The position numbers were made by a program, and so were the translations under genes. Of a stretch of DNA of 64,000 nt, positions 1-64,000 are shown piece by piece. Positions within the stretch are counted from its first letter, which is position 1. Each line of letters starts with the position of its first letter. The stretch is taken from positions 62,001 to 126,000 of the forward strand of contig NZ_AEWI01000037.1 of assembly GCF_000191885.1 (NCBI RefSeq), in the 5' to 3' direction. The notes beneath the pieces are model-generated. The model did no database searches, was not told where the DNA came from, and saw only the letters and a program-made list of their open reading frames with translations. Origin of the DNA: Anaerophaga thermohalophila DSM 12881 (GTDB lineage: Bacteria > Bacteroidota > Bacteroidia > Bacteroidales > Marinilabiliaceae).

Positions 1-150
1 TGTCATCACAATTTTAACCTTACCTTCATCGCGCACTTCGATCTCGTAAATCAGTCCCAGATCATAAATATTGACCGGAATTTCCGGGTCATAAACAGTT
101 TTCAGAACTTTTACAATATCACTTTCTATATTTAAGAATTCTTTTTCCAT
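1..150 (-). CDS. MIP18/DUF59 family iron-sulfur assembly factor (SufT-like), partial
   Basis: Only the first 50 codons are inside the window; the gene runs off base 1. The ATG is at 148-150 on the minus strand. The peptide contains DPEIPVNIYDLGLIYEI, the conserved opening of the MIP18/DUF59 family (SufT, PaaD and eukaryotic CIA2 relatives), which helps mature or deliver iron-sulfur clusters. It follows sufE on the same strand after a 453-base gap filled by a tandem repeat and a family A element, so it is probably the last SUF gene here. The Cys residue used by some members would lie in the missing part. The family call is firm; whether it is transcribed with sufE is open because of the long repeat-filled gap. 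Confidence 0.85.
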   Translation of the reverse strand, partial: MEKEFLNIESDIVKVLKTVYDPEIPVNIYDLGLIYEIEVRDEGKVKIVMT

Positions 151-158
151 AACAACAG

Positions 159-290
159 ATTGTTAGATTGTTAGATGTTAGATTGTTAGATGTTAGATTG
201 TTAGATTGTTAGATGTTAGATGTTAGATTGTTAGATTGTTAGATGTTAGATGTTAGGTTGTTAGGTTGTTAGGTTGTTAGATATTAGATA
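159..290. repeat. 7/8-nt tandem repeat (TTAGATG / TTAGATTG)
   Basis: About 17 head-to-tail copies alternate between a 7-mer (TTAGATG) and an 8-mer (TTAGATTG), drifting to TTAGGTTG near the right end. The array begins about 10 bases upstream of the SufT-like start codon (150). Mixed unit lengths would let slippage change the spacing between that gene and anything upstream. A similar 8-nt array sits at 62319-62447. Confidence 0.9.
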
Positions 291-299
291 AAACAATTG

Positions 300-443
300 A
301 TGAGCCCGGTCTAAAAAGCATCTTTGTTGCCAAACTCGTTGTTGTTTTAAATTTTGCATCCTCATTAACAACAAGTTAACTCCGTTACAAGAATTTAAAA
401 CGCCTTGATTTTGACAAAAATATGCTTTTTATACTGCACTCAT
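300..443 (+). repeat. Family A palindromic element, copy A1
   Basis: A 144-bp element starting ATGAGCCCGGTCTAAAAAGC and ending GCTTTTTATACTGCACTCAT; the two ends are imperfect inverted repeats of about 35 nt. The interior also pairs loosely (TTGTTGTTTTAAATTTTGCA on the left, GAATTTAAAACGCC on the right). It encodes nothing recognisable. Related copies: 6494-6637, 8085-8137, 33050-33110, 35952-36088, 41137-41285, and a remnant at 50748-50765. Confidence 0.85.
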
Positions 444-603
444 TCATATAATAGTGATAATCTAATTTTTACAACAAATCAAAACTAACATTTCTCATAA
501 CAAAAACTTTGGGTATCCCGGAATCCGTAGCTTTAGCACAGGATCACAGGGAGTTTATGAATTCAGACTCTTTTTACGGAGTATTGCTAAACAATACCAA
601 ACA
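444..603. other. Rest of the sufE to SufT-like gap
   Basis: With the tandem repeat and A1 this makes a 453-base gene-free stretch (151-603). Bases 444-603 hold no ORF, promoter box or strong hairpin that I can support. Confidence 0.6.
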
Positions 604-1026
604 TCAGTTCTGCTTCACTTTAAAAGCAAGAGCATAGGCTTTTATTTGTTTTATCATGGCCACCAGCCCGTTGCTCCTGGTAGGCGACAAATGTTCTTTT
701 AGCCCGATTTTATCTATAAAATAAAGATCGGCATCCAGAATTTCATCGGGTGTATGTCCTGAAAGAACGCGCAGCAAAAGTGCTACAATACCTTTCACAA
801 TAATGGCATCACTATCTCCCTGAAATTCTATTTTCCCGTCGTTCAACTCTGCATGCAGCCAAACTTTTGACTGGCATCCTTCTATCAGGTTCTGGTCTTT
901 CCGGTGTGCTTCATCGAACGAATCCAGTTCGTTTCCCATCTCAATAAGAAGGGAATATTTATCCATCCAGTCGTCAAAGGCAGAAAATTCCTCTATTATT
1001 TCGTCTTGTTTTTCGTTTATCGTCAT
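604..1026 (-). CDS. sufE: SufE family sulfur acceptor protein
   Basis: SufE takes the persulfide sulfur from the SufS desulfurase and passes it to the SufBCD scaffold in the cytoplasm. The 140-aa length is typical. The motif EGCQSKVWL near residue 50 holds the conserved acceptor Cys of SufE/CsdE, and GIVALLLRVLSGHTPDEI matches the family's helical core. It lies 48 bases downstream of sufS on the same strand. A TATCTTTG box (1040-1047, minus strand) just upstream could give a secondary promoter with a very short leader. CsdE is the alternative name, but the SUF neighbours make SufE the better call. Confidence 0.95.
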   Translation of the reverse strand: MTINEKQDEIIEEFSAFDDWMDKYSLLIEMGNELDSFDEAHRKDQNLIEGCQSKVWLHAELNDGKIEFQGDSDAIIVKGIVALLLRVLSGHTPDEILDADLYFIDKIGLKEHLSPTRSNGLVAMIKQIKAYALAFKVKQN

Positions 1027-1039
1027 GATTCTTTTTTTA

Positions 1040-1047
1040 CAAAGATA
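1040..1047 (-). promoter_or_regulatory. -7 box TATCTTTG upstream of sufE
   Basis: A perfect Bacteroidota -7 box on the minus strand, 14 bases before the sufE ATG. No -33 TTG at the usual distance is seen, so it may be a weak internal promoter. Confidence 0.4.
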
Positions 1048-1074
1048 AGAACTTCATACGAATGCCCCGATACA

Positions 1075-2295
1075 CTATTCAAGCATTGTACCTACCCGGT
1101 TCAAAGCCCCGACAAGACGGTCGATTTCGTCGCGGGTATTGTAAAAAGCAAAAGAGGCTCTGACCGTTCCCGGAATACCAAAACGATCCATCAGAGGCTG
1201 CGCACAATGATGGCCGGTGCGCAATGCAAATCCCAGTTTATCGAGCAGTGTTCCCACATCAAACGGATGAGCTTTCCCCAAAAGGAATGAAATAACACTG
1301 GTATGATCTGAAGCTTGCCCAATCAGACGAATGCCCGGAACAGCCTTCATTTTCTTCATGCCATATTCGAAAAGATCGTGTTCATAATCCCAAATATCAT
1401 TAAGGTTTTTGCTTTCCAGGTATTCCAGAGCTGCCCCAAGTGCTATAACGCCCGCAAAATTTGGGGTGCCGGCCTCAAATTTATAGGGCAATTCATTGAA
1501 TGTTGTCCCGGAAAATGAAACCTTGTCAATCATCTCCCCGCCACCCTGGTATGGTTCCATTTTTTCGAGCCACTCACGTTTTCCGTAAAGAATCCCCACA
1601 CCTGTGGGCCCATACATTTTATGTGCACTGAACACATAAAAATCGCAATCGAGTTTCTGCACATCAACAGGAAGATGATGAATGGCCTGGGCCCCGTCAA
1701 TGATCACCGGAACATCAAAAGCATGGGCTTTTTCTATCATTTTCCCAACCGGATTGATTGTTCCCATAACATTGCTAATGTGGGTTACGGAAACAATTTT
1801 TGTTTTGCCTGAAAAGAGTTTCCCGAAAGCATCCATATCCAGTTCACCATCATCGGTAACGGGGACAACCTTTATATGTATCCCTTTTCGTTTCTGTAAT
1901 AATTGCCAGGGCACAATATTGGAATGATGCTCCATTTCTGTCAGAATCACCTCATCGCCCTCCGAAAAAAGATGCTCCCCTAACGAAGTGGCTAAAAGAT
2001 TAATTGACTCGGTTGTACCTTTGGTGAAAATGATCTCTTCGTTACTTCCGGCATTGATAAAACCCGCTACCTTTTTGCGTACCTCTTCAAAAGCTTCAGT
2101 ACACAGATTACCGAGATGGTGTACGCTTCTGTGTATATTACTGTTGATACGGCGGTATACATCAGCTTCGGCTTCAATTACCGAAAGCGGCTTCTGGGTA
2201 GTGGCCGCATTGTCGAAATAGACGAGCGGCTTACCATACACCTTTTCGGCAAGGATGGGAAAATCGTTTCTTATTTCCTGGATATTAAGACCCAT
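1075..2295 (-). CDS. sufS: Cysteine desulfurase SufS
   Basis: A PLP enzyme that removes sulfur from cysteine to give alanine and an enzyme-bound persulfide for SufE. At 406 aa it has the usual length. The PLP lysine is in FSAHKMYGPTGVG, and the active-site Cys is in the type II signature RTGHHCAQPL near residue 360, which places it with SufS rather than IscS/NifS. FDNAATTQKP near the N-terminus is the canonical opening. It sits between sufD (81-base gap containing a hairpin) and sufE (48-base gap). Confidence 0.97.
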   Translation of the reverse strand: MGLNIQEIRNDFPILAEKVYGKPLVYFDNAATTQKPLSVIEAEADVYRRINSNIHRSVHHLGNLCTEAFEEVRKKVAGFINAGSNEEIIFTKGTTESINLLATSLGEHLFSEGDEVILTEMEHHSNIVPWQLLQKRKGIHIKVVPVTDDGELDMDAFGKLFSGKTKIVSVTHISNVMGTINPVGKMIEKAHAFDVPVIIDGAQAIHHLPVDVQKLDCDFYVFSAHKMYGPTGVGILYGKREWLEKMEPYQGGGEMIDKVSFSGTTFNELPYKFEAGTPNFAGVIALGAALEYLESKNLNDIWDYEHDLFEYGMKKMKAVPGIRLIGQASDHTSVISFLLGKAHPFDVGTLLDKLGFALRTGHHCAQPLMDRFGIPGTVRASFAFYNTRDEIDRLVGALNRVGTMLE

Positions 2296-2313
2296 AGCTT
2301 TATATATAATAAA

Positions 2314-2349
2314 TCCGGTACCTGCAGATCACAAACAACAGGCACCGGA
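2314..2349 (-). promoter_or_regulatory. Hairpin in the sufD-sufS gap
   Basis: TCCGGTACCTG (2314-2324) and CAGGCACCGGA (2339-2349) form an 11-bp stem with one mismatch and a 14-nt loop, between the sufD stop and the sufS ATG. No U-tract follows on the minus strand, so it resembles a processing or mRNA-stability hairpin more than a terminator. A related GCACCGGTGC palindrome lies in the 3' end of sufD. Confidence 0.5.
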
Positions 2350-2376
2350 ACGTATTTCAAAATATTTTGTCACCTT

Positions 2377-3768
2377 TTACATGCAGGATACACCGGTGCC
2401 TTTTTGACCACATACCACGCACGAGTGGCACTTGTCGAGTTCTCCCCGGAAGCGTTTTTCAACTAAAGTACGTATCTGCTCACGAAGAAGTTCCACTTGT
2501 ATCTTCTCAATCACCTCGTAAGCAAAGGCGTACATCAGCAGGATTGTGGCCTCCTCCCTGTTGATTCCGCGACTGCGCAGGTAAAACATGGCTTCTTCGT
2601 CAAGTTGTCCCACTGTAGCTCCATGGCTGCATTTCACATCATCGGCATAAATCTCCAGCTGTGGCTTGGTATTAATTTTTGCATCATTGGTCAGCAACAG
2701 GTTATTGTTCGTCTGGTAAGCGTTGGTCTTCTGTGCATCAGGACGAACCATTATTTTTCCGGTAAAAGCACCTGTTGCATGGTCGTCGAGCACCCCTTTA
2801 AAGAGCTCATCGCTGAAACAATCCGGAACCGCGTGATCAATAAAGGAAAAATTGTCTACATGCTGATTCTTATCCAGCAGGTAGAGTCCGTATGAATGTC
2901 CTTCAGCATGTGTTCCGGCCAGTTTAAGTGTAATATTATTTCTTCCTACGCCTGTATGCAAAGTCAGGTTATTGGTCTTCACGTACGAGTCTTCCTTCTG
3001 CTCAAAGTAAAAACCGGCCACCTGAGTTGTTGCATTATGCTGATTCTGAAGATTGTAAAAATCCAACCGGGCATTTTTATCCACAAAAGCTTCAGTAACA
3101 TTGTTGATCACAAACTTATCCGATGTCAGTGTATGATCGCACACCATTACACGTGCATCACTGTCTTCTTCAAGAACAATAAGATTACGCTGAGTGGTCA
3201 TTAACGGTTCCTCCGACATCAGAATATTGACAACCTGAACAGGTTTTTCAACCGTCACTCCCCGTGGAATGTGAATGTAAAACCCGTCACTGGCAAACAT
3301 GGTATTCATAGCCACAATGCCATCGGAAAGATAAGGTGCATTCTTACCATAATATTTCTCAAGAAATGACGGGTCTTCTTTGGCCAGTTGCGCCAGACTC
3401 CCGATACGGACACCTTCAGGAAGACCGTCGGGTTTATTACGTGCATAATACCAGCCATTTACAACAAAAATGGTGAACGAATCAAGCGAATCAACATCGC
3501 AGGAAAAAATATCTTCAACATTTTCAACGAGTATATCCGGGGTCAGACTCAGGGTATAATCTCCCGAAAAGAGCGGCTGAAGGTTTGTGTACTTATAATC
3601 TTCAACCTTATTCGATGGTATGCCCAGCCTCCTGAATGCTTCAAAAGCATCGGCACGCAATGCATTCATAACGGAGGAAGAGTTGCCTTCGATCAGGGGG
3701 CGGTTTTCTTCGAACAAACCATCCAGAGTCACATCCCTTCCTATTATATTTTTAATTACATTATCCAT
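2377..3768 (-). CDS. sufD: SufD, Fe-S assembly scaffold subunit
   Basis: SufD partners SufB and SufC in the SufBC2D scaffold that builds iron-sulfur clusters. The 463-aa protein has the SufB/SufD beta-helix core (DGFYIHIPRGV, VMVCDHTLTSDKFVINNVTE) and the conserved C-terminal stretch DDVKCSHGATVGQLDEEAMF, whose His lies at the SufB-SufD interface in known structures. The last 20 residues add a cysteine-rich tail (CHSCVVCGQKGTGVSCM, four Cys) absent from the E. coli protein. Gaps are 43 bases to sufC and 81 to sufS. Start: the ATG gives MDNVIKNIIG. Function is secure; the tail's role is unknown. Confidence 0.95.
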   Translation of the reverse strand: MDNVIKNIIGRDVTLDGLFEENRPLIEGNSSSVMNALRADAFEAFRRLGIPSNKVEDYKYTNLQPLFSGDYTLSLTPDILVENVEDIFSCDVDSLDSFTIFVVNGWYYARNKPDGLPEGVRIGSLAQLAKEDPSFLEKYYGKNAPYLSDGIVAMNTMFASDGFYIHIPRGVTVEKPVQVVNILMSEEPLMTTQRNLIVLEEDSDARVMVCDHTLTSDKFVINNVTEAFVDKNARLDFYNLQNQHNATTQVAGFYFEQKEDSYVKTNNLTLHTGVGRNNITLKLAGTHAEGHSYGLYLLDKNQHVDNFSFIDHAVPDCFSDELFKGVLDDHATGAFTGKIMVRPDAQKTNAYQTNNNLLLTNDAKINTKPQLEIYADDVKCSHGATVGQLDEEAMFYLRSRGINREEATILLMYAFAYEVIEKIQVELLREQIRTLVEKRFRGELDKCHSCVVCGQKGTGVSCM

Positions 3769-3811
3769 TCAATCAGCTTATTAATATTCAACTCAAAAAA
3801 GGAATCACACT

Positions 3812-4567
3812 TCAACGGTCTTCAAACTCTTTTTTAATCCAGTCGTATCCTTTGGCTTCGAGTTCGTGTGCCAAATCTTTTCCTCCTGTTTTCACAATCC
3901 GCCCGTGATAAAGAACGTGCACATAATCGGGGACAATATACTCAAGTAACCGCTGATAATGGGTAATCAGGATAGTGGCATTGTCGGGTCGTTTCAACTT
4001 ATTAACCCCGTGCGCTACATTCCTGAGGGCATCAATATCCAATCCCGAGTCGGTTTCGTCGAGGATGGCCAGTTTAGGTTCGAGCATGGCCATCTGAAAA
4101 ATTTCATTTTTTTTCTTTTCTCCGCCGCTAAAGCCTTCATTAACTGACCGGTTGGTAAGATTGGAATCAATGTCAACCAGACTCATCTTTTCACGCATCA
4201 GCTTCAGAAAATCACTGGCAGAAATCGGCTCCTGTCCCCGATACTTTCTGATTTCATTGAGAGACGTTCTCAGGAAATTAACCATGCTCACGCCCGGAAT
4301 CTCCACCGGATACTGGAAACTCAGAAACAGCCCCTCACGGGCACGGTCTTCAGGGGCCATGTCAAGGATATCATGACCATTAAATAGTACTTCACCTTCG
4401 CTCACTTCAAACATTTCGTTGCCGGCAAGCACTGAAGCAAGTGTACTTTTGCCGGAGCCATTGGGTCCCATAATGGCATGTACTTCTCCGGGCTTGACTT
4501 TCAGGTCAATACCCCTGAGTATTTCTTTATCATCTATCTTTACATGTAAATTTTTAATCGAAAGCAT
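3812..4567 (-). CDS. sufC: SufC, Fe-S assembly ATPase
   Basis: The ABC-type ATPase of the SUF scaffold, cytoplasmic, driving conformational change in SufBCD. At 251 aa it is full length. Visible motifs: Walker A GPNGSGKST near residue 35, Q-loop LSFQYPVEIPGV, the SufC-type signature GFSGGEKKKNE (in place of LSGGQ), Walker B LAILDETDSGLD and the switch His in ILITHYQR. It is 43 bases from both sufB and sufD, so one transcript is likely. Confidence 0.98.
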   Translation of the reverse strand: MLSIKNLHVKIDDKEILRGIDLKVKPGEVHAIMGPNGSGKSTLASVLAGNEMFEVSEGEVLFNGHDILDMAPEDRAREGLFLSFQYPVEIPGVSMVNFLRTSLNEIRKYRGQEPISASDFLKLMREKMSLVDIDSNLTNRSVNEGFSGGEKKKNEIFQMAMLEPKLAILDETDSGLDIDALRNVAHGVNKLKRPDNATILITHYQRLLEYIVPDYVHVLYHGRIVKTGGKDLAHELEAKGYDWIKKEFEDR

Positions 4568-4610
4568 ACGTTGTCTGAATGAAAAAATTTGACTTAAGAA
4601 TTATTTACCA

Positions 4611-6059
4611 TTAACCCACACTACCTTCCAAACTGATTTCAAGCAGTTTCTGAGCCTCAACGGCAAACTCCATAGGCAACTGATTGATGACCTCCTTCAC
4701 ATATCCGTTAACGATCAGGCCAACCGCATTTTCGGTATCAATGCCACGCTGGTTGCAGTAAAATATCTGGTCTTCACCAATTTTTGAAGTAGTCGCCTCG
4801 TGCTCAACCTTAGCAGTGTTATTATTGATCTCAAGATACGGGAAAGTGTGGGCGCCGCATTTGTCGCCAAGAAGCAGCGAGTCGCACTGCGAAAAGTTAC
4901 GGGCATTTTCGGCCCTTTTGGATACTTTTACCAAACCACGGTAACTGTTCTGGCTTTTCCCTGCCGAAATACCTTTGGATACCACCAGACTTTTGGTGTT
5001 CTTCCCGAGATGAATCATTTTGGTTCCTGTATCCGCCTGTTGATGATTATTTGTAAGCGCAACCGAATAAAATTCACCGGAAGAGTGGTCGCCCATCAAC
5101 ACGCAGCTTGGATATTTCCAGGTAATGGCCGAACCTGTTTCCACCTGCGTCCATGAAATTTTTGAATAGTCTCCCTTGCACAAGCCCCGTTTTGTAACAA
5201 AATTATAGATACCACCTTTCCCGTCTTTGTCGCCGGGATACCAGTTCTGAACGGTGCTGTATTTTACCTCGGCACGTTCCATAACAACAATTTCCACAAT
5301 TGCGGCATGAAGCTGGTTCTCGTCTCGCATGGGGGCGGTGCACCCTTCCAGGTAACTGACATAGCTGTCGTCCTCGGCAATTATAAGTGTTCTCTCGAAC
5401 TGTCCGGTATCCCGGGCATTTATCCGAAAATAGGTAGACAACTCAACAGGACAGTGTACTCCCCTGGGAATGTACACAAATGAGCCGTCTGAGAAAACCG
5501 CCGAATTCAATGCAGCAAAATAGTTATCATCAGGTGGAACAACACTGCCTATATAATTCTTCACCAAATTGGGATATTCACGTATTGCTTCACTAATACT
5601 GCAGAAAATAATCCCCTTTTCGGCCAATGTCTCTCTAAATGTAGTTTTCACCGAAACACTATCCATGACGGCATCAACGGCCACTCCTGCAAGCTGCTTC
5701 TGTTCTTCAAGCGGAATACCCAGCTTATCAAACGTAGCTTTCAGATCGGGGTCAACCTCATCCAGGCTGTTAAGCTTAGGCTTACGCCTGGGAGCAGCAT
5801 AGTAAATGATGTCCTGAAAATCGATTTCAGGAATATTAAGATGTGCCCAACCGGGAGTTTTCATTTTCAACCAGTTACGATAAGCATCCAGTCTGAACTC
5901 CAACATAAACCGGGGCTCTCCTTTTCGTTTGGATATTTCCCTGATCACATCTTCATTCAGACCTTTTGGAAGCGAATCCATCTCAATATCGGTATGGAAA
6001 CCGTATTTATATTCACCTCTTGTTACTTCTTCCAGTATTTTATCTTGTTCTGTTGCCAT
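4611..6059 (-). CDS. sufB: SufB, Fe-S assembly scaffold subunit
   Basis: The core scaffold on which SUF assembles clusters. The 482-aa protein has the expected SufB order: [20 protein letters not shown] near residue 40, [20 protein letters not shown] in the middle, [23 protein letters not shown], and C-terminal [19 protein letters not shown] with the conserved Cys. It is the first gene of the operon. The nearest -7 box on its strand is 6395-6402, implying a leader of about 330 nt unless a closer promoter was missed. Confidence 0.98.
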
Positions 6060-6246
6060 ATCCCACTAATTCTAATCAATTCATTTCAGCCTGAGCTATT
6101 GATCTAATAGCTTGAAAGCGTCTAAAAAATAATTCTTTGGAAAATCTGAATTCAACCCTTGCTGTTGCAAGTATTGTTTCTCATTGAGTCACACAGAGGT
6201 GCACGGAGCAAATCACAGAGATTCACAGAGAAATTTATATACGGCG

Positions 6247-6292
6247 CTTATCTTATATCTAAAAATCCAACGCATGGATATGCTCGTTTCAG
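6247..6292. repeat. Family B fragment B10
   Basis: CTTATATCTAAAAATCCAAC followed by ATGCTCGTTTCA matches the inner and terminal parts of family B without its other end. It lies in the presumed SUF leader. A similar piece (CATCTTATATCTAA...AAATCCAACG) lies at about 36108-36135. Confidence 0.55.
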
Positions 6293-6394
6293 GACTCTTT
6301 TGTCGCATTTCTACTACTAACTAACAACAACCCAACAAACCGGGTTCAATGGATTAAGGATTAATAACATTTATGGATGTAAAAAATGAATTCG

Positions 6395-6402
6395 CAAAGA
6401 TA
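6395..6402 (-). promoter_or_regulatory. Probable SUF operon promoter (-7 box TATCTTTG)
   Basis: A perfect minus-strand TATCTTTG. It is the only TAnnTTTG on this strand between the sufB ATG and the flanking repeats. A clear -33 TTG is not visible. A start near 6388 is inferred. Confidence 0.45.
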
Positions 6403-6493
6403 CCAAACATTTAGATTAAATCTAAATTCAGACAGGAATTTAATCCGTATAAGCCTTGTCTCTTTGGCGGACAGGAACCGTATGCTTTAATTT

Positions 6494-6637
6494 ATGAGTG
6501 CAGTTTAAAAAGCCTTTTGACCCCTAAATCCCCTAAAGGGGACTTTTTCAAACTGCTGATTTTTAGCAGTTCCCCTTTAGGAGCAGGGGTAAAATGGTGA
6601 AAATCAGTAGTTTGAAGGCTTTTTATACTGCACTCAT
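6494..6637. repeat. Family A element, copy A6 (nested CCCC/GGGG interior)
   Basis: Ends ATGAGTGCAGTTTAAAAAGC and GCTTTTTATACTGCACTCAT are almost perfect inverted repeats. The interior differs from other A copies: CCCCTAAATCCCCTAAAGGG, then an inner hairpin (CTGCT...AGCAG) and TTCCCCTTTAGGAGCAGGGG, so the whole 144 bp folds as nested stems. Family B copy B1 starts four bases later. Confidence 0.85.
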
Positions 6638-6641
6638 TTAT

Positions 6642-6807
6642 TCATCCGTATATAATTTATTTATTAAGGTCGGATGGAACTCGCATGAAAGATTTATCCA
6701 TATTCTTATTGTGGAAAACCTATCTATGTTCATTTCATCTTAAATCTTAAATCTTATATCTAAAAATCTGATAATCTATTAAGGCAATCTGTGTCATGCT
6801 CGTTTCA
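6642..6807 (-). repeat. Family B element, copy B1 (long form)
   Basis: Minus-strand orientation: starts TGAAACGAGCATGACA at 6807 and ends TATACGGATGA at 6642. It has the long-form middle (AGATTTAAGATTTAAGATG). It lies between divergent sufB and the ThiL-like gene and is not fused to either reading frame. Confidence 0.8.
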
Positions 6808-6894
6808 CTCCTGGCGAACCACTACCAACTATCCGCTAAGCACTACTCACTAAATTACTTGTATCGGATAATAAAACGTTCAAATCTATTGTTA

Positions 6895-6902
6895 TATCTT
6901 TG
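6895..6902 (+). promoter_or_regulatory. -7 box TATCTTTG for the ThiL-like gene
   Basis: A perfect Bacteroidota -7 box, 18 bases before the ATG at 6921. It overlaps the more upstream in-frame ATG at 6900, which argues for the downstream start. No -33 TTG at normal spacing. Confidence 0.6.
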
Positions 6903-6920
6903 CATTTTAAAACTGAAGCT

Positions 6921-7967
6921 ATGAGCAACACCATCACCCCTCTGTCGGAAATTGGTCTTTTCGGTTTAATAGAACGTTATGACAAAATATTTCATAAACG
7001 ACATGAAACCACGTTTAAAGGCATCGAAAACGACGCAGCCATCATAAAGATTAAAGACGACAACCTTGTGACAGCACAAACCATGATGCTCGAAGGCATT
7101 CATTTTGATCTCACCTATTTCCCTTTGAAGCATCTGGGGTATAAAGCGGTCGTCTCCGGAATATCCGATGTAATAGCTTCGGGAACGAAACCAACACATA
7201 TCAGTATCGCTCTCGGACTAAGCGGAAAGATGTCGCTCGAAGCAGTAGACAGGCTCATGGATGGAGTCTCCCTCGCTTGTGAAAAATATGAACTTGACCT
7301 TATCGGTTTCAGACCTTCGTCCTCATTAACAGGACTTTCCATTGCTGTTTCAGCATTTGGATTCACAGAAAACATTCCTTTGAGCCGGTTCGGGGCCGGA
7401 GAAAACGACCTTATATGTGTTACCGGCGATCTTGGTTCAGCATTTATGGGTCTCCAACTTCTTGAACGCGAAAAAAAGGTAATGAACGAGACAAGTGAAA
7501 CCAACCCCGATTTCGGAAGTTATGACTACCTGTTGGAGCGACAACTCAAACCCGAAGCCCGTATCGGGTTATTATCTATGCTGAAAGATGCCGGCATACG
7601 CCCAACCTCTATGACTTTGATACGGGAAGGGCTGGCAGCATCACTTTTACGGTTGTGTAAGGCTTCGGATGTAGGTTGCAACATCTACGAAAACAAAATT
7701 CCCATTGACCATACAACCACGGCACTCGGCGACGAGATGGAAATAAACCCGGTAGTGGCTGCCCTTAACGGCGGAGAAGACTTTGAAATCCTTTTTACCA
7801 TTACGCTCGATGATTACCGGAAAATTGAAAAAGAAGGAAAGAAACTCGACAATGTCTTTTTAACAGGCCACATCACCAACAAAACAAAAGGATACATCTT
7901 AGAGACAAATGCAGGTGAGGAAGTACCGCTTAAAGCTCGCGGATGGGGAAAAGGAGAGGATAATTAG
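6921..7967 (+). CDS. ThiL-like (AIR-synthase fold) protein with degraded active site
   Basis: This 348-aa protein aligns along its length with thiamine-monophosphate kinase ThiL: LEGIHFDLTYFPLKHLGYKA, SDVIASGTKPTH, DLGSAFMGLQLLEREK, LLERQLKPEARIG and the C-terminal LNGGEDFEILFT. Residues that bind Mg-ATP and substrate in known ThiL are changed: GDDAA reads ENDAA, the Asp of TDMLVEG is missing (QTMMLEG), GGDTT reads GFRPS, and DISDGL reads LIREGL. SDV, GDLG and GGED remain. It is therefore a pseudoenzyme candidate or a relative with another activity; I would not name it thiL. The start at MSNTITPLS is chosen because the -7 box (6895-6902) overlaps the earlier ATG. No TPP riboswitch and no thiamine genes are nearby. 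Confidence 0.8.
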   Translation: MSNTITPLSEIGLFGLIERYDKIFHKRHETTFKGIENDAAIIKIKDDNLVTAQTMMLEGIHFDLTYFPLKHLGYKAVVSGISDVIASGTKPTHISIALGLSGKMSLEAVDRLMDGVSLACEKYELDLIGFRPSSSLTGLSIAVSAFGFTENIPLSRFGAGENDLICVTGDLGSAFMGLQLLEREKKVMNETSETNPDFGSYDYLLERQLKPEARIGLLSMLKDAGIRPTSMTLIREGLAASLLRLCKASDVGCNIYENKIPIDHTTTALGDEMEINPVVAALNGGEDFEILFTITLDDYRKIEKEGKKLDNVFLTGHITNKTKGYILETNAGEEVPLKARGWGKGEDN

Positions 7968-8024
7968 TGGTTAGTCAGTAGTGGTTGGTCAGTAGTGGTT
8001 GGTCAGTAGTGGTTAGCCGGTAAG
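7967..8024. repeat. 14-nt tandem repeat GTCAGTAGTGGTTG
   Basis: About 3.5 copies of GTCAGTAGTGGTT(G/A) starting right at the stop codon of the ThiL-like gene. Shorter relatives of the unit occur at 22020-22062 and 60309-60362, and an inverted degenerate version near 6810-6845. Confidence 0.85.
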
Positions 8025-8084
8025 TGAAGTCGGAAGCTTAGTACAGAAGGCAGAATAGAAGGTGAAAGTTTCAGTTAATAAATC

Positions 8085-8137
8085 ATGAGCCCGGTCTAAA
8101 AAGCATCTTTGTTGCCAAACTTATTGTTGTTTCAAAT
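8085..8137 (+). repeat. Family A element, copy A2 (left half only)
   Basis: ATGAGCCCGGTCTAAAAAGC...TTTGTTGCCAAACTTATTGTTGTTT matches the left half of copy A1; the right half is missing. It lies 60-115 bases upstream of ruvA. Confidence 0.75.
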
Positions 8138-8199
8138 AATTGTCTTACAGCATATTGCAATAATTTAACGAACTATTGTCAAAACGATAAACTCAAATT

Positions 8200-8781
8200 A
8201 TGTATGAATTTATATCAGGAAAAATAGCTCAAACCACTCCCGCTTATGTCGTCCTTGAAAACAACGGAATCGGCTATCTTATAAACATTTCGTTGAATAC
8301 TTATGAAGCCCTGAAAGGAAAGAATGAGTCATCTCTATATATCTATGAAAACATCAGGGAAGATGCCTACATACTTTATGGTTTTGCCGGCACAAGAGAA
8401 AGAGAGATTTTTCAGCTTTTGATATCGGTATCGGGCATTGGGGCCAATACGGCACGTATGATGCTTTCTTCAATGACTCCGGATGAGCTTCAGGCAGCCA
8501 TTGCCACTGAAAATGTAAACCAGATAAAAAGCATTAAGGGCATCGGACTCAAAACAGCACAACGTGTTATTGTAGAATTAAAAGACAAAATAGGAAAAAC
8601 AACAGGAGGACAAAAATTAGCCGTTCCCGAAGACAATACAAACGCTGAAGAAGCGTTATCTGCATTAGTAATGTTGGGTTTTTCAAAAGGACCTTCACAA
8701 AAGGTCGTTGACAAAATATTAAGAGAAAAGCCGGGAAGTAAAGTTGAAGAAATTATAAAACTGGCGCTCAAGATATTATAA
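8200..8781 (+). CDS. ruvA: Holliday junction DNA helicase subunit RuvA
   Basis: RuvA binds four-way DNA junctions and directs the RuvB motor during recombination and repair. The 193-aa protein has the OB domain (MYEFISGKI..., LYGFAGTREREIF), the two helix-hairpin-helix motifs (LISVSGIGANTARMML and IKSIKGIGLKTAQRVIVELKDK) and the C-terminal RuvB-binding domain (AEEALSALVMLGFSKGPSQK). It is 28 bases upstream of sprA, an arrangement shared by many Bacteroidota, so the two are probably co-transcribed. Confidence 0.98.
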   Translation: MYEFISGKIAQTTPAYVVLENNGIGYLINISLNTYEALKGKNESSLYIYENIREDAYILYGFAGTREREIFQLLISVSGIGANTARMMLSSMTPDELQAAIATENVNQIKSIKGIGLKTAQRVIVELKDKIGKTTGGQKLAVPEDNTNAEEALSALVMLGFSKGPSQKVVDKILREKPGSKVEEIIKLALKIL

Positions 8782-8809
8782 CCTAAACCATAGCAGCGCA
8801 ATTTACTAA

Positions 8810-11800
8810 ATGCAGAAAACATTTTCCAAATATCTTTTTACTGCTCTGACCATCGTGGTTTTTGCAACCGGCGACGCATTTGGCATGTCTTTAAAGACAA
8901 CCGCCAGGATGGCCGATATTCCACAAGTCCCCGATACGGCAGAACAATTCCAATTAGACCGTATTATTACGCCCGATCAAATTTCAAAAAATACTGAAAC
9001 AGAGGAGCCTTACATCCCTCAGCCCGATAATCTTCAATACCGGGCCGAGTACGACCCTTCTACCGGGCTGGTTATCCTGTATAAAATGGTAGGAAATATT
9101 CCCGTACAGCTTCCCTATACAATGTCTGTCGAAGAATACCGTAAAAAGGAATTAAGACAATCAATGTTCAATTACTGGGAACAGCAAAGAGCAGAAACAG
9201 AAGGTGCCGGTGAGGGCGCATCCGGGATCAGAATCGGAGCCGGCCGTGCCGTTGAAAGTATATTTGGAAGTCAAACCATAAACATTCGTCCGCAGGGAAT
9301 TGCAGAACTCCAGATCGGTGTCAATCATACCCGTATCGATAATCCCACCTTGCAGGAGCGGATGCGAAAAACCACCACTTTCGATTTCCAGGAGAAAATA
9401 CAAATGAACATTACGGGGAATATCGGTGACAAGCTCCGAATGGGAATTAATTATAATACCGATGCTACTTTTGATTTCGAAAATCAGGTAAACCTCGAAT
9501 ACTCGGGACACGAAGATGAAATACTGCAAAAAGTGGAAGCCGGAAATGTAACTTTACCCCTGCCGGGAACACTTATTACCGGAAGTCAAAGTCTTTTCGG
9601 AGTAAAAACAGAAATGCAGTTCGGCCGTCTCACTGTTACTTCCATCTTCTCTCAACAAAAAGGGGAAACATCAACCATGAACATCCAGGGTGGAGCTCAA
9701 CAGCAGGATTTCGAAATCAATGTTGATGAGTATGATAAAAACAGGCACTTCTTTCTTTCTCACCATTTCAGGGAAAGGTACAATGAAGCCATGAAACATC
9801 TTCCGGTAATCAACTCCCCTTTTAACATTACAAAAATAGAAGTCTGGGTTACGAACAGAAGCAATAATTTTGATGAATCCCGTAATATTATTGCTTTTGC
9901 CGACCTTGCTGAAAGCGGCGACAACCTTACCAACCCGGGTTTGTGGACCAGTCAGCCCGGTGCTTTGCCATCGAACGAAGCCAGCAACCTTTACGAACAG
10001 ATGAACACCACCTACTCGGCCATTCGCAATATCAACGAGGTTTCTTCCACCTTCTCATCACTCGAATCGCAAGGGTTCAGGGGCGCGCGGGAATATGAAA
10101 AAATTGAAAATGCACGCCTCCTCAAAGAATCAGAATACACCCTGCATCCAAAGCTCGGATACATCTCACTGAACAGTCCGCTTAATAACGACGAAGTTTT
10201 GGCAGTAGCCTACGAATACACCTATAACGGTGAAGTATACAGAGTCGGCGAGCTAAGCACCGACGGCATAGAAGCTCCCAACAGCCTGTATGTAAAACTC
10301 CTGAAAGGAACTCTTCTGGCACCCAGTGTCAAGACCTGGCACCTGATGATGAAAAACATTTATGCCATTGGTGCTTATCAGGTCAGCCCGGATGATTTTA
10401 TTATGGACGTAGTCTACTTCGACGACTCGAAAGGCTCATACATCAACTATTTTCCTGACGGGCCGAAACCTGAAGAAGGCGGACTAAACGGCGAATTGCT
10501 GATTGGGATAATGGGACTCGACCGCCTCGACAGTAATCTGGAGCCTTACCCCGACGGTACATTCGACTTTGTTCCCGGATATACCATTTTGCCCGACCAG
10601 GGAAGGGTCGTTTTTCCGGTTGTACAACCATTCGGAAATCACCTGGAAGAAAAATTGCAGGGTTATCCCGAACTCATAGACAAATACGTGTTTCATGCCC
10701 TCTATGACTCCACCCTGACCAATGCTTCGCAAATGTCCGAAAGAAACAAATTCAAACTTCAGGGAACCTACAAATCATCATCCAGCAGCGAAATTTCGCT
10801 CAACGCTTTTAATATTCCCGAAGGCTCTGTGGTCGTAACCGCGGGAGGAATTAAACTAACCGAAAATCAGGACTACACTGTCGATTACACCACCGGCCGC
10901 ATCCGCATCATAAACGAGGGACTTCTTGAGTCAGGTACACCCATTCAGGTATCACTTGAAAGTCAGGACATGTTTAACCTGCAAACAAAAACATTGTTGG
11001 GAACACATCTCAACTATCAATTCAATAAAGACTTTAACGTGGGAGCCACGCTCATGCACCTGAGAGAAAGACCCCTTACACAGAAAGTTAACTTTGGTGA
11101 TGAGCCCATCGCCAATACTATATGGGGGCTCAATGCCGCTTATTATACCGAATCGAATGCTCTGACTTCCTGGATCGATAAACTTCCGTTGGTTGAAACC
11201 ACCACACCTTCATCCATCTCCTTCGAAGGCGAATTTGCCCAACTTATCCCGGGACACCCCAACGTTATCGAAAAAGAAGGCAACTCGTATATCGACGATT
11301 TCGAAGGAAGTGAAATTCCCATTGATATAAAAAACTGGACCGCATGGAAGTTTGCCAGTACGCCCCAGGGGCAGCCCGATATATTTCCTGAGGCTGCCAG
11401 CATCAATGATCTTTCTTATGGGTTCAACAGGGCCAAACTGGCATGGTATGTCATTGACCCCCTCTTTCTGCGAAATAACAACCTTACACCTTCGCACCTG
11501 AGACAAAACCCGGATCAACAGTCCAGCCATTTTGTGAGAGAGGTCTACGAAAAGGAAATTTTCCCCTATCGTGAAAGCGCTTACGGCGAACCCACCAATA
11601 TTCCGGTTTTGAACCTTGCCTATTATCCCGACGAACGCGGCCCCTATAATTTTGACACCAATCTCACCCCCGAAGGTAAACTAAACAACCCTGAACAACG
11701 ATGGGCCGGTATTATGCGCGAAATACAAACCAGCGACTTTGAGGCTGCGAACGTTGAATACATCGAATTCTGGATGATGGATCCGTTTGTTTACGATGAC

Positions 11801-14800
11801 AGTCCCGAACGTGGTGGTGACCTCTACATCAACCTGGGTAATATATCCGAAGACATCCTTCGCGACTCACGCAAATTCTTTGAGCAGGGACTGCCCGGCC
11901 CCCAGGATCCGTTTGATGTAGATAGCACGGTTTGGGGGTTTGTCCCTACCAGGCAAAGTCTGGTCAACGCTTTTAGTAACGATCCCGCAACACGTTTCAT
12001 GCAGGATGTGGGGCTCAACGGAATGAACTCGGAGCGGGAAAGGAACTTCTATCTAGTGATTGATCCCGCTGCCGACGATTACCATTACTATCGTGGCAGT
12101 GATTTCGACAGGGAAGAAACCGGTATTCTCGAACGCTATAAAAATTTCAACAACCCTGAAGGCAATTCTGTGCCATCTGAATATTCCAACGAAAGCTACA
12201 GCACGGCAGCTACTACCCTCCCCGACGGGGAAGACATCAACCGCGATAATACCCTGAGTGAAACCGAAAGCTATTACCAATACAAAATTCAACTGCGTCC
12301 CGGAAACATGAATGTTGGCGAAAATTTTATCACCGATGAAATTGAATCCACGGTGGAACTCAAAAACGGAGAGCGCAGTTCCGTCAAATGGTATCAGTTC
12401 AAGGTACCGGTCAGTGAGCCCGACACCACCATAGGAGAACTACGCGATTTCAGCTCCATCCGTTTCATGCGCCTGTTCCTGAAAAACTTTTCCGACACCG
12501 TCATTTTGCGCTTTGCAACAATGGAACTCGTACGGGCCGACTGGCGTAAATATACGGACGATTTGTTTGAACCGGACGACATGGTGAGTCCCTCGCCCGG
12601 GACTCAGTTCGAAGTAGCCACTGTCAATATTGAAGAAAACGGCACCAGAAAACCGGTAAACTATGTATTACCACCCGGGATTGATCGGATAATCGATCCG
12701 GGAAATCCTCAGATACGGCAGCTCAACGAACAGTCAATGGTACTGAAAACAACAGAACTGGCCGGAGGGGATGCCCGGGGAGTATATAAAACACTCAACA
12801 TGGACATGCGTCAGTATCGTCGCATAAAAATGGAAGTCCATGCCGAAGAAATTACAGGATATCCGCTGGAGAATGATGAAATTACAGCCTTTATCCGTTT
12901 GGGCTCCGACTTCAAAAATAATTATTACGAATATGAAGTCCCCCTTAAGTTGACTCCCCACGGCACTTACAGTAATAACTCCACGGCCGACAGATACATA
13001 GTATGGCCCGAAGATAACCAGATAAATGTTCCGGTGGAATTGCTCCAGGAAATTAAACTGAAACGCAATGACGCCTTAGGATCAGGAGATGCCGATGCTG
13101 CCATAAACGAAAAATTCAGTCGTACCGATCCCAATAATACCAGCAATAAAGTTAGTATAAAAGGTAATCCCAACCTGGCCAATGTACGGTCGATAATGAT
13201 CGGTATTCGCAACAGCTCCATCAACAATAAAAGCGCCGAAGTATGGTTTAACGAACTCCGCCTTTCCGATTTTAACGAAGAGGGAGGATGGGCGGCAAAT
13301 GCCCGGATGAGTATAAAACTGGCCGATCTGGGAAGCGTATCAATGGCCGGGAAAGTGAGCACTATTGGCTTTGGAAGTATTGAGCAAAGTGTAAATGAAC
13401 GCAGCCAGGAAGACTATTATCAGTACGATATTGCCACCAACCTGGAACTGGGGAAATTGCTCGGACCTGAATCACGGTTGTCGGCACCAATGTATGTCAG
13501 TGTCAGCGAACAAGTTGCCACACCCGAATATTACCCTCTCGATCCTGACATCCCCATCGATATCGCTTTGGATAATGCAGACACCAAAGCAGAAAGAGAC
13601 AGTATCAGGCATCTGTCGGAAGACTACACAAAACGTAAAAGTCTCAATTTTACAAATGTCAGACTTAAACCCAAAAACAATGAAACAAAACTATACGATA
13701 TCTCGAACCTGAGTGCCACCTACGCATATAATGAAACCAGTCACCGGGACGTAAATACAGAATACAAAATCAACAAAAATTACAGAGGTATTCTGGCCTA
13801 TAACTATTCCGGCCAGCCCAGGTTGATTGAACCTTTCAAAAAAATCAACGGAGAGGCTTTCAGGCTTATCCGTGATTTCAATTTTTACCTTTTGCCAAGT
13901 CAGCTAAACTACAGGTGGGAACTTATACGAGACTATAATGAATCCCAGCTGCGAAATGTGAACAATCCTACCTTTAAAATTCCGGTTTCGGTAAGAAAAG
14001 ATTTTAACTGGAACCGATATTTTGAAATGACCTATAACCTTACTAAATCGTTAAAAATCGATTTCAGAACCATCACCAATGCCCGTATTGACGAACCGGA
14101 AGGCCCTGTCAACAAAGATTTATACAAAGATGAATATGAGCACTGGAAAGACTCGGTAATGCACAATCTTATGTCTTTTGGGCGTACCACCAACTATCAG
14201 CACAACATTAATGCCAGCTACCGGGTCCCAATCAACAAGTTGCCTCTAATGGACTGGACATCGGCCAACATCAACTACGGAGCCCAGTTTAACTGGCGAC
14301 AGGGGCCCATTACCGAAGAAGAATACGAATGGGGGAATACCATCCGGAATTCCAATACCATGCAGGCTAATACCCAACTCAACTTTTCCGGACTTTTCAA
14401 TAAAGTAGATTATCTGCGTAACCTCTCCCGCCCTAACCAAAGAGCAGGCGGCACTCAACAACTGCGATATACCAGTCACAGCCTCGACATCAAAAAAGAC
14501 ACGCCTTTCGAGATACAACACCGCCTGGATACAAGAGATGTACAGGTTCGTATATTTGACAGCAATGGTCGTCCCGTAAGAGGAGAAACCAAGATAATTG
14601 ATGCCAACACGGTGACATTTACTTCGCCCCGCGACGTTTCCAATGCACGAACTTTGATTACCGGAGAGAAACAAACATCAACTTCACCGGTAAAAATTGT
14701 CGCCGACAATCTCGTGCGGATAGCCACCGGCATAAAAAACCTCTCTGTTTCCTACTCATCCAACAATGGCACTTCTCTTCCGGGATATCTGCCCGAATCA

Positions 14801-16162
14801 GGATTTCTGGGCAATGCTGATGTTCAAGGTGTCAATGCACCCGGTATTCCGTTCCTGCTGGGAATCCAGGACCGGGATTTTGCCATGAAAGCTGTCGAAA
14901 ACAACTGGCTGACAACCGACAGCACCCTAAACAGTCCGTATATTATGACCCACTCCGAAGACCTGAATATAAGAGCAACCATTGAACCATTTGATGGTCT
15001 TCGGATTGATCTGACAGGCACAAGACGCTTTTCAAAAAATATTAACGAATACTATCTTTTCAACGGAGATCAATTCAAAGGGGTTTTTAACACCATGGAG
15101 TCGGGAAGCTTTTCTATGAGTTTCAATACTTTAGCAACAGCCTTTGAAAAAATTGAGCATTCGGGAAATTATGAGTCGGACGCGTATGATCAGTTCCTGA
15201 AAAACAGGGAAATAATAGCCCGCCGGCTTGGCGAAAAAAGAGCCGGAAGCAACTATCCAACAACAGGGGATTATTACGAGAATTCTAATATAGCCGGTCT
15301 ACCTTACAGTCCGGAAGGATATCCCGACCTTGGACATACTGTCGAATCGGGTGTAGACGGGTATAACCTGACCTCGCGCGAAGTGATGGTACCGGCCTTT
15401 CTGGCTGCCTATTCCGGGAAAAGTGCCGACAACATTTTTACCGAAACGTTCCCGTCGCTGTCAAAGATTAAACCCAACTGGCGCATCAACTTTACCGGAT
15501 TATCCAGGATCGATTTCCTGAAAAAATACATCAAATCTTTCGATATCAGTCACGCCTATTCATCCACCTACACCATCGGAAATTACCAGACCAACCTCGA
15601 ATGGCAGGAAAACGGAGACGGTCTCAGTTTTGTGAGAGACGCTCAAAACAATTTTATCTCAAGGTACCTGATCAATGGTGTAACAATAACCGAACAGTTT
15701 TCACCTTTCCTTCAGTTCAACATTACCTGGCCGGGTAATTTCAGCACCAGGGCAGAATACAAAAAAGGCAGAATACTTCATCTTAGCCTGAATAACAACC
15801 AGTTAATTGAGAATTACAATGACGAATGGATTATAGGACTCGGCTACCGTTTTGACAAGATGGACATGATCCTCGGGAAATCGAACAACCAGAAAAAAAT
15901 ATCATCAGACCTCAACCTGCGGGCCGACATTTCATTGCGCGAAAATTTTTCTATTATCCGAAAAATACAGGAACAATCGAATCAGATGACAGCAGGACAA
16001 AAGATTACTACACTAAAAATCACTGCCGATTATGTTTTAAGCGACCGGTTTAATGTACAACTGTTCTACGATCGTCAGGTCAACAACCCCTATATCTCCT
16101 CTTCTTACCCCACTTACAATACAAATGTCGGCGTCAGCTTCAGATTTTCGCTGGCACAATAA
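8810..16162 (+). CDS. sprA: SprA (Sov), outer-membrane translocon of the type IX secretion system
   Basis: A 2450-aa protein starting with a signal peptide (MQKTFSKYLFTALTIVVFAT, then GDAFG). SprA is the giant 36-strand outer-membrane channel through which type IX cargo leaves the cell. The length is in the family range. N-terminal PSTGLVILYKMVGNIPVQLP and the region IRIGAGRAVESIFGSQTINI are typical of the SprA N-terminal domain; YIDDFEGSEIPIDIKNWTAW lies in the middle. The rest is rich in alternating aromatic/polar beta strands, and the protein ends ...TNVGVSFRFSLAQ, a beta-barrel-like terminal strand. The ruvA-sprA-gcvH context supports the call. It is the largest gene in the window and is intact. 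Confidence 0.97.
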   Translation: MQKTFSKYLFTALTIVVFATGDAFGMSLKTTARMADIPQVPDTAEQFQLDRIITPDQISKNTETEEPYIPQPDNLQYRAEYDPSTGLVILYKMVGNIPVQLPYTMSVEEYRKKELRQSMFNYWEQQRAETEGAGEGASGIRIGAGRAVESIFGSQTINIRPQGIAELQIGVNHTRIDNPTLQERMRKTTTFDFQEKIQMNITGNIGDKLRMGINYNTDATFDFENQVNLEYSGHEDEILQKVEAGNVTLPLPGTLITGSQSLFGVKTEMQFGRLTVTSIFSQQKGETSTMNIQGGAQQQDFEINVDEYDKNRHFFLSHHFRERYNEAMKHLPVINSPFNITKIEVWVTNRSNNFDESRNIIAFADLAESGDNLTNPGLWTSQPGALPSNEASNLYEQMNTTYSAIRNINEVSSTFSSLESQGFRGAREYEKIENARLLKESEYTLHPKLGYISLNSPLNNDEVLAVAYEYTYNGEVYRVGELSTDGIEAPNSLYVKLLKGTLLAPSVKTWHLMMKNIYAIGAYQVSPDDFIMDVVYFDDSKGSYINYFPDGPKPEEGGLNGELLIGIMGLDRLDSNLEPYPDGTFDFVPGYTILPDQGRVVFPVVQPFGNHLEEKLQGYPELIDKYVFHALYDSTLTNASQMSERNKFKLQGTYKSSSSSEISLNAFNIPEGSVVVTAGGIKLTENQDYTVDYTTGRIRIINEGLLESGTPIQVSLESQDMFNLQTKTLLGTHLNYQFNKDFNVGATLMHLRERPLTQKVNFGDEPIANTIWGLNAAYYTESNALTSWIDKLPLVETTTPSSISFEGEFAQLIPGHPNVIEKEGNSYIDDFEGSEIPIDIKNWTAWKFASTPQGQPDIFPEAASINDLSYGFNRAKLAWYVIDPLFLRNNNLTPSHLRQNPDQQSSHFVREVYEKEIFPYRESAYGEPTNIPVLNLAYYPDERGPYNFDTNLTPEGKLNNPEQRWAGIMREIQTSDFEAANVEYIEFWMMDPFVYDDSPERGGDLYINLGNISEDILRDSRKFFEQGLPGPQDPFDVDSTVWGFVPTRQSLVNAFSNDPATRFMQDVGLNGMNSERERNFYLVIDPAADDYHYYRGSDFDREETGILERYKNFNNPEGNSVPSEYSNESYSTAATTLPDGEDINRDNTLSETESYYQYKIQLRPGNMNVGENFITDEIESTVELKNGERSSVKWYQFKVPVSEPDTTIGELRDFSSIRFMRLFLKNFSDTVILRFATMELVRADWRKYTDDLFEPDDMVSPSPGTQFEVATVNIEENGTRKPVNYVLPPGIDRIIDPGNPQIRQLNEQSMVLKTTELAGGDARGVYKTLNMDMRQYRRIKMEVHAEEITGYPLENDEITAFIRLGSDFKNNYYEYEVPLKLTPHGTYSNNSTADRYIVWPEDNQINVPVELLQEIKLKRNDALGSGDADAAINEKFSRTDPNNTSNKVSIKGNPNLANVRSIMIGIRNSSINNKSAEVWFNELRLSDFNEEGGWAANARMSIKLADLGSVSMAGKVSTIGFGSIEQSVNERSQEDYYQYDIATNLELGKLLGPESRLSAPMYVSVSEQVATPEYYPLDPDIPIDIALDNADTKAERDSIRHLSEDYTKRKSLNFTNVRLKPKNNETKLYDISNLSATYAYNETSHRDVNTEYKINKNYRGILAYNYSGQPRLIEPFKKINGEAFRLIRDFNFYLLPSQLNYRWELIRDYNESQLRNVNNPTFKIPVSVRKDFNWNRYFEMTYNLTKSLKIDFRTITNARIDEPEGPVNKDLYKDEYEHWKDSVMHNLMSFGRTTNYQHNINASYRVPINKLPLMDWTSANINYGAQFNWRQGPITEEEYEWGNTIRNSNTMQANTQLNFSGLFNKVDYLRNLSRPNQRAGGTQQLRYTSHSLDIKKDTPFEIQHRLDTRDVQVRIFDSNGRPVRGETKIIDANTVTFTSPRDVSNARTLITGEKQTSTSPVKIVADNLVRIATGIKNLSVSYSSNNGTSLPGYLPESGFLGNADVQGVNAPGIPFLLGIQDRDFAMKAVENNWLTTDSTLNSPYIMTHSEDLNIRATIEPFDGLRIDLTGTRRFSKNINEYYLFNGDQFKGVFNTMESGSFSMSFNTLATAFEKIEHSGNYESDAYDQFLKNREIIARRLGEKRAGSNYPTTGDYYENSNIAGLPYSPEGYPDLGHTVESGVDGYNLTSREVMVPAFLAAYSGKSADNIFTETFPSLSKIKPNWRINFTGLSRIDFLKKYIKSFDISHAYSSTYTIGNYQTNLEWQENGDGLSFVRDAQNNFISRYLINGVTITEQFSPFLQFNITWPGNFSTRAEYKKGRILHLSLNNNQLIENYNDEWIIGLGYRFDKMDMILGKSNNQKKISSDLNLRADISLRENFSIIRKIQEQSNQMTAGQKITTLKITADYVLSDRFNVQLFYDRQVNNPYISSSYPTYNTNVGVSFRFSLAQ

Positions 16163-16225
16163 AGTCTGAAACAGCAGATTAAAATATATCGATCATTTGT
16201 GTTAGATTATTCATGAAAAAATATC

Positions 16226-16233
16226 TAATTTTG
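16226..16233 (+). promoter_or_regulatory. -7 box TAATTTTG upstream of gcvH
   Basis: Perfect TAnnTTTG 26 bases before the gcvH ATG. A TTTG at 16196-16199 is somewhat far for a -33 element. It suggests gcvH has its own promoter besides sprA read-through. Confidence 0.5.
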
Positions 16234-16258
16234 AATAAAATCAATAAAATAAAAAACT

Positions 16259-16636
16259 ATGAACATACCGGAAAACCTAAAATTCACCAAAGACCACGAA
16301 TGGGTTAAAGTTGAAGGTAATACGGCCATTGTCGGAATTACGGATTTTGCCCAGAGTGAGCTTGGTGACATTGTTTTCGTTGAGATTGAAACAGAAGACG
16401 AAGAACTTGAAAAAGAACAAGTTTTTGGAACTATTGAAGCAGTTAAAACCGTATCGGATCTTTACATGCCAGTGTCGGGAAAGGTTGTTGAAGTCAATGA
16501 AGAGCTTGAAAGCAAGCCTGAATTAGTCAACAAAGAGCCCTATGGTGGCGGATGGATGATTAAGATTGAAATGAACAATCCCGATCAGGTGGGAGAGCTC
16601 CTTTCGGCTTCTCAATATAAGGAACTCATCAGTTAA
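16259..16636 (+). CDS. gcvH: Glycine cleavage system H protein
   Basis: A lipoyl carrier protein that shuttles the aminomethyl group between the P and T proteins of glycine cleavage. At 125 aa it is full length. The lipoylation lysine lies in GTIEAVKTVSDLYMPVSG near residue 65; KFTKDHEWVKVEG and VNKEPYGGGWMIKIE are the usual flanking motifs. No P, T or L gene is nearby; its position after sprA is a known Bacteroidota arrangement. A strong bidirectional hairpin follows at 16781-16822. Confidence 0.98.
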   Translation: MNIPENLKFTKDHEWVKVEGNTAIVGITDFAQSELGDIVFVEIETEDEELEKEQVFGTIEAVKTVSDLYMPVSGKVVEVNEELESKPELVNKEPYGGGWMIKIEMNNPDQVGELLSASQYKELIS

Positions 16637-16780
16637 AAGTATTTGAAACCGGCACTTAAGTTCGTTAAAAAATGCCTGAACGCAAGAAATGTAAAGATTC
16701 AAAGCATTTATAATAAAGAAGTTATAATTTTCAATTTTAACACCGAAAATATATAATTGCAAAAACTTAACGTGGTTATT

Positions 16781-16822
16781 ACAATCAAAAAAGGCGCAAC
16801 AAATTGCGCCTTTTTTGATTGT
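16781..16822. terminator. Bidirectional terminator between gcvH and infB
   Basis: A perfect 19-bp stem: ACAATCAAAAAAGGCGCAA (16781-16799), 4-nt loop, TTGCGCCTTTTTTGATTGT (16804-16822). The GC core is flanked by A6 and T6 tracts, so it can stop transcription from both converging genes. Confidence 0.95.
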
Positions 16823-16841
16823 AAATATTATTTCCGGGCTA

Positions 16842-19800
16842 TCATAATGTTCTTGAAACTTCAACCTCTTCGAAGGCCTCAATCATATCGCCTACCTTGA
16901 TATCATTGAAATTCTTAATATTCAATCCGCATTCGTAACCGGCAGCTACTTCTTTAACATCATCTTTAAAGCGCTTCAGTGAACCAAGTTCTCCGGTATA
17001 AATAACAATTCCGTCGCGAATGACCCTTACTTTAGAATTTCGCTTGATTTTTCCCTCTTTCACAATACAACCGGCCACTGTACCAACTTTGGTAATCCTG
17101 AAGGTATCGCGAATTTCGAGTGTTGCAACAATCTGCTCTTTAATTTCGGGTGATAACATACCTTCCATAGCCGCTTTAATTTCCTCGATGGCGTCATAAA
17201 TAATAGAGTAAAGACGAATATCTATCTCCTCTTTCTCCGCCAGTCGGCGTGCAGCCATTGACGGGCGAACCTGGAAACCAATAACAATTGCATTGGAAGC
17301 GGCAGCAAGCATAATATCCGACTCGGAGATTTGCCCGACAGCCTTGTGGATGACATTAACCTGAATCTCTTCGGTTGACAATTTGATCAGGGAGTCGGAG
17401 AGTGCCTCAATAGAGCCGTCCACATCACCTTTAACCACCAGATTAAGCTCCTGGAAATTACCAATGGCAATGCGTCGCCCGATTTCATCGAGGGTAATAT
17501 GCTTTTGTGTTCTGAGTCCCTGCTCACGTTGCAACTGAGAACGCTTAGTCGCAATTTCCCTGGCTTCGCGCTCATTCTCCATCACGTGGAATTTCTCACC
17601 CGCTTGTGGCGCACCGTTTAATCCAAGCACCAACACGGGTTGTGAAGGTCCGACCTCTTCAATTTTCTGATTTCGCTCATTAAACATGGCTTTTACGTGA
17701 CCGTAATACTGTCCTGAAAGGATCAGATCACCGGTTTTGAGTGTACCGGACTGAACAAGAAGGGTGGCAATATATCCGCGTCCACGATCAAGACTGGACT
17801 CAATAACTGAACCAACAGCAGGCTTATTCGGATTGGCCTTAAGTTCGAGAAGATCAGCTTCGAGTAAAACCTTTTCAAGCAACTGGTCAACATTGGTCCC
17901 GTTTTTGGCACTAATTTCCTGTGATTGATATTTCCCTCCCCACTCTTCAACAAGATAATTCATGTTGGCCAGTTCTTCCTTCACCTTATTGGGATTGGCA
18001 TTGGGCTTATCAATTTTATTAATGGCAAACACAATGGGAACACCGGCAGCCGAAGCATGATTAATGGCCTCAACAGTCTGTGGCATCACATTATCATCGG
18101 CAGCCACAATAATAATGGCAATATCGGTAACCTGTGCACCACGTGCACGCATAGCTGTAAAAGCCTCATGGCCTGGTGTATCAAGGAAAGTAATCTCCCG
18201 TCCATTTTCCAGTTTTACATTGTAGGCGCCAATATGCTGCGTTATCCCACCAGCCTCACCGGCAATAACGTTTGTACTTCTGATATGGTCGAGCAATGAT
18301 GTCTTACCATGGTCAACGTGCCCCATTACGGTAATGATTGGCGGCCGGGGCTGCAAATCTTCGGGACGATCTTCTTCTTCCTCTATGGTTTCGGCTGCGT
18401 CTACACTCATAAATTCCACCTTGTAGCCATATTCTTCGGCAACAAGGGTAATGGTTTCCGCATCAAGCCTTTGGTTAATCGAAACGAACAGACCAAGGCT
18501 CATACAAGTGGCTATCACCTGGTTAACCTGGACATTCATCAGGTTGGCCAGCTCGTTGGCAGTCAGAAACTCAGTAACTTTAAGCACTTTGCTCTCTTCG
18601 GACATCCGCTCCTTTGCCTCATGCTCTTTCTGGGCTGCAGCATCTCTCTTATCGCGACGGTACCGGGAAGCCTTGGATTTCCCTTTCGAAGTCAGACGTG
18701 CCAGAGTTTCTTTTATCTGTTTCTGAACATCTTCTTCACTCACTTCAGGACGGGCCGGCCGTTTTTTTGCCTTGGACTTTTTACGCCTTTCCTTTTTTTC
18801 CTGGGACTTACCACCAGCCTGGGCTTGCTGCTGCTTATCATCGATATTCACCCGCTCTTTTTCTTTGCGGATGCGCTTACGTTTTTTCTTTTTCTTCCGC
18901 TGCTGGTCTCTGTTGTTATTCTCAGAACGGGCATTTTCGGGCAGATTGATTTTACCCACCACGGTAGGACCTGATAATTTTTTCACCTTAGTAGGCATAA
19001 AGCTTTCTTTATCAGATTTTCCCTGTTCCTGACCCGATCCTTTTTCGCTTTTACCCGGTGCCTTAATATCAGGTTTTGTTTCTTGAGATTTTTCAGTGGG
19101 CTTTTCGACAGATTTTTCAGCTTTTTCAGCTTTTTCGTCCGACTTTTTTTCCTCTTTCTTCTCTTCTTTCTGAGGATGTTTGGCTGCAACCTCAGCCTCA
19201 TCCTTTTTACCCGGTGCTTCGGCAGCAGGCTCCGCCTCCTGTTTTTTGGATTCGGCTGTCTCTTTTTTCACATCCATTTTTTCGTCCGGGGATATTTTAT
19301 CAAGGTCTGTTTTCGTCACCTCCTTAACGTCTTTCTCCCTGGAAGGTTCTACCGGAATATCAACATTCTTTTCGGGTTGTTTCCTCTCTTCTTCAGTTTT
19401 ATCAATGTCGGTTGTTTCCTTGGTCTTTTCTGTTGTTTTCTCTTCGGCTTTTTCTCCCTGCTTATCTTTTTCTTTCTTCTCCTCTTTCAGCCCTGCATTA
19501 TCTGAACCTTCACTTACAGGATGTTGAGCTTCCTGCTTGTCTTTTTTAGCCTTTTCTTCTTTTTTGGCTTTTTCTGATGGCCCCTTCTTGTCGAGGTCAA
19601 TTTTTCCGACAACTTTAACATCCATTTTTTGCCTGGGGGAAGACACTTCAGCAGTTGGTTTTTCCTCTTTTTTCCCCACCGGTTTCACCGGCCTTTCAAC
19701 CTCTTCTTCTTCAATATCTTCAACATCCTCATCTTCATCTTCATCGTGCTGATTTTCTTTCAAATCATCGATGGACACAGAGGATTTTTTACCCTTATGT

Positions 19801-20006
19801 TTTCTGTCGACCAACTTCTGCGATTCCATTTTCACAGTCAGGTCCGAACGATATTCTTGTTTCAGAAGATCATACATCTCCTCCGAAACCTTGGTATTCG
19901 GGTTGGATTCGATTTCGAATCCCTTTTTATGCAGAAATTCAACGATTGTGTTGATCCCTACATTACATTCTTTTGCTATTTTACTAAGTCTTGTTCCAAC
20001 TGCCAT
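16842..20006 (-). CDS. infB: Translation initiation factor IF-2
   Basis: The GTPase that places initiator tRNA on the 30S subunit. With the start at [20 protein letters not shown] (ATG at 20004-20006) it is 1054 aa; a longer reading frame to 20078 would overlap the nusA stop and a promoter box. N-terminal IF2_N domain, then about 350 residues of Lys/Glu-rich low-complexity linker, a second IF2_N-like domain ([20 protein letters not shown]), the GTPase with G1 GHVDHGKTS near residue 565, G3 DTPGHE and G4 NKID, then domains II-IV ending VEVSRTL. It follows nusA in the common rimP-nusA-infB operon. The linker is longer than in E. coli but is common in Bacteroidota. Confidence 0.98.
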
Positions 20007-20056
20007 ATAAAGGACTTTCGTTTTTCTGATAAAAAAGACAAAAAATCTTTGAGGGA

Positions 20057-20064
20057 CAAAGATA
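20057..20064 (-). promoter_or_regulatory. -7 box TATCTTTG between nusA and infB
   Basis: Perfect minus-strand -7 box about 50 bases upstream of the infB ATG. It may drive infB separately from the rimP promoter. No good -33 element. Confidence 0.4.
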
Positions 20065-20070
20065 AACGAA

Positions 20071-21312
20071 TTATTCAAATTCGGCCTTCAGGATATTAAT
20101 AACGTCACGAATGGTTTCTTCTTCCAAATCGGTTCTTTTAGTAAGGTCTTCAACGGTCAGCTCAAGTACGGATTTAGCAGTATCGCATCCAATTGCCTTC
20201 AATTCGTCAATGATCCAACCTTCAATTTCGTCTGAAAATTCGTCAAGAGAAACGTCTTCTTCTTCCTCTTCTTCCTCTGTCTCACGATAAACATCTATCT
20301 CATAGCCGGTGAGTTGACTGGCCAGACGGATGTTTAATCCCCCTTTACCAATCGCAAGAGAGACCTCCTCGGGTTGAAGGTAAACATCGGCGCGTTTCTC
20401 GTCTTCAAAGATTTTAATACTCGATACTTTTGCGGGATTCAATGCCCGCTGTATAAACAACTGCGTGTTGGTAGTGTAATTGATGACATCGATATTCTCG
20501 TTGTGCAGCTCCCGCACGATACCATGAATACGCGATCCCTTCATTCCAACACATGCACCTACGGGGTCAATCCGTTCGTCGTAGGATTCCACGGCAACCT
20601 TTGCCCGTTCACCGGGCGCCCGTACGATCTTCTTAATGGTGATCAGACCATCATAAATTTCAGGAACCTCAAATTCGAACAAACGTTCCAGAAATACAGG
20701 CGAAGTACGCGATAAGATAATCACCGGATTGTTGTTCCGCATCTCTACTTTGATTACTACAGCCCTTACTGTTTCACCTTTATGGAAAAAATCTCCCGGA
20801 ATTTGTTCCTCCCTCGGAAGGATCAGCTCATTTCCTTCATCGTCAAGAATGAGCATCTCCCGTTTCCATATCTGGTAAACTTCTCCAGTAACCACCTCGC
20901 CTATACGTTCGGTATATTTGTTGTAAAGCTGGTCCTTTTCAAGTTCCATAATTTGTCCGGCAAGATTCTGACGCAATGTCAGAATAGCACGACGACCAAA
21001 TTTATGAAAGTCTACTTCATCCACTACTTCCTCCCCGACTTCATAATCGGGATCAAATTTTCTTGCTTCTGTCAATGAAATCTGGGTATTCGGGTCTTCC
21101 ACCTCTCCGTCGGGGACAACTTCACGGTTTCGCCAAATTTCAAAGTCACCTTTATCAATATTCACGATGACGTCAAAATTTTCATCACTACCGAAAATTT
21201 TGACCAGAACACTCCGGAACGAATCCTCCAGAACACGTACCATGGTGGCACGATCAATGTTTTTTAATTCTTTAAATTCCGAAAAAGTGTCTATCAGATT
21301 AATATTTTCCAT
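20071..21312 (-). CDS. nusA: Transcription termination/antitermination factor NusA
   Basis: NusA binds RNA polymerase and nascent RNA, modulating pausing, termination and antitermination. The 413-aa protein has the N-terminal polymerase-binding domain, an S1 domain ([20 protein letters not shown]), and KH1/KH2 with [18 protein letters not shown] and [20 protein letters not shown]. After an acidic EEEEEED spacer the C-terminus holds a helix-hairpin-helix-like segment ([20 protein letters not shown]), shorter than the E. coli acidic repeats. It lies between rimP and infB. Confidence 0.98.
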
Positions 21313-21413
21313 CGCCTTATAAATAAACGTTGTTACTTCTTTTGTTTGTTCGGCACTACTCCACAGCCAATTATGTGTTATTATTTGTCATTGATTACAG
21401 GATACGACACCTG

Positions 21414-21878
21414 TCATAATCCCAATAATTCCTTAACTCTTTTAACATCATCAAAACTAAATTCATACGTGAAAACCTGCAACTCTTTTTTCTTTTTTCC
21501 ATCGGTTTTCACCATTTTCTCTTCTTCGATTACAAATCCAGTCTCAAAGACTTCCTTCAGAACACCTTTTTGTATGCTTCCATCTTTGGTCAATACTTCC
21601 AGCGGACGGCCAACTGCTTTGTGATATTGTTCGATAACTTTAAACGGTTGTCCGATCCCGGGAGAAGACACCTGCAGCTCAAAATCTTCGGCATCTCTGT
21701 CGAGTGAATGCTCAATGAGACGGGAAACTTCGGCGCAGTATTCAATAGGGACACCTTTATCGCTGTCGATAAAAACCTCTATTTTATTGGAAGGTTTTAC
21801 ATTGACATCAACAATAAAGAATCCGTCTTCCTTTACTTTCGAATCAATGAGTTCAACTATTTGTTTCTTTGTTACCAT
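21414..21878 (-). CDS. rimP: Ribosome maturation factor RimP
   Basis: RimP assists 30S subunit assembly. The 154-aa protein shows the family pattern: FFIVDVNVKPSNKIEVFIDS, then CAEVSRLIEHSLD near residue 47 and LQVSSPGIGQPFK. It is the first gene of the rimP-nusA-infB operon. A well-formed promoter (-33 TTTG, -7 TATATTTG) starts transcription about 57 nt upstream, and a perfect 8-bp hairpin occupies the leader. Confidence 0.96.
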   Translation of the reverse strand: MVTKKQIVELIDSKVKEDGFFIVDVNVKPSNKIEVFIDSDKGVPIEYCAEVSRLIEHSLDRDAEDFELQVSSPGIGQPFKVIEQYHKAVGRPLEVLTKDGSIQKGVLKEVFETGFVIEEEKMVKTDGKKKKELQVFTYEFSFDDVKRVKELLGL

Positions 21879-21897
21879 TCACAATCTATTAATAAAA

Positions 21898-21917
21898 TAG
21901 GGGACTTCTGTCCCCTA
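21898..21917 (-). promoter_or_regulatory. Leader hairpin upstream of rimP
   Basis: TAGGGGAC (21898-21905), loop TTCT, GTCCCCTA (21910-21917): a perfect 8-bp stem lying entirely between the predicted transcription start (about 21936) and the rimP ATG (21878). No U-tract follows, so it is not a simple terminator. Confidence 0.65.
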
Positions 21918-21942
21918 CCCACTCACTGTGAAAAAACCGCTG

Positions 21943-21974
21943 CAAATATAAGGAATGAAAAACAATTATGCAAA
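21943..21974 (-). promoter_or_regulatory. Promoter of the rimP-nusA-infB operon
   Basis: Minus strand: -33 TTTG (21971-21974), 20-base spacer, -7 TATATTTG (21943-21950). This fits the Bacteroidota sigma-A consensus (TTTG, 17-23, TAnnTTTG) and gives a leader of about 57 nt. Confidence 0.8.
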
Positions 21975-22019
21975 AACCTTTTGGCCTTAAAATCAAATCA
22001 TTTTGATGATAATAGTAAT

Positions 22020-22062
22020 ATAGTCAGTAGTTTTTAGTCAATAGTCAATAGTCAATAGTGGA
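22020..22062. repeat. Short tandem repeat (TAGTCAATAG / CAGTAGTTTTTAG units)
   Basis: GTCAGTAGTTTTTA, then three copies of GTCAATA. Related to the 14-nt arrays at 7967-8024 and 60309-60362. It lies between divergent rimP and the HD gene. Confidence 0.7.
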
Positions 22063-22113
22063 AATTTCCACCGGTACTGATATATTCAAAAAAACTAACA
22101 AAGCATAAAAAAC

Positions 22114-22144
22114 AGTGTCTGTTCATAAAAGTACCATTTGCTGT
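22114..22144. repeat. Left inverted repeat flanking the HD gene
   Basis: AGTGTCTGTTCATAAAAGTACCATTTGCTGT pairs in inverted orientation with 23569-23598, with about 26 of 31 positions matching. The right part of this copy includes the -33 TTTG of the HD gene promoter. Confidence 0.75.
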
Positions 22145-22168
22145 ATTCGCTACGAATCACTTTCTTTG
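22137..22168 (+). promoter_or_regulatory. Promoter of the HD hydrolase gene
   Basis: -33 TTTG (22137-22140), 20-base spacer, -7-like TTTCTTTG (22161-22168). It places the transcript start near 22175 and thus favours the GTG start at 22192 over the in-frame ATG at 22138. Confidence 0.6.
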
Positions 22169-22191
22169 TATCACAAAATCAAGAAGGTAAA

Positions 22192-23436
22192 GTGAACGAA
22201 CTGCAACAATATAACCAGAGAAAGATTGTAAATGATCCCGTGCACGGGTTTATCAGCATCCCAGATAATATTCTTTTTGAATTAATTGAACATCCTTACC
22301 TGCAAAGACTCAGAAGAATAAAACAACTCGGGCTGACATCCCTTGTTTATCCCGGGGCTGTACACACCAGGTTTCAGCACACACTGGGCGCTTTTTACCT
22401 GATGGGATCGGCCATTTCTGTCCTTCGAAACAAGGGGCACCTTATTTCACCTGATGAGTCGACGGCAGCCCATGCAGCAATATTGATGCACGATATCGGG
22501 CACGGCCCTTTCTCTCATGCACTTGAACAAACCCTTATCGAAAATCTTAGCCATGAAGACATTTCGTTGCTGTTGATGAATCGTTTGAATGAACATTTTA
22601 AAGGGCAGCTTTCGCAAGCCATTGATGTTTTCAAAGGGCATACCGGCAAACTCTTTTTACATCAGTTGGTTTCGAGCCAACTCGACATGGACCGTCTGGA
22701 CTATCTGAAACGTGACAGTTTCTTCTCTGGTGTTTCCGAAGGAATTATCGGGTCCGACCGTATCATCAAAATGCTTGAAATAAAAAACAACGAGCTTGTG
22801 ATAGAAGCCAAAGGGATTTATTCCATTGAAAAATTTCTTGTGGCACGCAGACTGATGTACTGGCAGGTTTATCTTCACAAAACCGCCCTGGTGGCCGAAA
22901 AAATGCTTATCAACGCGCTGCGCAGAGCCAAATTTCTGTCGCTTAACAACGCTGAAGTACCCGCCCCGCCATTTTTGAGTACCTTCCTGAAAAACAGATT
23001 TTGTACCAACGATTTTCTCAGTAACCCAACGATACTGGATGATTTTACCATGCTGGACGACAACGATATTATGAGTGCTTTAAAATTGTGGAGAGATCAC
23101 AACGATCCGGTGCTTTCCCGTTTGTCGTCAAGCCTGCTCGACAGAAATCTGTTGCGAATAGAAATTTCAGATACGCCGTTTGACCAGGAAAAGCTGATGA
23201 CATTAAAAAAAGAAACACATATTAAAAATATAGGTCCCGATGAAATGGATTACTTTGTTTTCACAGACCATATTTCAAACAGTGCCTATAATGTGGGACA
23301 GGAAAATATCAATATCCTGTATAAGGACGGAACAATAAAAGACATTTCCTATGCCTCGGATATGCTTGACCATACAGCTTTCGCAAAAACGGTAAACAAA
23401 TATGTGCTTTGCTATCCGAAATCAATAGATCGTTAG
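22192..23436 (+). CDS. HD superfamily phosphohydrolase (dGTPase-related, COG1078 type)
   Basis: A 414-aa protein with the N-terminal signature KIVNDPVHGFISIP, the first His in HTRFQHTLGAFYLM near residue 60, the HD pair in LMHDIGHGPFSHALE and the downstream Asp in SQLDMDRLDYLKRDSF, which together make the metal-binding HD site. Relatives hydrolyse (d)NTPs or are of unknown substrate; the exact reaction is not known here. The GTG start at 22192 (VNELQQYNQRK) is chosen because the only promoter-like sequence lies downstream of the ATG at 22138. It is a single-gene unit flanked by imperfect inverted repeats of about 31 nt (22114-22144, 23569-23598). Confidence 0.9.
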   Translation: MNELQQYNQRKIVNDPVHGFISIPDNILFELIEHPYLQRLRRIKQLGLTSLVYPGAVHTRFQHTLGAFYLMGSAISVLRNKGHLISPDESTAAHAAILMHDIGHGPFSHALEQTLIENLSHEDISLLLMNRLNEHFKGQLSQAIDVFKGHTGKLFLHQLVSSQLDMDRLDYLKRDSFFSGVSEGIIGSDRIIKMLEIKNNELVIEAKGIYSIEKFLVARRLMYWQVYLHKTALVAEKMLINALRRAKFLSLNNAEVPAPPFLSTFLKNRFCTNDFLSNPTILDDFTMLDDNDIMSALKLWRDHNDPVLSRLSSSLLDRNLLRIEISDTPFDQEKLMTLKKETHIKNIGPDEMDYFVFTDHISNSAYNVGQENINILYKDGTIKDISYASDMLDHTAFAKTVNKYVLCYPKSIDR

Positions 23437-23461
23437 ATTTTTACAATATGTGTTTTTATTC

Positions 23462-23598
23462 AGAAAGTGCCGGCAGCAATGCCTTCCCAGATATGCCGGG
23501 GGCCTTGCGAAGCCGCCAAAAACGGAGTCCCGGTATGTCAGCATGAGTATTTTTGCGGCAATCGCAACACAGTAAATGGCACTTTATGGACAGCCACT
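23462..23598. repeat. GC-rich palindromic segment with right inverted repeat of the HD unit
   Basis: Bases 23569-23598 are the inverted partner of 22114-22144. The segment as a whole is GC-richer than its surroundings, begins AAAGTGCCGGC and nears its end with GGCACTTTATGGACAG, so it can also fold on itself. TGGCACT...AGTGCCA forms a further short stem across its right edge. It carries no ORF. Confidence 0.6.
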
Positions 23599-23657
23599 AT
23601 TTAGTGCCAAAACAGCCACAATACCCAACTATATTTTATACAGAAAGATATATTTAT

Positions 23658-23665
23658 TAGTTTTG
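23658..23665 (+). promoter_or_regulatory. -7 box TAGTTTTG of lpxD
   Basis: Perfect TAnnTTTG, 17 bases before the lpxD ATG; likely the promoter of the lpxD-lpxC/fabZ-lpxA run. The -33 element is unclear. Confidence 0.6.
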
Positions 23666-23681
23666 TGCCAAATTTTTTAAC

Positions 23682-24710
23682 ATGGAATTTACTGCAAAAC
23701 AAATAGCCGGGCTCATTCAGGGAGAAATAGAGGGCAACGAAAACCAGGTTGTCAGAGATGTTTCAAAAATTGAAGAAGGGCGGCCGGAAACGCTGACATT
23801 TCTGGCCAATCCTAAATATGAGCACTACATTTACACCACCGAAGCCTCGGTAGTTATTGTTAACAAAAGTTTTAAACCCGGTAAGCCGGTAAAAGCGACC
23901 CTCATAAAAGTGGACGATGCCTATCGGGCACTTGCCAGATTACTTCAGTTCTATGAAAGTTCGCTTCCCAAAAAGACCGGCATTGAACAACCCTCTTTCA
24001 TTCATGAAACTTCCGAAATGGGAGATTTGGTTTATGTCGGGGCTTTTGCCTACATCGGCGAAAAAACGAAGATCGGGAAAAATGTTCAGATATGGCCGGG
24101 GGCCTTTATCGGAGAAGGTGTTAGCATTGGTGACAATACCATTGTCTATTCAGGCGTAAAAATCTATAAGCATTGCAAAATAGGCTCCGATTGCATCTTA
24201 CATGCAGGAGCTGTAATAGGCTCCGATGGTTTTGGCTTTGCCCCCGGACCGGATGGTGAATATCAGAAAATTCCACAGGTGGGAAATGTCGTCATCGAAG
24301 ATTTAGTGGAAATTGGTGCCAATACCACCATCGACAGGGCCACAATGGGTTCAACAATTATCCGGAGAGGTGCCAAACTCGACAACCTTGTCCAGGTAGC
24401 ACATAATGTTGAAATCGGATATAACACGGTTATTGCTGCACAATCAGGAATTGCAGGTAGCACAAAAATAGGCAGCAACTGCATGTTTGGCGGTCAGACA
24501 GGTATTTCCGGACACCTCAAAGTGCCCGACGGAACCAGGCTCGCTGCACAAACCGGCGTAGCCGGGCCAATAAAAAAAGAGAACACTGCCCTTATGGGGT
24601 CCCCGGCATTTGATGCAATGCAATACCACCGATCATACGTTATTTTCAAAAAATTACCCGATTTATATAAGCAACTACAAGATATTCAGCAAAAAATTGC
24701 TGAAAAGTAG
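23682..24710 (+). CDS. lpxD: UDP-3-O-(3-hydroxyacyl)glucosamine N-acyltransferase LpxD
   Basis: Third enzyme of lipid A synthesis: adds the second 3-hydroxyacyl chain to UDP-3-O-acyl-GlcN. The 342-aa protein has the N-terminal uridine-binding domain ([20 protein letters not shown]), then left-handed beta-helix hexapeptide repeats ([20 protein letters not shown]) and the catalytic His in [14 protein letters not shown] near residue 245, then a C-terminal helix. It heads the lipid A gene run and is 56 bases from lpxC-fabZ. A CAGGAA/TTCCTG hairpin (24724-24740) lies in that gap. Confidence 0.97.
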
Positions 24711-24766
24711 GAACACGACCCGGCAGGAAAATAATTCCTGTACGGTTTGACCTAATCTTTTATACA

Positions 24767-26167
24767 ATGGCTGAAAAACAAAGAACCATTCGCAAAGCTG
24801 TTTCATTAAAAGGAACAGGATTACACACCGGAGCAGAAGTTACGCTAACTATGAAGCCTGCCCCGGGAAACACAGGATTTTGTTTTAAACGTGTCGACAT
24901 AGAAGGTCAACCTGTAATAAAGGCTCTGGCCGACAATGTTGTTTTTACCGAACGCGGAACCGTACTCGAAGAGAATGACGCCCGCGTCAGCACCATAGAA
25001 CACTGCCTCGCTGCATTGCGCGGAATGGGAGTAGATAACTGCGTAATTGAGGTTGACGGACCCGAAGCTCCTATTCTTGACGGAAGCGCCCGCTTTTTTG
25101 TCGATGCCATAAAAAAAGCAGGAATTGAAGAACAGGACGAAGAACGTCAATATTTTATTGTAAAAGAAAAAATGATTGTTGAAGACACGGAAACAGGCAG
25201 TTCTATTATCGCCATTCCGGAAGACGGACAATCATTTCAGGCACTCATATCATTCGACAATTCACTCATTCTGGCCAATCAGTTTGCAAATATCGAAAGC
25301 ATGGATGAGTTTGAAGAGGAGATTAGTAAATGCCGTACTTTTGTTTTTCTTCACGAACTGGAACCATTATTGAAGCACAACCTCATTAAAGGAGGCGATC
25401 TGGATAATGCTATTATCATCATTGATAAAGAAGTAGATCAGCAGGAACTGGACCGGTTGGCAAAATTGTTTAACAAACCCTCGGTCGAAGTTAAACCGAT
25501 AGGCATTCTCAATAATCTTGATCTGCATTTCCCAAATGAGCCGGCCAGACACAAGCTTTTAGATGTTATCGGCGATCTTACCCTGGCAGGGATGCCAATA
25601 AAAGGCAGGATTATCGCCAAAAAACCAGGACACAAAATAAATGCAGCATTTGCCAAAGCTGTCAGAAAAGAGATTAAACGCCGCCAGTTAAAGCAGGATG
25701 CCCCATTTTATGATCCTGATGCAGAACCGGTTTACGACATCAATGCCATCAAAGGATTTCTTCCGCACCGCCCACCATTCCTCCTTGTTGATAAAATTAT
25801 TGACCTTCAGGATAAAACAATCGTGGGTGTCAAAAATGTGACCATGAATGAGCCTTTTTTTGTCGGGCACTTCCCCGATGAACCGGTAATGCCCGGAGTA
25901 CTTCAGGTTGAAGCCATGGCACAGATAGGAGGAATTCTGGTTTTAAGCCAGGTGGATGATCCGAAACTTTACAGTACTTATTTTCTGAAGATTGATAATA
26001 TCAAATTCAGAAAAAAAGTGATCCCCGGTGATACCCTGGTCTTTAAGCTTGAACTCGTAACTGAAATAAGGCGGGGCATTGCCAATATGAAAGGAACGGC
26101 TTTTGTCGGCAACACCATCGTTGCAGAAGGCGAATTCATGGCACAAATTGCAAAAAATAAACAGTGA
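24767..26167 (+). CDS. lpxC-fabZ: Bifunctional LpxC deacetylase / FabZ dehydratase
   Basis: A 466-aa fusion. Residues 1 to about 310 are LpxC, the zinc deacetylase that commits UDP-3-O-acyl-GlcNAc to lipid A; zinc ligands are visible in STIEHCLAALRGMGVDNC and ARHKLLDVIGDL. Residues from about 325 are FabZ, the (3R)-hydroxyacyl-ACP dehydratase of fatty acid synthesis, with catalytic His in LPHRPPFLLVDKI and Glu in PVMPGVLQVEAMAQ. The fusion is typical of Bacteroidota and ties lipid A acyl supply to phospholipid synthesis. It lies between lpxD and lpxA. Confidence 0.97.
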   Translation: MAEKQRTIRKAVSLKGTGLHTGAEVTLTMKPAPGNTGFCFKRVDIEGQPVIKALADNVVFTERGTVLEENDARVSTIEHCLAALRGMGVDNCVIEVDGPEAPILDGSARFFVDAIKKAGIEEQDEERQYFIVKEKMIVEDTETGSSIIAIPEDGQSFQALISFDNSLILANQFANIESMDEFEEEISKCRTFVFLHELEPLLKHNLIKGGDLDNAIIIIDKEVDQQELDRLAKLFNKPSVEVKPIGILNNLDLHFPNEPARHKLLDVIGDLTLAGMPIKGRIIAKKPGHKINAAFAKAVRKEIKRRQLKQDAPFYDPDAEPVYDINAIKGFLPHRPPFLLVDKIIDLQDKTIVGVKNVTMNEPFFVGHFPDEPVMPGVLQVEAMAQIGGILVLSQVDDPKLYSTYFLKIDNIKFRKKVIPGDTLVFKLELVTEIRRGIANMKGTAFVGNTIVAEGEFMAQIAKNKQ

Positions 26168-26252
26168 TCATCAAATCTCCCTCATACAAAACCGAAGCAA
26201 CTTCTTTAATTTCAGGTATTTGTATAAATTATTACAAGACAGGTTAAAACAA

Positions 26253-26286
26253 AGTTTCCCTGTTTTTCAGGTTTAAACGGGAAACT
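26253..26286 (+). promoter_or_regulatory. Inverted repeat in the lpxA leader
   Basis: AGTTTCCC (26253-26260) pairs with GGGAAACT (26279-26286) around an 18-nt loop that itself ends in the palindrome GTTTAAAC. It ends 22 bases before the lpxA ATG. Confidence 0.5.
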
Positions 26287-26308
26287 GTCATAGCAGTAAC
26301 AATCATTT

Positions 26309-27109
26309 ATGAAGCAACCATTAGCATACATCCATCCCGAAGCAAAAATAGCCCCCAATGTGGCCATCGAACCTTTCGTGACCATCGATAAAAATGTTGA
26401 AATCGGGGAAGGTACAAGAATAGGCTCCAATGTAACGATACTTGAGGGTGCCCGAATCGGGAAAAACTGTAACATTTTTCCGGGAGCCGTAATTTCGGCG
26501 ATTCCCCAGGATATGAAATTCGAAGGCGAAGATTCGCTCGCCATTATTGGTGACAATACAACGATCAGAGAATTTGTTACAGTAAATCGGGGCACTAAAT
26601 CAAAAGGCAAAACAGTTGTGGGAAGCAACTGCCTGCTGATGGCTTATGTACATGTAGCGCACGATTGCGTAATAGGTAACCATGTTATTCTGGTTAACAG
26701 TGTTCAGGTAGCCGGTGAAGTAAAGATTGACGACTGGGCTATTGTAGGGGGGTTGTCGGCTATCCACCAGTTTGTTCATATTGGCAGCCATGTCATGATT
26801 TCCGGTGGTAGTCTGATCGGCAAAGATGTCCCCCCTTATGTGAAAGCAGGCAGGGAACCCCTCTCCTATGCAGGTGTCAATTCCATAGGGTTACGTCGCC
26901 GCAATTTTTCCAATGAGCAAATCCGGGATATTCAGGACATCTATCGCTTTATGTTCCAGAAAGGATTGAACTACAGCCAGGCCATCGAACGTATTGAAGC
27001 TGAACTACCCGCTTCGAATGAACGTGATGAAATCATTCTCTTCGTAAAAAATTCACAACGCGGAATTATAAAAGGCTATTACAACTCTGATAATAATTTG
27101 GATGGTTGA
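26309..27109 (+). CDS. lpxA: UDP-N-acetylglucosamine acyltransferase LpxA
   Basis: First acyltransferase of lipid A synthesis, moving a 3-hydroxyacyl chain from ACP to UDP-GlcNAc. The 266-aa protein is a run of hexapeptide repeats beginning YIHPEAKIAPNVAIEPFVTI, with catalytic His in MAYVHVAHDCVIGNHV near residue 125, GGLSAIHQFVHIG, and the C-terminal helical domain (FSNEQIRDIQDIYRFMF). It is the third lipid A gene, 141 bases after lpxC-fabZ. Confidence 0.98.
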   Translation: MKQPLAYIHPEAKIAPNVAIEPFVTIDKNVEIGEGTRIGSNVTILEGARIGKNCNIFPGAVISAIPQDMKFEGEDSLAIIGDNTTIREFVTVNRGTKSKGKTVVGSNCLLMAYVHVAHDCVIGNHVILVNSVQVAGEVKIDDWAIVGGLSAIHQFVHIGSHVMISGGSLIGKDVPPYVKAGREPLSYAGVNSIGLRRRNFSNEQIRDIQDIYRFMFQKGLNYSQAIERIEAELPASNERDEIILFVKNSQRGIIKGYYNSDNNLDG

Positions 27110-27128
27110 GTTTCACTAAACATGCTTT

Positions 27129-27227
27129 TCATCAGTATAAAATAAGTCTAAGTTATTGGTCTGATGGAACTCGCATGCAAGAACTTATACATGTTCTTTT
27201 GTGACAAACCTTGTCATGCTCGTTTCA
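27129..27227 (-). repeat. Family B element, copy B2 (short form)
   Basis: Read on the minus strand it runs TGAAACGAGCATGACAAGG (from 27227) to TATACTGATGA (27129). It contains two consecutive perfect hairpins: TGACAA-GGT-TTGTCA and AAGAAC-loop-GTTCTT. It fills the gap between the convergent lpxA and pdxA; its TGA end is 10 bases from the pdxA stop. Confidence 0.85.
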
Positions 27228-27236
27228 TTTGATCTT

Positions 27237-28298
27237 TCAATCCTTTTCATAATCATCCTTATCGACCGATTTCAAGGGATCGGAAGATAACTCTTCATTC
27301 ATTTTACGTCTCTTAAAAACATCAATGGCCAGATAAACAGCTTCACGGAAAGAACTCTCATCGGCTTTGTTTTCGCCCGCAATTTCAAAGGCTGTACCAT
27401 GGTCGGGAGAGGTTCTTACAACCGGTAAACCACCGGTAAAATTTACCCCTTCCGAAAAAGCAATACTTTTAAACGGTGCCAGTCCCTGATCGTGATACAT
27501 GGCCAGAACCGCATCAAATTTCCCAACGTCACCAGACCCGAACAAACCATCGGCCGAATAAGGGCCAAGAGCCATTATCCCCTCATTCCTGGCGACTTCG
27601 ATAGCAGGTGTTATAACATTAATCTCCTCATCCCCGATAAGACCGTTATCTCCGGCATGCGGGTTAAGTCCCAATACGGCAATGCGCGGCTTTCTGATGG
27701 TAAAATCTATACGGAGTGTTTTATCCAGCACTCTGATTTTATCCAGGATTCTTTCCATCGTCACTAATCCTGCAACATCTTTCAGGGGAACATGCCCGGT
27801 CACCACGCCAACTTTTAGCTTCGGACTGACCATCAGCATGATATGCGAAGTGGCATTAAACTGTTCAGCCAGGTACTCGGTATGACCGGGAAAGTTAAAT
27901 CTGTCGGAAAAAATAACATTTTTATTGACGGGAGCTGTCACCAGTACATCAACAAAGCCGTTTTTTAAATCCTCCACCGCTTTTTTAAGCGCTTCAAATG
28001 CAGCGATACCGCCTGTTTCGGTAGCCTTTCCAAGCTCAACACGAACATTATCATCGAGGCAATTAACAATATTTACCCGCTTGGGGTGAGCTTCTTCACC
28101 GGAACGTATATTGTTCAGACTAAAATTTGAAATATTCAAAGCTTTCCGATGGTAAGCAGCCACTTTGGAAGACCCATAAATAACAGGTATATACAGCTCT
28201 GTTGTCTTGGGATCGGCCAGCGTTTTAAATATCACTTCATATCCTATACCGTTTATGTCTCCCTGGGTAATGCCAACTTTTATTTTTTCACTGCTCAT
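27237..28298 (-). CDS. pdxA: 4-hydroxythreonine-4-phosphate dehydrogenase PdxA
   Basis: A metal- and NAD-dependent enzyme of DXP-dependent vitamin B6 synthesis. At 353 aa it is full length. Motifs: KVGITQGDINGIGYEVIFKT at the start, APVNKNVIF, FPGHTEYLAEQF with a metal His, GLNPHAGDNGLIGDEE, and AMYHDQGLAPFKSIAF near residue 260. It is the last gene of the minus-strand run from the M23 peptidase. A family B fragment precedes its ATG region on the upstream side. Confidence 0.96.
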   Translation of the reverse strand: MSSEKIKVGITQGDINGIGYEVIFKTLADPKTTELYIPVIYGSSKVAAYHRKALNISNFSLNNIRSGEEAHPKRVNIVNCLDDNVRVELGKATETGGIAAFEALKKAVEDLKNGFVDVLVTAPVNKNVIFSDRFNFPGHTEYLAEQFNATSHIMLMVSPKLKVGVVTGHVPLKDVAGLVTMERILDKIRVLDKTLRIDFTIRKPRIAVLGLNPHAGDNGLIGDEEINVITPAIEVARNEGIMALGPYSADGLFGSGDVGKFDAVLAMYHDQGLAPFKSIAFSEGVNFTGGLPVVRTSPDHGTAFEIAGENKADESSFREAVYLAIDVFKRRKMNEELSSDPLKSVDKDDYEKD

Positions 28299-28306
28299 AT
28301 TAAATA

Positions 28307-28346
28307 GATGGTTAGATTTTTAGATTTAAGATTTATGCCCGTTTCA
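28307..28346 (-). repeat. Family B fragment B9
   Basis: GATTTTTAGATTTAAGATTT followed by GCCCGTTTCA matches the inner and TGAAAC-end parts of family B. The terminal TGA (28344-28346, minus strand) is the stop codon of the small gene at 28344-28718. Confidence 0.6.
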
Positions 28347-28718
28347 TCTTCCTGAACGTCGAAAAAAATCGCGCATTAATACTTTTCTGAGTTCCCGATG
28401 AATGATCAGCTCCGTGACAAGAGAATCGAAAGGAACTTCAGGCACCTGTATCTGATAGCTTTCGATGTCTGAAATATCCACATCGATTCGGTAAAGCAAA
28501 TTAAGAAATTTTTCTGTTTTTTCTGTAAGCAGGTAAGCCACATGCTGTTGCATTTGCACAAAAAGCTCCTGGTAAAAATCGTGAATATTACCGGAAAAAC
28601 TGATGGCTAAATCGAACTCTGTAAAGTCCTTGATAATTTGTTGGGCTGTTTCGCGTATCAGGTCTTCCCGTTTTGAAGCTTTTCTCAGATCGTCTTCAGA
28701 AAATGAAGGAAGATTCAT
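28344..28718 (-). CDS. Small conserved-looking protein of unknown function
   Basis: I do not recognise this 124-aa protein. It is predicted soluble, helical and acidic in the middle (YLLTEKTEKFLNLLYRIDVD) with a basic C-terminus (RELRKVLMRDFFRRSGR). Its ATG overlaps the stop of the DUF4837 gene by four bases (ATGA), so translation is probably coupled and the product may act with that lipoprotein or in its regulation. Its own stop TGA is supplied by the edge of a family B fragment. Codon use looks like its neighbours; the ORF is long for chance given the overlap. Confidence 0.75.
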   Translation of the reverse strand: MNLPSFSEDDLRKASKREDLIRETAQQIIKDFTEFDLAISFSGNIHDFYQELFVQMQQHVAYLLTEKTEKFLNLLYRIDVDISDIESYQIQVPEVPFDSLVTELIIHRELRKVLMRDFFRRSGR

Positions 28719-29761
28719 TGTTCCTCCCTTCCCTGCTGGTCTTCCTCCTGATCATCATCTAAAAATCTGAAAGAATACAGAACCGACTCCAGTTGCCAGA
28801 CCAGATTTCGTTTTTCGGGTTTCTCTGGAGCATATACATATCCCTCGGTCACCACAACACGACCGTTTTCTGGATCAATATGAGCAAAGCTCACGAAAGG
28901 ACCGCCCATCATATCACCTTCAACACGCCAAAGACCACGGATTTCAACTATCTGGTGATCGTTGTGTTCAAAGCGTTTATAGGTTACGGGCACCCGGCCT
29001 TCGGTGGTCATATATGACCCTTCAGAGGGCCCGGGAACATTCACACGAAGAACTGAATCCCGCTTATTCAACAAGTATGGTTCCGTGATGCTTTCATATC
29101 CGGTATACTCAAATGAATATACAAACAAACCCTGGCTGGTTAATGGTGTTTCATTCGACATCCACATAAAATTCTTTCCGGGTTTATTTTCACTAAAATT
29201 GACGGGGATAATCATGAATGCATCCCAGACTTCTTTAAATTTATCGGTCAGGTTTTTGTTTATGTATTTCCTGTAATAAGCCTGGCTCCGGTCCCGTTCA
29301 GCCCGGACAAAAAAACCGGTTAATTTTATCTCTTCGGCCTTAACGAGAGAATCGAGCTGCCAGGTATCTTGTGCATAAACTTCGGCCATGGCATGTTGCT
29401 TTCCCCACCTGTTTTTATAAAAGCTGATATCAGGCTCCCGGTTATTTCCAAGATAGACAATAATAAGATTTCTAAAAGGTTTCAACCTTTCGCTGAAGGC
29501 ACGGTGAGGGATAACAGACACATCAAAAAGAGACTCTGCCTGCGGAAGGCCAACCATTGGTTGACGCATAACAGAGACCAGAGTCTTTCCGCCCGTACTT
29601 TCTTTTACCGAGTCATTCATTACAATAAGCATTTCTCCCATGCTACCAGAAATATTGGGTTTATAAGCCCCTCCCTTATCCTTACATGAAAATAAAACCA
29701 AAAAAGCAACGGCAGAAAGGAGTATCCGTATCTGTTTAGATGTAATATTTTTTAAGGTCAT
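28715..29761 (-). CDS. DUF4837 family lipoprotein
   Basis: A 348-aa protein with a lipoprotein signal ending in AVAFLVLFSC, Cys near residue 26, so it is probably anchored in the envelope. The body resembles the DUF4837 family known from Bacteroidota: SMGEMLIVMNDSVKES, FSERLKPFRNLIIVYLGNN, GLFVYSFEYTGYESITEPYL and IRGLWRVEGDMMGGPFVSFA. No catalytic motif is evident and no role is established. It lies between the transglycosylase and the overlapping small gene. Confidence 0.85.
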   Translation of the reverse strand: MTLKNITSKQIRILLSAVAFLVLFSCKDKGGAYKPNISGSMGEMLIVMNDSVKESTGGKTLVSVMRQPMVGLPQAESLFDVSVIPHRAFSERLKPFRNLIIVYLGNNREPDISFYKNRWGKQHAMAEVYAQDTWQLDSLVKAEEIKLTGFFVRAERDRSQAYYRKYINKNLTDKFKEVWDAFMIIPVNFSENKPGKNFMWMSNETPLTSQGLFVYSFEYTGYESITEPYLLNKRDSVLRVNVPGPSEGSYMTTEGRVPVTYKRFEHNDHQIVEIRGLWRVEGDMMGGPFVSFAHIDPENGRVVVTEGYVYAPEKPEKRNLVWQLESVLYSFRFLDDDQEEDQQGREEQ

Positions 29762-29913
29762 ACTATTAGTTTTGAGTGAAAATTTCGATGATACTTTTTC
29801 TATTCTGATTATTTGACACCGCCGGTTTTTGTTTTTTGAATTTATCAGGTTATCGTAAAATTACAAAAAAATGGATGAGTCCACTCAAGGATAAAGATTT
29901 TTCACCTTCATTT

Positions 29914-31140
29914 TTACCGTGACACTTCATCTTCTGATATTTTACCCTGGATGTCAGCCTTAAACCATTGACTTTCAAAGCCCGAACCGGCACGATGAAT
30001 GCCCGGGTCTTTCTTCTTTTCTACAGGTTCCCAAACAATTAATTCCTGCCCGGCATAAAGATGCTTTTCTTCCAGATTGTTCCAAATCATAATATCTTCA
30101 ATCCTACATTCATATTGCATTGCAATGGCATGAAAAAATTCACCGGGATTCACAATATGAGTAGATTTTTGTCGCCCGGTGGTATCGCCATAAGCCTGCG
30201 GATTTTCCACAGCAGGATGCTCTTCAGTCTGAAAAAATGGACGCTGTTGATGGAAAACTTCAATTTTATCCTCGGGAATGACAATCCTGACCGGCTCCTT
30301 TTGAACCGGAATATAGTCCATTTTATAGACGGGATTCAGCAAACGAAGCAGCTCAACAGAAATACCGGTTAATCTGGATATCTGGTCAAATGAAATACCC
30401 CCGGGGACAGAGGTGGTCAGCAACTCATCATAACGATATTGCGTCGGTGCAGGATAAATATTATAGGCATGATGATATTGCATGGCATAATTGATTGCCA
30501 TGAATGCCGGGACATAACCTCTTACCTGCTCGGGCAGATATGGGCGAAGTTTCCAGTAATCTGTTTCACCTCCCGATTTTTCTATCGCATCTTTAACTGC
30601 CCCAATGCCACCGTTATAGGCAGCAATAGCCAATAACCAATCATTAAAGTTGTCGTACAGATATTTGAGATAACGACAGGCAGCATCGGTCGATTTCACA
30701 GGGTCTGCTCTTTCGTCTATATAGGAAGTTATCCTTAAATCAAACATCCGCGAGGCCTGATATAAAAATTGCCAAAGTCCGTAAGCCCCGGATGTGGATT
30801 TTGCCTGTGGCTCGAGGGCAGACTCTATCACAGCCAGATATTTCAATTCCAGCGGAAGTTCGTACTTATCCAGATACTCCTCAAAAATAGGGAAATAAAA
30901 CTGGGAACGGGTCAATATACCGGATAGATGCTCAGGTCGCTTAATTGTATAAACATCAATATAAGCCTGAACAAATTGATTGTAATGAAGTGGTATGGGC
31001 GTTTGCAAATCCAGTTTTTCTATCCTGGATTCGACCAGATAAACGGGAACACGATTACTCCCCGATATCTTTTCGGTTAATTTCGGTTGCGCTATGCAAA
31101 TCAAAAGTACAAATACTCTAAACACCCGAAGTCCAGTCAT
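29914..31140 (-). CDS. MltD-like lytic transglycosylase with LysM domain
   Basis: A murein-cleaving enzyme of the periplasm or outer membrane. Start chosen at MTGLRVFRVFVLLICIAQ (408 aa), which gives a clean signal peptide; the longer frame to 31176 would run into the tatA terminator hairpin. An SLT (goose-lysozyme-like) domain follows with the catalytic Glu in LAVIESALEPQAKSTSGAYG and LWQFLYQASRMFDLR, then AIAAYNGGIGAVKDAI. A LysM domain lies near the C-terminus (THIVNPGEFFHAIAMQYECR). A near-consensus -7 box (TATCTTTT, 31165-31172) precedes it. The MltD name is by architecture. Confidence 0.92.
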   Translation of the reverse strand: MTGLRVFRVFVLLICIAQPKLTEKISGSNRVPVYLVESRIEKLDLQTPIPLHYNQFVQAYIDVYTIKRPEHLSGILTRSQFYFPIFEEYLDKYELPLELKYLAVIESALEPQAKSTSGAYGLWQFLYQASRMFDLRITSYIDERADPVKSTDAACRYLKYLYDNFNDWLLAIAAYNGGIGAVKDAIEKSGGETDYWKLRPYLPEQVRGYVPAFMAINYAMQYHHAYNIYPAPTQYRYDELLTTSVPGGISFDQISRLTGISVELLRLLNPVYKMDYIPVQKEPVRIVIPEDKIEVFHQQRPFFQTEEHPAVENPQAYGDTTGRQKSTHIVNPGEFFHAIAMQYECRIEDIMIWNNLEEKHLYAGQELIVWEPVEKKKDPGIHRAGSGFESQWFKADIQGKISEDEVSR

Positions 31141-31173
31141 ACAAACCAAGTGAAAGCGGTTTAAAAAAGATAA

Positions 31174-31197
31174 CAAAAGGGAGAAATCTCCCTTTCG
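31174..31197 (-). terminator. Terminator after tatA
   Basis: Perfect 9-bp stem AAAGGGAGA (31176-31184), loop AA, TCTCCCTTT (31187-31195). Read on the minus strand it is followed by TTGTTATCTTTTTT. It separates tatA from the transglycosylase gene. Confidence 0.75.
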
Positions 31198-31271
31198 TTA
31201 ATTCATGCTCGTCGATAAAGTCGGACACTAATCAGATCATTTTAAAGACATACACTGGATAATCCTTCCGC

Positions 31272-31490
31272 TCAGGATTTCTCTTTTTCGGAATTGACCT
31301 CCCCTTCCACAGAATTCCTTTTGTCTTCAGCAGCTTCATTCCGTGCCTTTTTAAATTCTCTCATTCCCTGTCCGAGTCCTTTCATCAGCTCGGGAATTTT
31401 TCGACCCCCGAACAACAATAAAATGGCCAGAATGATTACAATCCATTCCCAACCACCTGGTATGACCAAAAATAATAAAGAAGGTTCCAT
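31272..31490 (-). CDS. tatA: Twin-arginine translocase subunit TatA/TatE
   Basis: A 72-aa membrane protein that helps form the Tat export pore for folded proteins. One N-terminal transmembrane helix ([16 protein letters not shown]) is followed by the hallmark hinge [19 protein letters not shown] and a charged tail ending SEKEKS. Length and motif fit TatA. No tatC is in the window. A -7 box TACATTTG (31566-31573) lies about 75 bases upstream and a terminator follows, so it may be a single-gene unit. Confidence 0.95.
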
Positions 31491-31565
31491 ATTTTCCTGT
31501 TTAAAATTAACATGTCGTTATATAACTAAAAAGTTATGCAGATGAGGTAGTCTGCCTCATATTCA

Positions 31566-31573
31566 CAAATGTA
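31566..31573 (-). promoter_or_regulatory. -7 box TACATTTG of tatA
   Basis: Perfect TAnnTTTG on the minus strand, about 75 bases before the tatA ATG. The -33 element is unclear. Confidence 0.5.
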
Positions 31574-31632
31574 TTAATTAATCGTGAAAAGTGTTGTCTA
31601 TGAAAAATATTTGTAACAATTATTTATGCCAC

Positions 31633-32952
31633 TTATTCACTCAGCCATCGGAAAATATCGTTTCCGTTGGCATACAAAAGTAACGCAATCAGCAAAATCA
31701 TTCCGATGAGCTGGGCATATTCCATAAATTTTTCACCGGGTTTTCTGCCTGTTACCATCTCATAAAGAAGAAACAAAACATGTCCGCCGTCAAGAGCCGG
31801 AATTGGCAAAATATTCATAAATGCAAGAATCAACGACAGAAAGGCAGTGGTTCTCCAAAAGCTTAGCCAATCCCAACTGGCCGGGAACAAACTGCCAATG
31901 GTTCCGAAACCTCCAACCTGACGCATCCCTTCCCTGGTGAAAATAAGTCTCAGTTGTTTCACATAACTCACCAACACGCTGACACCTCTACTGATTCCGG
32001 CCGGAAAAGCTTCAAAAAAACCATATTTGTTTGTCTTTATTTCAAGGTAATTGGAAGGCGACCTGGGTGCAATTCCAATCTTACCCGACTTATTGACCAT
32101 AACAGGCAACGACATTAAAACACCATCCCTGTAAAGTGAAATTATCGTGGTATCTCCCGTATATTTATTCAATTCTGCTACAAATTCATAAAAAAAAGGC
32201 GCCTCTGTGCCACCAACGGCCACCAGGCTGTCACCCTTTTTTATCCCGGCTTCCTCTGCAGGCATTCCGCTGATAACAGAATCTACAACAAAGGGGATCC
32301 TGAATTGTGCAAACTGCTTCACACCCTCTGAAAGAAACCGCTGTCCCAAACCGTCAGGCACGGTTAACCGAAAAACAGAATCACCCCTCTGAACAGTAAA
32401 AGAATCAGGTTCTTCAAGAAGAATGTAACGGACAACATCAGAAATGGTTTCAACTTTAAATGTGTCTGCCGAAAGGATGATGTCGCCATCTTCAAGACCG
32501 ATTTCATGACCAATAGGATGGTATGAATACCCGTATTTGGCACCCTCAACAGGGATATAAGATTCACCCCATTTAAAAAGTATCATCCAAAAGATGAACA
32601 ATGCCAGAATAAAATTAACCAAAACGCCGCCAACCATAATTAAAAGTCGCTGCCATGCCGGCTTCGACCTGAATTCCCAGGGCTGGGGGGGCTGCTTTAG
32701 TTGTTCCTTATCCATCGATTCATCAATCATTCCGGCTATTTTTACATATCCTCCAAGCGGAAGCCATCCAATTCCGTACTCGGTTTCTCCTTTCTTAAAT
32801 TTGAATAAGGAAAACCCGGGGTTGAAGAACAGATAAAACTTTTCAACACGTGTTTTGAAGATTTTTGCAAAAAAGAAATGTCCAAATTCATGAAGAATGA
32901 CCAGGATAGAAAGGCTGAGAATGAGTTGTAATGCTTTTATTAAAAATTCCAT
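31633..32952 (-). CDS. rseP: Site-2 protease RseP (M50 family)
   Basis: An intramembrane zinc metalloprotease that cuts membrane substrates such as anti-sigma factors. The 439-aa protein has the zinc motif in LVILHEFGHFFFAKIF near residue 22, a PDZ domain in the middle (ISGMPAEEAGIKKGDSLVAV), the third zinc ligand in NILPIPALDGGHVLF near residue 390, and a last membrane helix (GMILLIALLLYANG). It follows dxr on the same strand, a widespread pairing; its TAGTTTTG box (33018-33025) suggests a separate promoter. Confidence 0.96.
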   Translation of the reverse strand: MEFLIKALQLILSLSILVILHEFGHFFFAKIFKTRVEKFYLFFNPGFSLFKFKKGETEYGIGWLPLGGYVKIAGMIDESMDKEQLKQPPQPWEFRSKPAWQRLLIMVGGVLVNFILALFIFWMILFKWGESYIPVEGAKYGYSYHPIGHEIGLEDGDIILSADTFKVETISDVVRYILLEEPDSFTVQRGDSVFRLTVPDGLGQRFLSEGVKQFAQFRIPFVVDSVISGMPAEEAGIKKGDSLVAVGGTEAPFFYEFVAELNKYTGDTTIISLYRDGVLMSLPVMVNKSGKIGIAPRSPSNYLEIKTNKYGFFEAFPAGISRGVSVLVSYVKQLRLIFTREGMRQVGGFGTIGSLFPASWDWLSFWRTTAFLSLILAFMNILPIPALDGGHVLFLLYEMVTGRKPGEKFMEYAQLIGMILLIALLLYANGNDIFRWLSE

Positions 32953-33017
32953 GCTCTTTTATTATTGTACTGGTTTCAACGAACCTGATCTATTAATCAG
33001 GCAAAAAAAATGATCCA

Positions 33018-33025
33018 CAAAACTA
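33018..33025 (-). promoter_or_regulatory. -7 box TAGTTTTG of rseP
   Basis: Perfect TAnnTTTG on the minus strand, 65 bases before the rseP ATG. A second one, TATATTTG, lies at 33182-33189. Confidence 0.45.
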
Positions 33026-33049
33026 ATTCCTTTATTAGATAGTATTATA

Positions 33050-33110
33050 ATTGACACCGTCCTAAAACGCATCTTTGTTGCCAAAAATATGCTTTTTATA
33101 CCACACTCAT
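33050..33110 (+). repeat. Family A element, copy A3 (interior deleted)
   Basis: ATTGACACCGTCCTAAAACG...TTTGTTGCC is joined directly to AAAAATATGCTTTTTATACC...ACTCAT: both terminal inverted repeats without the interior, 61 bp. It lies between dxr and rseP. Confidence 0.8.
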
Positions 33111-33199
33111 AATTGCTTCAAAACATATAACAACAGGGTTAAAAATCCACCTTCTTCAGATTTAAAATACTGAAAGCGTCACAAATATATTGTTTTTCT

Positions 33200-34354
33200 T
33201 TATTTTTTGACTAAATCAGCAGCTAATGCTCTGGCCTCCCTATCGGATTCCAGATAATCTGAAAAGCCGGGCTTCTCTACATAAGTTGCTTTTAACATAG
33301 TTTGTTCAATGATGTTTGACATTTGCACGAACCCGATTCTCGAAGCCAGAAAAGCCTCTACGACCACTTCGTTGGCAGCATTTAAAACACAGGGCATATT
33401 TCCACCTTTACACATAGCTTCAAATGCAAGCGAGAGGTTTCGGAAAACATTCACATCCGCTTTTTCAAATGTAAGGGTTGGGTAATCGGAAAAATTAAAT
33501 CGTGGAAATCTATTCGCTAAACGTTCCGGATAGCCAAGTGCATATTGTATTGGTAGTCGCATATCAGGCAATCCCATCTGTGCCTTAATCGATCCATCCT
33601 CAAATTGTACCATCGAATGAACGATGGATTGAGGATGTACGACAATCTCAATCTGTGTGGGTTGTACGTCAAAAAGCCATTTAGCCTCAATGGCTTCAAA
33701 TCCTTTGTTCATTAAAGAGGCTGAATCGATGGTAATTTTGTCACCCATTTTCCAGTTTGGGTGATTCAGTGCCTGGCACCGGGTAACTTTCCTTAAAAAT
33801 TCAGTATCTCTGCCCCTGAATGGACCTCCTGAGGCAGTGAGTATTATTTTTTCGACAGATCGTTTATTTTCTCCCTCAAGACACTGAAATATTGCTGAAT
33901 GCTCTGAATCAACGGGTAAAACCGGAACATTCCTTTTTTGCGCCAGTTCCATTATCAAATCTCCTGCTACTACCAGTGTTTCTTTATTTGCCAGAGCAAC
34001 AGGTTTGCCAGCTTCTATGGCTTTAATGGTTGGAAGCAGGCCGGAGAATCCCACTAATGCCACCAAAACCATATCCACGGTACTCATTGCCCCTACCTGA
34101 GCCAGAGCATCACTGCCGGTATAAACTTTTACCGGCAAGTCTGATAATTGATTACGAACCCACTGATATTTGCTTTGATCGACGATCACCACGGCATTAG
34201 GGAGGTACTTCCTCGCCTGTTCAGTTAAAAGTTCGGCATTTTTCGCGGCCGTCAGCACTTCGACCTCGAAAAGACCGGTATGCTGGTCTATTACCTCAAG
34301 CGCCTGTGTCCCTATAGACCCAGTAGAACCAAGAATCGCGATACGTCGTTTCAT
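33200..34354 (-). CDS. dxr: 1-deoxy-D-xylulose 5-phosphate reductoisomerase
   Basis: Second enzyme of the MEP isoprenoid pathway, converting DXP to MEP with NADPH. With the start at MKRRIAILGSTGSIGTQALE (34352-34354) it is 384 aa, the usual length; a longer frame to 34417 would translate a family B repeat. Motifs: NADPH-binding GSTGSIG, catalytic VLPVDSEHSAIFQC, LTASGGPF, the substrate loop NHPNWKMGDKITIDSASLMN and HPQSIVHSMVQFEDGS. Its ATG is part of repeat B3 (TATACTGATGAA). Upstream is the M23 peptidase gene. Confidence 0.97.
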   Translation of the reverse strand: MKRRIAILGSTGSIGTQALEVIDQHTGLFEVEVLTAAKNAELLTEQARKYLPNAVVIVDQSKYQWVRNQLSDLPVKVYTGSDALAQVGAMSTVDMVLVALVGFSGLLPTIKAIEAGKPVALANKETLVVAGDLIMELAQKRNVPVLPVDSEHSAIFQCLEGENKRSVEKIILTASGGPFRGRDTEFLRKVTRCQALNHPNWKMGDKITIDSASLMNKGFEAIEAKWLFDVQPTQIEIVVHPQSIVHSMVQFEDGSIKAQMGLPDMRLPIQYALGYPERLANRFPRFNFSDYPTLTFEKADVNVFRNLSLAFEAMCKGGNMPCVLNAANEVVVEAFLASRIGFVQMSNIIEQTMLKATYVEKPGFSDYLESDREARALAADLVKK

Positions 34355-34416
34355 CAGTATAAAATTTGTTTTTAAAGTCGAATGTAACTCATCCCGATTA
34401 CTCGGGACTGGTTTCA
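34351..34416 (-). repeat. Family B element, copy B3 (mini form)
   Basis: Minus strand: TGAAACCAG, perfect hairpin TCCCGA-GTAA-TCGGGA (34392-34407), GAGTTACATTCGAC, A/T-rich stretch, TATACTGATGA. The last ATG is the dxr start codon. The hairpin has no sequence in common with the hairpins of the longer B copies but occupies the same place. Confidence 0.8.
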
Positions 34417-34492
34417 TATAAAATTGACTTAACTTAAGGAAAACTAACCGACATTTTTTAAAAGGAACAGGAGTCCGCTAAACTGTTTAATA

Positions 34493-35395
34493 TCAGAAAG
34501 ATATATACTCCTGAGGGTCGAGAGGAATACCATTATGCCAGAGTTCGAAATGCAGGTGCGGTCCTGTTGTTAGCTCTCCGGAATTGCCGACATTAGCGAT
34601 TGCTTCGCCAGCTTTAACATGTTGACCGGTCGTTTTCAATAATCTTTCATTATGTTTATACATTGAAATGAAGTTGTTGGCATGTTGGAGCTGAATAACA
34701 TAACCGGTCTCTACAGTCCATCCCGAAAAAATAACAACCCCGTCCATAACGGCCGACACACGGGCGCCCGGCCCGGCTACTATGTCCACCCCGAAATGAC
34801 CGCGCGGATCACCAAATCTATTGACGACCATACCCTTTAAAGGGGGGAAAAAGAAAGTATTTTCAAGAAGAGCACCTAAATCATTTCCCGGCTGTTCTGA
34901 AACATTAAATTTTTCTTCCCGCTCAACCAATGCTCTGAAAATGGAATCTTCCACCGACCTGGTAAATTCAATATCCTTCCATCCGGCGGTATCTTCAGTT
35001 TGATCTTCCTCCGAAGCAGCCTGTTGTCTAACCGGATTTGCTCTCTCTTCCGTTTCCGGAACCTGTCCCCCTATAATCTGCTGCATATTGTCGATAAACT
35101 TATTTCTCTTTTCAATCTCCAGAAAAAGAGAATCAACTCGTTGTGCATTCCGCACTATCAACAATCTTTGCTTGGCATCCGGATAACCCGGAATGTATTC
35201 TCTCAGCCCCGTAAAAGCAATGAGAAGTGTTACCAGTATAATCAACAAAATGGCAGAAAAACCTACCATGGTAAATACATTGAGACGAGATAACCTGATC
35301 ACCAATACTTCCTGGTACGTCTGTTCGTTGAATATGGCCAGCTTATATTTACTTTTCAGCTTTTTAATGAATTCTTTTCTATTGATACCTGCCAT
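34493..35395 (-). CDS. M23 family metallopeptidase (LytM domain, membrane-anchored)
   Basis: A 300-aa envelope protein. One membrane helix near residues 38-60 (FTMVGFSAILLIILVTLLIA), a coiled region (NAQRVDSLFLEIEKRNKFID), then a C-terminal LytM/peptidase M23 domain: zinc ligands in RGHFGVDIVAGPG and TTGPHLHFELWHNG, with VGNSGELTTG. Either cuts peptidoglycan cross-links or acts as an adaptor; the ligand residues H, D and HLH are present, so activity is plausible. It is first in the minus-strand run with dxr and rseP. Confidence 0.93.
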   Translation of the reverse strand: MAGINRKEFIKKLKSKYKLAIFNEQTYQEVLVIRLSRLNVFTMVGFSAILLIILVTLLIAFTGLREYIPGYPDAKQRLLIVRNAQRVDSLFLEIEKRNKFIDNMQQIIGGQVPETEERANPVRQQAASEEDQTEDTAGWKDIEFTRSVEDSIFRALVEREEKFNVSEQPGNDLGALLENTFFFPPLKGMVVNRFGDPRGHFGVDIVAGPGARVSAVMDGVVIFSGWTVETGYVIQLQHANNFISMYKHNERLLKTTGQHVKAGEAIANVGNSGELTTGPHLHFELWHNGIPLDPQEYISF

Positions 35396-35764
35396 GATCT
35401 CACTTTACATCAATTGTCATTATCTCCTTCATCTAACTCAAAATTCAAAAAATCTATATTTCAAGTATTTAATATATGAAGTCAGCTATTTACTTACCAG
35501 GCTATTTTTCGCAATAAACTGAAAGATTATTCTCAATAAAATTTATTACTTCTGCTTGTCGGGCTACTTTAACCTGACAAAATTAAGCAATATTATGGAT
35601 GTTACGAAACAAAATTTCACAATAGACATTCCTTCCAGGAATTATTAAACAACAGCCGGCAAGTCAGAAATTATCAAAATTTAACACCCAAATCATTTGG
35701 AACAGCCGCCAAAAGCTTTTATATTTGCACTTGCTAAACAGGAACAAAAAGTAATAAAATATAT

Positions 35765-35837
<73 letters not shown>

Positions 35838-35839
35838 CT

Positions 35840-35874
35840 AAAAACCGTAAACCAATTGGTTTTACGGTTTTTTT
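35840..35874 (+). terminator. Terminator after tRNA-fMet
   Basis: AAAACCGTAAACC (35841-35853), loop AATT, GGTTTTACGGTTTT (35858-35871), then further Ts. One bulged base; strong T-tract. Confidence 0.85.
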
Positions 35875-35951
35875 ATTCTTCAACAATCTGTCAGACTTTT
35901 ACAATACACTGCAAACCAACTTTTTATGGCAAAAAGGTTTTGCTTATTAAT

Positions 35952-36088
35952 ATTGAGTGCCGTATACTTTGTCAAAATCAAGGCGTTTTAAATTTTTGTA
36001 CCGGAGTTAACTTATTGTTAATGAAGATGCAAAAATTTAAAACAACAACGAGATTGGCATCAAAGATGCTTTTTAGACCGGCCTCAAT
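35952..36088 (-). repeat. Family A element, copy A4 (inverted)
   Basis: Full element in reverse orientation: starts ATTGAGTGCCGTATACTTTG and ends TGCTTTTTAGACCGGCCTCAAT. The inner part (GGAGTTAACTTATTGTTAAT) closely follows copy A1 reversed. It lies between the tRNA terminator and the gamma-glutamyltransferase gene. Confidence 0.85.
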
Positions 36089-36375
36089 ATTCAGTATATC
36101 AAGATCATCTTATATCTAACTGTAAATCCAACGACCTGTTAACATAACTCACTAATAATAAAAGTATTACTATGCGTCCTGGCTTCATTTTAACGAACTA
36201 TTGATCCTTAATTTAGCAGGGGAATTCTCTTTCAATAAACCATGCGATTTTAGTATCTGCAAAAGGCACCTTATGAACCAAAAAATAGATTACACTATTG
36301 ATTTACATATTTGTTTTTCTTACATTGCAAGAGAAATTAAGAAAACCAGCTTTAAGCATTACACAATAAATTAAA
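36089..36375. other. Upstream region of the GGT-family gene
   Basis: A family B-like fragment (about 36108-36135) is the only structure I can support. TTTTAACGAACTATTG at 36187-36202 is also present upstream of ruvA (8165-8178). No clear TAnnTTTG box precedes the gene. Confidence 0.4.
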
Positions 36376-38073
36376 ATGAGAAACCTTCAACGCCTGTGCC
36401 TAACAGTAGTAATTTTATTTGCATTTATTTCTGTATCATCAGGTCAGGACAGAATTACCGGGAAAACCTTCGCCACCCGGTCCGAAGTAATCGGCGAAAA
36501 AGGAATGGTGGCTACAAGCCAGCCCCTTGCCACGCAAATTGGCATTGATGTTCTTAAGAAGGGAGGAACAGCCGTCGACGCTGCCATTGCTGCCAATGCG
36601 GCATTAGGTTTAATGGAACCCACGGGAAGCGGAATCGGAGGTGATCTGTTTGCCATTGTATGGGATGCTCAAACCAAAAATCTTTATGGCATCAACGGAA
36701 GCGGACGTTCCCCCAGGTTGCTGACCATCGATTACTTTCTTTCAAACAGGATGGAAAAAATACCGGCTTACGGACCTTTAGCGGTTTCGGTGCCCGGTTG
36801 TGTCGATGCGTGGTTCGAACTTCATGACAAGTTCGGAAAATTATCCATGAAAGAAATACTTCAGCCTGCAATCACCTATGCTGAAGAAGGTTTCCCCGTG
36901 ACCGAACTTATCAGCCATTATTGGGCGCTTTCGCTCAAACGATTTTCTGAATACCCGAATGTAATAAGCACCTTTTCTATTGACGGGAAAGCCCCTGAAA
37001 AAGGAGATATTTTCAGGAATCCGAATCTTGCCGGTACCTATCGCTTAATAGCAGAAGAAGGAAGAGATGCTTTTTATAACGGCCCCATTGCGGAAACCAT
37101 CGTAAACTTTATACAAAACCAGGGCGGATTTTTATGTAAAGAGGATTTTTCACTTCATAAATCCGAATGGGTAGACCCAATACCTGTGGATTACCGGGGC
37201 TATACCCTGTGGGAACTTCCACCCAACGGCCAGGGAATCATCGCTCAGATAATGCTCAACATTCTTGAAGGTTATGAATTTTCCCCTGAAGATTTTGGTA
37301 CAGCTCGCCATTTACATCTTGTGACAGAAGCCAAAAAGCTGGCCTTCGAGGATCGAGCCAAATTTATCGCCGACCCTGATTTTGCAAATATTCCTCTCAA
37401 CCAACTGCTATCCGATGAATATGCTGCAAAAAGAAGAGCTTTGATAGATACTGCTAAAGCCGGCGCCTATTCACCCGGCACTGAATACCATAGCGAAACC
37501 GTTTATCTGACTGTGGCTGATCAATGGGGTAATATGGTATCGCTCATTCAAAGCAATTACCGGGGCATGGGATCGGGCATGGTTCCCCCGGAGCTGGGCT
37601 TTATGCTTCAAAACAGAGGAGAGCTTTTTTCCCTGAAACCCGGAGATGCCAACGAATATGCCCCGGGGAAGCGACCTTTTCATACAATCATTCCGGCTTT
37701 TGTTACCAAAGACGACAAACCCTGGTTAAGTTTCGGCGTAATGGGCGGCGATTTTCAACCCCAGGGACACGTTCAAATATTGATGAATCTGATTGACTTC
37801 AAGATGAATCTTCAGGAAGCAGGTGATGCTCCGAGATTTGCACATTCAGGCGGAAGTTCTCCTACCGGGATCAGAGAGAAATCCACCGGAGAAATCCATG
37901 CAGAAAAAGGCATACCGTACCAGACCATAAGAGCCTTAATGCAAATGGGACATAAAGTAACTTACGAATTGGGTATTTATGGTGGATTCCAGGGAATTAT
38001 GTACGACCAGGAGAGAGGCATATATATCGGTGCTTCAGAGTCCAGAAAAGACGGACAAGCTGCTGGCTATTAG
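36376..38073 (+). CDS. Gamma-glutamyltransferase family protein (exported)
   Basis: A 565-aa N-terminal nucleophile hydrolase with a signal peptide (LCLTVVILFAFISVSSG). Family motifs: GGTAVDAAIAANAALGLMEP, SGIGGDLFAIVWD, GSGRSPR; the autoprocessing Thr is expected in SETVYLTVADQWGNMVSLIQ near residue 375, followed by SNYRGMGSGMVPPELGFML. The small-subunit motifs resemble the YwrD-like branch more than E. coli GGT, so the substrate could be glutathione or another gamma-glutamyl compound. Periplasmic location is inferred from the signal peptide. Monocistronic by context. Confidence 0.9.
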   Translation: MRNLQRLCLTVVILFAFISVSSGQDRITGKTFATRSEVIGEKGMVATSQPLATQIGIDVLKKGGTAVDAAIAANAALGLMEPTGSGIGGDLFAIVWDAQTKNLYGINGSGRSPRLLTIDYFLSNRMEKIPAYGPLAVSVPGCVDAWFELHDKFGKLSMKEILQPAITYAEEGFPVTELISHYWALSLKRFSEYPNVISTFSIDGKAPEKGDIFRNPNLAGTYRLIAEEGRDAFYNGPIAETIVNFIQNQGGFLCKEDFSLHKSEWVDPIPVDYRGYTLWELPPNGQGIIAQIMLNILEGYEFSPEDFGTARHLHLVTEAKKLAFEDRAKFIADPDFANIPLNQLLSDEYAAKRRALIDTAKAGAYSPGTEYHSETVYLTVADQWGNMVSLIQSNYRGMGSGMVPPELGFMLQNRGELFSLKPGDANEYAPGKRPFHTIIPAFVTKDDKPWLSFGVMGGDFQPQGHVQILMNLIDFKMNLQEAGDAPRFAHSGGSSPTGIREKSTGEIHAEKGIPYQTIRALMQMGHKVTYELGIYGGFQGIMYDQERGIYIGASESRKDGQAAGY

Positions 38074-38262
38074 TATATGAGTCTACTCCTAAAACCTGAG
38101 TTTCTTTTGCCAATCACATTGTTGCAGACTCATGCAAATATCTGCCAAAATCGAAAACGATAACATGTTAAATTATCACTATTAAAAAGCTATTCGTCAA
38201 AAGATTTTGGATTAATCTCAGTAAAAGTATTTTTTTGAAGCACGAATTTTTTTTTGAAGGTA
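38074..38262. other. Gap between GGT-family gene and repeat B4
   Basis: No ORF, terminator or promoter box that I can support. Confidence 0.4.
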
Positions 38263-38358
38263 TGAAACGAGCATGACAAAGATTGTCTCAAAAGAACATG
38301 TATAAATCCTTGCATGCGAGTTCCATCCGACCTTAATAAATAAATTTTATACGGATGA
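38263..38358 (+). repeat. Family B element, copy B4 (short form)
   Basis: Plus strand: TGAAACGAGCATGACAAAGA, hairpin GACAA-AGA-TTGTC, then GCATGCGAGTTCCATCCGAC, A/T-rich stretch and TTTTATACGGATGA. The terminal ATG (38355-38357) is the histidine kinase start codon. Orientation agrees with the gene. Confidence 0.85.
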
Positions 38359-39845
38359 ATATTAGAGCCAGAATTGTGAAATTTTTACCCTCCCGCAGGA
38401 AATTCAGTTGCTCAGGAAATCCATCCGGGTTTTTTGCAAGCAAAGATGCTACCGAGTTAATTCGTTCGTTAAATTTTGACATACCTGAATCAAAAATCAT
38501 TTCATCGATTGACACCCTTGCACTCAAAATATCAAAAACCAGCCAGGCCGAATATATATTGATAGCACGGTTAACCCCGGAACAAAAATTCCAGGTTGAA
38601 GCATTTACGCATGGTGACAAAATTGATCAGCAAAAAAAATCGCTGCAGTTTGAAACAAAACTACTGAGCGCTTTACTGGAAAATAATACTGCTCACAGCA
38701 ATGATCCCGCTGAAATTTTGTCACCGATCGGAACCACAAAACATAGTGCTAAATCGGTAACAGCCATGTTACTCAAAAACAATGAGGGCATTTCCATAGG
38801 AGCAATTTTTGTTTTCTCGCAGAAAAAACACCCGACGCTAACCACCATTAACTCTCTTCAGTTTTTTTCTTTCTTTGCAGCCTCCGAGTTAAGGCATCTC
38901 ATCAACAAAGAAAAACTGGAAAAGAAAAACAAGGAGCTTTTAAGAACCGAAGAAGAACTAAAACTTAAGAACCAACTGCTGGACAACCTAAACCAGAACA
39001 TTTCGAAAGCCAAACAGGTTGTTGACGAAAGCAGCCGGTTGCAATCGGCTTTTCTGGCCAATCTCAGTCATGAGATACGAACACCGATGAATGTAATTAT
39101 GGGGTTTACCGAATTGCTGAGTGCCGAAAACATGTCGGCGGAACAGCGTTGTCATTACATCGACATAATCCAGCAAAACGGCACACGCCTTTTGCACATC
39201 ATGGACTCTTTAATCGATATTTCACGTTTTCAGGCCAAAAATACCGGAAAAGAACAGGAAGCCTTCTCACTCAACCATATCATGAAGCAGCTTCATAACA
39301 ACTATCTTTCGGAAATCACTATAACAGGGAAACCGCTGAATCTGAAAATCACCCTTGGAGCGCCCGACGGGAAAGACATTGTATCACTTGATAAAGAAGC
39401 TACCTATAAAGTACTGAATCACCTTCTGGATAATGCCGTGAAATTCACTGCATCAGGATATGTTCATTTCGGCTATGAAATGCGGGAAAAACATATTCTT
39501 TTCTTTGTAAAGGACAGCGGAACAGGTATCCCGGAAGGAAAAGAAAATGTAATATTTGATCTCTTCAGACAGGGAGATTTGCGTCTGAGCCGTCAGTTTG
39601 GAGGAACAGGCCTCGGACTGGCCATTGCCAAACGTTACGTTAGTGCCATGAACGGTCAGATATGGTGCCACAACAATGAAAACGAAAGATGTGGCGCTAC
39701 CTTCAAATTCACTCTTCCATACCATCCTGAAATCAAAAAAGAACCCATTTCTGATGATAAGTACCAGGGAAAAAGAGGAAACAGCGGCAGCATTCGACAG
39801 CTCCAGTCTTCAGCATCATCATCCAAACCAGAAAAACAACAATAA
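38355..39845 (+). CDS. Soluble sensor histidine kinase, GAF-like input
   Basis: A 496-aa orphan kinase. Residues about 30-175 look like a GAF-type sensor (KISKTSQAEYILIARLTPEQ, GAIFVFSQKKHPTLTTINSL); about 180-215 is a coiled coil (KEKLEKKNKELLRTEEELK); the HisKA H-box is FLANLSHEIRTPMNVIMGF with His 239; the ATPase has N-box VLNHLLDNAVKF, G1 DSGTGIPEG, F-box IFDLFRQGD and G2 GGTGLGLAIAKRY. No transmembrane segment and no attached receiver. The start codon lies in repeat B4, so the extreme N-terminus could be longer or shorter in relatives. Nearest response regulators are porX (42004) and the sigma-54 type regulator (46598). Confidence 0.92.
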   Translation: MNIRARIVKFLPSRRKFSCSGNPSGFFASKDATELIRSLNFDIPESKIISSIDTLALKISKTSQAEYILIARLTPEQKFQVEAFTHGDKIDQQKKSLQFETKLLSALLENNTAHSNDPAEILSPIGTTKHSAKSVTAMLLKNNEGISIGAIFVFSQKKHPTLTTINSLQFFSFFAASELRHLINKEKLEKKNKELLRTEEELKLKNQLLDNLNQNISKAKQVVDESSRLQSAFLANLSHEIRTPMNVIMGFTELLSAENMSAEQRCHYIDIIQQNGTRLLHIMDSLIDISRFQAKNTGKEQEAFSLNHIMKQLHNNYLSEITITGKPLNLKITLGAPDGKDIVSLDKEATYKVLNHLLDNAVKFTASGYVHFGYEMREKHILFFVKDSGTGIPEGKENVIFDLFRQGDLRLSRQFGGTGLGLAIAKRYVSAMNGQIWCHNNENERCGATFKFTLPYHPEIKKEPISDDKYQGKRGNSGSIRQLQSSASSSKPEKQQ

Positions 39846-39859
39846 AGAGACCGGAAAAA

Positions 39860-41089
39860 TTAAAAGGCGGCCATCAGCAATCCAATATCTTTGGAAGGAA
39901 GATTAAATTTTTCCCCGATAGTGCGATTGGTCAGGATCCCCTTGTAAAGGTAAAGACCGTGACTGACGCCCATATCCTCCTTTATTAGCTGGCTCACACC
40001 ACCAGACATGGCCAGTCTCAACAAAACCGGGGCAAAAATATTGCTCAGAGCAATAGACGCCGTACGGGCAACCCGCGATGAAATATTATGTACCCTGTAG
40101 TGGATAACCCCATGATGGATTATAACCGGTTCCTGTTGGTTGGATGAAGCAGTCACAGTTTCAATACATCCCCCATTTCCCATGCTCAGGTCGACAATAA
40201 TTGAGCCTGGTTTCATCCCGGCAATCTGTTCTTCCGAAATAAGGAAACCACTCTGCGGGTCGAAATACCGTAAACTACCAATGACGGCATCGGCAGATTT
40301 CAAGGCTTTACTAAGCACCTGCGGATGAAGAATGGAAGTAAAAAGCCGTTGACCTACGTTTCGCTCAAGCTCACGCAAATTACGATAAGAATTATCAAAC
40401 ACTTTAACCTGACAACCAAGCCCCAACGCGGCCCTGACTGCAAATTCACCGGCTGTTCCCGCCCCGATAACAACTACTTCGGCAGGCGAAATTCCAGTGA
40501 TTCCGCCCAGAAGAACCCCTTTGCCGTCCTTTTCCTTACTTAGGTATTCGGAAGCAATCATAATGGCGGCATATCCTTCTATTTCACTCATGCTCCTGAC
40601 AACCGGGTAGCATTCCGATTCGTCTTTCAGAAATTCATAAGCCAATGCATTAATTTTCTTATGCATCAATTGCTGAATGGCGTTGCGATCCTGTTTCACA
40701 AGATGCAACAACGAAATTAACAGCTGCCCGGGAGATAATAACTGTCGTTCTTCTTCATCGGGAGGGGCTACTTTAAGAACAACATCACAGCGGAATGGAT
40801 CTTCGTGATTATTGACAATGCGGGCACCTGCTTCAGAAAAGTCATGATCGTAATAACTGGCAGCATTACCTGCGCCGCTTTCAATCACAATCTCATGCCC
40901 GTTGGCTGTTAACAGTTCTACCCCCTGAGGCGTTAAAGGAATGCGGTTTTCATCATCTTCGCGTTCGCAGGGAATACCAAAAGACATGGATTTCTGCTTT
41001 CTCCTCACTTCCATTAACTCCTCTTTGGGCATTAAGCCTGATTGGTTCATGGCAAAATAATATGATGCACTTTCCCCGATGTCCCCCAT
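39860..41089 (-). CDS. ald: Alanine dehydrogenase (AlaDH/PNT family)
   Basis: NAD-dependent interconversion of alanine with pyruvate and ammonia. The 409-aa protein carries the N-terminal AlaDH/PNT domain (REDDENRIPLTPQGVELLTA, GAGNAASYYDHDFSEAGARI) and the NAD-binding domain with VVIGAGTAGEFAVRAALGLG near residue 215 and SIIVDLSMGNGGCIET. It carries an N-terminal extension (MGDIGESASYYFAMNQSGLM) compared with B. subtilis Ald. Downstream of tsaE on the same strand; porX-tsaE-ald clustering is seen in other Bacteroidota. A transhydrogenase alpha-like role is less likely since no beta subunit is present. Confidence 0.9.
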   Translation of the reverse strand: MGDIGESASYYFAMNQSGLMPKEELMEVRRKQKSMSFGIPCEREDDENRIPLTPQGVELLTANGHEIVIESGAGNAASYYDHDFSEAGARIVNNHEDPFRCDVVLKVAPPDEEERQLLSPGQLLISLLHLVKQDRNAIQQLMHKKINALAYEFLKDESECYPVVRSMSEIEGYAAIMIASEYLSKEKDGKGVLLGGITGISPAEVVVIGAGTAGEFAVRAALGLGCQVKVFDNSYRNLRELERNVGQRLFTSILHPQVLSKALKSADAVIGSLRYFDPQSGFLISEEQIAGMKPGSIIVDLSMGNGGCIETVTASSNQQEPVIIHHGVIHYRVHNISSRVARTASIALSNIFAPVLLRLAMSGGVSQLIKEDMGVSHGLYLYKGILTNRTIGEKFNLPSKDIGLLMAAF

Positions 41090-41136
41090 ACGATAAATCG
41101 TTAGATACGAATTTTAAATGTGTTACGAAATAATTT

Positions 41137-41285
41137 ATGAGACTGGTATAAAAATCATCTTTGTTACCAATCCCATTGTTGTTTTCAATTTTTGAAACCT
41201 CACTAACAACAATGAGTTAACGCCGGTAAAAAAATTTAAAACGCCATGATTTTGAAAAAAATATGCTTTTTATACCGTACTCAAT
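41137..41285 (+). repeat. Family A element, copy A5
   Basis: Starts ATGAGACTGGTATAAAAATC and ends ATGCTTTTTATACCGTACTCAAT; interior CAACAATGAGTTAACGCCGG follows copy A1. It lies 48 bases upstream of the ald ATG. Confidence 0.85.
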
Positions 41286-41500
41286 CATACAGCATATTAA
41301 TAAAACCAAATACAGTAACCAAAAAAACAAATCATTCAAAATATTCACAAGACAGGGACGCAGATGCAACCTGTCGATGCAGCCGGAATTTTATAGAACA
41401 ACCGTGTACATGAAATTTTCTGCGGTCAAGTTACAAAAAAATATATCGAGTTCCGAAATTTTGAAGCATGGAAATGAAGACCGTAGCAGATGTATATAGC
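41286..41500. other. Remainder of the ald-tsaE gap
   Basis: With A5 this is a 411-base gene-free stretch. A short open frame begins inside the repeat end and is Lys/Asn-rich without family resemblance; I do not call it. No terminator or promoter box is evident. Confidence 0.5.
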
Positions 41501-41923
41501 TTACTCTGTTGCCCGAATGGTACGGGAACCATCCGGATTTTCAATAATTGTAACATCCAGGCGGTTATCGGGTAAAACATCGGCAACTTTCTCAGGCCAT
41601 TCAATCAGGCAGATATGGTCACTGAAAAAGTAATCCTCATAACCCATATCAAAAACTTCGATCACATTTTTTAACCGGTAAAAATCAAAATGATAAATAA
41701 CAGTTCCATTATCAGTGGTATATTCATTAACCAAAGCAAAACTGGGGCTGGTCACCGTACCGGTTACCCCCATAACACGACACAAACCTTTGATAAAAGT
41801 GGTTTTACCCACGCCCATCTCGCCGTAAAATGCTACCACCTTGTGCTCACGTAGCAGTGGCAAAAATTCCTTCGCCACTTTTTCAATTTCCTGTTCCGAC
41901 TGTATGGTAAAAATGTGCATCAT
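41501..41923 (-). CDS. tsaE: tRNA threonylcarbamoyladenosine synthesis ATPase TsaE
   Basis: Essential ATPase partner of TsaB/TsaD in making t6A37 of ANN-decoding tRNAs. About 140 aa with start at MMHIFTIQSEQEIEKVAKEF (an ATG six codons earlier is possible). Walker A GEMGVGKTTFIKGLCRVMG near residue 38, SPSFALVNEYT, FDFYRL and the CLIEWPEKVADVLP motif are diagnostic. It follows porX and precedes ald on the same strand. Confidence 0.95.
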   Translation of the reverse strand: MMHIFTIQSEQEIEKVAKEFLPLLREHKVVAFYGEMGVGKTTFIKGLCRVMGVTGTVTSPSFALVNEYTTDNGTVIYHFDFYRLKNVIEVFDMGYEDYFFSDHICLIEWPEKVADVLPDNRLDVTIIENPDGSRTIRATE

Positions 41924-42003
41924 ATATTTACAACAGATCATTAGATTTGATATCAGATTTAAGACGATTCGTTCGTATAACCCTGATTAAAGCGTTGTTC
42001 CGG

Positions 42004-43557
42004 TTAAAGCGGGACGAGTTGTACCAGTGGAACCAGCATCTCTTCAAGCGAAATACCTCCGTGCTGAAATGTGTCTTTGTAATAATTAACGTAATAGTTG
42101 TAATTATTGGGGTAAGCAAAAAAATCATCTCCTTTGGCAAAAATATAAGAAGTAGACACATTGACCCGGGGAAGAAACGCACTTTCCGGTCTTTTTACTT
42201 CAAATACATCTTTTGCATTGTAGGCCAGATTCTTACCCTGTTTGAAGCGCAGATTTGTATTAGTATTGCGGTCACCCACCACTTTCAGAGGATGTTGTAC
42301 ACGTACGGAACCATGGTCGGAGGTAAGAATAACCCGCACCTTTTCTCCAGAAAGCTTCTTGAGTAAATCAAACAAGGGTGAATGCAAAAACCACGAACGT
42401 GTTAAAGAACGATAAGCCGACTCATCGGAAGCCAACTCGCGTATCATCTTCATTTCTGTCCGGGCATGCGATAACATATCAATAAAATTGAACACCAGAA
42501 CGTTCAGATCGTAGGTTTTCAATTGCCCGGGATTATCGGCCAACCTCCTCCCGGCTTCCGTATCACTAATCTTATGATATGAGTAGGTAAAAGAACGCCG
42601 CATCCGTTTGAGAAAAGTACCTATCAACTCTTCTTCGTATTGATTACGGCCACCTTCGTCGTCCTCGTCTACCCACAAATCGGGATAAATCTCTTCTATC
42701 TGAGTGGGTAAAAGCCCCGAAAACAGAGCATTCCGGGCATACTGAGTTGCCGTTGGCAAAATACTGCAATACAGGTTATCAGCTACCACATCGAAATAAG
42801 GACGTATGTCATGACGAATGGTTTCCCATTGGTCGAGCCTGAAATTATCGATGACTACCAAAACGACCCTTTCCCCTTTGTCAAGATGCGGAAGTACATA
42901 GTTTTTGAATACCCGGTGCGACATCATGGGACCGGAATTATCGGTGAGCCAGTTTTCATAGTTGTCTTTCACGGTTCGGGCAAACAGCTGGTTTGCTTCA
43001 CTCTTCTGCATTTTCAATACCTCATCCATAGGACTGTTGGTACTTTGAAGCTCAAGTTCCCAGTAAACCAGCTTTTTATACACCTCACTCCACTCATTTA
43101 TGCTGAGCCGGTCACTGAGCCTGAATCCGATGTTAGAGAACACGGCCTGATAATCGCTGGTTGCTTTTTGTGAAACCAGCCGATCGCGGTCAACATGTCT
43201 TTTTATCGATGACAGAATCTGGTTAGGCTTAACAGGCTTGATAAGGTAATCAGCTATTTTGCTCCCTATGGCCTGATCCATTATGTCCTCTTCTTCACTT
43301 TTGGTTATCATGATCACGGGCAGGCTCGGTCTGATCTCCTTCATTTGAGAAAGGGTTTCGAGGCCACTCATGCCGGGCATATTTTCATCAAGAAAAACCA
43401 GATCAAAATTATGCTCTTCCAGAATATCAACAGCATCGTTCCCATTGGTTGCTGACTCTACAATGAATCCCTTTTCCTTTAGAAATATCAGATGTGATTT
43501 CAGGTGTTCCATTTCATCGTCCACCCAGAGTATCCTGATTTTTTTTGTCTCTTCCAT
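42004..43557 (-). CDS. porX: PorX: response regulator with PglZ domain, T9SS regulator
   Basis: PorX regulates type IX secretion and, in other species, acts as a phosphatase on oligoadenylates. Start at MEETKKIRILWVDDEMEHLK (43557) gives 517 aa, the length of known PorX; the longer frame overlaps porW. Receiver domain residues 1-120 with phospho-acceptor Asp in LVFLDENMPGMSG and conserved Lys in YLIKPVKPNQIL; a helical linker; then the alkaline-phosphatase-like PglZ domain with metal/nucleophile motifs VVLVVIDNFRLDQW, SILPTATQYARNALFSGL, VILTSDHGSVRVQHP and VVGDRNTNTNLRF. It sits 37 bases downstream of porW, so two T9SS components share a transcript here. The partner kinase PorY is not in the window by sequence. 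Confidence 0.96.
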   Translation of the reverse strand: MEETKKIRILWVDDEMEHLKSHLIFLKEKGFIVESATNGNDAVDILEEHNFDLVFLDENMPGMSGLETLSQMKEIRPSLPVIMITKSEEEDIMDQAIGSKIADYLIKPVKPNQILSSIKRHVDRDRLVSQKATSDYQAVFSNIGFRLSDRLSINEWSEVYKKLVYWELELQSTNSPMDEVLKMQKSEANQLFARTVKDNYENWLTDNSGPMMSHRVFKNYVLPHLDKGERVVLVVIDNFRLDQWETIRHDIRPYFDVVADNLYCSILPTATQYARNALFSGLLPTQIEEIYPDLWVDEDDEGGRNQYEEELIGTFLKRMRRSFTYSYHKISDTEAGRRLADNPGQLKTYDLNVLVFNFIDMLSHARTEMKMIRELASDESAYRSLTRSWFLHSPLFDLLKKLSGEKVRVILTSDHGSVRVQHPLKVVGDRNTNTNLRFKQGKNLAYNAKDVFEVKRPESAFLPRVNVSTSYIFAKGDDFFAYPNNYNYYVNYYKDTFQHGGISLEEMLVPLVQLVPL

Positions 43558-43594
43558 GGTAAATTCTCCTTCAAAACAACTTTCCCGACAGTCT

Positions 43595-46381
43595 TTATCT
43601 GTTTCTTTCGGTATAGGAATGTTCGGGAATTTCACTTTCATTTATGATAACGGCCGAAGGATCACTCCCCTGCAAATATTTCTCCAAAAAGAATGCTTTG
43701 TAATCTTCGACATCAGTAGCATTCTCTATTTTTTGCCGGTTATCTTCGGATATAATCACTACAAGTGGTTCCTTAACATTGTTCACATTGAAAACAGAAG
43801 GCTGATTGATCAACGAAAAGAAATAGTCGAGTCCCGTTCGTTTATTGGCAAACGGTCCTGTTTCCAAAACTGAGAGCGCAGGCGACAACTGCGACGTTTC
43901 AAGCTGGAGACCCCCTGTTGCGAAATGGTCAAAATTGAAATTGGCCAACTGAAACATAAGCTCGTTAATATCTGTCTCATTATCAAGAACAATCATCAAA
44001 TAATGGGTTGTATCCGGTGCTTCCGTAAATTTTCCTGAGGCCAATTTCTCCGAAGTGGCTGTCTCTGTTGTCTGGGCGGATGAAACACTGCTCCGGAGTG
44101 ACGATGCAAGATCAATTTTTCCGGGCAATTGACCTTCATTGAGTTGTTGAAGCCAATATCCGGCTACTTCAGCCTGGGTAGTGCGTGGAAAATCATCCAC
44201 AATTTGTTGCAGATATTCCCTGAACAATTGTGCTCTGTTAAGCTGACTATAAGCAAATGCATTCAGCAAGGAAGCCTGTGGAAGCAATGGTTCATAATGT
44301 TGCCTGAATATTGGCTCCGTTGCCTTCAAAACGGCATTCCATTCACCATTTTTAAAATGATTGTAAGCACCGGTATAAATCTGCTCCATCTCATGCTCAG
44401 ATTCACCCAGCTTTTCGAAATAATCAGGATCATTGACAAACTGTGCAAAACGGCTGTCGGGGTAATCATCTGTGATAACTTCACCGTAATGCTGAATGCA
44501 TTTTTGATCGTTCAATTCGCGGCAAGCGAGGTAAATTCCCATAAGAGTCTGCTCTCTGTAGGGTGTTTCAGGATATTGAGCCAGAAGCTCTTCATAAAAA
44601 GTCACCGCCTCGGAATATTTTTTAAAATTATTGGCCAATATATTTCCTGCACTGAAGAGCGATTTCTGTATTTTCTGGTGAGACACGGCCTTTTCTTCAG
44701 AGGTAAGCGGAAGCCCGGAAATAAGACTTTCCCGGGTTGGTGTCCCGGTTTGAATCGTTTCTTCTGCTGACGGTGTATCTTTACCCGGTCGGGCCTGACT
44801 ATCAGCAAAAGGATCGCCAGGCATCATACGATCATTTCCGTCATCCTGTTGTTCCTGAGCTTGTTTATTGGAACGCCGCCAGTTATCTTCCAACTTGCGT
44901 CTTCCCCAGCGTTTTTCAAATTCCATTTGACCGAGACTGACCATGGTTTGGTTATAGAAATACCAATTCCCCGATTCATCCGTTTCCCTGTTACCACGGT
45001 TGGCAAAATTACGATAAAAGAAGGCGTCGTCGGTGGTATCGATAAACCCGCTCTCTTCCTCTTTCTGCTGCATTTGAGCAAGCAAATTATCAATAAAGAT
45101 GTTTCTCTCTTCTTCGGGCAGTTCCGCTATTCTCAGGACGCTGTCTTCATATTCAATGGTTCGGAGACTTTGAGCGAGCGGTTCCAACCGTTTTTTTATC
45201 TTTTCAACCTCAGAAATATCATTATAGTCTGACGGAAGAGATGCTAATGTAGAATCGTAGTAGGCTTCAGCGGCAATATAGTCGCCGGATTCAAAATAGA
45301 CATCGGCCATTCGCTTATAGATGTTCCCGGCCAGGATACGGTTGCGGCCTCCGTACCCTGCAGCCAGTTCCAAATTGGTTAACGCCATCAGGGTATCGCC
45401 CTCCTGGAACCATGTTTCTGCGATAGCGTAATAAATTTGATCGCGATAATCAAGGTTTTTAAATTCTTTCGCATATTTTTCCAGTTTATTTCTGGCTTTT
45501 TGAGGATTATCCGGCCTGCCCTCCAGCAGGGCCTGCTCTATCATAGCATGAATGGTGATTTCATAATCGGGTTTTAACCTTATGACCCGGGTAAAGGCTT
45601 CGAGCGCCATATTTTCTCTTCCGGTTCTTTGTGCCAGCTGCCCCAGCACAAAGTGCCAGCGTATTTTTTCCCACCGGTCGCCCGTGTTCTCTGCTGCTTT
45701 GAAACAATAATCAATAGCTTTATCATACTTTCCCTGAGCCAACCAATACCAGGCATAGGTAGATTGCTCCAGCACGAAATACTTTTTTTCATCGCCAATT
45801 TCGGATGAATATTGCTGTAAAATCCGGGAAGCATTCTCAAACTCATCCATTTCTATATAAGCTCTTGCCATCCACAGCAAGGCTTCAAACCGTGTATCCT
45901 TTTCCGGAAAAATTTGCAGCACCATATCAAAAGCACTGATCGCCTCATACCATTCCTGAGAATAAATATGGGCTTTCCCTATCAGCATCCAGGCATCATC
46001 GACCCAACGGTTGAATTCGCGCTGATTATAAAAATCGCGATAATCCACTGAGCCTCCTGAAGGTTCTCGCCGGGGTTTTGCAGTGATGGAATGTTTTTCG
46101 ATCAGTTTATGTCCTTTTCGAATGGCTCTGTTCATCTGTGATGCAGGCACCTGTCCGCCAGCTGCCTTGCAATAAGCAAACACAGGCAACACAACTGTAT
46201 AGTCGTTCTTTACCGTCTCACGCATTCTTTCGCGGCCTTCTTCGAAACTCTGAACACCATTGAAAAGAATATTGTATCTTGCGGTAAGATTATGGTATCC
46301 CCTCGATAACCAGGTATTCTTCTGCACAGAACAACCCCAGAAGGCAAACAAAATAAGAATATATGTCAGGTATTTCTTCAT
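43595..46381 (-). CDS. porW: PorW/SprE, T9SS TPR lipoprotein
   Basis: A 928-aa lipoprotein: the signal ends in YILILFAFWGC with Cys 17, so it is lipid-anchored in the envelope. Tetratricopeptide repeats fill the first 400 residues (YEAISAFDMVLQIFPEKDTR, NMALEAFTRVIRLKPDYEIT) and return after a disordered, acidic segment near 500-560 (PEERNIFIDNLLAQM; FEKRWGRRKLEDNWRRSNK). This architecture matches SprE/PorW, needed for type IX secretion and gliding. The start codon is supplied by repeat B5 (TATACGGATGAA). A possible promoter (TATCTTTG, 46571-46578, minus) lies 190 bases upstream. Confidence 0.94.
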   Translation of the reverse strand: MKKYLTYILILFAFWGCSVQKNTWLSRGYHNLTARYNILFNGVQSFEEGRERMRETVKNDYTVVLPVFAYCKAAGGQVPASQMNRAIRKGHKLIEKHSITAKPRREPSGGSVDYRDFYNQREFNRWVDDAWMLIGKAHIYSQEWYEAISAFDMVLQIFPEKDTRFEALLWMARAYIEMDEFENASRILQQYSSEIGDEKKYFVLEQSTYAWYWLAQGKYDKAIDYCFKAAENTGDRWEKIRWHFVLGQLAQRTGRENMALEAFTRVIRLKPDYEITIHAMIEQALLEGRPDNPQKARNKLEKYAKEFKNLDYRDQIYYAIAETWFQEGDTLMALTNLELAAGYGGRNRILAGNIYKRMADVYFESGDYIAAEAYYDSTLASLPSDYNDISEVEKIKKRLEPLAQSLRTIEYEDSVLRIAELPEEERNIFIDNLLAQMQQKEEESGFIDTTDDAFFYRNFANRGNRETDESGNWYFYNQTMVSLGQMEFEKRWGRRKLEDNWRRSNKQAQEQQDDGNDRMMPGDPFADSQARPGKDTPSAEETIQTGTPTRESLISGLPLTSEEKAVSHQKIQKSLFSAGNILANNFKKYSEAVTFYEELLAQYPETPYREQTLMGIYLACRELNDQKCIQHYGEVITDDYPDSRFAQFVNDPDYFEKLGESEHEMEQIYTGAYNHFKNGEWNAVLKATEPIFRQHYEPLLPQASLLNAFAYSQLNRAQLFREYLQQIVDDFPRTTQAEVAGYWLQQLNEGQLPGKIDLASSLRSSVSSAQTTETATSEKLASGKFTEAPDTTHYLMIVLDNETDINELMFQLANFNFDHFATGGLQLETSQLSPALSVLETGPFANKRTGLDYFFSLINQPSVFNVNNVKEPLVVIISEDNRQKIENATDVEDYKAFFLEKYLQGSDPSAVIINESEIPEHSYTERNR

Positions 46382-46443
46382 CCGTATAAAATTTATTTAT
46401 TATGGTCGGATGGAACTCGTCCCGGGTAATCGCGACTCGTTTC
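46378..46443 (-). repeat. Family B element, copy B5 (mini form)
   Basis: Minus strand: GAAACGAGTC, imperfect hairpin (GTC-G-CG/CG-G-GAC), GAGTTCCATCCGACC, ATAATAAATAAATTTTATAC, GGATGA. Its ATG is the porW start codon. Confidence 0.8.
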
Positions 46444-46570
46444 TTCATGTAAAAATCCCTACCGATAATACATTATAAACTGCCATGCAGCAAAAATATT
46501 TCCCAAAATGAATCAGAAAAAATACTTTTATACTTGTGTCTGGTAAAACTTGACTGATACTTTAAAACAA

Positions 46571-46578
46571 CAAAGATA
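46571..46578 (-). promoter_or_regulatory. Possible porW promoter (-7 box TATCTTTG)
   Basis: Perfect minus-strand -7 box in the divergent gap between porW and the sigma-54 regulator, 190 bases before the porW ATG; no clear -33. If used, repeat B5 lies in the porW leader. Confidence 0.4.
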
Positions 46579-46597
46579 ATCATACCTTCGAAAGAAT

Positions 46598-47959
46598 ATG
46601 AGAATAGATATTATAGAAGATGATCCCTTTTTCAACCGCATCATAGAACAAGTGGTTAAACAAAACGGGTATCATGAGGTAAAGGTACACTTCAACGGAG
46701 AAAGCTTTCTGAATGAACAACCATCTTCGGTTGAGGTTGTAACACTTGACCTTGGTCTGCCCGACATATCGGGAACCGAGCTAATGGAAAAAATAAAATC
46801 CAACAACCCCGAAACCGAAATAATTGTAATATCGGGTCAGGACAACCTGCCTTTAGCGGTACAACTTCTGAAACAAGGCGCTTACGATTACATTACCAAA
46901 GATGAAAACATTAAAGACAGATTGCTGCATACTTTAAAGAAAATAGAACATCATAACAGCTTAAAACAAGAGCTGGCACAACTAAAAAATGAAGTTTCGG
47001 ACCGCTATGAATTTCGGCAAAGCATTATAGGTAACAGTTACGCTATAAAAAACACGTTTACCCTCATCGAAAAGGCCATTAAAGTCCCAAACATCAATAT
47101 TTCGCTGCACGGAGAAACGGGAACAGGAAAAGAGCTGACAGCAAAAACCATTCATTATAATTCATCGCGCAAAAATAATCCCTTTGTTACTCTGAATGTA
47201 AGCTCACACATGAAAGACCAGTTGAGAACCGTCCTGTTTGGTGTTGAAAAAGGAGCTTTTACCGATGCCCTGATGACGACCAAAGGCAAGATAGAAGAGG
47301 CAGGTGACGGCACATTATTTATTGATGAGATCACCGATCTGGATACGGAAATGCAATTATTGTTCCTGAATATTCTACAAGAGAAAAAATTTACCAGAAT
47401 TGGTGGCACCGAGGAAATTCCGGTGAAATGCAGGTTCATAAGCGCAACAAGTTCGGACCTGCTTCAGGAAGTGAGTGAAAAAAGGTTCAGAGAAGACCTT
47501 TACTACCATTTAATCGGATTGCCAATTGCTACCCCGCCGCTCAGGGAAAGAGGAAAAGACATCATTTTGCTTGCCGATTATTTCCTTGACAAATTCTGCA
47601 GGGAGAATAATATGGCTCCAATCACTTTAACGCCAGGGGCCAAAAAAAAACTACTTATGCACAATTTTCCCGGTAACGTAAGGGAATTAAAATCTATAAC
47701 CGAATTGGCGGCAGTATTGTCTAACAATGAATCAATCAGGGAAGAACACATTGTTTTCAGTACTTCGGAATCTACTCCCGAATTACTTCACGAGGAGCTC
47801 ACTCTCAAAGAATACAACGAACGAATCATTATGCATTTTCTGAATAAGTACAATAATGTAATGGTGGTTGCTGATAAGCTGAAAATAGGCAAATCTACCA
47901 TTTACAATTTGCTGAAACAGCATAGTGCAACATCCCTCAAAAACGACAAGTCAATTTAA
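46598..47959 (+). CDS. Sigma-54-dependent response regulator (NtrC family)
   Basis: A 453-aa activator. Receiver residues 1-120 with acceptor Asp in VVTLDLGLPDISG and Lys in YDYITKDENIK; AAA+ domain with Walker A LHGETGTGKELTAKTIH near residue 170, the sigma-54 contact loop as GAFTDA (a frequent variant of GAFTGA), Walker B TLFIDEITDL and arginine finger region RFREDLYYHLIGLPI; a C-terminal Fis-type HTH (VMVVADKLKIGKSTIYNLLK). No kinase is adjacent; the orphan kinase at 38355 is the nearest candidate. No sigma-54 promoter (GG-N10-GC) is obvious close by, so its targets are unknown. Confidence 0.94.
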   Translation: MRIDIIEDDPFFNRIIEQVVKQNGYHEVKVHFNGESFLNEQPSSVEVVTLDLGLPDISGTELMEKIKSNNPETEIIVISGQDNLPLAVQLLKQGAYDYITKDENIKDRLLHTLKKIEHHNSLKQELAQLKNEVSDRYEFRQSIIGNSYAIKNTFTLIEKAIKVPNINISLHGETGTGKELTAKTIHYNSSRKNNPFVTLNVSSHMKDQLRTVLFGVEKGAFTDALMTTKGKIEEAGDGTLFIDEITDLDTEMQLLFLNILQEKKFTRIGGTEEIPVKCRFISATSSDLLQEVSEKRFREDLYYHLIGLPIATPPLRERGKDIILLADYFLDKFCRENNMAPITLTPGAKKKLLMHNFPGNVRELKSITELAAVLSNNESIREEHIVFSTSESTPELLHEELTLKEYNERIIMHFLNKYNNVMVVADKLKIGKSTIYNLLKQHSATSLKNDKSI

Positions 47960-47993
47960 TTCAATAAACTTCACGTTTTCGCTTTTTATCCGA

Positions 47994-48236
47994 TCACACA
48001 GGCACTATTTCCGATATCCGGGGCACTCTCTGCTTAACCACCATTTCAACACCTCCTTTGAGCGTTTGAATACTCATGGGGCATCCGTCGCAGGCACCGG
48101 TCAACTTAACTTTCAGACGCAGATCATCGGTAAGCTCCACAAATGTAATATCTCCCCCATCGGATTGCAGGTAGGGCCTGATTACATCCAATGCTTCCAG
48201 TACCTCTCTGGTCAGTTCTTCCTTGTCGAAATCCAT
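47994..48236 (-). CDS. NifU C-terminal domain (NFU) iron-sulfur carrier
   Basis: An 80-aa stand-alone NFU domain that binds and transfers an iron-sulfur cluster. The cluster-binding CxxC is in LTGACDGCPMSIQTLKGGVE; LDVIRPYLQSDGGDITFVEL is the domain's hallmark. It lies 7 bases downstream of mrp on the same strand, so the two probably act together in cluster delivery, complementing the SUF operon at the left of the window. Confidence 0.95.
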   Translation of the reverse strand: MDFDKEELTREVLEALDVIRPYLQSDGGDITFVELTDDLRLKVKLTGACDGCPMSIQTLKGGVEMVVKQRVPRISEIVPV

Positions 48237-48243
48237 ACTCTGA

Positions 48244-49353
48244 TTATTTTCTGTTTATTTCAACCACTTTGGTAGGTGGCAGTTTTTGGTTGCGTTCCTC
48301 AACCGCTTTAACAACTTCCCCGCCCAGGGAGGTGAAAGCTTTACCGGTAACGCTGTCGGGATTCAGTGCCGATGGTTGTCCGCTGTCTCCTCCTTCGCGG
48401 ATGCTCTGTACAATGGGTATCTGCCCCAGCAGTCTCACATTCAACTCTTCGGCCAGTCGGCGGCATCCACCTTCTCCAAAGATATAATACTTGTTTTCGG
48501 GAAGTTCGGCAGGCGTAAACCACGACATATTCTCAACCAATCCCAATACAGGCACATTGATATTCTCGCCGGTAAACATGCTGATTCCTTTGCGTGCATC
48601 AGCAAGGGCAACATCCTGTGGGGTGCTGACAATGAGTGCTCCTGTAATGGAGATGGTCTGTACGGCAGTCAGATGAATATCACTGGTACCGGGTGGAAAA
48701 TCTATGAACAAATAGTCCAACTCTCCCCAATCGCCATCACCAATGAGCTGCTTGAGAGCATTGGTAGCCATTGCTCCTCTCCAGACAAGTGCATCATTGG
48801 GATCAACAAAATACCCAATGCTCAGTATCTTAACTCCGTACTTTTCAACCGGAATAATTTTGTCTTTGCCTTCAACCTTTCGAAGCAAAGGTCTCGCATC
48901 TTCGGTATGAAACATTTTAGGAATGGATGGCCCGTAAATATCAGCATCCAGGAGTCCCACCCTATATCCCATACGGGCAAGAGCCACTGCAAGGTTTGCA
49001 GCAACCGTTGATTTGCCGACGCCTCCTTTACCGGACGCCACAGCCACAATGTTTTTCACTTCAGGCAAAAACTTTGCAGCCGGTTTCGGAGCCCTGGGAT
49101 TTACTTTGATAAAAATATTTCCTTCTATTTCGGCGTCCTCACCAACATATTTTTTTATGGCCTGAACCGAAGCCTTCCGGATGGAAGAGATAAATGGATC
49201 ATTAGCTCTGTCGAACTTCAGACTGAAACTGATACGTTTACCGTCTATCCGGATATCATCTTCAACCATCCCCAACGTAACAATATCTTTTTCCTTTTCG
49301 GGATGCACAACATGCTTCAAGGCATCAATGACCAACTGGGGGTAAAAACTCAT
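48244..49353 (-). CDS. mrp: Mrp/NBP35-family iron-sulfur carrier ATPase
   Basis: A 369-aa P-loop ATPase with an N-terminal DUF59/MIP18 domain (residues 1-95) and the Mrp ATPase domain: VASGKGGVGKSTVAANLAV (deviant Walker A) near residue 107, GLLDADIYGPSIP, IDFPPGTSDIHLT and GLVENMSWFTP. The CxxC present near that last motif in many Mrp proteins is replaced (PAELPENKYYIFG), a version I recall from other Bacteroidota. It precedes the NFU gene by 7 bases. Promoter at 49388-49419. Confidence 0.95.
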   Translation of the reverse strand: MSFYPQLVIDALKHVVHPEKEKDIVTLGMVEDDIRIDGKRISFSLKFDRANDPFISSIRKASVQAIKKYVGEDAEIEGNIFIKVNPRAPKPAAKFLPEVKNIVAVASGKGGVGKSTVAANLAVALARMGYRVGLLDADIYGPSIPKMFHTEDARPLLRKVEGKDKIIPVEKYGVKILSIGYFVDPNDALVWRGAMATNALKQLIGDGDWGELDYLFIDFPPGTSDIHLTAVQTISITGALIVSTPQDVALADARKGISMFTGENINVPVLGLVENMSWFTPAELPENKYYIFGEGGCRRLAEELNVRLLGQIPIVQSIREGGDSGQPSALNPDSVTGKAFTSLGGEVVKAVEERNQKLPPTKVVEINRK

Positions 49354-49387
49354 AACTAAATTTATTTAAACTTTTTAAATATAAGGA

Positions 49388-49419
49388 CAAAGATAAAAAA
49401 TTTTTCAGAATGCGAACAA
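49388..49419 (-). promoter_or_regulatory. Promoter of mrp-NFU
   Basis: Minus strand: -33 TTG (49417-49419), 21-base spacer, -7 TATCTTTG (49388-49395); transcript starts about 27 bases before the mrp ATG. Confidence 0.7.
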
Positions 49420-49442
49420 TGGTTTATTTGAGTCAGATTTAT

Positions 49443-49605
49443 TCATCAGTATATAATTTACTTAAGTTATTGGTCGAATAGAACTCGCATGTAAGAATTT
49501 ATACTTGACTTTATTGAGGTAAACCCCGTCATTCTTGTTTCATCTTAAATCTTATATCTAAAAATCTAATAATCTGTTAAGGCAAACTTTGCCATGCTCG
49601 TTTCA
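49443..49605 (-). repeat. Family B element, copy B6 (long form)
   Basis: Minus strand: TGAAACGAGCATGGCAAAGT, hairpin GGCAA-AGT-TTGCC, AGATTTAAGATGAAACAAG (second, degenerate copy of the end), then CATGCGAGTTCTATTCGACC and TATATACTGATGA. Its first TGA (49603-49605) is the stop codon of the alkyltransferase-like gene. Confidence 0.85.
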
Positions 49606-49956
49606 TGAGTTTTCGTGATGAGATAAATCTATCACCTCAGGTGCCCAAAAAACTTTCTGAAAATCCATCACTTTGTCGTTTTTTACTCTAACCCCCTCAC
49701 TTTCAAGCAATTCCTGCATTGTATTCGCATTAGGAAAGGCATGTTTTCCGGTAAGCATACCATTGCGGTTGACGACTCTGTGAGCAGGTAAATACCCGGT
49801 GTGCGAAAAAGCTTTATTCATAGCCCATCCCACCATCCGTGCAGCACCCGGCGAACCAATGGCGGCAGCCACAGCACCATAAGTGGTAACACGGCCGGCA
49901 GGTATTAGCTTCACTACCCCGTAAACCCGTGAAAAAAAATCATTGTTTTCAGACAT
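49603..49956 (-). CDS. Alkyltransferase-like (ATL) DNA repair protein
   Basis: A 117-aa relative of the C-terminal domain of O6-alkylguanine-DNA alkyltransferase. The active-site PCHRV reads PAHRV (YLPAHRVVNRNGMLTGK), so the alkyl-accepting Cys is replaced by Ala. Such ATL proteins bind O6-alkylguanine and recruit nucleotide excision repair rather than reversing damage. VYGVVKLIPAGRVTTYGAVA and AARMVGWAMNKA are the DNA-binding motifs. It ends exactly at repeat B6, which supplies the TGA. It is 9 bases downstream of trmB. Confidence 0.93.
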   Translation of the reverse strand: MSENNDFFSRVYGVVKLIPAGRVTTYGAVAAAIGSPGAARMVGWAMNKAFSHTGYLPAHRVVNRNGMLTGKHAFPNANTMQELLESEGVRVKNDKVMDFQKVFWAPEVIDLSHHENS

Positions 49957-49965
49957 GACAATCGC

Positions 49966-50733
49966 TTATAGTATATTGTTGTTTGCTGAACGCGCGGGCT
50001 TCACACTTCTTCCTGCGCTCCTGTAACTATCGGGTTCAATTTCAATATCAGGTTCTTTAAGTCGTTCAGCATCATGGAGTCTGAATTTCAGATATTTTAT
50101 CGGGATGCCGTGTTCGAGCCATTTACTTTCATAATAGGTCGTGATTCCTGTAATTTCGTCTTTATATCCGCTTGCATGCAAATCGGTCTCATCGGCCAGC
50201 GGAGTAATGGCATTTTCCTCCAGAAGCGCCCTGGTATATGTATAAAGGAAGTTACTGTCGGTTTTAAGATGCACTATTCCGCCCGGTTTCAAAAAACTAC
50301 CATATCGTTTTAAGAAATAAGTGCTGGTTAAACGTTTGCTTGCTTTTTTGATTTGAGGATCAGGAAATGTGAGCCAGATTTCATCCACCTCGGACGGTGC
50401 AAAGAAAGACTGAACAACCTCAATTCGTGTCCGCAGAAATCCAACATTTTCCAGGCCCTCTTTTAATGATTGGGTAGCGCCGCTATACATCCTGCTACCT
50501 TTTATGTCGACACCGATAAAATTTTTCTCCGGAAACCGGCGAGCCAGGCCAACTGTATATTCTCCTTTTCCGCAACCCAGTTCCAGTACGATCGGATGCT
50601 CATTATTAAAAAAATCACTTTTCCACTTTCCCTTTAATGCATGATCGGCATTGAAAACTTCATCAAAACTGACCTGAACCACATGCGGGTAAGTAGCCAT
50701 TTCAGCAAATTTTTTTAACTTGTTTTTCCCCAC
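49966..50733 (-). CDS. trmB: tRNA (guanine-N7-)-methyltransferase TrmB
   Basis: SAM-dependent enzyme making m7G46 in tRNA. About 255 aa using a GTG start at 50731-50733, which gives the family-like N-terminus GKNKLKKFAEMATYPHV; the upstream ATG at 50838 would overlap gldH and translate a repeat end. SAM motif IVLELGCGKGEYTVGLARRF near residue 50, NFIGVDIKGSRM, and the catalytic region WLTFPDPQIKKASKRLTS. It is followed by the ATL gene after 9 bases. Confidence 0.94.
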   Translation of the reverse strand: MGKNKLKKFAEMATYPHVVQVSFDEVFNADHALKGKWKSDFFNNEHPIVLELGCGKGEYTVGLARRFPEKNFIGVDIKGSRMYSGATQSLKEGLENVGFLRTRIEVVQSFFAPSEVDEIWLTFPDPQIKKASKRLTSTYFLKRYGSFLKPGGIVHLKTDSNFLYTYTRALLEENAITPLADETDLHASGYKDEITGITTYYESKWLEHGIPIKYLKFRLHDAERLKEPDIEIEPDSYRSAGRSVKPARSANNNIL

Positions 50734-50747
50734 AACCAATTTGTTTG

Positions 50748-50765
50748 TTTTTATACCGCACTCAT
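50748..50765 (+). repeat. Family A remnant A7 (right end only)
   Basis: TTTTTATACCGCACTCAT equals the right terminus of family A. It lies in the gldH-trmB junction, and its ATGAG supplies the gldH stop TGA (50762-50764, minus strand). Confidence 0.65.
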
Positions 50766-51253
50766 CTCTCCGAACTATCCTCAGACAATTCAGCCTTTTC
50801 AATCCATAATGAAAACGATTGAATGCCAGGCAATTCATCGCGGCGCATGCCCTGAGTTACAGAAAATGTCAATTGACCGGGAGAACTCAGCTTTACGTCT
50901 CTTCTGTAAAGCCAGTATAAAGTTCGTTCTTTGTCGCTCCCTTTTCCGATCCACTGACCGTCCGGCTCGGCCAGAAAATATTCAATGGTATCGGTCTGCA
51001 TTTTTCCGTCAGGACTTTCCACATCGACAAAAAGCCATAAATTACTGTATGGATAGTCGTTGTTGTGCTCAAGTGAAAACCCAATATTTATTACCTGCGA
51101 AGTATCTTCCACCACCGGTTTAAAGACCAGTGTTGAGTCTTTATGCCACAACTGATCCCGGAACGCTTTGCCGGTTTCGTAAATCGTACCCCGGTTACAG
51201 GCGGTAAACGCCAGGATAAAGACAAGGAATATTAATAAAGTACTAAACCTCAT
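50762..51253 (-). CDS. gldH: Gliding motility lipoprotein GldH
   Basis: A 163-aa lipoprotein; with the start at MRFSTLLIFLVFILAFTACN (51251-51253) the signal ends at Cys 20. GldH is needed for gliding in Flavobacterium and is kept in many non-gliding Bacteroidota; its molecular role is unsettled. Motifs: NIGFSLEHNNDYPYSNLWLF, QTDTIEYFLAEPDGQWIGKG, LTFSVTQGMRRDELPGI. A longer frame to 51382 would overlap ricT by 140 bases and is rejected. The chosen start still overlaps the ricT stop by 11 bases, as expected for coupled genes. The stop TGA is in a family A remnant. Confidence 0.93.
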   Translation of the reverse strand: MRFSTLLIFLVFILAFTACNRGTIYETGKAFRDQLWHKDSTLVFKPVVEDTSQVINIGFSLEHNNDYPYSNLWLFVDVESPDGKMQTDTIEYFLAEPDGQWIGKGSDKERTLYWLYRRDVKLSSPGQLTFSVTQGMRRDELPGIQSFSLWIEKAELSEDSSER

Positions 51254-52445
51254 TATCCCCGGAAGAGTTGGATGATCTGTTTTTCCTGCGCCTTCTGTTC
51301 TGATTAATTGCATTTCCGGATTTATTTGAACTTTTTCTTCGTTTACTTTTTCTCTTTTTCCCCGATTTTTTGTTTTGTTCATCGAACCTGGTAATACTGT
51401 CCTCTCCTACCACATTGGTATAATCGATTTCGGAAACCACGGCAGAAGTAACGGTTTCCGAGGCCAGCCTGGTTACTTTACGGCCCTGTTTGTTGAGTTC
51501 AATGATCTCTTTAACTTTCTCAACGGCCAGCATCACCACATTGCCGGTGTTTTCACTTCCGGTGGAAAACCACATCAGCCTTTTAAAAATATCGGTTTTG
51601 AAGTGATAATAAGTTTCTGTTTCTGTTTCCAGAGGCACATCTGTTGGCGGAAAGTCTTTCTGCGCATCAATATATGCATCCAGCTCATAATTGAGGCAAC
51701 ATTTCAACTTTCCGCACTGACCAGCCAGTTTTTGCGGATTCAAAGATATTTCCTGATACCTGGCCGCATTGGTTGTTACAGAAACGAAATTAGTGATCCA
51801 GGTAGAACAGCACAATTCTCTTCCGCACGGACCGATTCCGCCAATACGACCGGCCTCCTGACGGGCCCCAATCTGTCGCATTTCAATCCTGACTTTAAAG
51901 CGATCGGCCAGTACTTTTATTAATTCCCGGAAATCAACACGCTCATCGGCAATGTAATAGAAAATTGCTTTAGTACCATCCCCCTGATATTCAACATCGC
52001 CAATTTTCATGTTCAAATTCAACCTTTCGGCAATGCGACGAGACTCCAGCATGGTTTCATGTTCCAGAGCTTTGGCTTCCTCCCACTTATCGATATCCAC
52101 CGGCTTAGCCTTCCGGTAAACTCTTTTGAATTCGTAATCAGAGGGATCCTGTTTGTTTTTCTTCATTTGCAAAAGCACCAGCTCTCCGGTAAGGGTAACC
52201 ACCCCGATATCGTGCCCCGGCGACGCCTCAACAGCAACAATATCACCTTTTTTTAGTTTAAGATGATTGCTGTTCCGATAAAATCCCTTTCTTGTATTCT
52301 TGAACTGAACTTCCACAATATCCGTTTCTTTCCCGGCCCTGGGGAGATCAGACAACCAGTCAAACACTTCAAGTTTACCACACCGGCTGCTACATGTATC
52401 ACATTTACTATTTTGCGGAATAGCTTCTGTATCCATAAAAAACAC
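51243..52445 (-). CDS. ricT: PSP1-domain protein RicT (YaaT)
   Basis: A 400-aa cytoplasmic protein of the PSP1/RicT family, which in B. subtilis helps RNase Y mature mRNAs. Cys-rich PSP1 motifs: GGIGPCGRELCCSTWITNFV near residue 205 and AGQCGKLKCCLNYELDAYID near residue 240. GDIVAVEASPGHDIGVVTLT opens the domain. The C-terminal 50 residues are Lys/Arg/Ser/Asn-rich (KSGKKRKSKRRKSSNKSGNA), an extension with RNA-binding character. It overlaps gldH by 11 bases, a linkage common in Bacteroidota. Confidence 0.93.
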   Translation of the reverse strand: MFFMDTEAIPQNSKCDTCSSRCGKLEVFDWLSDLPRAGKETDIVEVQFKNTRKGFYRNSNHLKLKKGDIVAVEASPGHDIGVVTLTGELVLLQMKKNKQDPSDYEFKRVYRKAKPVDIDKWEEAKALEHETMLESRRIAERLNLNMKIGDVEYQGDGTKAIFYYIADERVDFRELIKVLADRFKVRIEMRQIGARQEAGRIGGIGPCGRELCCSTWITNFVSVTTNAARYQEISLNPQKLAGQCGKLKCCLNYELDAYIDAQKDFPPTDVPLETETETYYHFKTDIFKRLMWFSTGSENTGNVVMLAVEKVKEIIELNKQGRKVTRLASETVTSAVVSEIDYTNVVGEDSITRFDEQNKKSGKKRKSKRRKSSNKSGNAINQNRRRRKNRSSNSSGDNEV

Positions 52446-52623
52446 TTTTTTTAAGAGAGCCTTGCCCCGGAAAACCCACAGTTAACATAATGGCGATTCC
52501 CATATCGTATTTTCTGATATCGGACACTCAACCACTCAACAATAGCCGCGAAACAGGCGGACCGTTGTCCGTTATCCCGGTCAACACTCTCTGGGTATAT
52601 ATTAATTTTAACTAAAGATCGAC
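52446..52623. other. Gap between ricT and holB
   Basis: No promoter box, hairpin or ORF that I can support. Confidence 0.4.
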
Positions 52624-53763
52624 TCAGACAAGGTTGTTGGTTAACCTGAACAAACCGCTTATCTTCATCGACATATCGAAAAGTACAAGTTTAGCGTTAC
52701 CGTTCTGTTCAATGTGGGCCAAAGCCAGCTCATATTCTTTTACCATTTGTTGCACATTGCGATCGTTCACAAAAGACTTGAAATTTCCGATAAACTTATT
52801 TTCGGACGGAGTGGCATAGACCAACTCCGGTATATCATAATTAGCAATATAGCTCTCGCGCAGAATATCAATACAATAAAGCAAAAGGTTCTTCAGTTGC
52901 TCACGGGGCAATGCTGCCGCTCTGTCGACCCAATCATTAATGGCATCCAGTTTCCCGGAAAAGGCATTACGCATTGCAGATGCAAACATATCATGAAAAA
53001 ACTGCTTTTCCTCACTGTTGCTTATAATGTCACGGGCTTCGATAAAGTTACCTCTTGAAATGCGGGCTGCTGTTTCCGCCTCCTCCCGGGTAATACCGAA
53101 AGTACTTTTCAGAGCTTCTGCAAGTGATGCTTCATCAATTTTGGGAATCTTCAGTTGCTGGGTACGCGACAAAATCGTTGGCAACACTCCAGCGGGATAA
53201 TCCGAAACCAGTACAAACAAAGTTCTTGGCGGTGGCTCTTCCAATATTTTAAGAAGCTTGTTGGCAGCAAAATTGTGCATTTTCTCAGGTTGCCAGATAA
53301 TCATAACCTTATACTTCCCCTCAAAGGTTTTGAGGTTTAATTTTTTTATGATCTCGTTGCCTTCCTGAGTATAGATCATTCCCTGCCCACGTTCGGCCCC
53401 GATAAATGAAAACCATTCACGCTCATTAAAATAAGGACTTTGAATAATAAATCTGCGCCACTCATCCATGTAGTCACTACTTACTACAGGTTTACTGCTG
53501 TTTTTCTTAACCACGGGAAACACAAAATGCAGGTCGGGATGAACGAGCCTGGACATCTTCTTACATGCCGAACACTCTCCACAGGCATCTTCAGCTCCCG
53601 GATTTTTGCAGTTAACATATTGTGCAAAAGCGAGGGCAAGCGGTATCTGACCGGCGCCGGGCGGGCCCGTAAAAAGTTGTGCATGACTGATACGCTCCTC
53701 ACGAACCATTGATATCAGGTGCTTTTTTACAGATTGTTGTCCTACGATGTCCTTAAATAGCAT
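52624..53763 (-). CDS. holB: DNA polymerase III subunit delta'
   Basis: A clamp-loader subunit. Start at MLFKDIVGQQSVKKHLISMV (53763) gives 379 aa and places a TATCTTTG box 28 bases upstream; the longer frame to 53808 crosses that box. Zinc-binding Cys in NPGAEDACGECSACKKM; the P-loop is degenerate (GPPGAGQIPLALAFAQYV), as expected for delta' which does not hydrolyse ATP; sensor region YKVMIIWQPEKMHNFAANKL and LKILEEPPPRTLFVLVSD, with SRTQQLKIP. Gene follows no partner; it is divergent from the glycosyltransferase gene. Confidence 0.95.
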   Translation of the reverse strand: MLFKDIVGQQSVKKHLISMVREERISHAQLFTGPPGAGQIPLALAFAQYVNCKNPGAEDACGECSACKKMSRLVHPDLHFVFPVVKKNSSKPVVSSDYMDEWRRFIIQSPYFNEREWFSFIGAERGQGMIYTQEGNEIIKKLNLKTFEGKYKVMIIWQPEKMHNFAANKLLKILEEPPPRTLFVLVSDYPAGVLPTILSRTQQLKIPKIDEASLAEALKSTFGITREEAETAARISRGNFIEARDIISNSEEKQFFHDMFASAMRNAFSGKLDAINDWVDRAAALPREQLKNLLLYCIDILRESYIANYDIPELVYATPSENKFIGNFKSFVNDRNVQQMVKEYELALAHIEQNGNAKLVLFDMSMKISGLFRLTNNLV

Positions 53764-53790
53764 ACCGTTCGCTCTGTTAAAGTTGATGGT

Positions 53791-53798
53791 CAAAGATA
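53791..53798 (-). promoter_or_regulatory. -7 box TATCTTTG of holB
   Basis: Perfect minus-strand box, about 28 bases before the holB ATG. It overlaps the first codons of the longer frame of the divergent glycosyltransferase, which argues for a later start of that gene. Confidence 0.6.
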
Positions 53799-53836
53799 AG
53801 AAAAACATCCGGACAGTCTTTTCTAAATTATTGTCC

Positions 53837-53844
53837 TACTTTTG
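53837..53844 (+). promoter_or_regulatory. -7 box TACTTTTG of the glycosyltransferase gene
   Basis: Perfect TAnnTTTG on the plus strand; the transcript would start near 53851, downstream of the in-frame ATGs at 53747 and 53786. Confidence 0.55.
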
Positions 53845-53878
53845 TAATATCATTAAACAGAAAGCCATAAGAAGCCAG

Positions 53879-54985
53879 GTGACAGAAAACACTGAAATAG
53901 CTGCAAAAAAGACGGTACTGTTTTGTCCGCTTGACTGGGGACTGGGACATATTGCCCGCGATTTACCACTCATTAAAGAATTCAGTAAACACGGCCACCG
54001 GGTTATCGTTGCTGCCTCTCAGACACTTATCGACTGGCTTGAAAAAGAATTTCCCCAGGTAGAAACAACTTTATTCGAAGGGCCGGATATCCGTTACACC
54101 AAAAACAGTGCCTTGTTTCTGAAAATGATATTTATTCTACCGCACTTGTTTCGATGGCTGATAAAAGAGAAAAATATCACATCAGTACTGGTAGAAAAAT
54201 ATCACCCCGATCTAATAGTGTCGGATAATCGATACGGAGCAAGGCACTATTCGGTGTATTCTGTAATTATTACTCACCAGTTAATGTTAAAAATGCCCTT
54301 GTTGCTGAGATGGGCCGAATACCCCGTGTATCTTTTGATAAAAAGGCTGATACGACCATTCAGGGAATGTTGGGTGCCCGATTTTGAAAAAGAACACTCC
54401 CTCGCCGGTGATCTGGTGCACAAATACCCCCTGCCGAAAAATGCAAGACTAATTGGTTCCCTTTCCCGTTTCGACGATCCGGAGCTTCCCGTTGACATAA
54501 GCAAACGGCCCGCCCCAAAAAGTCTGTTGGCAATTATTTCGGGCCCGGAACCGCAACGTTCTTTACTGGAAGAAAAACTGAAAAACATTCTGAATAATTA
54601 CCCGGGGGAAATATGCATTGTAAGAGGAACCGATATAAAATCGGCCGAGGTAAAAAAGACCACGCAGAACATGAAGATATACAATCACTTACAGACTCCA
54701 TACCTGCTGAAAAAAATAAAAGAATCTGATGTAATCATTTCACGGCCTGGATATTCAACGATTATGGATATGTATACGCTGAAAAAAAGTATTCTGATGA
54801 TTCCTACGCCGGGGCAAACAGAGCAGGAGTATCTGGCTAAGCATCATCACAACAACTTACACAAACTTCTGAACATTAAACACATCAACACCTTCGACAA
54901 CCTTCCGCATCCCCTTCCTCCGAAAGTGTTAAATAATATTTCGGCGACGAAAAATTTTCGGGAAGTCCTTAAGGAATTGTATTGA
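53879..54985 (+). CDS. MurG-like glycosyltransferase family protein (GT-B fold)
   Basis: About 368 aa from a GTG at 53879 (TENTEIAAKKTVLFCPLDWG); in-frame ATGs at 53747 and 53786 lie upstream of the only promoter-like box (53837-53844). The N-terminal domain has CPLDWGLGHIARDLPLIKEF, a MurG-like glycine-rich turn; HPDLIVSDNRYGARH; the C-terminal domain has LLAIISGPEPQRSLLEEKL and VIISRPGYSTIMDMYTLKKS with TPGQTEQEYLA, typical nucleotide-sugar binding. Substrate unknown; cell-surface glycan or lipid glycosylation is plausible. No linked polysaccharide genes are present. Confidence 0.82.
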   Translation: MTENTEIAAKKTVLFCPLDWGLGHIARDLPLIKEFSKHGHRVIVAASQTLIDWLEKEFPQVETTLFEGPDIRYTKNSALFLKMIFILPHLFRWLIKEKNITSVLVEKYHPDLIVSDNRYGARHYSVYSVIITHQLMLKMPLLLRWAEYPVYLLIKRLIRPFRECWVPDFEKEHSLAGDLVHKYPLPKNARLIGSLSRFDDPELPVDISKRPAPKSLLAIISGPEPQRSLLEEKLKNILNNYPGEICIVRGTDIKSAEVKKTTQNMKIYNHLQTPYLLKKIKESDVIISRPGYSTIMDMYTLKKSILMIPTPGQTEQEYLAKHHHNNLHKLLNIKHINTFDNLPHPLPPKVLNNISATKNFREVLKELY

Positions 54986-55331
54986 ATTGTATCTGATAAA
55001 ACAGACAACCAGTTAGATTATCGTTTTAATAAACTTACTTTTACTTATTATTAATAAAGTTAAAAATTAAAAAAGACGCCCATGCGTTTGTTTTTTCAGC
55101 AAAACATTAAAGTATTGATTTTTAATTCATTGGAACATTAGCATTATGTAAACGCCGGATAATAAAGCAAATAAACTACGAGTGACGTTAATCTAAAAAT
55201 TCGCAGCATTCATCACAAAAAAGAAACCTTTAATAACAAAATCGAGTATTCTTGAGAAGGAAAATTCTGAAACGGGAAACCTTTCAGAACAGTTCCCGTA
55301 ATAGTTCAAAACAAGTCAAAGAAAACAGCTT
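54986..55331. other. Leader region of the 55332 gene with alternative hairpins
   Basis: A 346-base gene-free stretch. At 55265-55299 two stems compete: TTCTGAAA (55265-55272) with TTTCAGAA (55282-55289), or ACGGGAA (55272-55278) with TTCCCGT (55293-55299). They cannot form together. They end 33 bases before the ATG. No clear -7 box is seen. Confidence 0.6.
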
Positions 55332-55802
55332 ATGAATTTCTTACCGGTTGTACTAATTTCGGGCGTTACCGTGCTTTTATGCTACATTACGGTTCGCAAA
55401 ATATTCCCCGGATTGGTAAGAAAAAAAGCCATAAAGCAGCTCGAGAATATTCTTTTCCCGGAAGGATACTGGCAAAAATCCGAAGTTATAAGAACATTCC
55501 GTAAACTCACTGATGAACGGTTCAGTGATGAGGATATTCTTGACTATTTTTTCAAAATAAAAGGGTTACAGACTGTAGATATTAATTCGGGAACCAACTT
55601 CTGGTTAAAAAGGTATCTCTTTAGTCCGACCTCGATTAAGCTGAATTATTTTGAGCAGGTGAAATTCTATGAAACATTTCTTAATTATCCTGCTCCGGGT
55701 GGAGGGAACAACCAAACCCTTTATCATCAATCCGCGAATAAGAATAAAGAACAAGTAATAACGCAAAAGCATGCTGCCCATATAAGTAGAAACCCTATAT
55801 AG
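55332..55802 (+). CDS. Unrecognised small protein with N-terminal membrane helix
   Basis: I do not recognise this 156-aa protein. One membrane helix at residues 4-22 (LPVVLISGVTVLLCYITV), then a charged, mostly helical soluble part (LENILFPEGYWQKSEVIRTF, LTDERFSDEDILDYFFKIKG) and a polar, Asn/Gln/Lys-rich tail. There is no Cys lipobox and no catalytic motif. It stands alone: preceded by a structured leader, followed by repeat B7 five bases after its stop. It could anchor a cytoplasmic helical domain at the inner membrane. Real gene by codon pattern and leader structure, but without homologue evidence. Confidence 0.65.
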   Translation: MNFLPVVLISGVTVLLCYITVRKIFPGLVRKKAIKQLENILFPEGYWQKSEVIRTFRKLTDERFSDEDILDYFFKIKGLQTVDINSGTNFWLKRYLFSPTSIKLNYFEQVKFYETFLNYPAPGGGNNQTLYHQSANKNKEQVITQKHAAHISRNPI

Positions 55803-55806
55803 ATAA

Positions 55807-55968
55807 TGAAACGAGTATGACAAGGATTTCTATAGTAGATTTTTAGATATAGGATATTAAGATTTAAGATGAAATGAATATGAAAGGTTTGCCTCAATAA
55901 AGATGTGAATAAAATCAATCATGCGAGTTCCACCAGAGCAATAACTTAGACTAATTTAATACGGATGA
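55807..55968 (+). repeat. Family B element, copy B7 (long form)
   Basis: Plus strand: TGAAACGAGTATGACAAGGA, AGATTTAAGATGAAATGAAT, CATGCGAGTTCCACCAGAGC, ATACGGATGA. It begins five bases after the stop codon of the 55332 gene and is oriented with it. Confidence 0.8.
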
Positions 55969-56001
55969 AAAAATAATAGCGATAGCAAGTTTCAAAAAAA
56001 T

Positions 56002-56079
56002 GAACACCCGGTTCGTAATCTCACTTATTCTTCATGGCCCTTGATAGTGAAACAAAGACGACCGGGTGTTCTCCTTTTT
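56002..56079. terminator. Long hairpin between convergent genes (bidirectional terminator candidate)
   Basis: Outer stem GAACACCCGGT-T-CGT (from 56002) with ACGACCGGGTGTTC (56058-56071); an inner stem TCACT (56021-56025) with AGTGA (56046-56050). Followed on the plus strand by TCCTTTTT and on the minus strand by a run of Ts. The long, structured loop is unusual for a terminator, so a small structured RNA is also possible. Confidence 0.6.
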
Positions 56080-56143
56080 AAGGGCAATTTCGTCTTTTTA
56101 TTTTAATTTACATCAATTTTTTCCGAAAAATTTGAGTCTGAGT

Positions 56144-57001
56144 TCAATCACCTATTTCGGCGCTCATTGGATGTTTAAGTCCTTTGGCTTCAACGAAAAC
56201 AGCCTTCACCGACCCCACAAGAATTTTAGCTTCAACGATAATGGGAATGCGACTGTCATCGTCCGTCACCCAAACAGTCATATCCTCTCCCTCTTCAAAA
56301 ATTGTCCCTTCGACAAGCAATGGTGAGAACTTTAAACACCTGAATTTCCTGCCGCTTCGGTCTTTAATAACTTCCTTCCCCCGGTATCTAATATACAAAT
56401 CGTAAACTTCACCGTCAACGATCAACTTTATGGGTATTTTCTCATTGATCTCATATTTGGAAAAATCGATATTTCTGGCCTGATAGACCATAGACAATAA
56501 GTCGTAGGAACACTCGGGCCATGTAAAAGTAGTATCGCGGTACGGACGTTCTCTCTTACTTATAGAAGCTCTGACAACCCGTTCATCCTGGTCGAACAGA
56601 TAATGAAAATGAGCCTTATAGGAGCCTTCATTGGTTTTGCGATGAAATTCCAGCGGCTGAAGAGAATGAGGATCCACCCAGACCTCAAAGCTGTCACGCA
56701 CTTTAAAAAGCAGATCATAGGCCTTATAGGTAGACCCATAAGCTTTCATGTGCCACGTCGGTTTCCCTTCCCAAATATCTTTTTCCACGCCAAAAGTGAC
56801 AATCCCTGCATTAATCCAGATAAATCCCCAGTTGTAATACGCATGATAGGTAACTTCCTCGCCGGGTGCAAAAACCTTTCGGTTAGCATAACACTGACCT
56901 TCGGCCTGAAACGCTGCTCCCCGGCAAAAAAAGACCAACAAAAACAAAAAGGATAACAGTAATCTGTGTGACAAAGCAAAAGCATTTTCGAAGTATTTCA
57001 T
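56144..57001 (-). CDS. DUF3108 domain-containing exported protein
   Basis: A 285-aa protein with a signal peptide (LLLSFLFLLVFFCRGAAFQA). The body matches DUF3108: VFAPGEEVTYHAYYNWGFIW, VDPHSLQPLEFHRKTNEGSY, SYDLLSMVYQARNIDFSKYE and a C-terminal EDMTVWVTDDDSRIPIIVEA. It is probably periplasmic or surface exposed; no established role. Its ATG comes from repeat B8, which fills the whole gap to the upstream COG0011 gene. Confidence 0.88.
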   Translation of the reverse strand: MKYFENAFALSHRLLLSFLFLLVFFCRGAAFQAEGQCYANRKVFAPGEEVTYHAYYNWGFIWINAGIVTFGVEKDIWEGKPTWHMKAYGSTYKAYDLLFKVRDSFEVWVDPHSLQPLEFHRKTNEGSYKAHFHYLFDQDERVVRASISKRERPYRDTTFTWPECSYDLLSMVYQARNIDFSKYEINEKIPIKLIVDGEVYDLYIRYRGKEVIKDRSGRKFRCLKFSPLLVEGTIFEEGEDMTVWVTDDDSRIPIIVEAKILVGSVKAVFVEAKGLKHPMSAEIGD

Positions 57002-57164
57002 CCATATAAAATTAGTCTAAGTTATTGGCCTATGGAACTCGTATGATTGAGATTTATACATGTTCTTTAGTGACAAACCTTGTCATGTTCGTTTCATTTC
57101 ATCTTAAATCTGATATCTAAAAATCTGATAATCTATTGTGGCAATCTTTGTCATGTTCGTTTCA
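56998..57164 (-). repeat. Family B element, copy B8 (long form) spanning stop to start
   Basis: Minus strand: TGAAACGAACATGACAAAG (TGA 57162-57164 is the COG0011 stop codon), AGATTTTTAGATATCAG, a second TGAAACGAACATGACAAGG with hairpin TGACAA-GGT-TTGTCA, CATACGAGTTCCATAGGCC, TATATGGATGA (ATG 56999-57001 is the DUF3108 start). The repeat is the entire intergenic region. Confidence 0.88.
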
Positions 57165-57473
57165 TGTATTTACCTTTCCTATTTTGCTCTCTACAGATTT
57201 AATTTTGCCATCCATCCTGCCAACCGATCCTTTCCTGGCATCAATATTAATGGTAGAATAAATACGATCGGCTACAGGTTCCAGAATTTTGTAAGCTCCA
57301 TTAACAATGGCAAGTGCTTCTTCCATGCTTTCGGTCTCAATGGTGGTACCCATCGGATTAAGCCGATAAGGGACGCCGCTATCGCGCACATATTCCAGAA
57401 CTTTACTGACATACTGACTTACGCTTGCGCCTTTGTCTGTCGGAAACATTGCAAAATTCAACAAAATTGACAT
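57162..57473 (-). CDS. Thiamine-binding YkoF/MTH1187-like protein (COG0011)
   Basis: A 103-aa cytoplasmic protein of the COG0011 (MTH1187/YkoF) family; members bind thiamine or small ligands as tetramers. Sequence features: NFAMFPTDKGASVSQYVSKV, SGVPYRLNPMGTTIETESME near residue 40, and KGSVGRMDGKIKSVESKIGK. It starts three bases after the stop of the Ig-like lipoprotein gene and is followed, through repeat B8, by the DUF3108 gene. The TGA stop belongs to the repeat. Link to the ThiL-like gene is by family name only. Confidence 0.9.
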   Translation of the reverse strand: MSILLNFAMFPTDKGASVSQYVSKVLEYVRDSGVPYRLNPMGTTIETESMEEALAIVNGAYKILEPVADRIYSTINIDARKGSVGRMDGKIKSVESKIGKVNT

Positions 57474-57476
57474 AAG

Positions 57477-59318
57477 CTACCTCCTTCCTGAAGATTGAGT
57501 CTTTTTCTCTTTTATACGGTTTCTGTTCACAAAATCGTAAATGGTAAATTCATTTAAATCCCATGTTACACCCTGATCCCAGTTTGCTCTCAGTTGTATC
57601 TTTTCGGGATAATAATGAACTCTCTCGGGTTGCCGCCCTTCACTGAAATCTCCCGTATCCCATTTGCCGTTTGCATTCAGGTCTTCCAGAATTCGTAAAA
57701 AATATTCACCAGGTTTCAAATATCGGAAAGCCAGTTTACCGTTTTCGGGCAACCACGCTTTCCTGATTACTTCTTCCTTGCTGTTTAATACCTGAAGCAA
57801 AGCATTATCTCCGGCATTGGGGACATCAATATAAAGTGTTCCATAGCTCTCTTCCGTTTTAATTTTAAATTCGGATTTCAACGGATTATTAACGCGCCCG
57901 TAAATACCTTGAAATGCTGCCGAGTCAATCACCAACCGGTATTCACCTCCGGGCATCCAGGGATGTACTATCTTAAAATTACGAATGCGGATAGAATCCT
58001 GAAAAATATTAAAATTCACAGGCTGAAATACCGTATCTGCTTTTTGCGTCAGCTCCATTGAATCAATAACAATTCCGGAAAGTGGTACCGGGAAACTCAA
58101 CAGAACAGAGGTGCCGATATCAAGGTTTCCGCCGGGAAGGCGAACACTTAGCGGTACTCTGGCGGGTTTTTCTTTTTCATCCCCGTCGCGCCGCTTTCTG
58201 TTTTCCTGCGTATCCCTGTCTCTGTAAAACATTTTCAGCGTGTCAACACGATCTACAAGATTATTAAGAGAGTCACGAACAGGATAGACCGCTTCTATGG
58301 TCAATGAATCCCTGGCAATTAAGGAGCTGTCGGTAATCCAGATCATAACCGAATCATGACGAAGAGAACGCTCATAAATAAACCAGTCATCTTTTTCGGT
58401 AACTGAGGGGATGGGTTTAACCCGTAAAGAATCTTCCAACGGACGGTTAAAAATAAAATCGAGACGATGCCGTTCTTTTCTTTCTCTGGTGTCGAGATAT
58501 TGATCTTCAAAATCTTCCTGAAACAGGAACAGTTGGATACTATCGGGCAGATAAACCAATTCCTTTGTATAGAGCACGGTATCGAGTGTTACCGAATCCT
58601 TAAAGAGAGAATCGACCCTGTCACGCCATTCAAAAGTGGGTTCAACCAAGTCGGGGTACCAGGCAATGCGTTCTCCCGGCTGATCAAACCGGTAATTGCG
58701 GTTCATATCTTCCAATGCAAAAATCCGGTATTTTCCTTCAGCCAGATTCATGATGGTAAATTCACCTTTTTCATTTGTTTTTGCCACTCTTGCAGGAACG
58801 GTTTTTGTGAAAGCAGTGTCGGCAAGATTGCTGTGGGCCATTACCAGGGCACCGGCCACAGGAGTATGGGTGTCAGCCTCAAACAGGTGACCGGAAACCT
58901 GCAACGAGTCTTGTGTTTCTCCGGTAGAGAAGGAAAATGTAAATCCTGTCAGCGGGTTGCCCTCATTATTATCCTGAATGGCATCCGCAAAATCAATGGT
59001 ATAGGTTGTGGCAGGCTGTAGCTCTTCATCGAGAATAACAGTTACTTTATTGCCCAACCCCCTGATGATCGGGGGTTTGTTTAAAGGCGGAGAAACCACA
59101 ACCTTTTGCATAGCATCCCTGAGAACAATCAGCTCATTAAACTCAATTTCAATCTCATCGCCTTTAAAATTAGTGGCATTCATGGGAGGATCGGAAGCTA
59201 CCATTCTGGGAGGAGACTCATCTTTCGGGCCGCCTTCAGGATATCCCTGATTGGCACAACCGGAGATGAAAATCAGACTAACGAAGGAAATTATTACGAA
59301 GGAAATATTTTTAATCAT
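57477..59318 (-). CDS. Ig-like domain lipoprotein (Big_5, N-terminal)
   Basis: About 613 aa from MIKNISFVIISFVSLIFISG (59318); the lipoprotein Cys is in FISGCANQGYPEGG. An Ig-like domain follows (RMVASDPPMNATNFKGDEIE, TYTIDFADAIQDNNEGNPLT, FTFSFSTGE), then a carboxypeptidase-regulatory-like beta domain (VAGALVMAHSNLADTAFTK, GEFTIMNLAEGKYRIFALED). The rest is a beta-rich region (LRVKPIPSVTEKDDW; PGGEYRLVIDSAAFQGIYG) ending in a short dimer-like tail with LRILEDLNANGKWDTGDFSE. Surface lipoprotein, function unknown. First of a three-gene unit with COG0011 and DUF3108. Confidence 0.88.
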   Translation of the reverse strand: MIKNISFVIISFVSLIFISGCANQGYPEGGPKDESPPRMVASDPPMNATNFKGDEIEIEFNELIVLRDAMQKVVVSPPLNKPPIIRGLGNKVTVILDEELQPATTYTIDFADAIQDNNEGNPLTGFTFSFSTGETQDSLQVSGHLFEADTHTPVAGALVMAHSNLADTAFTKTVPARVAKTNEKGEFTIMNLAEGKYRIFALEDMNRNYRFDQPGERIAWYPDLVEPTFEWRDRVDSLFKDSVTLDTVLYTKELVYLPDSIQLFLFQEDFEDQYLDTRERKERHRLDFIFNRPLEDSLRVKPIPSVTEKDDWFIYERSLRHDSVMIWITDSSLIARDSLTIEAVYPVRDSLNNLVDRVDTLKMFYRDRDTQENRKRRDGDEKEKPARVPLSVRLPGGNLDIGTSVLLSFPVPLSGIVIDSMELTQKADTVFQPVNFNIFQDSIRIRNFKIVHPWMPGGEYRLVIDSAAFQGIYGRVNNPLKSEFKIKTEESYGTLYIDVPNAGDNALLQVLNSKEEVIRKAWLPENGKLAFRYLKPGEYFLRILEDLNANGKWDTGDFSEGRQPERVHYYPEKIQLRANWDQGVTWDLNEFTIYDFVNRNRIKEKKTQSSGRR

Positions 59319-59376
59319 CAGACGTTTATTTTTGGTAAACACCGGCACAAAGTTAGAGTAAAATGCTGAAACTTTT

Positions 59377-59384
59377 TAAATTTG
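59377..59384 (+). promoter_or_regulatory. -7 box TAAATTTG of the coiled-coil gene
   Basis: Perfect TAnnTTTG 25 bases before the ATG at 59409; overlaps an upstream ATG at 59382, which is therefore unlikely to be the start. Confidence 0.55.
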
Positions 59385-59408
59385 CCCCGCAATTGCCAAA
59401 CAAAAACC

Positions 59409-60302
59409 ATGCAAAACGAAAATAACACACAACATACCAATCAGAAAAAGTTCTATATTTTTCTATCCATACTTGGAGGTCTGCTGGCCATTATTGCCGC
59501 TCTCTACATAAGCCAGAGCATGGAGATGAAAGAAGTGGTGGAAGAAATGACGAAAGAGAAAGAAATTTTAACAGAAGAATATCAGGAACTTGCTCTTGGA
59601 TATGACTCTCTGAAATCTACCAGCGACACACTGAATACCATGCTGGAAAAAGAACGGCAAAAGGTGGAGCACCTCATCGAAGAAATTAAAACCATAAAAG
59701 CCACTAATGCCTCTAAAATAAGGGAATACCGCAAAGAGCTGTCTACTCTGAGAGGGGTTCTTAAAAGTTATATTGTACAGATTGACAGCCTCAATCGTAT
59801 TAATGAAGAATTGAAAAAGGAGAACAAAGAATATCAGCAGCGATATACACGAATCGAAAGCTCATACAAAGAACTGGAGGGTGAAAAATCCGAACTGGAG
59901 GAAAAAGTTGAAATAGCCAGCCGGCTTGAGACCACTAATATGCGGGCAAACGGCTTAAATACAAGAGGACGCCCGACAGATCGAATAAACAGAATTGACA
60001 AAATTGAGGTGTGTTTTACAGTAAAGAAAAACGTCACTGCACCGGTAGGAATGAAACCCTTTTACATCAGGCTCGAACGACCCGACGGACAGCTTTTGCT
60101 CAACAGTCGCGATGATCTTTTTGAATACGAAGGCAGGGAGATTAATTTTTCCGCCATGCGCACCATTGAATATGGCGGAGAAGAAACAGACATTTGTATT
60201 TATTATGATGTCGATATGGGAGAACTTCTCCCCGGCAAGTATATTACCGACATTTTTGCCGACGGGGCTAATATCGGAAGATTCACTTTTGAACTTAGAT
60301 GA
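59409..60302 (+). CDS. Coiled-coil membrane protein of unknown function
   Basis: About 297 aa from MQNENNTQHTNQKKFYIFLS. One membrane helix near residues 17-38 (IFLSILGGLLAIIAALYISQ), then a long coiled coil to about residue 170 (heptads rich in L/E/K: EEMTKEKEILTEEYQELALG, ELKKENKEYQQRYTRIESSY), then a small beta domain (RIDKIEVCFTVKKNVTAPVG, YIRLERPDGQLLLNSRD, TDICIYYDVDMGELLPGKYI). The C-terminal part resembles domains found in other Bacteroidota coiled-coil envelope proteins; no catalytic motif. Divergent from the Ig-like lipoprotein. Confidence 0.85.
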   Translation: MQNENNTQHTNQKKFYIFLSILGGLLAIIAALYISQSMEMKEVVEEMTKEKEILTEEYQELALGYDSLKSTSDTLNTMLEKERQKVEHLIEEIKTIKATNASKIREYRKELSTLRGVLKSYIVQIDSLNRINEELKKENKEYQQRYTRIESSYKELEGEKSELEEKVEIASRLETTNMRANGLNTRGRPTDRINRIDKIEVCFTVKKNVTAPVGMKPFYIRLERPDGQLLLNSRDDLFEYEGREINFSAMRTIEYGGEETDICIYYDVDMGELLPGKYITDIFADGANIGRFTFELR

Positions 60303-60663
60303 AGGTAATTTAGGCAATAGTTTTTAGGCAATAGTTTTTAGGCAGTAGTTTTTAGGCAGTAGTGAGGATTTTCAGACTAAATATTATTTTGAACTGCCAG
60401 GAAGTTTTGTTTATTTTTATACCATGCCAAGAACGCAAAATTAAAAGGAATGCTAAAATCGCTAAGAACCAGACATGGAAAAATTTTATGATCTTTGGTG
60501 CCTTTGCGTGCTAATCTTTTGCGGCTTTTGCGTGGAAAATTTTATCAGCACCTCAAAATAACATTTAGCCGATTTTCAGCTACCGACGCTCAAAAAAACC
60601 AATAATATTATATAAAATAGTTATTTTAAGCAACTTATAATTTAAGTCAGATGAATAGCAGAT
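60303..60663. other. Gap between coiled-coil gene and metA
   Basis: Convergent gap of 361 bases. Holds a 14-nt tandem array (60309-60362) and at 60440-60545 degenerate CTTTGCG-type units resembling the ACGCAAAG repeats common in environmental bacteria. No terminator with a clear T-tract is seen. Confidence 0.5.
60309..60362. repeat. 14-nt tandem repeat TAGTTTTTAGGCA(A/G)
   Basis: About 3.5 copies. Shares the CAGTAGT core with the arrays at 7967-8024 and 22020-22062. Begins a few bases after the stop codon of the coiled-coil gene. Confidence 0.85.
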
Positions 60664-61572
60664 TCAGCTCCATTCGTAAGGCGTAGACTGATAGACGTAA
60701 TAGTTGAGCCAATTGGAATACATGAGCTGTGCATGACTTCGCCAGCGAACCAGGGCTTTCTCTCCCGGATCATCGTTAAGGTAATAATTTTCAGGAAGAG
60801 GGGTTTTCAATCCCTTTTTCTGATCACGCTGATACTCTTCATCCAGTGTAAACTTATCATATTCGGGATGTCCTGTAACAAAGACCTGGCTCCGGTCTTT
60901 GGACAGCATCAGGTATGGACCGGCGTGCACAGAGTCGGAGAGCAGGATTAAATCATCTACTTTCTCTATATCAGACCTTCTAACCTCGGTATACCTCGAA
61001 TGGGGTGCCCAGAAAACATCATCAAATCCGCGTACCAATGGTTCGGTAGGATCGTTTACATAATGCTCAAAAACACCAAAAAGTTTTGAAGAAAGTTCAT
61101 GCTTCGGTATCCCGTAATGATAATATAACCCGGCCTGTGCTCCCCAGCATATATGAAGCGTAGAGGTCACGTTGGTTTTACTCCACTCCATGATCTCGCT
61201 GAGTTCCTTCCAGTAGGTTACTTGTTCAAAGTCGAGCAATTCAACCGGTGCCCCGGTAATAATAAACCCGTCGTAATGCCTGTCTTTAACTTCCTCAAAA
61301 GTTTTATAAAAACTTATTAAATGCTCCTTCGGTGTATTTTTTGGGGTATGCGTTGAGGTAAACAGCAACTCTACCTCTACTTGCAAAGGGGTATTAGACA
61401 AAACCCGCAGAAGATGCGTTTCGGTTTTTATTTTTAAAGGCATAAGATTCAGAATGAGAATGCGCAGCGGCCTGATGTCCTGAGTGACCGCCCGGCTTTC
61501 TCCCATTACAAATACATTCTCCGCCTCCAGCAAACTTTTGGCAGGTAATAAATCAGGAATATTAACAGGCAT
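60664..61572 (-). CDS. metA: Homoserine O-acyltransferase MetA
   Basis: First committed step of methionine synthesis, acylating homoserine (succinyl or acetyl; the MetA fold does both in different species). The 302-aa protein has the N-terminal [20 protein letters not shown], the catalytic Cys in [16 protein letters not shown] near residue 142, the catalytic His and Glu in [20 protein letters not shown] near residue 235, and C-terminal [14 protein letters not shown]. Promoter at 61605-61634 leaves about 25 nt of leader, too short for a SAM riboswitch. Confidence 0.97.
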
Positions 61573-61604
61573 GATAAATTTTGATTTGTTCTAAAAAGAG
61601 CTTA

Positions 61605-61634
61605 CAAAGATAGTTCAAAGAAAAGAAAAATCAA
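61605..61634 (-). promoter_or_regulatory. Promoter of metA
   Basis: Minus strand: -33 TTG (61632-61634), 19-base spacer, -7 TATCTTTG (61605-61612). Confidence 0.75.
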
Positions 61635-61679
61635 CCCTGCATGCCCGACTATTCCATTGTCTGCCTGAATCAATAAAGG

Positions 61680-62291
61680 TTATGAACGCTTCAATATTCC
61701 ATAGAATAAAATGTTCAGAATATTGTCGAGTTGCAACCTGAAATCGTCAAAATTTTCTACTCCCCTGAACAAAGGCATTTCCAGGCCGCGCAGAGCCGTA
61801 CTGATGCCGATGGCAGCAAGTTTTAGATTTTTAATATCGAACTCTCCCGATGTGACTCCTTCTTCCATAATGGTCTTCAGCATTTCCTGTTCGGCCTTTT
61901 CCGAATTCTCCCTTACCTCCTCAAAAAAATAGTAATCGCCATAAGTTTCATCACGCATGGCCTTTTGATAATTTTCCAACTCCCGCAAAGTTTCCATTCT
62001 GATAACTACATAGTCATGAAATTTCTGACGGGGTTTATAATTGCTGTTAACCACATCGCGAAGCCGGGTTTCAAGTAGTTCAGCCTCAAGTTCGATGACA
62101 GCCTGAAATATCTCTTCTTTATTCCTGAAATAATAATAAAGAGAGCTCTTCCCTTTCCTCAGAGTAAGTGCAATATCCTCCATTGTGGTTTTGCGATACC
62201 CGTATTTAGCAAAAAGATCCCGGGCCGATTTAAGAATCGAATTCCGGACAGTGTCTTGTTCCAATACAAATGAATTAAAGATGTTGCTCAT
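61680..62291 (-). CDS. TetR/AcrR family transcriptional regulator
   Basis: A 203-aa regulator: N-terminal HTH (ILKSARDLFAKYGYRKTTME, DIALTLRKGKSSLYYYFRNK) at residues 15-65, then an all-helical ligand domain ending NILNILFYGILKRS. Ligand and targets unknown; metA is the nearest gene but faces the same direction 107 bases downstream. The 62319-62447 tandem array lies 28 bases upstream of its ATG, where its promoter should be, so slippage in the array could change expression. Confidence 0.93.
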   Translation of the reverse strand: MSNIFNSFVLEQDTVRNSILKSARDLFAKYGYRKTTMEDIALTLRKGKSSLYYYFRNKEEIFQAVIELEAELLETRLRDVVNSNYKPRQKFHDYVVIRMETLRELENYQKAMRDETYGDYYFFEEVRENSEKAEQEMLKTIMEEGVTSGEFDIKNLKLAAIGISTALRGLEMPLFRGVENFDDFRLQLDNILNILFYGILKRS

Positions 62292-62318
62292 AATATTAAA
62301 CTTAAGGTTACAGGATAG

Positions 62319-62447
62319 ACGTCAGGCTGTTAGGCTGTTAGGTTATTAGGTTATTAGGTTATTAGGCTATTAGGCTATTAGGTTATTAGGTTATTAGGTT
62401 ATTAGGCTATTAGGTTGTTAGGTTGTTAGGTTGTTAAATTGTTAGAT
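62319..62447. repeat. 8-nt tandem repeat (GTTATTAG / GCTATTAG)
   Basis: About 16 copies of an 8-nt unit (GGTTATTA and variants GGCTATTA, GGTTGTTA) between the TetR ATG (62291) and the RNase R stop (62460). Related to the TTAGATTG array at 159-290, which likewise abuts a start codon. Confidence 0.9.
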
Positions 62448-62459
62448 TTTGCCTTAAAA

Positions 62460-64000
62460 TCAGGGTGCCGGGGTAAAATCAAGTTGTCTTCTTTCGAGGT
62501 TAGCCCGGGCAATTTTTATTCGAACCGAATCTCCCAATTGATATTTGCGGTTTTTATGGCGCCCCACGAGGCAATAATTCTCCTCATCAAACTGGTAAAA
62601 ATCATCATCAAGGTCACGGATGGGAACCATTCCTTCGCATTTGTTCTCGTCCAGTTCAACGTAAATGCCCCATTCGGTCACACCCGAAATAACGCCGTCA
62701 AATACCTCACCAACTCTGTCCTTCAAAAATTCCACCTGCTTATACTTAACAGAGGCACGCTCAGCATCGGCTGCTCTTATTTCCATTTTGGTGCTGTGAT
62801 CGCATAGCTCTTCGTATTTTTCGGATGACACCGAACGCCCGCCATCAAGATATCGTTGCAGAAGCCGGTGTACCATCATGTCGGGATAACGTCTTATAGG
62901 CGAGGTAAAATGCGTGTAATACTTAAAACCAAGTCCATAATGGCCTATGTTATGCGTCGAATAAACAGCTTTCGACATGGTACGTATGGCCAGTGTTTCC
63001 ACAATATTTTGATGCTTTTTCCCCTGAACCTCATCCAGAAGGCGATTCAGCGAGTGACCGATGGTTTCGTGCCCTTTAGGCATAGCTTCAAATCCAAGTT
63101 TTCTTACAAACTTGCTGAAAGTTTCATACTTTTCGGGATTAGGTTCGTCATGAATCCGGTAAACAAAAGTTTTGGCGTTTTTCCCTGGCGCTGAATTCTT
63201 ACCGTCCAACTCATTTTGTCCAATAATTTCAGCCACCCGCCTGTTGGCCAGCAACATGAATTCCTCAATCAGCTTATTGGCTTCTTTGGCCTCTTTGAAG
63301 AAAACGCTTAACGGATTTCCATTTTCATCCAGCTCAAATTTCACTTCAACGCGTTCAAAATCAATAGAGCCCTTGCTAAACCGTTCCTTCCGGAGTTTTT
63401 GGGCCAAATCGTTCAGCACCTTCAACTCGCTGTTCAAATCTCCTTCCCCGGTTTCAATGACTGTCTGTGCCTCTTCATAAGTAAACCGCCTGTCGCTTCG
63501 AATGATAGTACGCCCAACCCAACTGTCAAGAACCCGGGCATCATTATCAAGCTCAAATACTGCCGAAAAGCAAAGCTTGTCCTCGTCGGGCCGCAAAGAG
63601 CACAATTCGTTACTCAACCGTTCGGGAAGCATAGGCACCACCCTGTCAACCAGGTAAACAGAAGTCGCCCGGTCTGCCGCTTCCTTATCGATAACAGTAT
63701 TTGGATGAACATAGTGGGTGACATCGGCTATATGAATGCCCACTTCCCAATTCCCGTTTTTTAGTTTTCTGAGCGAGAGGGCATCATCAAAATCTTTGGC
63801 ATCGGCCGGATCAATAGTAAAAGTGGTCACTTTTCGGAAATCCCGTCTTTTCTTTATCTCAGCTGCAGGAATCTTATCTTTAATCTTTTCGGCAGCAGCC
63901 ACCACATTAGCCGGATATTTATACGGCAGATTAAACTCTGCAAGGATAGCGTGCATTTCGGTGTTGTTTTCACCGGGATTACCAAGAATATCGACAACCT
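62460..64000 (-). CDS. rnr: Ribonuclease R, partial (5' end missing)
   Basis: A 3'-5' exoribonuclease that digests structured RNA. The gene runs off base 64000; the frame stays open to the window edge (VVDILGNPGENNTEMHAILA), so the N-terminal cold-shock domains lie outside. The RNB domain holds the catalytic Asp cluster TFTIDPADAKDFDDALSLR; further motifs: GIHIADVTHYVHPNT, RVVPMLPERLSNELCSL, YGLGFKYYTHFTSPIRRYPD. A C-terminal S1 domain (DRVGEVFDGVISGVTEWGIY) ends at RRQLDFTPAP; it lacks the long basic tail of E. coli RNase R. Confidence 0.97.
   Translation of the reverse strand, partial: VVDILGNPGENNTEMHAILAEFNLPYKYPANVVAAAEKIKDKIPAAEIKKRRDFRKVTTFTIDPADAKDFDDALSLRKLKNGNWEVGIHIADVTHYVHPNTVIDKEAADRATSVYLVDRVVPMLPERLSNELCSLRPDEDKLCFSAVFELDNDARVLDSWVGRTIIRSDRRFTYEEAQTVIETGEGDLNSELKVLNDLAQKLRKERFSKGSIDFERVEVKFELDENGNPLSVFFKEAKEANKLIEEFMLLANRRVAEIIGQNELDGKNSAPGKNAKTFVYRIHDEPNPEKYETFSKFVRKLGFEAMPKGHETIGHSLNRLLDEVQGKKHQNIVETLAIRTMSKAVYSTHNIGHYGLGFKYYTHFTSPIRRYPDMMVHRLLQRYLDGGRSVSSEKYEELCDHSTKMEIRAADAERASVKYKQVEFLKDRVGEVFDGVISGVTEWGIYVELDENKCEGMVPIRDLDDDFYQFDEENYCLVGRHKNRKYQLGDSVRIKIARANLERRQLDFTPAP

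Follow-up and report, generated by a model that had tools for sequence, protein, structure and literature searches.

Insertion sequences of the IS200/IS605 family have no terminal inverted repeats. Their ends bear subterminal hairpins, a conserved tetranucleotide lies at the left flank and a tetranucleotide ends the right end, as set out in PMC6006769 and PMC8266576. PMC6006769 also reports Bacteroidetes TnpA-REP subclass 2.6 genes that are flanked by 'atypical secondary structures' copied elsewhere in the genome, and its definition of REP/REPIN elements places a GT[AG]G tetranucleotide at the hairpin foot. Among MITEs, which are named for their inverted repeats, a minisatellite-bearing type is described for Porphyromonas gingivalis, also a member of the Bacteroidota (PMC4596501). 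The TAACTGA direct repeats of Beggiatoaceae, in the account given by PMC4679880, are 7 nt long, occur genome-wide, lie mostly just upstream of start codons in one orientation, and have been proposed as regulator-binding sites.

The repeat analysed here, family B, occurs throughout a 64,000-nucleotide stretch of the Anaerophaga thermohalophila DSM 12881 genome (the window), a 4.32-Mb draft in 211 contigs. We hold with high confidence that it is a mobile element that inserts at ATGA(A) and has ATGA(A) on both sides, and only slightly less firmly that the best overall explanation is a non-autonomous miniature mobile element of the Marinilabiliaceae. Like IS200/IS605 elements, family B lacks terminal inverted repeats, carries a hairpin at either end, and shows fixed tetranucleotides on its left flank and at its right end. 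Unlike them, it has no linked Y1 gene and shows no visible strand bias, both of its flanks carry the same ATGA(A), and its right-end ATG lies inside a hairpin (hairpin B). It resembles REP/REPIN/BIME sequences (TnpA-REP, RAYT) in being short, hairpin-based, high in copy number, mostly intergenic and often tandem, whereas its core consensus holds no GT[AG]G at the hairpin foot and the RAYT-like genes examined adjoin other repeats. With MITEs it shares short length, non-autonomy, mobility and a duplicated target; a MITE with terminal inverted repeats is rejected, since in a 62-copy alignment the left end ATGAAACGAGCATG does not match the reverse complement of the right end TTCATCNGTATAAAAT. Like the Beggiatoaceae repeats, family B is found genome-wide, but in its case the start codon is part of the element, whose length is about 50-220 nt and whose insertion is shown by empty sites. 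No description of family B was found in the literature searched, of which the coverage was partial; its codon-sparing ATGA ends, its exchange of entire hairpins and the lack of a matching enzyme mark it as a variant among the known hairpin-based miniature elements. The copies in the window, with the two codons that bound the focal one, are as follows.

56997..57165, minus strand: focal copy, made up of a left extension (57098-57165) and a core unit (56997-57097)
57162..57164, minus strand: left-end TGA, the stop codon of the COG0011/Thiamine_BP gene (57162-57473)
56999..57001, minus strand: right-end ATG, the start codon of the DUF3108 gene (56144-57001)
38262..38359, plus strand: core copy; its right-end ATG (38355-38357) is the start of a histidine kinase gene; clean empty site in the Valhall strain
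34350..34416, minus strand: compact copy; its right-end ATG (34352-34354) is the dxr start
46377..46443, minus strand: compact copy; its right-end ATG (46379-46381) is the start of the gene called porW in the first-pass annotation
49442..49606, minus strand: left extension plus core; the ATL (DNA_binding_1) gene ends in its left-end TGA (49603-49605); absent in Valhall
55807..55969, plus strand: left extension plus core (core 55869-55969); intergenic; absent in Valhall
27128..27228, minus strand: core copy between two convergent genes; absent in Valhall
6641..6807, minus strand: left extension (6739-6807) plus core (6641-6738); intergenic; absent in Valhall

The first-pass annotation, made from the sequence alone, had listed eight copies with the common ends TGAAAC and ATAC(G/T)GATGA. 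A profile of the 102-nt core, built from copies in the genome, recovers all eight at essentially the same coordinates (6641-6807, 27128-27228, 34350-34391, 38262-38359, 46377-46419, 49442-49606, 55869-55969 and 56997-57165). At 34350 and 46377 it covers the right part only, because both are of the compact form, and the match at 34350 is weak (E 0.009); in that copy hairpin A is replaced by a GTCCCGA..TCGGGA hairpin. The annotation had further read the right-end ATG as the start codon of dxr (34354), the kinase (38355), porW (46381) and DUF3108 (57001), in agreement with the called starts. Pfam confirms dxr, the histidine kinase and DUF3108, assigns the COG0011 gene to Thiamine_BP and the ATL gene to DNA_binding_1, and gives TPR repeats only for the gene called porW. 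The reading of the left TGA as a stop codon is correct for ATL (49603) and COG0011 (57162); the third gene named, the small one at 28344, has no Pfam match and ends in a family B fragment only. The focal copy, given there as 56998-57164, does fill the whole gap from the stop of COG0011 (thiamine-binding protein) to the start of DUF3108. Three of the eight window copies (6641, 27128 and 55869) have no contact with a start or stop codon.

Genome-wide, with at most one mismatch allowed, the left end TGAAACGAGCATGRCAA has 651 matches and the right end AATTTTATACKGATGA has 557, against 0 for reversed-pattern controls of both ends; the copies extend over the whole genome. For the relation to genes we surveyed 864 kb in 7 pieces (the window and 800 kb of further stretches), in which a simple caller found 648 genes and 196 unit hits were assembled into 130 composite elements, 104 with a right end and 93 with a left end. 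ATGA stands where expected in 91 of the 104 right ends (the other 13 were dropped) and continues as ATGAA in 90 of these 91, while 73 of the 93 left ends hold TGAAAC (20 dropped), preceded by A in 56 of the 73. The left end is accordingly (A)TGAAAC, the right end is ATAC(G/T)GATGA, and the target is best written ATGAA. Head-to-tail units have one ATGAAAC in common, as expected if a unit inserted into the ATGA end of an older copy.

The relatives show the sites before insertion. The window's contig (genome G000) is collinear with contig C190 of Anaerophaga thermohalophila Valhall (G001), most pieces being 85-95% identical and about 91% being typical; we also compared Thermophagus xiamenensis DSM 19012 (G018), Marinilabilia rubra WTE16 (G005) and Marinilabilia salmonicolor MSL42 (G023). 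The presence/absence comparison with close relatives, as the first-pass annotation had suggested, yields three clean empty sites in Valhall, at each of which ATGAA occurs once there and on both sides of the element here, as in a target duplication, although one of the two may be carried by the element itself. At 38262, Valhall reads AAGGT-ATGAA-TCTTAT and the window AAGGT-ATGAA-ACGAG...ATACGG-ATGAA-TATTAG, and the Valhall kinase match begins at the same ATG as the 38355 kinase without an element. At 56997, Valhall reads TAC-ATGAAA-CAG with no element. At L054:12384-12482, Valhall reads TTCTG-ATGAAA-TGTTCC; the same sequence is found here with the element between two ATGAAA. Valhall also lacks the copies at 49442 and 55869, where the flanks are altered, and those at 6641 and 27128, which fall inside longer non-aligning gaps. 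In a count by eye of alignment gaps up to 3 kb on the window's contig, 15 hold a copy in the window's genome, of which 11 have none in Valhall and 4 have one (the porW gap rests on a weak match); 2 further gaps hold a copy in Valhall only.

The focal junction can be followed beyond Valhall. Valhall, M. rubra and M. salmonicolor have no element there, and in all three an ATGA is shared by the COG0011 stop and the DUF3108 start; in Thermophagus the two genes do not overlap. Among 38 named loci with a DUF3108 relative, the 35 with both genes in order were scored, and 8 of these have the element-free ATGA overlap, including all 7 of the Anaerophaga- or Marinilabilia-like loci (L208, L210-L215). 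One of the latter, L215, is titled Bacillota, yet is 70% identical in protein. The overlap in relatives indicates that the focal element entered a pre-existing four-base overlap, leaving TGA before it and ATG after it. Insertion at an ATGA start or stop/start overlap would in general part the flanks in this manner, so that the neighbouring genes survive. An element with ATGA as both target and ends could enter at common overlaps and start codons with both reading frames still usable, and a dense genome can carry hundreds of such codon-sparing copies.

The copy at L054 lies antisense in an open reading frame that is intact in Valhall, where its 252 aa correspond to a type II restriction endonuclease, EcoO109I (PF14511, E 1.7e-91). 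It sits at codons 20-21 of this EcoO109I-type gene, the frame ends after 25 codons, and on the far side of the copy the next 120 codons examined are open. Since this copy lies inside a gene, the target is not the gene junction. We infer that insertions inside genes break them and would mostly be lost, which would produce the apparent gene-junction pattern. Within called genes we count 0 of the 130 composites, which is an undercount because the caller split the broken EcoO109I-type gene and scored the site as intergenic; in the relatives, one right end (in M. salmonicolor) is inside a gene. The proposal of an element inserting at TGA/ATG junctions therefore holds as far as insertion is concerned, given the clean empty sites, and fails as to the target, which is ATGA(A), with 78 of the 104 right ends not at a called start.

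From ATGA to ATGA, family B is predicted to fold as two adjacent hairpins, a fold supported by covariation for hairpin B and by the replacement of whole stems for hairpin A. The base of hairpin A is AAC-GA...GA-GTT, hairpin B is CCATYNG...CNRATG, and the right-end ATG sits in the 3' arm of hairpin B. In the alignment of 62 copies from eight genomes (A1), hairpin B (CCATCNG...CNGATG) is paired in 95.9% of its cells, its two variable pairs being doubly changed in 13 and 22 sequences, and a small left hairpin (columns 13-18 with 34-39) has 85.1% paired, with 19 double changes at one pair. Together they exceed 500 of 500 shuffles in cells paired, cells doubly changed and covariation score, and do not exceed shuffles in the two remaining of the five measures, pairs with a double change and pair types. 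In the window's genome, 64 of the 111 right ends with both hairpin B arms locatable are fully paired at three variable positions, as against a mean of 39 and a maximum of 55 in 2000 sets of shuffled partners. RNAalifold adds the AAC...GTT base and a GCAT...ATGC stretch of hairpin A; both hardly vary, so covariation there says little.

For hairpin A, replacement of the stem is stronger evidence than covariation. Compact forms (about 66-72 nt; four among 44 right-part hits, plus the dxr copy) keep the AAC...GTT base and carry a GTCCCGA...TCGGGAC-like hairpin instead; a Marinilabilia form has a long A/T-rich stem in place of hairpin A; in a 52-nt form hairpin A is nearly gone; and a 216-nt form (11 examples) keeps both ends around another body. 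Of 61 sequences, 30 and 41 cannot form the two inner pairs of hairpin A (columns 15-16 with 70-71). A candidate pseudoknot, GTATAA/TTATAC, is 91.8% paired with few double changes, and a two-column slide still gives 79.7%. A point against strong folding is that typed consensus forms, in four folds as single-stranded DNA, gain no stability over shuffles (z -0.7 to -1.3). IS200/IS605-type elements have, 5' of each hairpin foot, a guide sequence complementary to the cleavage site. The candidate guide in the family B core is CAT, which occurs 5' of the left hairpin and again at the 5' foot of hairpin B; compact forms have no left CAT. As to whether ATGA is a duplicated target or is borne by the element, some copies have left and right ends that differ independently of each other, which decay could also explain.

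A Y1 HUH transposase of the IS200/IS605 or TnpA-REP type, cutting at ATGA, may mobilise the copies in trans in the form of folded single-stranded DNA; we put this step forward tentatively, at somewhat below an even chance. Counting against it are the lack of replication-strand bias, a genome with the element and no Y1 match (G008), and the compact forms without a left CAT. A second reading, that a non-Y1 enzyme (for instance an IS110-like enzyme, a recombinase of the tyrosine or serine kind, or a route through reverse transcription) moves the element and makes a true 4-5 bp target duplication, is a serious possibility that we would still not call probable. It draws on the Y1 genes themselves. 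None of the Y1 loci examined, a subset of the Y1 matches, has family B ends on both sides. Of the two Y1 matches in the window's genome, the full-length gene adjoins a different repeat, GCCCCAAAGGGGC, beyond which, on one side only, family B copies stand about 300 nt from the gene, and the other is inside a long methylase-like ORF. Y1 content does not track element number either, as Thermophagus has 212 exact left ends and 1 Y1 match, and G008 has 1 exact left end and none. Relative to local GC skew, 54 copies lie on one strand and 50 on the other, in a weak test on a draft genome that left out the 26 start-codon copies (those: 16 vs 10). Against a non-Y1 enzyme stands the combination of absent terminal inverted repeats, end hairpins and fixed tetranucleotides, which fits IS200/IS605 as portrayed in PMC6006769. 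In addition, IS110-type matches are present in M. rubra, Thermophagus and G031 and absent from the other five of the eight genomes, including the window's genome and Valhall.

Among the loci examined for an enzyme encoded beside the element, we found neither an autonomous copy nor a transposase bounded on both sides by family B ends. For the 48 left-end-only hits in the 864 kb, a right end follows 26-542 nt away in 38 and 3-14 kb away in 6, and 4 have no right end on the available stretch; the genes downstream of 10 of the 48, inspected by eye over the first 100 residues, show no obvious transposase. Five RAYT-like genes (one each in Thermophagus, G032 and Valhall, two in M. salmonicolor) lie beside other repeats and not beside family B, and a TnpB-type domain is found in 0 of the 8 genomes. 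In G032, a decayed Y1 fragment is found 27 nt from one family B copy. It is rather unlikely, as we judge it, that family B represents a new two-hairpin transposon free of inverted repeats, with an unrecognised enzyme and with ATGA ends that let it enter operons at stop/start overlaps while sparing both genes, and that its copies are preferentially kept as leaders of the genes whose starts they supply.

Placement relative to genes is not random. In the 864 kb, 26 of the 104 right-end ATGs are the exact called start of the downstream gene (the dxr copy, below threshold in this search, is not among the 26), and within 14 nt of a right end just two more same-strand starts occur, one at 9 nt and one at 14 nt. 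The probability that an intergenic position drawn at random on a given strand hits a start codon is about 0.002. Start-codon placement is thus far beyond chance by position, and it is much less surprising given an ATGAA target: counting ATGAA sites that are non-coding or coincide exactly with a start or stop gives a background of 641, of which 114 (17.8%) begin a gene and 15 form a TGA stop, so that the 25% of elements at starts differ from expectation with P=0.04. The expectation depends on how the target is written (ATGA only: 12.0% starts, P=0.0002; ATGAAA: 17.1%, P=0.03). At the left end, 2 of the 93 composites supply a stop. The overlaps with starts and stops follow chiefly from how often genes begin with ATGAA and how often a stop and the next start overlap as ATGA, and this also accounts for most of the non-random placement. 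Most of the gene-junction pattern is target sequence plus survival.

A true preference of insertion for gene starts or stop/start overlaps beyond the ATGAA sequence, for instance because DNA there is open, single-stranded or untranslated, is unlikely. It would fit the seven relatives, in which 15 of 47 non-tandem right ends fall at called starts against 7.8 expected, on stretches picked for good matches or for collinearity with the window, and the pooled total of 41 of 151 against 26.3 expected (P=0.002, about 1.5-fold). It would also fit a 142-nt form in one Marinilabilia genome, where 4 of 5 aligned copies, judged by eye, lie at a plausible start. For that form the gene caller counts 2 of 6 at starts. 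Set against such a preference are starts and stops close to the ATGAA expectation and the occurrence of intragenic insertion, and the excess could stem from selection after insertion or from start-codon calling. The 1.5-fold excess may reflect preference, retention or start-calling bias.

Improbable, in our judgement, is the other possibility raised in the first-pass annotation, that family B is a genome-wide expression signal at gene junctions (a leader, translation coupling or processing) in which hairpin B hides and regulates the start codon. The same start-codon counts (26 of 104 here, 15 of 47 in the relatives, 1.5-fold over the ATGAA expectation) speak for it, as do the pairing of the start codon in a covarying hairpin B and the occupied dxr start, which holds copies in the window's genome, Valhall and Thermophagus and is a plain ATGA start without a copy in two Marinilabilia. 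The occupation of dxr in three genomes is compatible with a leader role. The annotation had also held that orientation agrees with the adjoining gene. For composites with right ends this is so overall, with 44 elements running in the same direction as both neighbours and 19 in the opposite direction to both (P=0.002), but the figures are 26 vs 19 (P=0.37) once the 26 start-codon copies are set aside, and the agreement is therefore mainly that of the start-codon copies themselves. Hairpin B is fully paired in 10 of 23 copies at starts and in 40 of 66 other non-tandem copies (P=0.22), so we see no sign of its being kept for gene control. No Rfam family is found at any copy examined: the window gives one tRNA only, and three copy-rich stretches give three tRNAs and one TPP riboswitch above cut-off, none of them at a copy. 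With most right ends off called starts, 11 of the 15 copy-holding gaps empty in Valhall and a gene of EcoO109I type broken by one copy, a gene-junction signal is rejected as the main explanation. As mobile elements, family B copies mimic a regulatory signal, and sequence alone suggests one. Family B is abundant in three genera and has inserted since two close relatives split, which makes the sister strains a natural experiment on how target choice and selection govern where repeats are placed, and on the effect that a foreign leader has on dxr and other genes.

Carriage on plasmids or phages is rejected, as the plasmid and phage collections hold no family B match; of 35 stretches of viral contigs that hold the left-end 16-mer, the profile (E <=1) finds partial left ends only, in 2. 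With the whole focal copy as query, 16 of 61 genomes match (E <=0.01), several of them over only the low-complexity middle or the right end. The exact 16-mer ATGAAACGAGCATGRC is found in 11 of 71 genomes of the family and has a count of 0 in the other 60, and its reversed pattern has a count of 0 in each of the 71. Its number varies strongly from one relative to the next, which speaks for mobility. Among these 71 genomes, family B is largely confined to Anaerophaga, Thermophagus and Marinilabilia, with exact counts of 395 in the window's genome, 91 in Valhall, 212 in Thermophagus, 77, 29, 18, 8 and 5 in five genomes of Marinilabilia's genus, and 2, 1 and 1 in three other genomes of the family.

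Alternative folds of family B may be possible, since in the alignment of 62 copies from eight genomes (columns 13–18, 34–39 and 70–76) the motif CATGRC has two potential partners: a nearby one, giving the left hairpin, and a remote GYCATG, giving hairpin A. Its variable base covaries with both partners, mostly among the Thermophagus copies. One copy of this short mobile repeat (L054:12384-12482, in the DSM 12881 genome) disrupts a gene for an EcoO109I-type restriction endonuclease, which is intact in A. thermohalophila Valhall.

Family B also occurs in other forms and as a fragment, as listed here.
L049:3598-3813 and ten similar places, 216-nt long form
L197:13019, L198:4320, L198:10304, L199:11205 and L199:18988, 142-nt Marinilabilia form
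Window 28332-28349, left-end fragment, reading GTTTCAT on the plus strand

The 216-nt form carries a hairpin-like body, CCTCAGAATGACA...TGTCATTCTGAGCGGAGCGAAGAATCT, between family B ends, and similar sequences are presumably present in other bacteria. The 142-nt form lies head to tail behind another unit in all five places; manual reading places a plausible start codon at the end of four of the five aligned copies, and the automatic gene caller places a start at two of six non-tandem ends. The small gene 28344-28718 terminates within the left-end fragment, and the matching gap is longer in Valhall.

Two further kinds of repeat lie in the window.
157-298 and 62308-62459, arrays of 7–8-nt units (TTAGATTG, TTAGGTTA)
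292-448, 8076-8142 and 33034-33115, family A copies
35968-36096, family A copy without a counterpart in Valhall
41129-41289, family A copy, of which 41133-41285 has no counterpart in Valhall

The TTAGAT-like sequence of the arrays also makes up the middle of the left extension, the extra 5′ part found ahead of the core unit in some family B copies. Family A, which is separate from family B, has the terminal inverted repeats TGAGNC.GGTATAAAAA...TTTTTATACCG.ACTCA, and Valhall has many family A-like copies of its own.

A Y1/RAYT-like domain was found elsewhere in the DSM 12881 genome.
Contig C198, 33034-36078 (L111:13034-16078), minus strand, ORF with the Y1/RAYT-like domain

The domain is in frame with the surrounding ORF, which by eye resembles a restriction methylase and also contains repeated QASSLSEN/QTSSLRN peptides, perhaps translated REP repeats. 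Similarly long open frames with Y1 matches are present in Valhall and in Marinilabilia salmonicolor MSL42.
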